Of a DNA stretch of 23,991 bases, positions 1-23,991 are shown piece by piece. This DNA is from a virus. How positions within the stretch are numbered: the first letter of the stretch is position 1; every line of letters begins with the position of its first letter. The stretch lies in IMG/VR virus record IMGVR_UViG_3300020596_000111, positions 1-23,991 of that record; one strand, written 5' to 3'. The translations under genes and the position numbers were made by a program. Below the pieces are notes generated by a model. That model was given only the letters and a program-made list of their open reading frames with translations, had not been told where the DNA came from and made no database searches.

Positions 1-2
1 TA

Positions 3-1469
3 GGCGGCGCGGCTAATGACCGACAGCGAGCGAACTTATATCTATCGCCGCCGGCTTTGGCTGGTCCCTACGGTGAAGCCGATGCGGCGCTCCCGATCCA
101 TATTCTAAAAGCACAATGGCCGCTGATGGAAAAGCGCGGTATCTTAAACCTGTTTGACTTAGAATGTCGCTTGATACCTCTGCTCGTCAAGATGCGGTTT
201 CGCGGTGCGCCCGTTGATCTGGATCAGGCACAACAAACGTATGACAGCCTCGGCGATGACCTAACGGCGGTTGAGAAACAATTAAAGGCTATAGCGGGGC
301 AGCCTGTTAACGCTAACGCAGGTGAATCTATTGCCAGCGCGTTTAAGCGTAACGGAATAGAAATACCAACGATTGTTGATAGAAAAACAGGTAAGGAGCG
401 CGTCAGCTTTTCTGTTGATACGCTGGAGGCTATTGAGCATCCAATCGCGGAAACTATCCTCGAGTATCGTCGGATCGCAAAAGTTCGCAACGTTTTTGTA
501 AAAGCCTACATTCTTGACAAGAACGTAAACGGGCGCGTTCACTGCTCGTTCCACCCGCTCCGTGGATCAGGGTCAGGCGCAAGGTCGGGCCGCTTTTCTA
601 GTTCAGATCCAAATCTTCAAAATATCCCGGTGCGAACAGAAATCGGTAAAAAAGTTCGTAGAATGTTTAGTAAGAAAGGTGTTCTCTGGATTAAGTTTGA
701 CTATAGCCAGATCGAATATCGGATGCTAGCTCATCACGCGGTCGGACCCGGTAGTGATGAGCTACGGTGGCGCTATAATAATGACCCCGATCTTGATTAT
801 CATATCTTCACGCAAGATTTGATTAGACTTAAGACTGGTATTGAACTAGAGCGCCGACCGGTTAAAAACATTAACTTTGGCCTGATCTATGGTATGGGAA
901 AGAAAAAGCTTATTGCCGATCTAATCAAGTTTAGCGGCGGCGGCAGAGTTGATAAGAAAGCAGGGGAGCTTATGTATAGCAGCTATCACGAAGCTGTTCC
1001 GTTTGCTAAAGCTACGATGGATGCTGCCGCAAACGAAGTGCATCGGACAGGCTACGTTGAAACGATACTAGGCCGCAAATCTGATTTTAATGGTTGGACA
1101 TCAAAGCAGTATGAAGCTGGTCGGTTGTCGCTTTCTTTTGAAGCCGCTTCGTCTAAGTGGGGTGCGTATAATATCCAACGCAGTCATACGCACAAAGCAC
1201 TGAATCGTAAGTTACAGGGCGGTGCCGCAGATGTTATGAAAAAGGCTATGGTAGAAGCATACGAAGCTGGCTTCTTTGCTGATGACGCTTGCGGTATACC
1301 CTGCTTAACTGTTCACGATGAACTTGATTTTGATTATGAAAATGGAGTTGATTTGTCTGCCCCATGCTGGACAGAGTTTAAGCATCTTATGGAAACGGCG
1401 ATGCCAGGACTTTTAGTTCCGGTTCGGATCGACGGCAGCTTCGGGCTTAATTGGGGTTCAATAGATTAA
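3..1469 (+). CDS. Family A (Pol I-type) DNA polymerase, 5'-truncated by the window edge
   Basis: Replicative or repair DNA polymerase with 3'-5' exonuclease and polymerase domains. The reading frame is open to the left edge, so the TTG at 57 is not the real start; the N-terminus lies outside the window. Just inside the edge is the exonuclease III motif Y-x3-D (Tyr codon at 69, Asp codon at 81). A palm/fingers domain follows: RFSSSDPNLQNIP before motif A, motif A FDYSQIEYR (catalytic Asp codon at 699), motif B R-x3-K-x3-NFG-x2-YG (852-893), and motif C HDE (1314-1322). All polymerase catalytic residues are present. The residue matching E. coli Pol I 762 is Phe (codon 876); in phage surveys Phe or Tyr there is associated with virulent phages and Leu with temperate ones. 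It is the first gene of the plus-strand block; a candidate promoter starts 4 nt after its stop. Confidence 0.96.
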   Translation, partial: GGAANDRQRANLYLSPPALAGPYGEADAALPIHILKAQWPLMEKRGILNLFDLECRLIPLLVKMRFRGAPVDLDQAQQTYDSLGDDLTAVEKQLKAIAGQPVNANAGESIASAFKRNGIEIPTIVDRKTGKERVSFSVDTLEAIEHPIAETILEYRRIAKVRNVFVKAYILDKNVNGRVHCSFHPLRGSGSGARSGRFSSSDPNLQNIPVRTEIGKKVRRMFSKKGVLWIKFDYSQIEYRMLAHHAVGPGSDELRWRYNNDPDLDYHIFTQDLIRLKTGIELERRPVKNINFGLIYGMGKKKLIADLIKFSGGGRVDKKAGELMYSSYHEAVPFAKATMDAAANEVHRTGYVETILGRKSDFNGWTSKQYEAGRLSLSFEAASSKWGAYNIQRSHTHKALNRKLQGGAADVMKKAMVEAYEAGFFADDACGIPCLTVHDELDFDYENGVDLSAPCWTEFKHLMETAMPGLLVPVRIDGSFGLNWGSID

Positions 1470-1472
1470 GCC

Positions 1473-1507
1473 TTGACCGGCGCGCGCCGCTGTGCTAGGT
1501 TAACCTA
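1473..1507 (+). promoter_or_regulatory. Candidate sigma70-type promoter embedded in two palindromes
   Basis: TTGACC at 1473-1478 (5 of 6 to the -35 consensus) is followed after 17 nt by TAGGTT at 1496-1501 (only 3 of 6 to the -10 consensus). The spacer holds the perfect 12-nt palindrome CGGCGCGCGCCG (1478-1489), and the -10 sits at the start of a second perfect palindrome, TAGGTTAACCTA (1496-1507). The position, between the polymerase stop and the next small genes, suits a promoter with an overlapping operator. The -10 is weak and the call is inference. The palindromes might instead form an RNA hairpin; there is no U-tract for a terminator. Confidence 0.33.
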
Positions 1508-1566
1508 CGGGCAGCGCGAGGACAAAGAACGTGAATCAAACGAGGGCTTTGATGGGAGCGAAACTG

Positions 1567-1671
1567 ATGACACTAATCTTTAACGGGCAAGCACTTTCGA
1601 CTCTGCCACCAGCGCGGGCGCATCGCGCTTTGCTAGAGCTTGTTGCTTACATAAACGGAACAAAGTCATGA
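1567..1671 (+). CDS. Very small ORF (34 residues), hypothetical
   Basis: A 34-codon ORF beginning MTLIFNGQALSTLPPARAH. The ATG at 1567 has GGGAG at 1554-1558 at a good distance (8 nt). Its TGA overlaps the ATG of the next gene as ATGA (1668-1671), the coupling seen elsewhere in this genome. In-frame alternatives are an ATG at 1552 and a GTG at 1531, the latter with its own GAGGA upstream, so the N-terminus is uncertain. There is no recognisable domain; the middle is Ala/Arg/Leu-rich and may be helical. Function unknown. The evidence is start-site quality and translational coupling only. Confidence 0.5.
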   Translation: MTLIFNGQALSTLPPARAHRALLELVAYINGTKS

Positions 1672-1892
1672 CTAAACTTCATCCTGACTTTGCAGCATTT
1701 ATCACTAACTACGCAAAGAAAAAAGAAGCTGAGCGTAAGGCAGCCGAGCTACCACCCGCTCTATTCTATGATCTTAGAAACGGAGGCAACCTACCTAAAC
1801 GCGACTGGTCACTATGGATTCCATTATTGGCCACTTTGTTTTGGCTAGGCTTTATTATGTTCGTGGGAGTTATTAAATGGTTACTCTCTTGA
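1668..1892 (+). CDS. Small single-span membrane protein, hypothetical (74 residues)
   Basis: The first two thirds are soluble and charged, including a run of Lys/Glu/Arg (residues about 17-25). The C-terminus is one strong hydrophobic segment from about residue 49 to 73 (WIPLLATLFWLGFIMFVGVI), preceded by KR, which predicts a membrane anchor with the charged N-terminus in the cytoplasm. It starts on the ATGA overlap with the preceding small ORF, and its last 16 bases overlap the start of the repeat protein gene, so the three are probably co-translated. The Shine-Dalgarno (CGGAA) is weak, consistent with coupling. I recognise no family. Small membrane proteins of this kind are common in early regions of phages, but no role can be assigned. 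Confidence 0.7.
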   Translation: MTKLHPDFAAFITNYAKKKEAERKAAELPPALFYDLRNGGNLPKRDWSLWIPLLATLFWLGFIMFVGVIKWLLS

Positions 1893-2575
1893 AACCGATC
1901 ATTATTCGCGGTGTCGAGTATAAGTCGCAAAGCGCAGCGGCGCTTGCACTTAATGTTTCAAAAGAAGCTATTTCGCAGGCAGTTAAAAATAATAGACTGG
2001 ATACAGTTGGTCTAGGTCTTTTTTCGAAACCTATCATTATTCGTGGTGTCGAGTATAAGTCACATAAGGCAGCGGCGCTTGCACTTAATGTTTCAAGAGA
2101 AGCTATTTCTCGGGCAGTTAAGCGGGGTAGCTTAACTACAGTTGGTCTTGGAATATATGTAAGACCGCTAATTATTCGAGGTGTCCAGTATGCGTCACAA
2201 AGCGCGGCAGCTCGCGCTCTTAATGTTTCAAGAGAAGCTGTTGCGCACTCAGTTAAGCGGGGTAAGGTAGATACAATTGGTCTAGGTACTCTTTTCAAAC
2301 CAATTATTATTTATGGTGTTCAGTATGTCTCATACAGTGCAGCGGCGCTTGCACTTAATGTTTCGACATCAGCTATTTCGCAGGCAGTTAAAAATAATAG
2401 ACTGGATACAATCGGAGTTGGAATGGGTAAGAGCCCGATAGTGTGGAACGGTGTTCAATACAGAAGTATTACAGATGCCGCTCGTGCGCTTAAATTGCCG
2501 ATTCACAAGTTTAGGATTCTTAGAGACAGCCTTGCCGAACAGAGAAGGAAACCAAATGAAACCGATGCTGGCTAG
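1877..2575 (+). CDS. Tandem NUMOD1/HTH-like repeat protein, no nuclease domain
   Basis: A 232-residue protein built almost entirely of a 45-residue unit repeated in perfect register: residues 6-50, 51-95, 96-140, 141-185, and a diverged fifth copy from 186. Each unit has a short beta segment (KPIIIRGVEY), then S-x2-AAALALNVS and EAISQAVK, then a linker ending VGLG. The middle matches a helix-turn-helix, and the whole resembles the nuclease-associated modular DNA-binding domain NUMOD1, which normally occurs singly or in pairs beside GIY-YIG or HNH homing endonuclease domains. No catalytic domain is present. The start at 1877 has GGGAG upstream. It overlaps the upstream membrane gene by 16 nt and the ligase gene by 20 nt. 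Probable role (inferred): extended sequence-specific DNA binding, as a regulator or replication accessory. No homolog is known to me by name. Confidence 0.85.
   Translation: MVTLLKPIIIRGVEYKSQSAAALALNVSKEAISQAVKNNRLDTVGLGLFSKPIIIRGVEYKSHKAAALALNVSREAISRAVKRGSLTTVGLGIYVRPLIIRGVQYASQSAAARALNVSREAVAHSVKRGKVDTIGLGTLFKPIIIYGVQYVSYSAAALALNVSTSAISQAVKNNRLDTIGVGMGKSPIVWNGVQYRSITDAARALKLPIHKFRILRDSLAEQRRKPNETDAG
1892..2575 (+). repeat. Five tandem 135-bp coding repeats
   Basis: Units lie at 1892-2026, 2027-2161, 2162-2296, 2297-2431 and a diverged 2432-2575. They share long identical blocks such as GGTGTCGAGTATAAGTC (units 1 and 2) and GCACTTAATGTTTC (units 1, 2 and 4). Units 1 and 4 share an identical AAAATAATAGACTGGATACA block, although they are not adjacent. 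This suggests unequal crossing-over or gene conversion among copies. The period is a whole number of codons, so copy changes would keep the frame. Confidence 0.93.
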
Positions 2576-3482
2576 TGATTGGGATGAGAACAAGCAGTCT
2601 TACCCTGTCTTGGTTCAACCTAAGATCGACGGCGTTCGCGCGCTTAACCTGTCAGGGCGATTAACAGGCCGCAGCCTGAAAGAGTTCAACAATGTCTACA
2701 TCACCGAAAAGTTTAGCATACCGGAGTATTTTGGCTTTGACGGTGAGATGGCGGCGGAGAAAGAAACGCACCCGGACCTTTGCCGCTTGACCACAAGCGC
2801 GCTAGGGACCATCGCAGGAGCGCCCCGCGTGATGTGGCATGTCTTTGACCTTGTGACCCCGGCCACCGCTGGCCTGCCCTACGCGGCCCGCTGGCAAGCG
2901 ATGGCCGCTAAGGTCGCGGGCTTGCCGCCCGATCTTGCCGCTTGTCTGCATGTCGTTCCACAATCCCGATGTGACAGTAAAGAGGCTGTTGAATATAACG
3001 ACGATACCCTACTCGCGCTCGGCTATGAAGGGACTATTCTTCGCGCACCCGGCGGTGTTTACAAACATGGGAGAAGCACAGTCCGCGAAGGCGGTCTACT
3101 GCGAATCAAACGCTTTGCCGATTCGGAAGGCGTTATCGTCTCCATCCAAGAAGGTCAGACAAACAATAATGAGGCCAAGATCAACGAGCTTGGTCATACC
3201 GAACGCAGCAGTCACCAAGAAAATATGTTACCTAACGGCATGATCGGAACGCTATCCGTTAGGCTACTATCCGATATTACGTTCGGAGACAAGACGCTGC
3301 ACAAGGGCGAAGTCGTAACGATCAGCGCGGGAAAACTAACCGCACAGGAGCGCGAAGACTACTGGAACTATCCAAATACGATCTTGCAAAGGATCGTTAA
3401 GTTCCAATACTTCCCTAAAGGCGTAAAGGACAAACTCCGCTTCCCAACCTTTCAAAGTTTCCGCAGCGACGTGGATATGTAA
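2556..3482 (+). CDS. ATP-dependent DNA ligase (phage T7-like)
   Basis: Seals nicks in DNA using ATP. The start at 2556 is chosen because AAGGA lies 7 nt upstream and the protein then begins MKPMLASDW, as phage ligases do; in-frame sequence upstream is antisense-like and overlaps the repeat gene. Motifs (308 residues): motif I PKIDGVRA with adenylated Lys23; motif III FGFDGEM at 59-65; a WHVFDLV strand at 94-100; motif IV YEGTILR at 157-163; motif V LLRIKRF at 181-187. A C-terminal OB-fold follows (about 190-308), with GMIGTLSV and a RFPTFQSFR tail. Length and motif order fit small phage ATP ligases without accessory domains. It lies two genes after the polymerase block, in keeping with a replication role. 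Confidence 0.95.
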   Translation: MKPMLASDWDENKQSYPVLVQPKIDGVRALNLSGRLTGRSLKEFNNVYITEKFSIPEYFGFDGEMAAEKETHPDLCRLTTSALGTIAGAPRVMWHVFDLVTPATAGLPYAARWQAMAAKVAGLPPDLAACLHVVPQSRCDSKEAVEYNDDTLLALGYEGTILRAPGGVYKHGRSTVREGGLLRIKRFADSEGVIVSIQEGQTNNNEAKINELGHTERSSHQENMLPNGMIGTLSVRLLSDITFGDKTLHKGEVVTISAGKLTAQEREDYWNYPNTILQRIVKFQYFPKGVKDKLRFPTFQSFRSDVDM

Positions 3483-3501
3483 CCCGAGGAGAGGAACTAA
3501 G

Positions 3502-3789
3502 ATGCCCTTTGACCAAAAGAATCCGCAAGACCTGTCGATCCTGTCGGTTAATCTATTGGACTTGGAGTTAGTCCACAAATATCGCGGGACGATAAATCCC
3601 GTCTTACTTGAAATGAGCAACCGGCTTGTCAACAATTATTATGCGATGCAGGCCCTGCTGTACGAAGCAGAAAACAATGATGGCTTTCGACGGCGTATTA
3701 ACGAACTTGAGAACAAGCTGGATAAAGAAACAATAGATCACGCCGCAACCAACAAAGAGTTAGAATCCTATAGGAGGGTTTACGGATGA
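3502..3789 (+). CDS. Hypothetical protein with predicted coiled coil (95 residues)
   Basis: Starts at the ATG at 3502 after a strong GAGGAGAGGA stretch. The N-terminal half is soluble with a conserved-looking helix (RGTINPVLLEMSNRLVNNYY). The C-terminal half, from about residue 57, is heptad-like and highly charged (FRRRINELENKLDKETIDHA), suggesting a coiled coil and oligomerisation. Its stop overlaps the next gene as ATGA, so it belongs to the same transcript as the ligase. I do not recognise the family; function unknown. Confidence 0.75.
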   Translation: MPFDQKNPQDLSILSVNLLDLELVHKYRGTINPVLLEMSNRLVNNYYAMQALLYEAENNDGFRRRINELENKLDKETIDHAATNKELESYRRVYG

Positions 3790-3944
3790 CTGAAGAAGAG
3801 GAAATTGTCCGCGCTTTGGCTGTCTTTTATGGTGGCTGGGTGCTATCCATCGTCAGCTTGTGCGTGGTTCTTGTAGTGGTTTTTTCTTTTATCCCTGCGG
3901 ATTGTTCCAATGCGGAGTTAGTAAGCTGCCAGGAGAAAAACTAA
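3786..3944 (+). CDS. Small membrane protein, hypothetical (52 residues)
   Basis: A 52-codon gene with an excellent Shine-Dalgarno (AGGAGG at 3773-3778). Its ATG overlaps the preceding TGA as ATGA, and its TAA overlaps the following ATG as TAATG. After an acidic start (MTEEEEIVRA) comes one long hydrophobic segment (about residues 11-36, including VLSIVSLCVVLVVVFSFI), then a short polar tail with two cysteines. This predicts a single membrane span. The start site and double coupling make it a real gene; its function is unknown. Confidence 0.75.
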   Translation: MTEEEEIVRALAVFYGGWVLSIVSLCVVLVVVFSFIPADCSNAELVSCQEKN

Positions 3945-4528
3945 TGGGCAAGTCAAAACTAACAAAAGAGCAGCTTATAGCTGAGCTTGAGGTTGGGCTT
4001 TCAAGAATTGAGATTGCAAAGAAATACAATATAAGACCGCAGGGCATATATCTTAAATGCCGACTTCTAAACTTAAAAGTCCCAAATTGGAGGGCAACCG
4101 AAAAAGGACGGGAGTGGTGTAGGCAGGTAGGTTTAAAACATCTTTTAACTCCTGAAAGCAAAAACTTGTTTATGCAAAGAATGCACACTGTTAAAAGGAC
4201 TGAAGCTTGTAAACAGGCAGTTAAAGCCTACTTTAAAAATCCAAAAAATAACCTAAAGCTGCGCTTAACACAGACAGAACTTAATGATTATACTTTGTTA
4301 CAAAAGAAAGGTTATTCTTCTTCTGAGGCTTACGGAATAATTGGACGGTTTGATATAAAAGAAGAGTGGGATAAACGAAAAAAGGCCAGCCCAAAGGACT
4401 GGCCAGTTCAACTGCCTGACAGCGGAGGAAGGAGACCGTCAGGATTCGTTGGTGCTTACCGTACCGCCTGTCATCTGGACGCGGCGACCACTAGGCACAA
4501 ATCCATAGCGCGCATCCGGCCACCGTGA
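3944..4528 (+). CDS. Helix-turn-helix protein, probably homing-endonuclease-derived; abnormal 3' end
   Basis: The start at 3944 is set by AGGAG 7 nt upstream and the TAATG overlap with the preceding gene. Residues 7-42 form a likely helix-turn-helix (LTKEQLIAELEVGLSRIEIA, then NIRPQGIYLK), a type common at the N-terminus of phage-borne homing nucleases and small regulators. Residues about 108-135 contain LTQTELNDYTLLQKKGYSSS, a second helical pair. No nuclease motif is visible. The gene is noticeably A-rich up to residue about 147, then abruptly GC-richer. From residue about 145 it passes through a terminator hairpin, and from residue 166 it is antisense to the 3' end of the endolysin. The last 40-50 residues therefore look like read-through rather than native protein, suggesting a 3' truncation. 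Probably DNA-binding; exact role unknown. Confidence 0.65.
   Translation: MGKSKLTKEQLIAELEVGLSRIEIAKKYNIRPQGIYLKCRLLNLKVPNWRATEKGREWCRQVGLKHLLTPESKNLFMQRMHTVKRTEACKQAVKAYFKNPKNNLKLRLTQTELNDYTLLQKKGYSSSEAYGIIGRFDIKEEWDKRKKASPKDWPVQLPDSGGRRPSGFVGAYRTACHLDAATTRHKSIARIRPP
4378..4404 (-). terminator. Rho-independent terminator of the minus-strand late operon
   Basis: Read on the minus strand: GGCCAG-T-CC, loop TTTG, GG-CTGGCC, then TTTTTT. The 8-bp GC-rich stem has one bulge and is followed directly by six Ts (then CGTTT). It lies 35-60 nt past the endolysin stop, exactly where the convergent late transcript should end. On the plus strand the hairpin has no U-tract, so it acts in one direction only. 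It is inside the plus-strand HTH coding frame. Confidence 0.85.
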
Positions 4529-5167
4529 CCCGTCTTTGCGCAAGCGGCTCTTTGACAGTGGCGCGATACTCACCATGTTTCTCTGGTTGCCGCCAAGGAC
4601 GTAGAAGTTGTCTTTGGACTCCCCGGCGTAGAAGCCAACGTGGCCCTTCCAGCTATCCGGCGACCCGCGCCAGAAAGACAGAATGCAACCGCGCTGCGGA
4701 GCGACGTGCTGCCCCCAAGATGCCCAATTCGCGGCCAGATACGGGTTACTGGGAACAATAAGATCAGAAATGGTATTACGAAGCGCGGTCTCCACATAAT
4801 CCCCGCACCAAGCAATATCCGAGGGATCGCCAATTGTCCGCCTATCTGACCTGAGCCAAAGAGAAAGCTCGCGGTTGTCGCGAACCTCATGCTTTCCGAT
4901 CATCTGCAAACCGAGGACATACCAAGGCGTTTCTTCCGAAGCTTTGGGCAGAGTATCGTCCAGCGGTCGGCTATCCCCGATTAGAAGCGCCCAAGTCAGC
5001 GGCCCAAGGTCCAGCGAACTGGATAAGCCGACCGATAGCTTAAAGTTGACCAGCGCATGATTAGTGTTTCGCCCGCGGAGGCCGTCAACGACGAGCGGTT
5101 TCCCGTTCGCGCCAAAGTAGCCGCGACTATTAAGAGCTTCTTGCACAGTCTCGATGTCATAGATCAT
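4439..5167 (-). CDS. Endolysin: peptidoglycan-binding domain plus TIGR02594/CHAP-type cysteine amidase-peptidase
   Basis: Lytic enzyme that degrades the host cell wall at the end of infection. Residues about 5-60 resemble a PG_binding_1 three-helix domain (TVQEALNSRGYFG, then VDGLRGRNTNHALVNFK). Residues 80-225 match the TIGR02594 family of NlpC/P60-CHAP-like proteins: PWYVLGLQMIGKHEV, AWCGDYVE with the likely nucleophile Cys121, the GCILSFWRG strand, GHVGFYAG with the likely catalytic His176, and LGGNQRN with Asn194. The full catalytic set seems present. It starts with an ATGA overlap on the holin stop, the usual holin-endolysin coupling, and is the last gene of the late operon before the terminator. 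No signal peptide is visible, so export needs the holin. Confidence 0.9.
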   Translation of the reverse strand: MIYDIETVQEALNSRGYFGANGKPLVVDGLRGRNTNHALVNFKLSVGLSSSLDLGPLTWALLIGDSRPLDDTLPKASEETPWYVLGLQMIGKHEVRDNRELSLWLRSDRRTIGDPSDIAWCGDYVETALRNTISDLIVPSNPYLAANWASWGQHVAPQRGCILSFWRGSPDSWKGHVGFYAGESKDNFYVLGGNQRNMVSIAPLSKSRLRKDGSRWPDARYGFVPSGRRVQMTGGTVSTNES

Positions 5168-5436
5168 CTTTGGTGTTCCACAAAATAAAGGTGACGGGTG
5201 CCATTAAGGCGTTCGATGTAAGCCCAGAGGCCCAGAACGGCGGTGATGATGGGACCGGCGACAGTGATGAACGCTTCCCCGTCGATACCGATGAAGCCAA
5301 GGATCATAGCAACGGCGCCTAGCAGCCCCGGAATGTCGGTGGCCGCCGATACGTTGATAGTCTGCTCCAGGCCGGTCAAGATGGCGGCGGCCGTCGCATA
5401 GAACGACCGCGCTTTGAAGATACTCATATCAAGCAT
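5164..5436 (-). CDS. Putative holin (90 residues)
   Basis: Small hydrophobic protein expected to form the membrane lesion that releases the endolysin. Residues about 35-51 (IPGLLGAVAMILGFIG) and 56-74 (FITVAGPIITAVLGLWAY) are two likely membrane spans separated by a short acidic turn (DGE). Residues 11-27 are weakly hydrophobic or amphipathic, so two or three spans are possible. It ends in a charged tail (ERLNGTRHLYF, then EHQR), typical of holins. The ATG at 5436 has AGGAG 7 nt upstream; a second ATG three codons in (MSIF) could give a dual start. The call rests on size, topology and ATGA coupling to the endolysin, not on a recognised family sequence. Confidence 0.75.
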   Translation of the reverse strand: MLDMSIFKARSFYATAAAILTGLEQTINVSAATDIPGLLGAVAMILGFIGIDGEAFITVAGPIITAVLGLWAYIERLNGTRHLYFVEHQR

Positions 5437-5474
5437 TGTTTTGCTCCTGCATTGATTTCTAGTCGTAGCTTATA

Positions 5475-7919
5475 TCAGGTTCCGATTATACCGTGAGCTA
5501 GAAGGGCATCTTTTAGTGCCTTAACTTGTTCTGCTAGTTGCACCAGAGTTACTGTGCTTGTTACAAAAGTTCCGCTTGACGCTGTTCCTGTCGCAGCGAC
5601 ATGACCTGTAACTCGTGGACCCAAAACTCTTACACCTGTTCCGGGTGCGCCTCCTTGTCTTATTTCAGTTGGAAACCGAACGTATCCCGGTCCCGCACCA
5701 AAAGTTAAAACGCTTGCCTCAATTAAAGCAGTTTCAGCTGCTGAATTGTTTCTGCCAATACCACTTGTCAGAGCAGTTCTGTCAATAAGTATTGTTGGAA
5801 CAGTTGAACTAGGGCTGTTTTGTGTAAAAGCCGGACCATTCGCAACCACCGTTTGCACATAATCCTCACGAAGAACACGAATTACGCTATTGGAAGCACT
5901 GTCAACTATGAGAGAACCTTGTGCAGTCAGTGAATTTCGTGGAGGTGTAGTTTGCACGTCAGAGATAGGGGCACCGCCTGTAGTCGTAGCGAGGGTGCAG
6001 TTAACAGTTCCGTTTTGAGAAACAAGAATCTGTTTTCCGAATGCGTTTGAGTTACCAAAAATAGAGCCGTTTCTAATGTTGACATAACCGCTTCGATCAA
6101 TTCTAACTCCAAGTCCGTTAACAGCATTAGAGGCTATCGCGCCATCAGCCGTAATTGTACCTCCGTCTTGCACCCAAAGATTATGACTCACATTTCCGTC
6201 AAAAGTAGAATTTTCAACGGCGGCGGAACCTCCGCCTATTATATAAACTCCCGCGCCTCCGTTGTTATTGCAGGTTATGCCCTGAGCAGATACACTAGCT
6301 TGCTGACGCAGCGATATTCCACCGTTACCATTATTACTGATTGTAGCCGTTAAAGCAGCATTCGCTAACTCTGCGTTTGCTCCGGACCCTGTAAGATTAA
6401 CGCCGTAACCTCCGTTATTCGTAATTGTTGCGCCCAGAGCATTAAATCTTCCGCCTCCGGTTGCTGATAATCCGTCAAGACGATTATACATAATAAAACC
6501 GTCGCCGGGATAGAACAGACCAAACTGTTTGCATCTGCCTCCCCAATTAAAATTAGCGTAGCTAATACAACCTGCCGCGTATACACTTGATCCTGCATAC
6601 TGAAGATTAACACCGCTATCCCCGCAGCAAGATACAGTAGATACTGATGAGGTAGAGTCATACGCATTAACCGTGCCTCCATAATTACAAGATATTCCAG
6701 ATGCCATAAAGCCGTGAATAGAACAATTAAATAGATCGGTTTGTCCACCCGCGCCGGTTTTGATACTACCTCCAGTAGACAAACCGCGTTGCGCTATGGT
6801 CGATGTAGCGATAAAAAGAATATCACGAAATTGTCCAAAGTCATTACCGTTTAGTTCTATTCCATTCCCTGTCAAACACTCAATAACGGCGGAATAACGT
6901 CCGCGAAGCATTGCTCCAATTGAAGCCCTATTTGCCAGATGAAGAATATTCGTAGTTGGGTCACTGTTGTTGTTGTTAGGATCAGTATTCCAAAGAGGTG
7001 TTGCTGTTGCGGTAAAATTGGCGATAGCCAGAGAAGCCCGAGAAGTCTCTGCTCTCCAAATAACGTTTTGGAGACTTCTTTGCAAACTAATATTACCGAT
7101 TATTGTTCCAGTTTGTGTAACTGTCAATGGCTCTTCAATTGAAAACTTATAAGCAAAATTAAGAACTTGCTCTGGTGTTGAGAAGCGTTTACCTATAGGA
7201 CCAACTGTTATATCAAAAGTTCCGTAACTCAAGCCCCAATGAGCAGCCGTGTAGATGCCAGATGGTTCAAAACCCGGCAAGTCAGAAATTATGTCAGAGC
7301 TAGCAACTCTAACATACTGAAGTCCATCAAAAACGTATACTTTCTTTTCCCTAAGAATAATTAATCCGTTAGAAAGTGCTGTAACTGCCGCGGCTCTTGT
7401 TGCGTAGTAGTTATTTTCTGTAATACAGTTTTGTAGCGATTCTAGAGAACTAGCATCTTCACAAAGAGCGAGAGCTAACGCATCAAGAGTTAGTCGTCGA
7501 TTATTTCCCGAACCATCACACGTTATGAAAGAACCGTTAGGAAGAGCAGCAAACACGTCACCCGTTAACGCGGGCATAGAGCAAAGATGGGTTTGAACTT
7601 GCCGCCAAAGAGTTGAAGGGCCGGTTTCAGTAACATAACCAATGAAAGCGGCGCTAAGATTGCAAAGAGAATCGCAATTCCAGTTTCCGTTAGGGTTCAT
7701 TGTCGCGGCGAGGCACAGCATCTCGGATTGAAATCCGTTAATCTGTGCCGCTGTAATTCTCGCCGTGCAGTCATCAGGCAGATACAGAATATCGCAGGAT
7801 GATGTAAAGAGTGCCGGGGGGCAGTAGTCGTTAGAGACTCCGGCGGGCGCAAGACAAACGCCGCCGGAGTCGCGGACGGTCAAAGCACCTTGCGCAAGGG
7901 TCGGGATAATTCCAGGCAT
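5475..7919 (-). CDS. Tail spike/fibre with right-handed beta-helix (814 residues)
   Basis: Probable receptor-binding protein. Residues 1-120 form a cysteine-rich N-terminal region (CPPALFTSSC, then NCDSLCNLSAAF) that matches the start of the neighbouring 362-residue protein and is probably the baseplate attachment domain. Residues about 120-320 are a mixed region. Residues about 325-655 carry the pattern of a parallel beta-helix, with recurring N-N-G-G-x-G-V/I turns such as TNNGGYGVNLTGSG and CNNNGGAGVYIIGGG, as in pectate-lyase-fold tailspikes. The extreme C-terminus (QLAEQVKALKDALLAHG) is a short coiled coil that could trimerise the protein. No depolymerase catalytic residues can be named. 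The Shine-Dalgarno AAGGAG precedes the ATG. It follows the 362-residue fibre gene by 12 nt. Confidence 0.88.
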   Translation of the reverse strand: MPGIIPTLAQGALTVRDSGGVCLAPAGVSNDYCPPALFTSSCDILYLPDDCTARITAAQINGFQSEMLCLAATMNPNGNWNCDSLCNLSAAFIGYVTETGPSTLWRQVQTHLCSMPALTGDVFAALPNGSFITCDGSGNNRRLTLDALALALCEDASSLESLQNCITENNYYATRAAAVTALSNGLIILREKKVYVFDGLQYVRVASSDIISDLPGFEPSGIYTAAHWGLSYGTFDITVGPIGKRFSTPEQVLNFAYKFSIEEPLTVTQTGTIIGNISLQRSLQNVIWRAETSRASLAIANFTATATPLWNTDPNNNNSDPTTNILHLANRASIGAMLRGRYSAVIECLTGNGIELNGNDFGQFRDILFIATSTIAQRGLSTGGSIKTGAGGQTDLFNCSIHGFMASGISCNYGGTVNAYDSTSSVSTVSCCGDSGVNLQYAGSSVYAAGCISYANFNWGGRCKQFGLFYPGDGFIMYNRLDGLSATGGGRFNALGATITNNGGYGVNLTGSGANAELANAALTATISNNGNGGISLRQQASVSAQGITCNNNGGAGVYIIGGGSAAVENSTFDGNVSHNLWVQDGGTITADGAIASNAVNGLGVRIDRSGYVNIRNGSIFGNSNAFGKQILVSQNGTVNCTLATTTGGAPISDVQTTPPRNSLTAQGSLIVDSASNSVIRVLREDYVQTVVANGPAFTQNSPSSTVPTILIDRTALTSGIGRNNSAAETALIEASVLTFGAGPGYVRFPTEIRQGGAPGTGVRVLGPRVTGHVAATGTASSGTFVTSTVTLVQLAEQVKALKDALLAHGIIGT

Positions 7920-7931
7920 CTTTATTTCTCC

Positions 7932-9020
7932 TTAAAGAGACGGACGAAGGAACCAGCCGGGTTGTCCAGGAAGCAAACCACCGGTGGCCGGGAACGTGTT
8001 GGCAAGAATTCCTGCGCGAGGATTTGGATCACCGAGTTGATTCCCAACAAAGAAAATCTCTAGGGTTATGGCACCCGCTGGCAGGAGCAGAATTGCGTCA
8101 ATAATCTGAACGAGGTTGATTGCATTAAAAGTTGCAAATCCGCTCAACTGCCCGCCGCCGCTTCGCGCATACACCCAAGGCCCCGCGCCAATGCGATAGC
8201 GAGTAAAGAGTCGGGTATTCGTCGCGTAAGCAGCGTTAGCGGTGGCTTCCGTTTCAAGAAAGAAACGGCTGGTCAGATTGTAACTACGAGAACAATCGTT
8301 TACAAAAGACATCCGAGTAAGCCGCGAATTGAGAATTCGTGCTTCGTCTAGAACGCCCGTTCCGAGATTGTCGTCTGCCAGAAGGTTAGCGAGGTTGTAA
8401 TAATTTAGCGGCGTAGGAAAGTTGGTTGGAAGAGCATAGCCTTGCGTGTCAGGAGGAAGGTGGGATGCAACATCTCTGAAAGAACTTTGTGCGCTTGGCG
8501 CAGCAGCCGCGGAATAACTGGCAATTCGATTGCATATTCCGTCGTTGATAAGAACGAGTTGTGTGATTGTTCCGCAAGTTTGGCCAGCATCGGGAACTGG
8601 TCCGGTGATGCACTCCAGAAAAAACTCATTAAACAATCTTCTTAGTTGCACCCTGACATTGTTGACGCGGGCGATGCTCGTGCAAAGGCCGACCGTGTTA
8701 AGGCCAAGGATAGCTTCAAGGTTTTCTAGAAGTGGTTCATCTTCAAAAGTTACAGTCAGACAGCCCTCTAGCGCATTTTCAATATTATTAGTCATCGCCT
8801 GACATAGATTATCAAGGCGAGTGCAGTCATACGCTACCCCGCCGCAGTTTACCGCATTGAGAATTTCTGACATAACCGCATTCGCCGCAGCCGGATCGAA
8901 GCGCGGCTGACAGCGCGTGGTGCTGTGGAATAATTCTGAAGGGCAGTTGACCGTAGGAACATTGACGCTGTTTAGCGCCTCGTTGGCAGGGACACCGCTA
9001 TTTGGATATACGCCGGACAT
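7932..9020 (-). CDS. Tail fibre or fibre-adaptor protein sharing its N-terminal domain with the spike
   Basis: A 362-residue protein directly after the Mu gp48-like baseplate gene, where tail fibre genes lie in Mu-type phages. Its N-terminal 80 residues (CPSELFHSTTRC, DPAAANAVMSEILNAVNCGG, DCTRLDNLCQAM) match the same region of the downstream spike in spacing of Cys and hydrophobic residues. The middle is helical or mixed. The C-terminal 130 residues are beta-rich (SRFFLETEATANAAYATN, RYRIGAGPWVYARSGGG, then a Pro/Gly-rich tail), plausible as a receptor-binding or baseplate-exposed domain. It has 11 cysteines. The ATG has AGGAG 6 nt upstream. No exact family recognised; the fibre assignment comes from context and the shared domain. 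Confidence 0.72.
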   Translation of the reverse strand: MSGVYPNSGVPANEALNSVNVPTVNCPSELFHSTTRCQPRFDPAAANAVMSEILNAVNCGGVAYDCTRLDNLCQAMTNNIENALEGCLTVTFEDEPLLENLEAILGLNTVGLCTSIARVNNVRVQLRRLFNEFFLECITGPVPDAGQTCGTITQLVLINDGICNRIASYSAAAAPSAQSSFRDVASHLPPDTQGYALPTNFPTPLNYYNLANLLADDNLGTGVLDEARILNSRLTRMSFVNDCSRSYNLTSRFFLETEATANAAYATNTRLFTRYRIGAGPWVYARSGGGQLSGFATFNAINLVQIIDAILLLPAGAITLEIFFVGNQLGDPNPRAGILANTFPATGGLLPGQPGWFLRPSL

Positions 9021-9035
9021 GGGAGCTCCTATGTG

Positions 9036-9989
9036 TCAGGGTGTTACGATGCCAGCGCATCGAAAGATTATATTGGGGCACTTCTTGTTGAGAATAGAAC
9101 GAACAATGCACTCTGCTGCAATAACAGCGGGAAAGAGCATTACGTCAATTTCTGGGCCGCATGTATATCGTTGTACGGCGGCCACCGTTCGGGTCGTCTT
9201 GCCACATTGTTCATTCGGGGACGGACACGCGGCAAGTGTCATTCCTACATTGCAGATTTCTAGTGTCGTTTCTTCGCAATAACACGGAGGCCCTTCATCT
9301 TCTTCTTCACAGTTACCATCGAGGTAGTTCTGCACGTAATCGGGATAGGGCGTTAGCGGACGGACCACAGCGCCGAGGGGCGCAATGATCCAATTCAGAC
9401 CGTCGAGGTTTTTTATGACGCCCCTACTCGCTCTTGTTAGCGCCTGCAAGATGTTATACTTCAGAGCGCACTCAAAATCCAAGGGGAAGTTTTGCTCGCA
9501 GTAGGCGGGGCCACAACCATCCTCAAATACGTAGGGCGAGAGCTCGCTAATAAATGGAGAGCGGCAATGCTGACGATAGCAATCCTCCCATCCCATACGG
9601 TCGAGCCAGTCGTCCAGAGTCGTGACAGCCGTAGCAGGATTTACTTCTCGGATAGACGGCCACAGAATATTAGAAATCATATCGTGAAGAACGCGAGCGC
9701 CGTAAACCGCGTAGGAAACCATCGACGGGCAATCCTCCACTGCTATACAGACAGGGATTGCGCAAGGGTCGTAATCCCCGCCTTCCTGAAGTCGAGCAGT
9801 TGCCTCTATTTTTTGTCTATCCCACATAGGCCCTGTCGGCAAGATGTCGATAAAAGAGCAGGCCGTCGAACAAAAAGGAACACAGAGCGGATCGGGGCAA
9901 CACTCATCGCTTAAAAGATTATGAGAAGGTCGGTTCCCATCTACACCAAGAAGGAGTGGTCCGGGGTAGAGAATTGCGTCGGTCGTCAT
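9036..9989 (-). CDS. Baseplate protein, Mu gp48/YmfQ-like (DUF2313), extremely cysteine-rich
   Basis: Structural baseplate component linking the baseplate J protein to the fibres. LPTGPMW at residues 50-56 matches the start of the YmfQ/DUF2313 family (typically LPPGxAW), and ATAVTTLDDWLDRMGWEDCY resembles the conserved L-x2-WE-x2-LGL segment of that family. It sits right after baseplate J, as gp48 does in Mu. The ATG at 9989 is preferred over an in-frame TTG at 9995 because AAGGAG lies 7 nt upstream and it makes an ATGA overlap with the J gene. About 23 of 317 residues are Cys, in clusters such as DECCPDPLCVPFCSTAC and near CEEEDEGPPCYC, far above normal. The last 80 residues, Cys-rich, look like an added domain. 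Confidence 0.83.
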   Translation of the reverse strand: MTTDAILYPGPLLLGVDGNRPSHNLLSDECCPDPLCVPFCSTACSFIDILPTGPMWDRQKIEATARLQEGGDYDPCAIPVCIAVEDCPSMVSYAVYGARVLHDMISNILWPSIREVNPATAVTTLDDWLDRMGWEDCYRQHCRSPFISELSPYVFEDGCGPAYCEQNFPLDFECALKYNILQALTRASRGVIKNLDGLNWIIAPLGAVVRPLTPYPDYVQNYLDGNCEEEDEGPPCYCEETTLEICNVGMTLAACPSPNEQCGKTTRTVAAVQRYTCGPEIDVMLFPAVIAAECIVRSILNKKCPNIIFRCAGIVTP

Positions 9990-11221
9990 ACGCAAACTCC
10001 TTCGCCAGAGCCCGTTTGATTGATAAAGATATTCCTTATGCAGGGTAGGTAGTCGCAGGCAGGTTCTAGATCGCAGTTAGACGCGGTAATATTGGCTGCG
10101 TCGAGCGGATCAACCAATTCAAAACGAGAAGAGAAGTTTGTAGCAGCCCCAGCGATACCGGCAATTATCGTGTCGATTGACCGAGCACTAAGAACAATTG
10201 ACGGGCTGATCGTTGAAAAGAACTCCCTAATCTGATTCTGGATAGACGTGCGCTGCGTGGTTGAAATACAGTCTACTATGTCGATATAAATATCGACCGA
10301 AAGCGGATTAACTACCACAAGTCTTCCACAAATGCCAATCTCAACTTGCCCTAGCCCGTAACCCTGCGGCGAACCAAAAAGCCATTCTTCAATCTCAGAG
10401 ACAACTTCAGGAGGTGAAATTCCGCAAGGAAAGGAATTGTCAAACATGACATAGAATTCCATCCTCCCACCGCAATCTTTACAGCCGCAATCTTCACAGC
10501 CTCCAGGAACGTTGTCAACACACCGGCAGCAGCTCCCCGCTCTTTGCAGAGCGCGAGTCGCGCAAGGCCACTCAAGAATCTTGTCGATGATCCAAGCATT
10601 AGTTGCTCTTGGATTGTATTGCAGGCGGCGAAGATACCGCGCACGAAAAGCCTCGCATTCCTCGGCCGCTGCACCGTTGCAGAAAGAACCTCCGCAAACT
10701 TGGATAGTTGCGTTAACTCCCGGAACGATAGTGGTCATGGAGCCGGTGGCCCCCGGTTCATTTGCCGCTGTGCCTGCAACAAGGGCTCTAACACGGATGA
10801 CAACCGTACCGCTAGGGCCTATTTCTAAGGGCTGCGTGATAACGCTTGCAGTAATGAAGTTTTGAAGCCCTATAGTAAACTCTAGTGGTGACGGTAGCAG
10901 AGTATTGGGGGTTCCAGTCAATTTGACATAACCTTGGGCGAAGATCGCCGGCCTCGGGTAAACACCGTTAGCCGCTGCCAGATTTTGCAGATTTTCGCAG
11001 CAAGCTTCTCTAGGGTCGCGCTCTTTCCAAGCTTGCTCTGCAATAGCATACATCTGCTCGGCAATTGCATAGTTTACGGAAGCTGCATACCATTCATTGC
11101 TTTCGGGTATGACATTTGCTCCACCGAGGACTGTGCTCGAAAATAAATTAAGGTATCTGTTGAATAATGCTTGCGGTTCTGGGCGTTCAAGTTTGCAGGC
11201 CATAGCTAGTTCCACACCCAT
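9986..11221 (-). CDS. Baseplate J-like protein (Mu gp47 / P2 gpJ family) with cysteine-cluster insertion
   Basis: Wedge component of the contractile-tail baseplate. The family pattern is clear: an N-terminal helical part, then GPSGTVVIRVRALVAGTAAN, PGATGSMTTIVPGV, AFRARYLRRLQ, a small alpha/beta domain (EFYVMFDNSFPCGISPPEVV), and the C-terminal PLSVDIYIDIVDCIST with helix QNQIREFFSTISPS. Between ATRAL and the EFYVMF strand, where relatives have a short loop (GVTRAW then GxGTV), this protein has a cluster of seven Cys within 20 residues (231-250: CCRC, GCEDCGCKDC) resembling a metal-binding knuckle. Total Cys is about 21 of 411. The ATG at 11221 overlaps the upstream gene by 16 nt with no clear Shine-Dalgarno; an ATG at 11203 is an alternative start. 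Confidence 0.93.
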   Translation of the reverse strand: MGVELAMACKLERPEPQALFNRYLNLFSSTVLGGANVIPESNEWYAASVNYAIAEQMYAIAEQAWKERDPREACCENLQNLAAANGVYPRPAIFAQGYVKLTGTPNTLLPSPLEFTIGLQNFITASVITQPLEIGPSGTVVIRVRALVAGTAANEPGATGSMTTIVPGVNATIQVCGGSFCNGAAAEECEAFRARYLRRLQYNPRATNAWIIDKILEWPCATRALQRAGSCCRCVDNVPGGCEDCGCKDCGGRMEFYVMFDNSFPCGISPPEVVSEIEEWLFGSPQGYGLGQVEIGICGRLVVVNPLSVDIYIDIVDCISTTQRTSIQNQIREFFSTISPSIVLSARSIDTIIAGIAGAATNFSSRFELVDPLDAANITASNCDLEPACDYLPCIRNIFINQTGSGEGVCV

Positions 11222-11745
11222 CCATTGATTATACGCGCAGCATTTATTCCAACATTGACACTCTCGTTTCCACGACCAAAAATTTCAACGTTGAGCTGCA
11301 TTCTGCCGTTGCCTAGATACCTCGATGTGACTTCTACCTTTAATGCGACACCACGAGCAATTAACCTCTGGAGAGTAGATTGTGCCATCGCGGCAATCAT
11401 GTTGACGCCATCGTTAATTCTACCTGTTGCCGGAACGCTGCGCATTAGCGTTCCAACGGTGGCCGGTCCGGTCTCGATGTAGCTTTCCGACCAATGTCCT
11501 CCTTGGCTTCCCGGACGATAGCCGCACTCCGAATCGTTTAGTTTCCCATCGGTCATTAGCATATTTATCACAAGACCGCGAAGCCAATCTGCTGTGCTGA
11601 TCGTTTTTCCATCTGGCGAGTTAATAAAAGACAGTCCGGGGGAACCGCAATCGGCTCCGCAGATTTCGTTAGAACCGCAAGCATCCGGCTGTGTTGCCCA
11701 GAACAGCTTCCTGCGGGTTGCGACTGGAACAGAGCAAATAGCCAT
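11206..11745 (-). CDS. Baseplate wedge protein, Mu gp46-like
   Basis: A 179-residue protein between the spike and baseplate J genes, the position of gp46 in Mu (the gp25/gpW-type wedge initiator family). It contains STADWLRGLVINMLMTDGK and the hallmark GGHWSESY (residues 82-89, corresponding to the GGWWGD motif of the Phage_GP46 family), then the helical QSTLQRLIARGVA and a final pair of beta strands (KVEVTSRYL, MQLNVEIFG). The N-terminus has an extra cysteine-rich segment (DACGSNEICGADCG). It starts with a TAATG overlap on the spike stop, with AGGAGG upstream. Confidence 0.87.
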   Translation of the reverse strand: MAICSVPVATRRKLFWATQPDACGSNEICGADCGSPGLSFINSPDGKTISTADWLRGLVINMLMTDGKLNDSECGYRPGSQGGHWSESYIETGPATVGTLMRSVPATGRINDGVNMIAAMAQSTLQRLIARGVALKVEVTSRYLGNGRMQLNVEIFGRGNESVNVGINAARIINGWVWN

Positions 11746-12437
11746 TAGCTAGGGCCTCCTGTATTGCTACCGCCCACGTTAACGCCGCCGTGGGTATGGG
11801 TGCTGCCCACGTTAACGCCATTATGCCGAAGCGTCCCGCTGGTTATTTCAACAGATGGAGCGGTGATTGTCAAGGCTCCTCCCGCCGTGATACTGGCTGA
11901 TCCGCCAACGGCCACCGTGGCGTTGCCCGCGACCGTAATAGAGATATTACCGCCGACCGTAATTTCTCCGTCTGTTGCAATGTTAATGGTGCCTCCCCCG
12001 GCGAGGTTGATCGTGGCATCATCGCCGACGAGATCAAGCCTGATCGACCTGTTCGGACCAAAGACGTAGTTTCCGTCAGTGAGCAATGTTTCGTCTGCAT
12101 TAAACTCAATTCTCCTTGCGGGGTCTGTCGGATGCTGAACGCCCCCCTGTCCCTCGCCCCACTGGTGCTGAAGCCCGCGCGGAATCGTTGCAATCACAAC
12201 CTTGTCGTTAACATCAGAACCCAAAGACAGCATAACCATTTCGGCATCGCTGTTAGCGGGGAGATTAAAGCCGTAACCGAGATTAAGAAGCGGCACTTCT
12301 TCATCAAGGGTACCAGTTCCGCGAACAGCCATACTTGCGCCAGCGCCGGGAATATAAACCAGCGAGCCCCAAACACCGCGCTCTACATAATCTTGTATGT
12401 CTCGCGTTCTAGAGGCATATGGAATGAAACTTGTCAC
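11745..12437 (-). CDS. Baseplate central spike, Mu gp45-like, with HxH metal-binding tip
   Basis: Forms the membrane-piercing trimeric spike at the tail tip. The N-terminal OB-like domain (about residues 20-125) includes PLLNLGYGFNLPANSDAEMV. It is followed by a regular beta-helix (INLAGGGTINIATDGEITVG, then NISITVAGNATVAVGGSASI). At the end is STHTHGGV, with His214 and His216 forming the HxH motif that binds iron at the tip in gp45/gpV-type spikes. There are no cysteines. It begins with GTG on a GTGA overlap with the hub gene stop, with AGAGG upstream. A 15-nt direct repeat flanks the HxH codons. Confidence 0.93.
   Translation of the reverse strand: MTSFIPYASRTRDIQDYVERGVWGSLVYIPGAGASMAVRGTGTLDEEVPLLNLGYGFNLPANSDAEMVMLSLGSDVNDKVVIATIPRGLQHQWGEGQGGVQHPTDPARRIEFNADETLLTDGNYVFGPNRSIRLDLVGDDATINLAGGGTINIATDGEITVGGNISITVAGNATVAVGGSASITAGGALTITAPSVEITSGTLRHNGVNVGSTHTHGGVNVGGSNTGGPS
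11772..11819. repeat. 15-nt direct repeat flanking the spike HxH codons
   Basis: GCCCACGTTAACGCC occurs at 11772-11786 and exactly again at 11805-11819. It encodes GVNVG on both sides of the STHTH tip segment. It probably reflects the periodic beta-helix sequence or a small duplication. Confidence 0.9.
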
Positions 12438-13738
12438 TGTGGACCTCTCGTAGACGACAATGTGGGAGGTGGCGGATTAGTCGAAGGCACTCCAGACAGG
12501 ATTGACTCTCGATCAAAAAGATCAGGCTGAACACCTGCCTTGTATTGCTCCAGGTCGGATATGTAGCCTGGGCGAGTGTCGGGATATGCGTTTCGCCATT
12601 CACCGGGAGGCTCTAAAAGCGCCTGACTATCAGTGTTATCATTAATGCCTGACAAGAATTCGCCACTCGCTTCGCTTTGATACCTAGACGGCGGCGGAGA
12701 TAACGTCAGTTTAGTTTCAAGTGTTCTATCGGCGTTTACGATATACTCCAGATCGGTAATTTCAAAACTGCCGCTAACGCCTGCCGGGGGAATAGAGACA
12801 TTGTGTATCGTTCCCAGATCCCAGGGTTCACCTGTTGATTGTTGGACGTGGAATACAGTTAGTTCGATCTTACGGCTTGCAGCGTTGCGACGATTAGCCT
12901 CGTACTGAATTCGCTTATTAAGCAGTTCTGTTGTCGCGTCACCGTAGAGTTGAACAACAGTTCGGCTAACGGTTGTTGTATCTGGTATAGTTGAGGCAGC
13001 AATCGTTCTAATTACAGCTGCATCACCCCAAACTTCTTTGGCAATCTTTTGCCCCTTAACTACAACCAAAGCACGCTCTAAATCTTCTGCCAGCTCTGTG
13101 CTAAAGGATAGAATGTTCTTGCCTAACACAATATCTTCGCCCGTAACGGTTCTGGGACCGTCGGTAACAAGAAGTTTTCCCTCTCGCGTTTCATACATAT
13201 AAAGCGATGTTGCTTCAGCAACCCGATAAAGCTCCTGGGAGATTATACCGCCGTCTCTAAACCGCACTTTATCCAATTGGTCAGTAGAAGCTTCCCAGTC
13301 TATTTCAATTTCCCAAGGCGTAACAAGCGTGTCAAAAACAGAACGCGTTGTAGGGCGCAGCATCGTTCCGGTCGGATGCCCGTGACTGCTATCGACCAGA
13401 TACTTCGTCTTGCCGCGACAAGTCAAACGCACCGTATACTCATTTGGACCGATAGACAGATTTGATGAACCTTCTGAATCGCCAGTTGTTCCAGGTTCGC
13501 CCGACTGCGCGGCAGTATCGCGCCGCCGATCAACGATTCCGGTAAAGGCTAACTTACCCCCGACATAGACGAGGATTTCACGACCTTTAGACGCATCTTT
13601 CAGAAAGGGAGCCTCGGGCAACCACCCCATAAAAATAGAGACGGTAAGCTCGCCGGTCATATTGGCTTTAGACCGCTTAAGCTTCATTTCAGTATATCCG
13701 ACCAGCTCTTTGCGGTCGATAAAGATTCTAACCACCAT
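12434..13738 (-). CDS. Baseplate hub protein, Mu gp44-like (gp27/gpD type)
   Basis: A 434-residue protein between the gp43-like and spike genes, matching Mu gp44, which forms the hub ring joining the tail tube to the spike. Visible features are an N-terminal beta domain with LKRSKANMTGELTVSIFMGW and GREILVYVGGKLAFTGIVD (typical of hub proteins), NEYTVRLTCRGKTKYLVDSS, ELYRVAEATSLYMYETREGK with LLVTDGPR, and a final SFEITDLEYIVNADRTLETK strand pair. Only one Cys is present. It starts by a TAATG overlap with the gp43-like gene and ends in a GTGA overlap with the spike, so the three are translationally coupled. A linker rich in Gly/Ser (about 80-95) interrupts the first domain. Confidence 0.88.
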   Translation of the reverse strand: MVVRIFIDRKELVGYTEMKLKRSKANMTGELTVSIFMGWLPEAPFLKDASKGREILVYVGGKLAFTGIVDRRRDTAAQSGEPGTTGDSEGSSNLSIGPNEYTVRLTCRGKTKYLVDSSHGHPTGTMLRPTTRSVFDTLVTPWEIEIDWEASTDQLDKVRFRDGGIISQELYRVAEATSLYMYETREGKLLVTDGPRTVTGEDIVLGKNILSFSTELAEDLERALVVVKGQKIAKEVWGDAAVIRTIAASTIPDTTTVSRTVVQLYGDATTELLNKRIQYEANRRNAASRKIELTVFHVQQSTGEPWDLGTIHNVSIPPAGVSGSFEITDLEYIVNADRTLETKLTLSPPPSRYQSEASGEFLSGINDNTDSQALLEPPGEWRNAYPDTRPGYISDLEQYKAGVQPDLFDRESILSGVPSTNPPPPTLSSTRGPQ

Positions 13739-14913
13739 TAGCGAACCGCCACAACTCGGGGACCGACGCGCCCCGATACGCTAACCGTATTCAAGGCTTC
13801 GATTTCACGATGCCGTTTAGAGTCCCCGTAAATCGAATATGCGGCGGCAAGCGGATGGACTGATCCCGAAAAGTTAAATTCTGTAAATCCGGGAGCGTTG
13901 TATGCCTTATTATACAAGGAAGAGGTAACTTCGGTCTTGAATTGGGAAAGTGCGATAAATAGCTTGTTCGCGCATATACGACTGGCATAGGCCATTTCTC
14001 CAAGTAAGATCGTTTCTACTGCATCAATCTGCTCAAAAATCTCGGCTGAACGTAGGGATGGTGTTTGAAAAGCGGCCTGTGCCATATAGGCCGCAGCGAT
14101 CGTTCTAACATTTGAATAAATAGCGTCTTCTGCATCGGATGCCGGAGAAGCGAAAGTTGATTGAAGTGCCGCCCCATTTGCCAGCCTCCGGAAGGCAGCG
14201 AACTGACTGGCCTCCGTTAGGTTGCTGGCCAGAAGCTGCATACCAATCGCGAGTGCGCGGTCTACAACTTCAACATCGGAGGCCAGCGCCTCGTCAATCG
14301 TGACGGTTTCTAGGTCATAAACATAACGATTGCGGGCTTGCCCTGGAACAGTAGCCAGAAGATATTCGTTCATAATACTGTTAACTTGACCTTGCGCCGC
14401 CGATATAACCGCTTGTTTTCTAAAGGGTTGGATGGCGCTTGGGGCAAAACGTGAATTAAAGTTTTCCCGGCTTGCCCCGATTACAGGACCAATAACAAGC
14501 CCGAGAAGTTGCCCGAGAAACGAAAAGCCGTTAGGCCATTCGTTTGCTTCGACAAATTGCATATCGAGGTAGGTGACGCCGCCTTCTTCTTCCATCTTGT
14601 CTGAAACGACAAGTCTTGTGCAGGCAGCATTAATTACGCCTCGCGTAGGATGAATAAGAATTCCCGGACCAGGTAGTTCACAAACGGCAATTATGGCGGC
14701 AGCTTCAAGATTGTGGTTATTACTGGCCAACCTACCTTTAAGATTATATTTTCTTATACGACGACCAAGATCGGCGTAGCCAGTCTGTTCCCCGAAAGGG
14801 AATTCGCCTTCAGCGCCACGCCTTCCATGCTCAGAATCTGCTTCCAGCGCATAAAAAGGAACGAACTTGAAGCTGGCGGGAAGATAAGGTTCATTGTAAC
14901 AAGCCTCGGCCAT
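13738..14913 (-). CDS. Tail protein, Mu gp43-like (DNA circularisation protein N-terminal family)
   Basis: The N-terminal 110 residues match the DNA_circ_N family: LPASFKFVPFYAL, HGRRGAEGEFPFGE, YADLGRRIRKYNLKGRL and CELPGPGILIHPTRG. Despite the family name, in Mu-type phages this protein is a tail/baseplate component found between tape measure and hub genes, as here. The C-terminal 250 residues are mostly helical with Ala-rich segments and resemble the variable part of the family. There are 4 cysteines. AGGA lies 9 nt upstream of the ATG, and the gene begins 14 nt after the tape measure stop. Confidence 0.9.
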   Translation of the reverse strand: MAEACYNEPYLPASFKFVPFYALEADSEHGRRGAEGEFPFGEQTGYADLGRRIRKYNLKGRLASNNHNLEAAAIIAVCELPGPGILIHPTRGVINAACTRLVVSDKMEEEGGVTYLDMQFVEANEWPNGFSFLGQLLGLVIGPVIGASRENFNSRFAPSAIQPFRKQAVISAAQGQVNSIMNEYLLATVPGQARNRYVYDLETVTIDEALASDVEVVDRALAIGMQLLASNLTEASQFAAFRRLANGAALQSTFASPASDAEDAIYSNVRTIAAAYMAQAAFQTPSLRSAEIFEQIDAVETILLGEMAYASRICANKLFIALSQFKTEVTSSLYNKAYNAPGFTEFNFSGSVHPLAAAYSIYGDSKRHREIEALNTVSVSGRVGPRVVAVR

Positions 14914-14927
14914 AGTCTTGTCCTATT

Positions 14928-17828
14928 CTAGAAAGGTCCGTTGCCGCCGAGATTGACGGCGGGTTCGAGAGCGGCGGGAGCGCGAGCGGTAATCGTCACG
15001 CCGCCCATAGCAGCGGCAGCGGCGGCACCGGCAATCGCGCCGAACTGCGCGGCAGACGAAAGCATCCCCTGCCCGGCGATAGGCCCAAACTGCGCAGCCG
15101 CGTTCTCAATCGTAGGCCCAACCTGCATAAGCTCAAACGCCGATTGATTGAACGTATCTGACAACAAACGAACGGCTTCTCCCGATCCAAGGTATCCAGG
15201 AATATCATTTGCTCCTGGGGGCGTCGTTCCAAAAGCAAAAGCACCGCCACCGATACCACTCTGTCGGAAAGCAGTAAGCATTAGCTCCGCGGATGCAACG
15301 TTTCCTGAAGTTGGAATCGGGGGTACAGGAGGTTGATAACCTGTCAGTATTTTAAAAATAGACGGAAGTAGTAAAGTGCTTTCGTCGCCGACCGACTGAA
15401 TACGTTCTATTTGAGCGGCCAAAGATCCCAACAGAACACCAGACGGAAGAGTAGTTGTCATTTCTTCCATAAGTCGGCGATAGTTGGCGTAACCATCAAC
15501 TCGGCGATTATTTACAAAAGTTTCGGCTTGAGTTCTTCCGTTTATAAAATCTATTCTAGCGGCTCTTCTATCATCAAATATATCACGGGTTGCTTGACGA
15601 ATGTTAAAAGCTATCTGATCGGTAAGACTTTGTTGAGAACTTGGTCTAGGTCTTTCACTATTACCAAGAGCAGTAGGAGTAACGATGGCGGTAAGAAGAG
15701 TTCCAACACCGCTTAAAATAGGCAGGGCTTTTAGAAGCCATGTTCCAATACCAGAAGCCGGAGCAGCAGAAGCCGCAACAGCAGCAGTGGTAGCAGCGGT
15801 AGCAGCAGCGGCAGAAGCAGCAGCAGTAGGAACAAAACTTGCAAGCCATGCCGCGACTGAACCGCTTCCAATCATTTTTGCAACTGTAGACAAAGCTACG
15901 AAAGCCCCAACAGCGGCTGCCCCTGTTGTAACAACTCCCGTTGCAAGACTTCGATCATTTGTAATGGCGGCTGCCAAAGCCTGCCCGTCAGCCCCTCGCT
16001 CTTCAGGAGTTGTAGTCGCGGCATAACCGAGAGCCGTTAGAATAGCTGTCCACCCGGCAAGCCCGGCAAACACCCTGCCAATACCGGCGCGACCTGCTCC
16101 GGCCACTACAGCTCCGGGGCCTCTCCCTGTACGACCACCCAGAGCTATCGTGTTAGCGTTCGTCGCACGCGTATTTACACTCAGTGCAGCAACTAGGGGG
16201 CCTGTTCCAGCGGCAGTAGCAGCGCCGCCAGCAACTCTCCCAAGAACCGAGGCTCCTGTTGCAAAGCCAAGAAGTCGCAAACCAAAGAGAGCCGCTTTTA
16301 CTGTCCAAAAGCCGAGGACTAGACCCGCGACAGCCGCCGATACTTTCTGCGTTGTCTCAGAAAGTTTAGCAAACTCACCAGAAAGCGACTTTGCTGGACC
16401 ATAAAAACTTTCCATCCAGTTGGCCAGTCGATCAACAGGACCGGCCAACCTTGAAAATAGCGGCACGAGAGTATCGACTGCTATAGTGCTGAAAGATGCA
16501 AAAAGATTTCGCAGCGATTGACCGAGATCACGCTCAGATCCTTGAACAGCGTTAATCACGCCAGCCTGAGCAGTTTGCCATGCCGAAAAATAGCGTTCTT
16601 CCGCTGAAGCTATTTCTTGGGCGACCTGCCGCATTTCACGCGTAACAAAGCCCATTTCTTGAAGGGCTATCCGAACAGCGATATTATCAGTAGGATCAAC
16701 GCCTTGCGCACGAAGTAGCGGACGGATAACCGCCTGAACCCAAGCTTGTTGATTAGCAAGCAGCAGTTCTTCTTGGACGGGTCTACCGTTTGGCCCGATG
16801 ATACCAGAGCGGGTTAGCATATTTGTTTGGGCTTCAGAAACTCCAGCATCTTGAGTTAGAACTGTAAGCATCCGATTTGTATTATCGCCAACACGACGCC
16901 CACCTTCGTCAAGCGCGAGCATAAAGTTAAAGATACCCTGCTCATCAAGTGTCAAAGACGTGCCGCTAACGCGCAAAGCAGCCAGAAACGACTCGGGGCT
17001 AAATGTAGCTCCGGTTGCTCCGATACCGGCAACATAACCCCGCATAAGGGCTTCTGCCCGAGCAGGATCTTGGCTAATTTGTGCAAACTCAAGAACTTTA
17101 GCAAGAATACTAGCGGCACTTTCGGCGCGATCAGGCGAAATAGTGTAAAGCCTTTCTTCTGCTCGAACAGCCGCTAGTGCAATTTGGTTAAAGTTTGATC
17201 CTGCCGCAGGAATAGATAAGGCTATATTGGAAATTAGTTGCCTAATATCATTAATTGACAAACCTTCAACTAACGGCAAGAAAGACTCTGCTAAAGCATT
17301 AACGATAGGGACGTTTACAGGGGCTAGCGTCAAGTTTTGCGTAGTAGTAATCGCTTGGGATTGGAACGCAGCTTGTGCCCCAGAGATAACTACATTGCTC
17401 GCTTGCATATATAGTTGTCCGACAACGATATAGGAAAGCATCCGGCCAAGACTGAAAGGGTCGAGAATAGGACCGGCCATTACGCCGCCCGAAAACCCCG
17501 TACCAAAGTCACGCCGATTGTTCCCAGTTCTACCACCGCCCCAGCCGGGGCCTCCTGCTCCGCGCCCACCGCCGCTGGGGCCACCGCCCCAGCCGGGGCC
17601 TATCGGAGGCATACGCCGGCTCAAGCCGCGAAGAAGCCGATCAAGTTGTTGAACTTTTGCGATAGTCTGATTAATATTGCGAAGATTAAGAGTGATATTA
17701 ATGTTGCGAAGACCCGCACCGTCTCTTGCGGTGCGAAAAAGCGCCGCAAGAGACCTATTGACAGTGTTGATCTGCCGCGTTGACTGGTCGGTTACTCTAA
17801 GGATGGCCTGCTCGACATACGTAACCAT
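14928..17828 (-). CDS. Tail tape measure protein (966 residues)
   Basis: Sets tail length and is carried within the tail tube. It is the longest gene here, directly after the tail chaperone frames. The N-terminal ~70 residues are helical (QAILRVTDQSTRQINTVNRS), followed by a Gly/Pro/Trp-rich linker (about residues 75-110). A long helical body comes next. Hydrophobic segments lie near residues 490-545, 585-605, 640-680 and 700-728, as in other tape measures that interact with the host inner membrane, plus an Ala/Thr-rich stretch near 670-695. There are no cysteines at all, in contrast with its neighbours. At 0.15 nm per residue the length gives roughly 145 nm as an upper estimate of tail length. 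No lysozyme or peptidase motif seen. Confidence 0.94.
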   Translation of the reverse strand: MVTYVEQAILRVTDQSTRQINTVNRSLAALFRTARDGAGLRNINITLNLRNINQTIAKVQQLDRLLRGLSRRMPPIGPGWGGGPSGGGRGAGGPGWGGGRTGNNRRDFGTGFSGGVMAGPILDPFSLGRMLSYIVVGQLYMQASNVVISGAQAAFQSQAITTTQNLTLAPVNVPIVNALAESFLPLVEGLSINDIRQLISNIALSIPAAGSNFNQIALAAVRAEERLYTISPDRAESAASILAKVLEFAQISQDPARAEALMRGYVAGIGATGATFSPESFLAALRVSGTSLTLDEQGIFNFMLALDEGGRRVGDNTNRMLTVLTQDAGVSEAQTNMLTRSGIIGPNGRPVQEELLLANQQAWVQAVIRPLLRAQGVDPTDNIAVRIALQEMGFVTREMRQVAQEIASAEERYFSAWQTAQAGVINAVQGSERDLGQSLRNLFASFSTIAVDTLVPLFSRLAGPVDRLANWMESFYGPAKSLSGEFAKLSETTQKVSAAVAGLVLGFWTVKAALFGLRLLGFATGASVLGRVAGGAATAAGTGPLVAALSVNTRATNANTIALGGRTGRGPGAVVAGAGRAGIGRVFAGLAGWTAILTALGYAATTTPEERGADGQALAAAITNDRSLATGVVTTGAAAVGAFVALSTVAKMIGSGSVAAWLASFVPTAAASAAAATAATTAAVAASAAPASGIGTWLLKALPILSGVGTLLTAIVTPTALGNSERPRPSSQQSLTDQIAFNIRQATRDIFDDRRAARIDFINGRTQAETFVNNRRVDGYANYRRLMEEMTTTLPSGVLLGSLAAQIERIQSVGDESTLLLPSIFKILTGYQPPVPPIPTSGNVASAELMLTAFRQSGIGGGAFAFGTTPPGANDIPGYLGSGEAVRLLSDTFNQSAFELMQVGPTIENAAAQFGPIAGQGMLSSAAQFGAIAGAAAAAAMGGVTITARAPAALEPAVNLGGNGPF
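17533..17601. repeat. 21-nt direct repeat in the tape measure Gly-rich linker
   Basis: A 21-nt sequence at 17533-17553 recurs exactly at 17581-17601, 48 nt apart. It codes for GPGWGGG within the linker at residues about 75-100. Its core CCCCAGCCGGGG is nearly self-complementary. It probably arose by local duplication of a flexible linker. Confidence 0.9.
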
Positions 17829-17831
17829 GTC

Positions 17832-18032
17832 TTATTTCATCCTTTTACGATTTTGTTTTGATCCGGAACCGCTCTTGACCTTATTGGTCGCTGTGACTTT
17901 TTTCAGCAAACGATGAAATGCCGATAGTTTCACAGCTAAGACTTTAAGGGACAAGTTCCTAACATCTTGGATAGGCGATGAGTAGTAGAAGTGTTCAGCG
18001 ACCGTATCCGCGACGTTAGTAGCGGCTTTCAA
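17832..18032 (-). CDS. -1 frameshift extension of the tail assembly chaperone
   Basis: A second reading frame lies between the chaperone and the tape measure, in the -1 frame relative to the chaperone. From the slip site it adds 66 residues beginning LKAATNVADTVAEHFYY and ending in a very basic tail (KVKSGSGSKQNRKRMK). It has no ATG or GTG with a Shine-Dalgarno; the only candidate start is a TTG at 18098 inside the chaperone gene without a ribosome site. In lambda (G/GT), P2 (E/E+E') and Mu-type phages a frameshifted chaperone made exactly here binds the tape measure. The basic, helical extension and its stop 3 nt before the tape measure ATG fit that role. The slip site is inferred from sequence. 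Confidence 0.75.
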   Translation of the reverse strand: MKAATNVADTVAEHFYYSSPIQDVRNLSLKVLAVKLSAFHRLLKKVTATNKVKSGSGSKQNRKRMK

Positions 18033-18039
18033 AAAGCCG
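18023..18039 (-). promoter_or_regulatory. Probable programmed -1 frameshift site at the chaperone stop codon
   Basis: The chaperone frame ends GCT TTT TGA. Slipping back one base lets Phe-tRNA re-pair with TTT (five Ts at 18031-18035) and read TTG in place of the stop, joining the downstream frame. The site is inside a perfect 7-bp inverted repeat with a 3-nt loop, CGGCTTT-TTG-AAAGCCG. A second run, CAAAAAG, lies some 15 nt upstream and is an alternative slip point. Confidence 0.6.
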
Positions 18040-18625
18040 GTGCGACTTTTTGAACGATCCCAACACCGTCGAGGTTTGTGATCTTGTCGATTGCCCAACC
18101 GGGCAGGCGCATAAGCGATGGAGCGTCCAAAGGCTTTGCCACGCTACGAAGGAGTTCAAGTGATCTCATTATCTCATTTTCACAAGCAAGGACATCTTCA
18201 ATCTCACCGTAAGTCGCAGCCAGAAACTCTAGATCTCTGATAACGATAGTGGTGCCTTTAGAGTCTTTCATCTCAAGCGCAGTACCAAGCCTGTAGACAA
18301 TAGGAGTGCTAACCCCGTCACCTTCAAGAACTATACTGCCCTCGTCACCCTGTTCTGTATCGAGGTTGTCGAGGATCAGCCTAGCGGTGGCCGCCGGGAG
18401 GGCCGAGAGGTTCACGTCGTCGGGTATTACCCGCTCGCCCGCGACCTTGAAGTGGACCTGCTTGCGAATACGTTCGCGCTGCAAAACCTGAAGCGGCTTT
18501 TTGCTGCCGATCATTTTTGAACTCATCGCCGCAAGCTCAACAAAAAAGAGCGGATATATTTCGATTTGATCCACAATCTTATCGCCAAACTTCACTGTAT
18601 CAGTGAACTCGATCTTTTTAGCCAT
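18029..18625 (-). CDS. Tail assembly chaperone (short form)
   Basis: A 198-residue protein between tail tube and tape measure, the invariable place of the tail assembly chaperone (Mu gp41, P2 gpE, lambda gpG). The N-terminus has a typical beta start (KIEFTDTVKFGDKIVDQIEI) followed by helices (PLFFVELAAMSSKMIG). The C-terminal part is helical (EDVLACENEIMRSLELLRSV, then LMRLPGWAIDKIT). It probably coats the tape measure during tail assembly and is absent from the virion. It ends in the slippery GCT TTT TGA. The ATG at 18625 has AGGAG upstream. The assignment rests mainly on position and the frameshift architecture; the sequence itself is not strongly diagnostic. Confidence 0.78.
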   Translation of the reverse strand: MAKKIEFTDTVKFGDKIVDQIEIYPLFFVELAAMSSKMIGSKKPLQVLQRERIRKQVHFKVAGERVIPDDVNLSALPAATARLILDNLDTEQGDEGSIVLEGDGVSTPIVYRLGTALEMKDSKGTTIVIRDLEFLAATYGEIEDVLACENEIMRSLELLRSVAKPLDAPSLMRLPGWAIDKITNLDGVGIVQKVAPAF

Positions 18626-18665
18626 AGCCTATTTCTCCTGCGGTTGCCCCTGCGTGGAGTAACAC

Positions 18666-18697
18666 CGCCGCTCGGCCCGCAGGATAGCCGAGCGGCG
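18666..18697 (-). other. Strong intercistronic hairpin after the tube gene, no U-tract
   Basis: CGCCGCTCGGC (18666-18676) pairs perfectly with GCCGAGCGGCG (18687-18697): 11 bp, 10-nt loop. No run of Ts follows in either direction, so it is not a standard intrinsic terminator. Possible roles are RNA stabilisation of the tube transcript or attenuation. Confidence 0.85.
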
Positions 18698-18703
18698 ATT
18701 AGT

Positions 18704-18731
18704 CCTCTGTCAGAGGCCAGTCAGACAGAGG
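18704..18731 (-). other. Second hairpin directly after the tube stop codon
   Basis: CCTCTGTC (18704-18711) pairs with GACAGAGG (18724-18731): 8 bp, 12-nt loop, six bases beyond the tube gene stop. It forms a tandem pair with the hairpin at 18666-18697. No U-tract. Confidence 0.8.
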
Positions 18732-18736
18732 CGTTC

Positions 18737-19153
18737 TTAAGCGGCCAGATTAACCGATACGGTAGGAAGAAGCTCGTCGATTTCTTTGAACGAAGCAGTA
18801 ATCGTGACCTCGTGGCCATCAGAACTATCTTCGCCGGTAGACGTGCCCGACAGGCCGGTGATAACCATGCCGTTGAAGTGCTCGATAGTCATGTCCATCG
18901 AACCGCAGCCTTGATACAGCGCCAGCGGAATCCCAAGATTCCGAATGACCATAACGCTGATTTGATTATTGCCGCGAGTTCGTCGAACATAGCCGCCCGG
19001 GAGGGCTTCGTTTGCAAACTCGCATAGGCGATAGTTTGGTTGCTCAGCTCCTGCCAATTCGTGAGAAAAAGGGCCGTAAACCGCGTTGGAATCGCAGTCG
19101 GTAAATCGGATCAAGATATTCCTGACGCCGATTTGATTGTCGCAGTCAGCCAT
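18737..19153 (-). CDS. Tail tube protein
   Basis: A 138-residue protein directly after the sheath, the position of the tube gene in P2 and Mu. The predicted fold is beta-rich with an alternating pattern (NQISVMVIRNLGIPLALY, SMDMTIEHFNGMVITGLSG, HEVTITASFKEIDELL), typical of the Hcp/tube barrel. Four cysteines are present (MADCDN, TDCDSN, RLCEF, QGCGS), unusual for a tube. It has the best Shine-Dalgarno in the window, AAAGGAG 7 nt before the ATG, fitting a highly expressed protein. It is flanked on both sides by intercistronic hairpins, which may adjust its mRNA level. The assignment depends mainly on gene order and fold pattern. Confidence 0.82.
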   Translation of the reverse strand: MADCDNQIGVRNILIRFTDCDSNAVYGPFSHELAGAEQPNYRLCEFANEALPGGYVRRTRGNNQISVMVIRNLGIPLALYQGCGSMDMTIEHFNGMVITGLSGTSTGEDSSDGHEVTITASFKEIDELLPTVSVNLAA

Positions 19154-19187
19154 GACAATTCTCCTTTAGATGGCTGTTGAAGAAATA

Positions 19188-19210
19188 CCGGCCCGCGCTA
19201 TGCAGGCCGG
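19188..19210 (-). other. Hairpin between sheath and tube genes
   Basis: CCGGCC (19188-19193) pairs with GGCCGG (19205-19210), with two further pairs possible inside. A smaller GCTAA/TTAGC hairpin (19213-19225) overlaps the sheath stop codon. No U-tract. Like the pair after the tube gene, it lies between two highly expressed genes. Confidence 0.65.
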
Positions 19211-19220
19211 AGGCTAAGCC

Positions 19221-20723
19221 TTAGCAGTTGTTAAGGAGCTTGGGACGGGCATTGACAACGATCTGCTTGATCCGAACCGGAGGACGATAGATCAAATTCA
19301 TGTAGACTTTTCCGGGAACGCCTTGACAACGAGGCGCAATTTGGAAATCATCCACAAAGGTAAGGTCGGCGTTCAAATCATCGAACTCCGAGAATATCAG
19401 ACCGACTTGCGACCGCGCCCACGCTCGCATCGTGCCGAGCATCATGCGACGATTGACACCTTTGGCTCCTTCACGAATGTTTGTTCCATCTGTGTAGTAA
19501 CCAAGGCCATTGAATTGCTGGAGTTGTTCAGCAATCGCCGTTGCCGTTGCCGTAGCCAGACGACGCGCGCTCACATCTTGGAACGTCAGATTTTCACGAC
19601 CTTCCGCATCGAAGCGATTATTCGTAATGTCGTTGGTAATCATCGGCGAAGTAAGACGCCCTTGGCCACCAGCTACTGGAACGGTAATGACAAAGCCGCT
19701 GTCGCGGAGTTGGTTCTGCTCATCAAACGTCAAGCAAGCCGCGCAAGATTCCGGTTGCGACAAACAATCAAGGACACCAAAATTCGGGCCTTGGATGCTA
19801 ATCTCCGGGTTGTCTTGCGTAGTGCAGCAGCTTTTCGAAGAGTAGGCGGCAACTTTGAGATACGGAATCACCGGATCGCCGATGCAATGAGCCAGACGTG
19901 AAATCGTCGCAGAGTTCGTGTCAGTGGCGAGGATTTGACCAAGAGTTCCGCTGTTGTAAGTGTAACCGTGCCCAAAGCATTGCGGCTTATCGCAAGACCA
20001 CGCTTCTTCAAGATAGGAGATAGCCGCATTTTGAACAACTGTATCTTGAGTCAAAACGGCTAAGCAGCAGACGCAACAATCACCAAAGACTGTTGAATAG
20101 TCAGAGGCCAGCATTGCTCCCGAACCAACGATAGTTTGCGCGACTGTGGCTGTAACGCCTTCGGGCGTGTAGTTATTGCGACCGTGCCAATTGTATTCAA
20201 CCACAAGACGGTTGCCGACAACGCCGGTGTTACGAGCCGTCAGCGTCACAACACCGAGCGCATTCGTTGCTATGAAGGGGAAAGTCGGAGAAATCGCAAG
20301 CACAATGGCAGCAGCAATCTGAGTCGCAGTATTACCGGCATCGACGGGAACACTGATATTATAGCGGCCTTCACCCATGTAAAGATCAACCCGCCCGTCA
20401 GAAGTAGCGGGTCCGATCACTGTCAGAGTATAGACTGCGGCAACTCCGACGAGTGGATCGGGGCGAGGCAAAGCAAAGATTTCAACAGAATCATTGCCGC
20501 AACAGTCAATTGCTACTTTCAACGATTCCGACAAGACCGAGCCAACCCCGAACATAAGGTCAATATCGCGCGTCGAAGTTACCTTAACGAGCGTATTAAC
20601 AATCGCGCTGCCGGTCGCGAGGAATTGACCTTCCAAAACCAATCGGCAGTTTGCGCCCAAGACATTGAGACTTGGATCAAAACAGAGACGAATAAAACCG
20701 TCGCGGAGAGCATCAAGTGCCAT
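19221..20723 (-). CDS. Tail sheath protein
   Basis: Contractile sheath subunit of 500 residues, preceded by the DUF2635 gene (Mu gp38-like) and followed by the tube, as in Mu (gp39 = sheath). Typical features: GSAIVNTLVKVTSTRDIDLMFG with LSESLKVAIDCC and VEIFALPRP near the N-terminus; an inserted domain at about 95-200; SYLEEAW and DTNSATISRLA in the middle; TSPMITNDITNN then GRENLTFQDVSARRLATATA; and the C-terminal interlocking domain ending in IYRPPVRIKQIVVNARPKL. About 18 Cys are present, including CCVCC and DCLSQPESCAAC, unusual for a sheath. AAGGA lies upstream of the ATG at 20723. It should be among the most abundant proteins of the virion. Confidence 0.92.
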   Translation of the reverse strand: MALDALRDGFIRLCFDPSLNVLGANCRLVLEGQFLATGSAIVNTLVKVTSTRDIDLMFGVGSVLSESLKVAIDCCGNDSVEIFALPRPDPLVGVAAVYTLTVIGPATSDGRVDLYMGEGRYNISVPVDAGNTATQIAAAIVLAISPTFPFIATNALGVVTLTARNTGVVGNRLVVEYNWHGRNNYTPEGVTATVAQTIVGSGAMLASDYSTVFGDCCVCCLAVLTQDTVVQNAAISYLEEAWSCDKPQCFGHGYTYNSGTLGQILATDTNSATISRLAHCIGDPVIPYLKVAAYSSKSCCTTQDNPEISIQGPNFGVLDCLSQPESCAACLTFDEQNQLRDSGFVITVPVAGGQGRLTSPMITNDITNNRFDAEGRENLTFQDVSARRLATATATAIAEQLQQFNGLGYYTDGTNIREGAKGVNRRMMLGTMRAWARSQVGLIFSEFDDLNADLTFVDDFQIAPRCQGVPGKVYMNLIYRPPVRIKQIVVNARPKLLNNC

Positions 20724-20727
20724 TGTG

Positions 20728-20928
20728 TTATTCCTTCTTAGCTGAAGCAGGCGCGAACGGCGCAGGCGGTTGCGGTTCTTGGATTAAGTCTTCGTGGTGA
20801 TTGAGAAGCCGCATGATATACGGCGTTGCTTCAACCGTGATAAAGCGATCAGACGGGATCATTTCGCCGCGAGGAGAGACTCTCGCGACCCTATCAGGAG
20901 CCGCTTTTACCTTAATTTTTTGTGACAT
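20728..20928 (-). CDS. DUF2635 protein, Mu gp38-like (66 residues)
   Basis: A small protein beginning MSQKIKVKAAPDRVARVSPR, then GEMIPSDRFITVEATPYIMR. This matches the DUF2635 pattern (basic beta strand, then P-x-G-x3-P and a W/Y-rich turn), and the location just upstream of the sheath is that of Mu gp38. The C-terminus is a Pro/Ala-rich tail (PQPPAPFAPASAKKE). GGAGA lies 7 nt upstream of the ATG at 20928. It ends 4 nt before the sheath start. Function is unknown even in Mu. Confidence 0.82.
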   Translation of the reverse strand: MSQKIKVKAAPDRVARVSPRGEMIPSDRFITVEATPYIMRLLNHHEDLIQEPQPPAPFAPASAKKE

Positions 20929-20941
20929 AGTTAGTCTCCGA

Positions 20942-21511
20942 TTAGCAGGGTTTCTTAGGTTCTTCCTCGGGACAGTCGCAACACTCGGGGTCTGGTTTAC
21001 CGAACGCTAAGGTTGACCACACTGTGAACTTGTAAGGTTTTTCATCACTGTCCAACTCGCTTGGACACCATTCTTCGTTAACGATCAAACGGAAAGCGAT
21101 ATAAACTGCAAACTCATCGCTTTCAACGTCCATCGTTTGATAGGTCAGAGCGCCGTTTCTTGGAGTTCGCCACCTGACGAGATTAGAAAGTAGCCGATCT
21201 CTAACCCCTTCATAATCGTAAAAAGCAAAGAAAGGCGTGTCGGAACCATCTTCGCGTTTATACTTTAACGGTTCAAAGATAAACTGCAACACGATCTGAG
21301 ACGCCAGTGTGATACGTTGGCCACCGTGTCGGCCCTGCGTTCCCTGTTCGGTTAGCAGCGCAACAACGGCGACCGGAAGCGTTGGGACGTTAGTTTGCTT
21401 GTCGAATGGATCGACTTCGCTGACAGCAAAGGCGCGGCCACCAAGATCGGGAAACCATTCTGCAATCGCCGAAGCGAGGGCAATCAGGACGGGCTGTTTT
21501 AACGTTGCCAT
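20942..21511 (-). CDS. Probable tail terminator (Mu gp37-like)
   Basis: A 189-residue protein between the HK97-gp10-like gene and the DUF2635/sheath pair, the slot of the tail terminator that caps the tube and joins it to the head. Pattern: an N-terminal helix (QPVLIALASAIAEWFPDLGG), strands TLPVAVVALLTEQ, then ITLASQIVLQFIFEPLKYK, a helix YEGVRDRLLSNLVRW, and strands EFAVYIAFRLIVNEE. This alpha/beta order fits terminators of the lambda gpU/Mu gp37 type. The end has an acidic Cys-rich tail (ECCDC, then PKKPC) that seems added. It overlaps the preceding gene by 13 nt; weak Shine-Dalgarno (GGTGG). Confidence 0.72.
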   Translation of the reverse strand: MATLKQPVLIALASAIAEWFPDLGGRAFAVSEVDPFDKQTNVPTLPVAVVALLTEQGTQGRHGGQRITLASQIVLQFIFEPLKYKREDGSDTPFFAFYDYEGVRDRLLSNLVRWRTPRNGALTYQTMDVESDEFAVYIAFRLIVNEEWCPSELDSDEKPYKFTVWSTLAFGKPDPECCDCPEEEPKKPC

Positions 21512-21897
21512 TTAACCCACCTTCCTAGTTGCCCTGAACGTAACCTGCCCTCAACAAGGGCGTTCTGGGACATTTTACGACGAGCCATGTGCCGGGTGCC
21601 CGTCCGAAGCCAACGAGAGTAAGGCATGTTAGTTCCAATTTGGGCTTCGTTAATCGTGCTATGCGCCCGCATTGATGCAATCAAGCGGCCTGTTTCAACA
21701 GCCGGATACTCACCGGGTGCCGATGCTTGGTGATACCGCCCGCTTCTACGGTATATTCTTCCCGAGTGTCCGCCACGCATACCTGCCTTAAAAACGCGCT
21801 CTGAATTTACGGCGACCCGCGCTAACCAGCGAGTAACCACCCGCAGGTCTTTTCTTGCAAAGAAAGTTCTCCAAGGCCTAAAGATTAACCGGATCAC
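21499..21897 (-). CDS. Head-tail/tail completion protein, HK97 gp10-like
   Basis: A 132-residue basic protein. Motifs fit the HK97-gp10 family: RSGRYHQASAPGEYPAVETG followed by RLIASM, and IGTNMPYSRWLRTGTRHMAR, where relatives show VGT-x3-YA-x2-L/V-E-x-GT. It lies between head closure and tail terminator, the usual place. It starts with GTG on a GTGA overlap with the head-closure stop; GGAG is 7 nt upstream. No cysteines. Confidence 0.85.
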   Translation of the reverse strand: MIRLIFRPWRTFFARKDLRVVTRWLARVAVNSERVFKAGMRGGHSGRIYRRSGRYHQASAPGEYPAVETGRLIASMRAHSTINEAQIGTNMPYSRWLRTGTRHMARRKMSQNALVEGRLRSGQLGRWVKWQR

Positions 21898-22331
21898 AAT
21901 CGAACTCCAGAAGGTAAACCAATCGCCGGACCGTTACTTGGCGCAATAATATCGTCACCGCGCTCAACAAGTCGGCAATCAAATATCAAATACTCAAAAG
22001 TTTTATCCTCGGTCTGAGTTACTTTAAGTATCTTAAACCAACGCGCAGAACTTTTAATACGAGCTTCATAAATCCAAGCCATAATGCTTACATTTAGGTC
22101 GGACTGATACCGAATTTTTATACGGTGCGTCAAGGTTGACCGCGCTTCGTTCATTGCCGCACCGTTAGGGCTAAACGCGGACGACCGAACAGGCACAATT
22201 TCAGCCCAAAAGTTTGCCGCTTCTTTACGAGCCAGCCTAAACTCGCTTGGCGACACGACGACATCTTCCTGTCGGCAAAGTGTAATCCGGTGCCTTAACG
22301 AAGCAAGCCGCTGTTTATATTCATATAGCAT
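21894..22331 (-). CDS. Head closure / head-tail joining protein
   Basis: Closes the portal-connector channel after packaging. The ATG at 22331 (MLYEYKQRLASLRHRITL) is chosen over an in-frame GTG at 22364 because the protein then starts like the family and the overlap with the connector gene is only 11 nt. The family pattern (Phage_H_T_join, SPP1 gp16 type) is visible: LRHRITLCR, FWAEIVPVRS, the LTHRIKIRYQSDL strand, then EARIKSSARWFKILKVTQTE and the final FEYLIFDCRLVE. Length after the chosen start is 145 residues. The Shine-Dalgarno is weak (GGTGG), suggesting translational coupling. Confidence 0.83.
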   Translation of the reverse strand: MLYEYKQRLASLRHRITLCRQEDVVVSPSEFRLARKEAANFWAEIVPVRSSAFSPNGAAMNEARSTLTHRIKIRYQSDLNVSIMAWIYEARIKSSARWFKILKVTQTEDKTFEYLIFDCRLVERGDDIIAPSNGPAIGLPSGVRL

Positions 22332-23004
22332 GGTCCACCGCGCTTCGCCAAATGTCGATTGCACCGGAGGCCAGCGCGGGATTAGCGGCCTCTGTGATGC
22401 TAACGCCTCGGTTGTTCGGCGACCCCGAAGGGGTTACTGCGATAACAACATCACCCAGATTTTCGATTACGTGAGTAATATACTTCAGCGCGCCAAGAGC
22501 AATAGCCGCTGGAATATCATTTTCGCAAGAAAATCCAGCCGTATACTGGAGCATAGGCTGGCTTGGTTGCTTGCAAGGATTGCAGCATCCTGCCCCGAAA
22601 TCGCCGGGATGATTAGTCAGGCGTACCGTTCTAGAGCCTACGGCCACCGGGACTTGCTCGATTCCGCGCGACGTATCGCCGTAAAGGTAAACAAAGGGTT
22701 GAGCAAACGAATACTTTGTTGTGTGCTCAAAGTAGTAGTTGGCGCTATTCCAAAAGCTGCCGGGGTAGGTTACAAGTTCTTGCATTACGCGCTGTCCGGT
22801 AAAAAACATTCCCGTATACTTTTCAGCGGCCTGTATCGCAGCGCGGCGATACAGTTGAAGTTGAGCATCCGATACCGAAATTATATCGTCGGTTTTTGTA
22901 TGCTCACGGATAAGTTCTATAGACAAGATTTGCTCTAGATCAAAGGAAACTCCAGTCATTTCCCGTAGCTTATCCACCGGGAGAGAGGCAATTTCTTTTA
23001 GCAT
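22321..23004 (-). CDS. Head-tail connector protein (gp6-like)
   Basis: The adaptor that binds the portal. The ATG at 23004 is chosen because GGAGG lies 9 nt upstream and sequence before it overlaps the previous gene in another frame. The protein (227 residues) has the connector pattern: LEQILSIELIREHTKTDD, DAQLQLYRRAAIQAAEKYTG (the conserved AA-x4-E-x-YTG helix), a beta-rich middle (PFVYLYGDTSRGIEQVPVAV), GAGCCNPCKQP, and the C-terminal helices AAIALGALKYITHVIENLGD and ALASGAIDIWRSA. It is longer than the usual ~110-150 residues because of the central insertion with four of its cysteines. Confidence 0.82.
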   Translation of the reverse strand: MLKEIASLPVDKLREMTGVSFDLEQILSIELIREHTKTDDIISVSDAQLQLYRRAAIQAAEKYTGMFFTGQRVMQELVTYPGSFWNSANYYFEHTTKYSFAQPFVYLYGDTSRGIEQVPVAVGSRTVRLTNHPGDFGAGCCNPCKQPSQPMLQYTAGFSCENDIPAAIALGALKYITHVIENLGDVVIAVTPSGSPNNRGVSITEAANPALASGAIDIWRSAVDHAI

Positions 23005-23026
23005 CGTTATACCCCTCCAGCTAAGT

Positions 23027-23776
23027 TTAGAAGCAGGACTTACACCGAATGTCATAGCATGACAGATGGAAAAACTGATTCCGATCACAGTCGTTCGCCG
23101 GTTGCTTGATCGTAAGCCGGTACTCATCGCAGGCGCGACAAGAAAGAGGCATTGTGATAGCAAAGCGAACGGTTTGGAAGTGCTGATCGGTATAGACCTT
23201 GGTGAGGTCGATGAATGGAACAAGTGAGGTATACTCGCGCGGAGGCAAACCGAGAGTCAGACCGACGCTCCAAACGACCGACCGGACAATCGAGCGCCCC
23301 TGTGCATCAGTTACTTTAACCCACGTAACATCCCATCCTTGGAACCCGTTGTTCGGGGTATAAAGAATATTGGGGCTTGTATTTCCGCCGGGCTGAGTTA
23401 CCTGACCTTGGTATGGACCTGAAAGAGGCAGAATTTCATACGTAAATGAATTAAGAGCAGGTGTTAAATTGGTACCTACACTAGTGTTTACAGCAATGTT
23501 TAAGGGAGTATTAGGCGCTTGATAATTAGTGTTTTGCGGGGGCGCAAAGCCGTCAATCGGCCCGGTCGGGCAGTTTTCTTCATTCAGCTGAATATTAAAC
23601 TGAAACGTTGGAACGATGCCCGGAAATCCAATAGGGACAGACCACGGAGCATAGTTTATCGTCATGAGGTTTGTTTCACCCGGACGAAGGCTAAGCGCAA
23701 CACAGCAACAAGTTCCGCAGAAGTTTCCATTAGCTCCGGAGATACCGTCCCGAGCGTCGGCAGTAAAGTAAAACAT
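23027..23776 (-). CDS. Putative head decoration/accessory protein with cadherin- or Ig-like domain
   Basis: A 249-residue protein between the right-edge genes and the connector. Residues about 90-165 resemble a bacterial Ig/cadherin-like repeat (FTYEILPLSGPYQGQV, ILYTPNNGFQGWDVTW, VKVTDAQGRS), with the YTPN-x-GF-x-G-D signature of such domains. The flanking regions are beta-rich and cysteine-rich: FCGTCCC at residues 19-25 and SCYDIRCKSCF at the C-terminus, 11 Cys in all. Ig-like domains in phages are often displayed on capsids or tails. A Shine-Dalgarno CGGAGG is 10 nt upstream of the ATG, after a strong hairpin. Capsid-surface role is inferred from position. Confidence 0.6.
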   Translation of the reverse strand: MFYFTADARDGISGANGNFCGTCCCVALSLRPGETNLMTINYAPWSVPIGFPGIVPTFQFNIQLNEENCPTGPIDGFAPPQNTNYQAPNTPLNIAVNTSVGTNLTPALNSFTYEILPLSGPYQGQVTQPGGNTSPNILYTPNNGFQGWDVTWVKVTDAQGRSIVRSVVWSVGLTLGLPPREYTSLVPFIDLTKVYTDQHFQTVRFAITMPLSCRACDEYRLTIKQPANDCDRNQFFHLSCYDIRCKSCF

Positions 23777-23799
23777 GATCGGTGGCCTCCGGTTGAGGG

Positions 23800-23827
23800 C
23801 GGACCGACTCTACAAAGAGTCGGTCCG
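23800..23827 (-). other. Strong intercistronic hairpin, no U-tract
   Basis: CGGACCGACTC (23800-23810) pairs perfectly with GAGTCGGTCCG (23817-23827): 11 bp with a 6-nt loop. It lies between the small Cys-rich ORF and the Ig-like protein gene. No T-run follows on either strand. Comparable hairpins occur near the sheath and tube genes. Confidence 0.88.
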
Positions 23828-23835
23828 AAGTTATC

Positions 23836-23922
23836 TTACGGGGTGCAAACGAAGCACGGCGCGCTGACACGGACGACAGCGGGGTTCACCGGGCAAGCCG
23901 GTTGACAGGTCAGACGAGACAT
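23836..23922 (-). CDS. Candidate 28-residue cysteine-rich small protein
   Basis: A 28-codon ORF with ATG at 23922, AAAGGA upstream at 8 nt, and a stop just before the 23800-23827 hairpin. It starts MSRLTCQPACPVN and has four cysteines at positions 6, 10, 23 and 26 (C-x3-C-x12-C-x2-C) plus four prolines. The pattern suggests a disulfide- or metal-bound microprotein. It lies among head genes of a phage whose virion proteins are cysteine-rich. A different frame across the same DNA is also open, so coding is not certain. Confidence 0.5.
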   Translation of the reverse strand: MSRLTCQPACPVNPAVVRVSAPCFVCTP

Positions 23923-23927
23923 CGAGG

Positions 23928-23990
23928 TTATCCTTTCTTTTCAGGAGCGTCGTTGCCGAGCGGCGCGGACGATGACGGCGAGTCATTAGG
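23928..23990 (-). CDS. C-terminal end of an upstream gene, partial
   Basis: The frame ending at TAA (23928-23930) is open to the right edge for 20 codons and reads PNDSPSSSAPLGNDAPEKKG. Such a Ser/Pro/Ala-rich, charged tail is plausible as the disordered end of a structural protein. It stops 5 nt before the ATG of the Cys-rich small ORF, matching the tight packing of this operon. Too short to identify. Confidence 0.4.
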   Translation of the reverse strand, partial: PNDSPSSSAPLGNDAPEKKG

Positions 23991-23991
23991 T

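Follow-up and report, generated by a model that had tools for sequence, protein, structure and literature searches.

We found that a virus contig encodes a protein made up almost wholly of five helix-turn-helix (HTH) modules resembling NUMOD1 and the I-TevI DNA-binding domain, strung in tandem on one chain and with no nuclease detected in the protein or elsewhere in the record. The window, by which we mean the whole stretch of DNA analysed, is the 23,991-base contig of IMG/VR record IMGVR_UViG_3300020596_000111 (positions 1 to 23,991). Related arrays in phages and prophages differ in copy number, and their modules differ most at the positions where an HTH would touch DNA. On balance we favour, with moderate confidence in the DNA-reading part, a nuclease-free, multivalent and sequence-specific regulator or occluder.

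Architecture and predicted fold of the array

The array ORF lies on the plus strand at 1877..2575 (stop included). It is intact, running from an ATG at 1877 to a TAG at 2573-2575 and coding for 232 amino acids according to both the ORF list and the sequence. A 129-nucleotide repeat occurs in its DNA in four copies, spaced at exactly 135, 135 and 135 nucleotides and 71-83% identical to the reference copy, which is far above chance, and Tandem Repeats Finder run on the window recovered the array with a period of 135 and a score of 523. The protein consists of four 45-residue units in exact register followed by a fifth, diverged unit of some 37 residues. On a unit HMM made for this analysis, whose training set includes the window's own units, units 1-4 scored 65-70 bits and unit 5 scored 44 bits. 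Modules 1 (1892..2026, 70 bits), 2 (2027..2161), 3 (2162..2296) and 4 (2297..2431), all on the plus strand and 45 residues long, carry K E S Q, R E S R, R E A H and T S S Q, respectively, at unit positions 24/25/28/29. Module 5 (2432..2542, plus strand) is terminal and has no conserved tail, and its contact residues, as read off the sequence, are IH..RI. The sequence-only reading had described five 45-residue units in perfect register with almost nothing else in the protein. The register holds for four of them, the fifth being diverged and tailless, and nothing else of size was found besides the units.

To assign the modules to a family, we combined sequence scores with structure prediction. 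The array scored 45.9 bits against Pfam NUMOD1 (PF07453; E 5.9e-12, cut-off 22.8) and 55.2 bits against I-TevI_DNA-bd (PF20987; cut-off 27). Several generic HTH families likewise passed their Pfam cut-offs and the NUMOD1 score is summed over the repeats, so the Pfam score alone is not specific; we discounted high scores against LysR HTH_1, AbiEi_4, KORA and others as general HTH resemblance that adds up across the repeats in the same way. AlphaFold2 predicted two short strands followed by an HTH in all five units of the whole array, in a model of moderate quality (mean pLDDT 70, pTM 0.29) that resembles beads on a string. A two-unit model built from 34 sequences, which bears on modules 2 and 3, reached a pLDDT of 87, and in it the second helix of the HTH spans unit residues 24-33. 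In these predictions, module 1 is a hairpin with an HTH, and module 5 has strands and two helices. The sequence-only reading had proposed NUMOD1-like HTH modules, each with one strand and an HTH-like pair, and had named structure prediction as a check. The family assignment is borne out by the sequence scores and the predicted fold, and HTHs were predicted in both AlphaFold2 models (one two-unit, one whole-array), with two short strands per unit instead of one.

Against viral predicted structures, the best Foldseek match was a 218-aa protein named 'Nuclease-associated modular DNA-binding 1' (E 4e-13); uncharacterised phage proteins came next, and GIY-YIG and HNH enzymes after them. Against the PDB, no Foldseek match had an E below 0.001. 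Among the matches listed, which include I-HmuI (1u3e), the I-TevI domain on DNA (1i3j) had the highest probability (0.35 and 0.44, both weak). We set the whole-array run against the PDB aside as noise, which is to be expected from a beads-on-a-string model, and PDB sequence searches gave nothing convincing. By analogy with 1i3j, a weak fold match (probability 0.44), the modules of the window may bind DNA.

We then searched for catalytic partners. Profiles for GIY-YIG (PF01541), HNH (PF01844), HNH_3 (PF13392) and T5orf172 (PF10544) had no match anywhere in the 24-kb record; the same profiles gave matches in control genomes. For these four nuclease families, the earlier description of the protein as nuclease-free is thus upheld for the protein and for the record.

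Related arrays in phages and prophages

A second contig (L002), 99.4% identical to the window contig, has an array that differs from that of the window by a single amino acid and has the same number of modules, with no in-frame change in copy number between the two. More than 60 related ORFs, mostly of two to five modules, were found in phages and prophages: when IMG/VR and GTDB contigs were searched with patterns and profiles, the count, isolated phages included, came to 66 distinct ORFs, each of between one and five modules. When 59 relatives were compared with Pfam at E up to 0.001, 31 matched NUMOD1 and 41 matched I-TevI_DNA-bd, and no nuclease catalytic family was among the 25 most frequent matches listed (21 rarer families lie beyond these). 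Rhodobacter phage RcMenchie and its kin have three modules, as does Dinoroseobacter phage R4C; Ruegeria phage Tedan has two proteins of two modules each, and Paracoccus phage Pyei1 has two modules behind a Cys-rich motif. A seven-module ORF was obtained on joining the ends of one 47-kb contig across a 92-bp identical overlap. Because the overlap falls within a module, assembly might have produced the join artificially; we regard the seven-module array as probably real. The search for relatives that the sequence-only reading had suggested therefore yielded nuclease-free tandem arrays whose copy numbers could be compared, with one to seven modules across the family and about twelve in a distant member.

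This distant member is a 760-aa hypothetical protein of Alteromonas mediterranea plasmid pAMCP48-600 (L139:781-3060), which consists almost wholly of modules. About twelve NUMOD1-like modules with longer linkers can be counted by eye, eleven stretches are matched by the HMM, and no nuclease domain was found in it with Pfam.

Protein searches of viral contigs with the window array or its four-unit alignment returned the near-identical contig only, and the R4C array as query returned none. A degenerate DNA pattern with fixed spacing found relatives, most of its 30 matches being without an array. A first scan of genome contigs with the array of contig L018 gave none, a scan with alignment A5 gave six matches, and megablast of the first 12 kb of the window against phage records gave no match. 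At E <= 1e-8, the sample of the family around Thiosulfatihalobacter (Rhodobacteraceae) had matches in 12 of 397 genomes and the sample of its phylum in 3 of 398, two of which also belong to the family sample; in the phylum of an Opitutae MAG, 1 of 195 genomes matched. All of these are minimum counts, as scoring was limited to some of the first-look candidates.

Several loci depart from the single-ORF arrangement. In L101:3953-5467 and L091:2428-3439, an array is spread over three short ORFs in succession, which hold one, one and two modules and have separate starts. Unlike its intact relatives, the four-module array at L078:2887-3606 is broken into a one-module and a three-module ORF. One Rhodobacteraceae MAG carries a five-module and a two-module array about 1.3 kb apart (L098:1913-2671 and 3998-4282). 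Butyrivibrio plasmid pCY360 (L143:816-2793) encodes two adjacent hypothetical proteins with repeats that start with 'DHLGNxY' and end with 'GWxLEKAL', a Bacillota version of the array idea.

Modules differ at predicted recognition positions

To ask where modules differ, we calculated pN/pS for 16 pairs of similar units from the same array (DNA identity of 68% or more; five arrays contribute, the pairs are not independent, and the near-identical L001 and L002 were counted once). At recognition positions 24/25/28/29 the value was 1.27; it was 0.60 for the remaining non-core positions and 0.24 for the core. Four random non-core columns reached the recognition-position mean in 12 of 20,000 draws, a comparison in which the recognition columns had been chosen from HTH knowledge after column entropies were seen, and thus not blind. 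For single arrays, the recognition-position value ranged from 0.68 to 2.67. Between orthologous modules of eight related four-module arrays it was 0.31, with a core value of 0.11. These substitution patterns place the differences between modules of one array at the residues expected to contact DNA in an HTH, residues that each module retains from one related phage to the next.

The sequence-only reading had placed the differences mainly in and after the second helix, at positions expected to give specificity. The end of the second helix does vary (KNNRLDT and KRGSLTT), and so do positions 24, 25, 28 and 29 and positions 11-14; the expectation about specificity agrees with the finding that close unit pairs vary most at recognition-helix positions. 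In the window array, the contact residues of modules 1-3 resemble one another (KE..SQ, RE..SR and RE..AH), and module 4 has TS..SQ.

Copy number and recombination between units

Two contigs from one metagenome, L018 and L042, have about 92% identical downstream DNA, and their array loci could be compared downstream of the same Cro-like gene. The L018 locus has one five-module ORF, and the same locus in L042 has two adjacent four-module ORFs. Modules 2-5 of L018 pair with modules 1-4 of the second L042 ORF at 82-89% DNA identity, and within L018 module 1 repeats module 3 at 89% identity. Adjoining the two L042 arrays is a second repeat protein, an ORF on the minus strand (L042:2430-3401) with many GGxWxxGxWxDG repeats.

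In the window, modules 1 and 4 are identical over a 40-nucleotide block (unit residues 25-38) and diverged on either side of it (P = 0.0026 in a codon-shuffle test). Blocks of 26-28 nucleotides in other places are common to units 1-2 (P = 0.06) and to units 2-4 (P = 0.01). These shared blocks between unit pairs 1-4, 1-2 and 2-4 indicate that the window units are mosaic. The sequence-only reading had noted an identical tail in units 1 and 4, which corresponds to the 40-nucleotide block, and had suggested that copy number could change in frame, as the five modules of L018 and the four plus four of L042 confirm for relatives. Together, the L018/L042 difference and the 40-nucleotide block support shuffling and in-frame copy-number change in the family, and, from the pattern of shared DNA, both are likely to have occurred in the window gene.

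Gene neighbourhood

Upstream of the array, toward the contig start, lies a family A DNA polymerase (57..1469, plus strand; PF00476, E 6e-65). The first 16 nucleotides of the array ORF overlap a 74-aa ORF (1668..1892, plus strand) with one strongly hydrophobic stretch, which reaches a hydropathy of 2.38 across 19 residues. This ORF has no family match among Pfam and PHROG profiles and is likely to be on one transcript with the array. The ATG of an ATP-dependent DNA ligase (2556..3482, plus strand; phrog_114, E 7e-56; tblastn matches in 659 phage records) overlaps the array end. Farther along the window, the minus strand carries contractile-tail genes (tail sheath, baseplate). The same gene cluster as the array includes a second HTH-like ORF with weak family matches (3860-4528, plus strand; 'MGKSKLTKEQLIAELEVGLSRIEIAKKYNIRPQGIYLK...').

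In three unrelated phages, the gene immediately before the array is a small hydrophobic or membrane-annotated ORF: in the window (1668-1892, plus strand) and in R4C and RcMenchie (L003:3571-3972 and L005:3802-3993). We dropped a link between the two genes because most arrays have no such ORF.

Among the relatives, arrays adjoin a primase (R4C), a DNA polymerase (L062) and replication initiators (L089; Pyei1 p23), and the L018 array has a DNA helicase nearby on the opposite strand. In one Rhodobacteraceae-type subfamily, four-module arrays adjoin an N6/N4 DNA methyltransferase, which follows the array in L063, L059, L064 and L078 and precedes it in L073, L025, L012 and L013; L057 likewise has a methyltransferase neighbour. 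Terminase and sulfate-metabolism genes are the neighbours of other arrays. Early or replication neighbours are therefore frequent but not universal, and no role can be read from context: with methyltransferase, terminase, sulfate-metabolism and helicase genes all represented, one shared role is not established, and replication genes are common neighbours in phage early regions and so do not demonstrate function.

A proposed function and its alternatives

We propose that the protein would act as five beta-hairpin/HTH modules of NUMOD1 type on one chain, with short linkers and no catalysis. Each module would insert its second HTH helix into a major groove, so that the whole chain would recognise an extended composite site, about 10 bp per module, and bind it with avidity. 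The array itself, its predicted fold, the lack of a detected nuclease, the copy-number differences among relatives and the pattern of change are direct results; DNA binding, sequence specificity and site length are inferred. The modules are probably drawn from the stock that supplies homing endonucleases with their DNA-binding ends; with the nuclease missing, this leaves occlusion, repression or site marking as plausible outcomes. As its most likely role, the array would regulate the early region, where it would occlude or mark an operator or a replication origin on the DNA of the phage or of a competitor, and its target could be retuned by swapping, duplicating or deleting modules in frame and by changes in the recognition helix. 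A role in regulation or replication is a guess; we hold transcriptional regulation as a tentative assignment that is somewhat doubtful. A stronger version, in which the array is an evolvable scaffold whose 45-residue HTH modules each read their own segment mainly via positions 24/25/28/29 and which phages retarget by adding, removing or shuffling modules, seems to us quite unlikely.

If the array were specific to replication, it would bind the phage origin or iterons and recruit replication enzymes, and would not be a transcription regulator. Its place between the polymerase and the ligase, the primase, polymerase and initiator neighbours of its relatives, and the replication role guessed by the authors who described a Paracoccus phage NUMOD1 protein (PMC6536676) are all in keeping with this. 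However, the methyltransferase, terminase and sulfate-metabolism neighbours of other arrays are not, Tandem Repeats Finder listed no iteron-like or origin-like tandem repeats elsewhere in the window, and the array protein has no recruitment domain, so that we consider this explanation unlikely.

The arrays that abut a methyltransferase on either side raise another possibility, namely that arrays protect or mark DNA in conflicts between elements or in restriction-modification, working with a phage methyltransferase or blocking the sites of a competitor. CapR and Odn, which are homing-endonuclease-type domains acting in phage-satellite conflict (PMC10448857, PMC8263062), offer precedents. But no methyltransferase is among the window ORFs scanned, and the association is mainly that of one subfamily and L057; we judge such a role improbable for the window array.

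That the protein coats DNA without sequence specificity, as a nucleoid-like or packaging-related protein making many weak HTH contacts, would suit the avidity expected of many similar modules and the similar contact residues of modules 1-3, but is very unlikely given that recognition positions differ strongly within arrays and are conserved between orthologues, which would be unexpected for non-specific coating.

The array could also be the DNA-binding remnant of a homing endonuclease whose nuclease was lost, drifting or weakly used. Its modules do match DNA-binding regions of homing endonucleases, T4 gp5.3 (a 56-aa ORF with one NUMOD1-like module immediately after SegC) illustrates a module split from a nuclease, and array L082 has an HNH_3 gene directly downstream. 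Against this, the sequence-only reading had named a catalytic part in a neighbouring frame as a finding that would overturn it; such a part was looked for across the record and not found, so the array is not a degraded nuclease of that kind. Among 37 viral records with related modules, HNH_3 was present in 8 and GIY-YIG in 2, always in ORFs apart from the arrays. In addition, the ORF is intact, with its start and end overlapping neighbouring genes, the module core is under purifying constraint in both close paralogous and orthologous comparisons, and orthologous four-module arrays are retained across related phages and prophages. The window array is most likely not a degraded nuclease, and we regard decay as largely refuted and highly improbable.

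Relation to known systems

Homing endonucleases with NUMOD1 provide one of the closest comparisons to the array that we read as a nuclease-free regulator or occluder. The NUMOD1/IENR1/I-TevI domain (PF07453, PF20987; 1i3j) resembles the window modules by sequence score and predicted HTH; the window protein, however, is modules only, five of them, without GIY-YIG, HNH or T5orf172. TALE repeats and tandem HTH repeats of the Myb R2R3 type show how units on one chain can read successive DNA segments through variable residues on a constant scaffold. Their folds and origins are different from those of the window array, which implies no one-unit-one-base code. In phage homing endonucleases, loosely tethered NUMODs contact sites of up to about 30 bp (PMC3943268).

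Also comparable are CapR of PLE satellites, in which a nuclease-free DNA-binding domain of homing-endonuclease type acts as a repressor, and the T5orf172 repeats of ICP1, where gp174 shows in-frame recombination between its DNA-binding repeats (PMC10448857). Like the window array, both have DNA-binding domains of homing-endonuclease type, and the ICP1 repeats are likewise arranged as beads on a string. However, theirs are CxxC...CxC zinc fingers, whereas the window array consists of HTH modules and has zero cysteines in 232 amino acids, and the multi-copy domains of ICP1 are attached to a nuclease that the window array lacks (PMC10448857). The window array may work like CapR, but it is not a CapR.

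Multi-copy modules also occur in Vpf497 (the ORF8 marker) of Vibrio phage VfO3K6/f237, a 497-aa protein (L142:1468-2958) whose HTH-type modules, about six in number, are akin to the modules of the Alteromonas protein. Its C-terminal residues 399-490 match the endonuclease family phrog_681 (E 1e-8), so that it is probably not nuclease-free and would be a homing-endonuclease-like enzyme. The statement in the sequence-only reading that nucleases carry NUMOD1 in only one or two copies does not survive this example. Vpf497 and two other arrays also match phrog_201, 'Panton-Valentine leukocicin', which we treated as a probable mislabel and not as evidence of a toxin; the name presumably derives from PVL prophage ORF names.

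Nor is the window array unique, since free-standing NUMOD1 proteins have already been deposited. One with the same fold pattern, UniProt A0A6J5KGX7, a 218-aa protein of an uncultured Caudovirales phage, is free-standing like the window array and is its best structural match, over about 200 aligned columns; Paracoccus phage Shpa gp53 is likewise free-standing, its record noting an 'IENR1 domain'. Annotation of such deposited proteins is automatic or in passing. Thus NUMOD1 and its place in homing endonucleases were already known, as were proteins with free-standing NUMOD1 and recombination between repeats of homing endonucleases. In the literature searched, which covered few subscription journals, we found no description of nuclease-free tandem NUMOD1 arrays as a family, and within it the multi-copy architecture appears to be undescribed.

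Implications

Provided that the predicted DNA binding holds, phages maintain a family of compact, nuclease-free, multi-module readers of DNA whose module number differs between close relatives. This would provide a name for many hypothetical phage proteins. The arrays are natural module sets in which recognition residues vary on a constant scaffold, so that the question of a recognition code for HTH modules becomes directly testable; were they indeed modular scaffolds, they would be comparable to TALE repeats in logic, though not in fold or code. The reading that we favour would, if true, show homing-endonuclease parts turned into regulators or conflict proteins.
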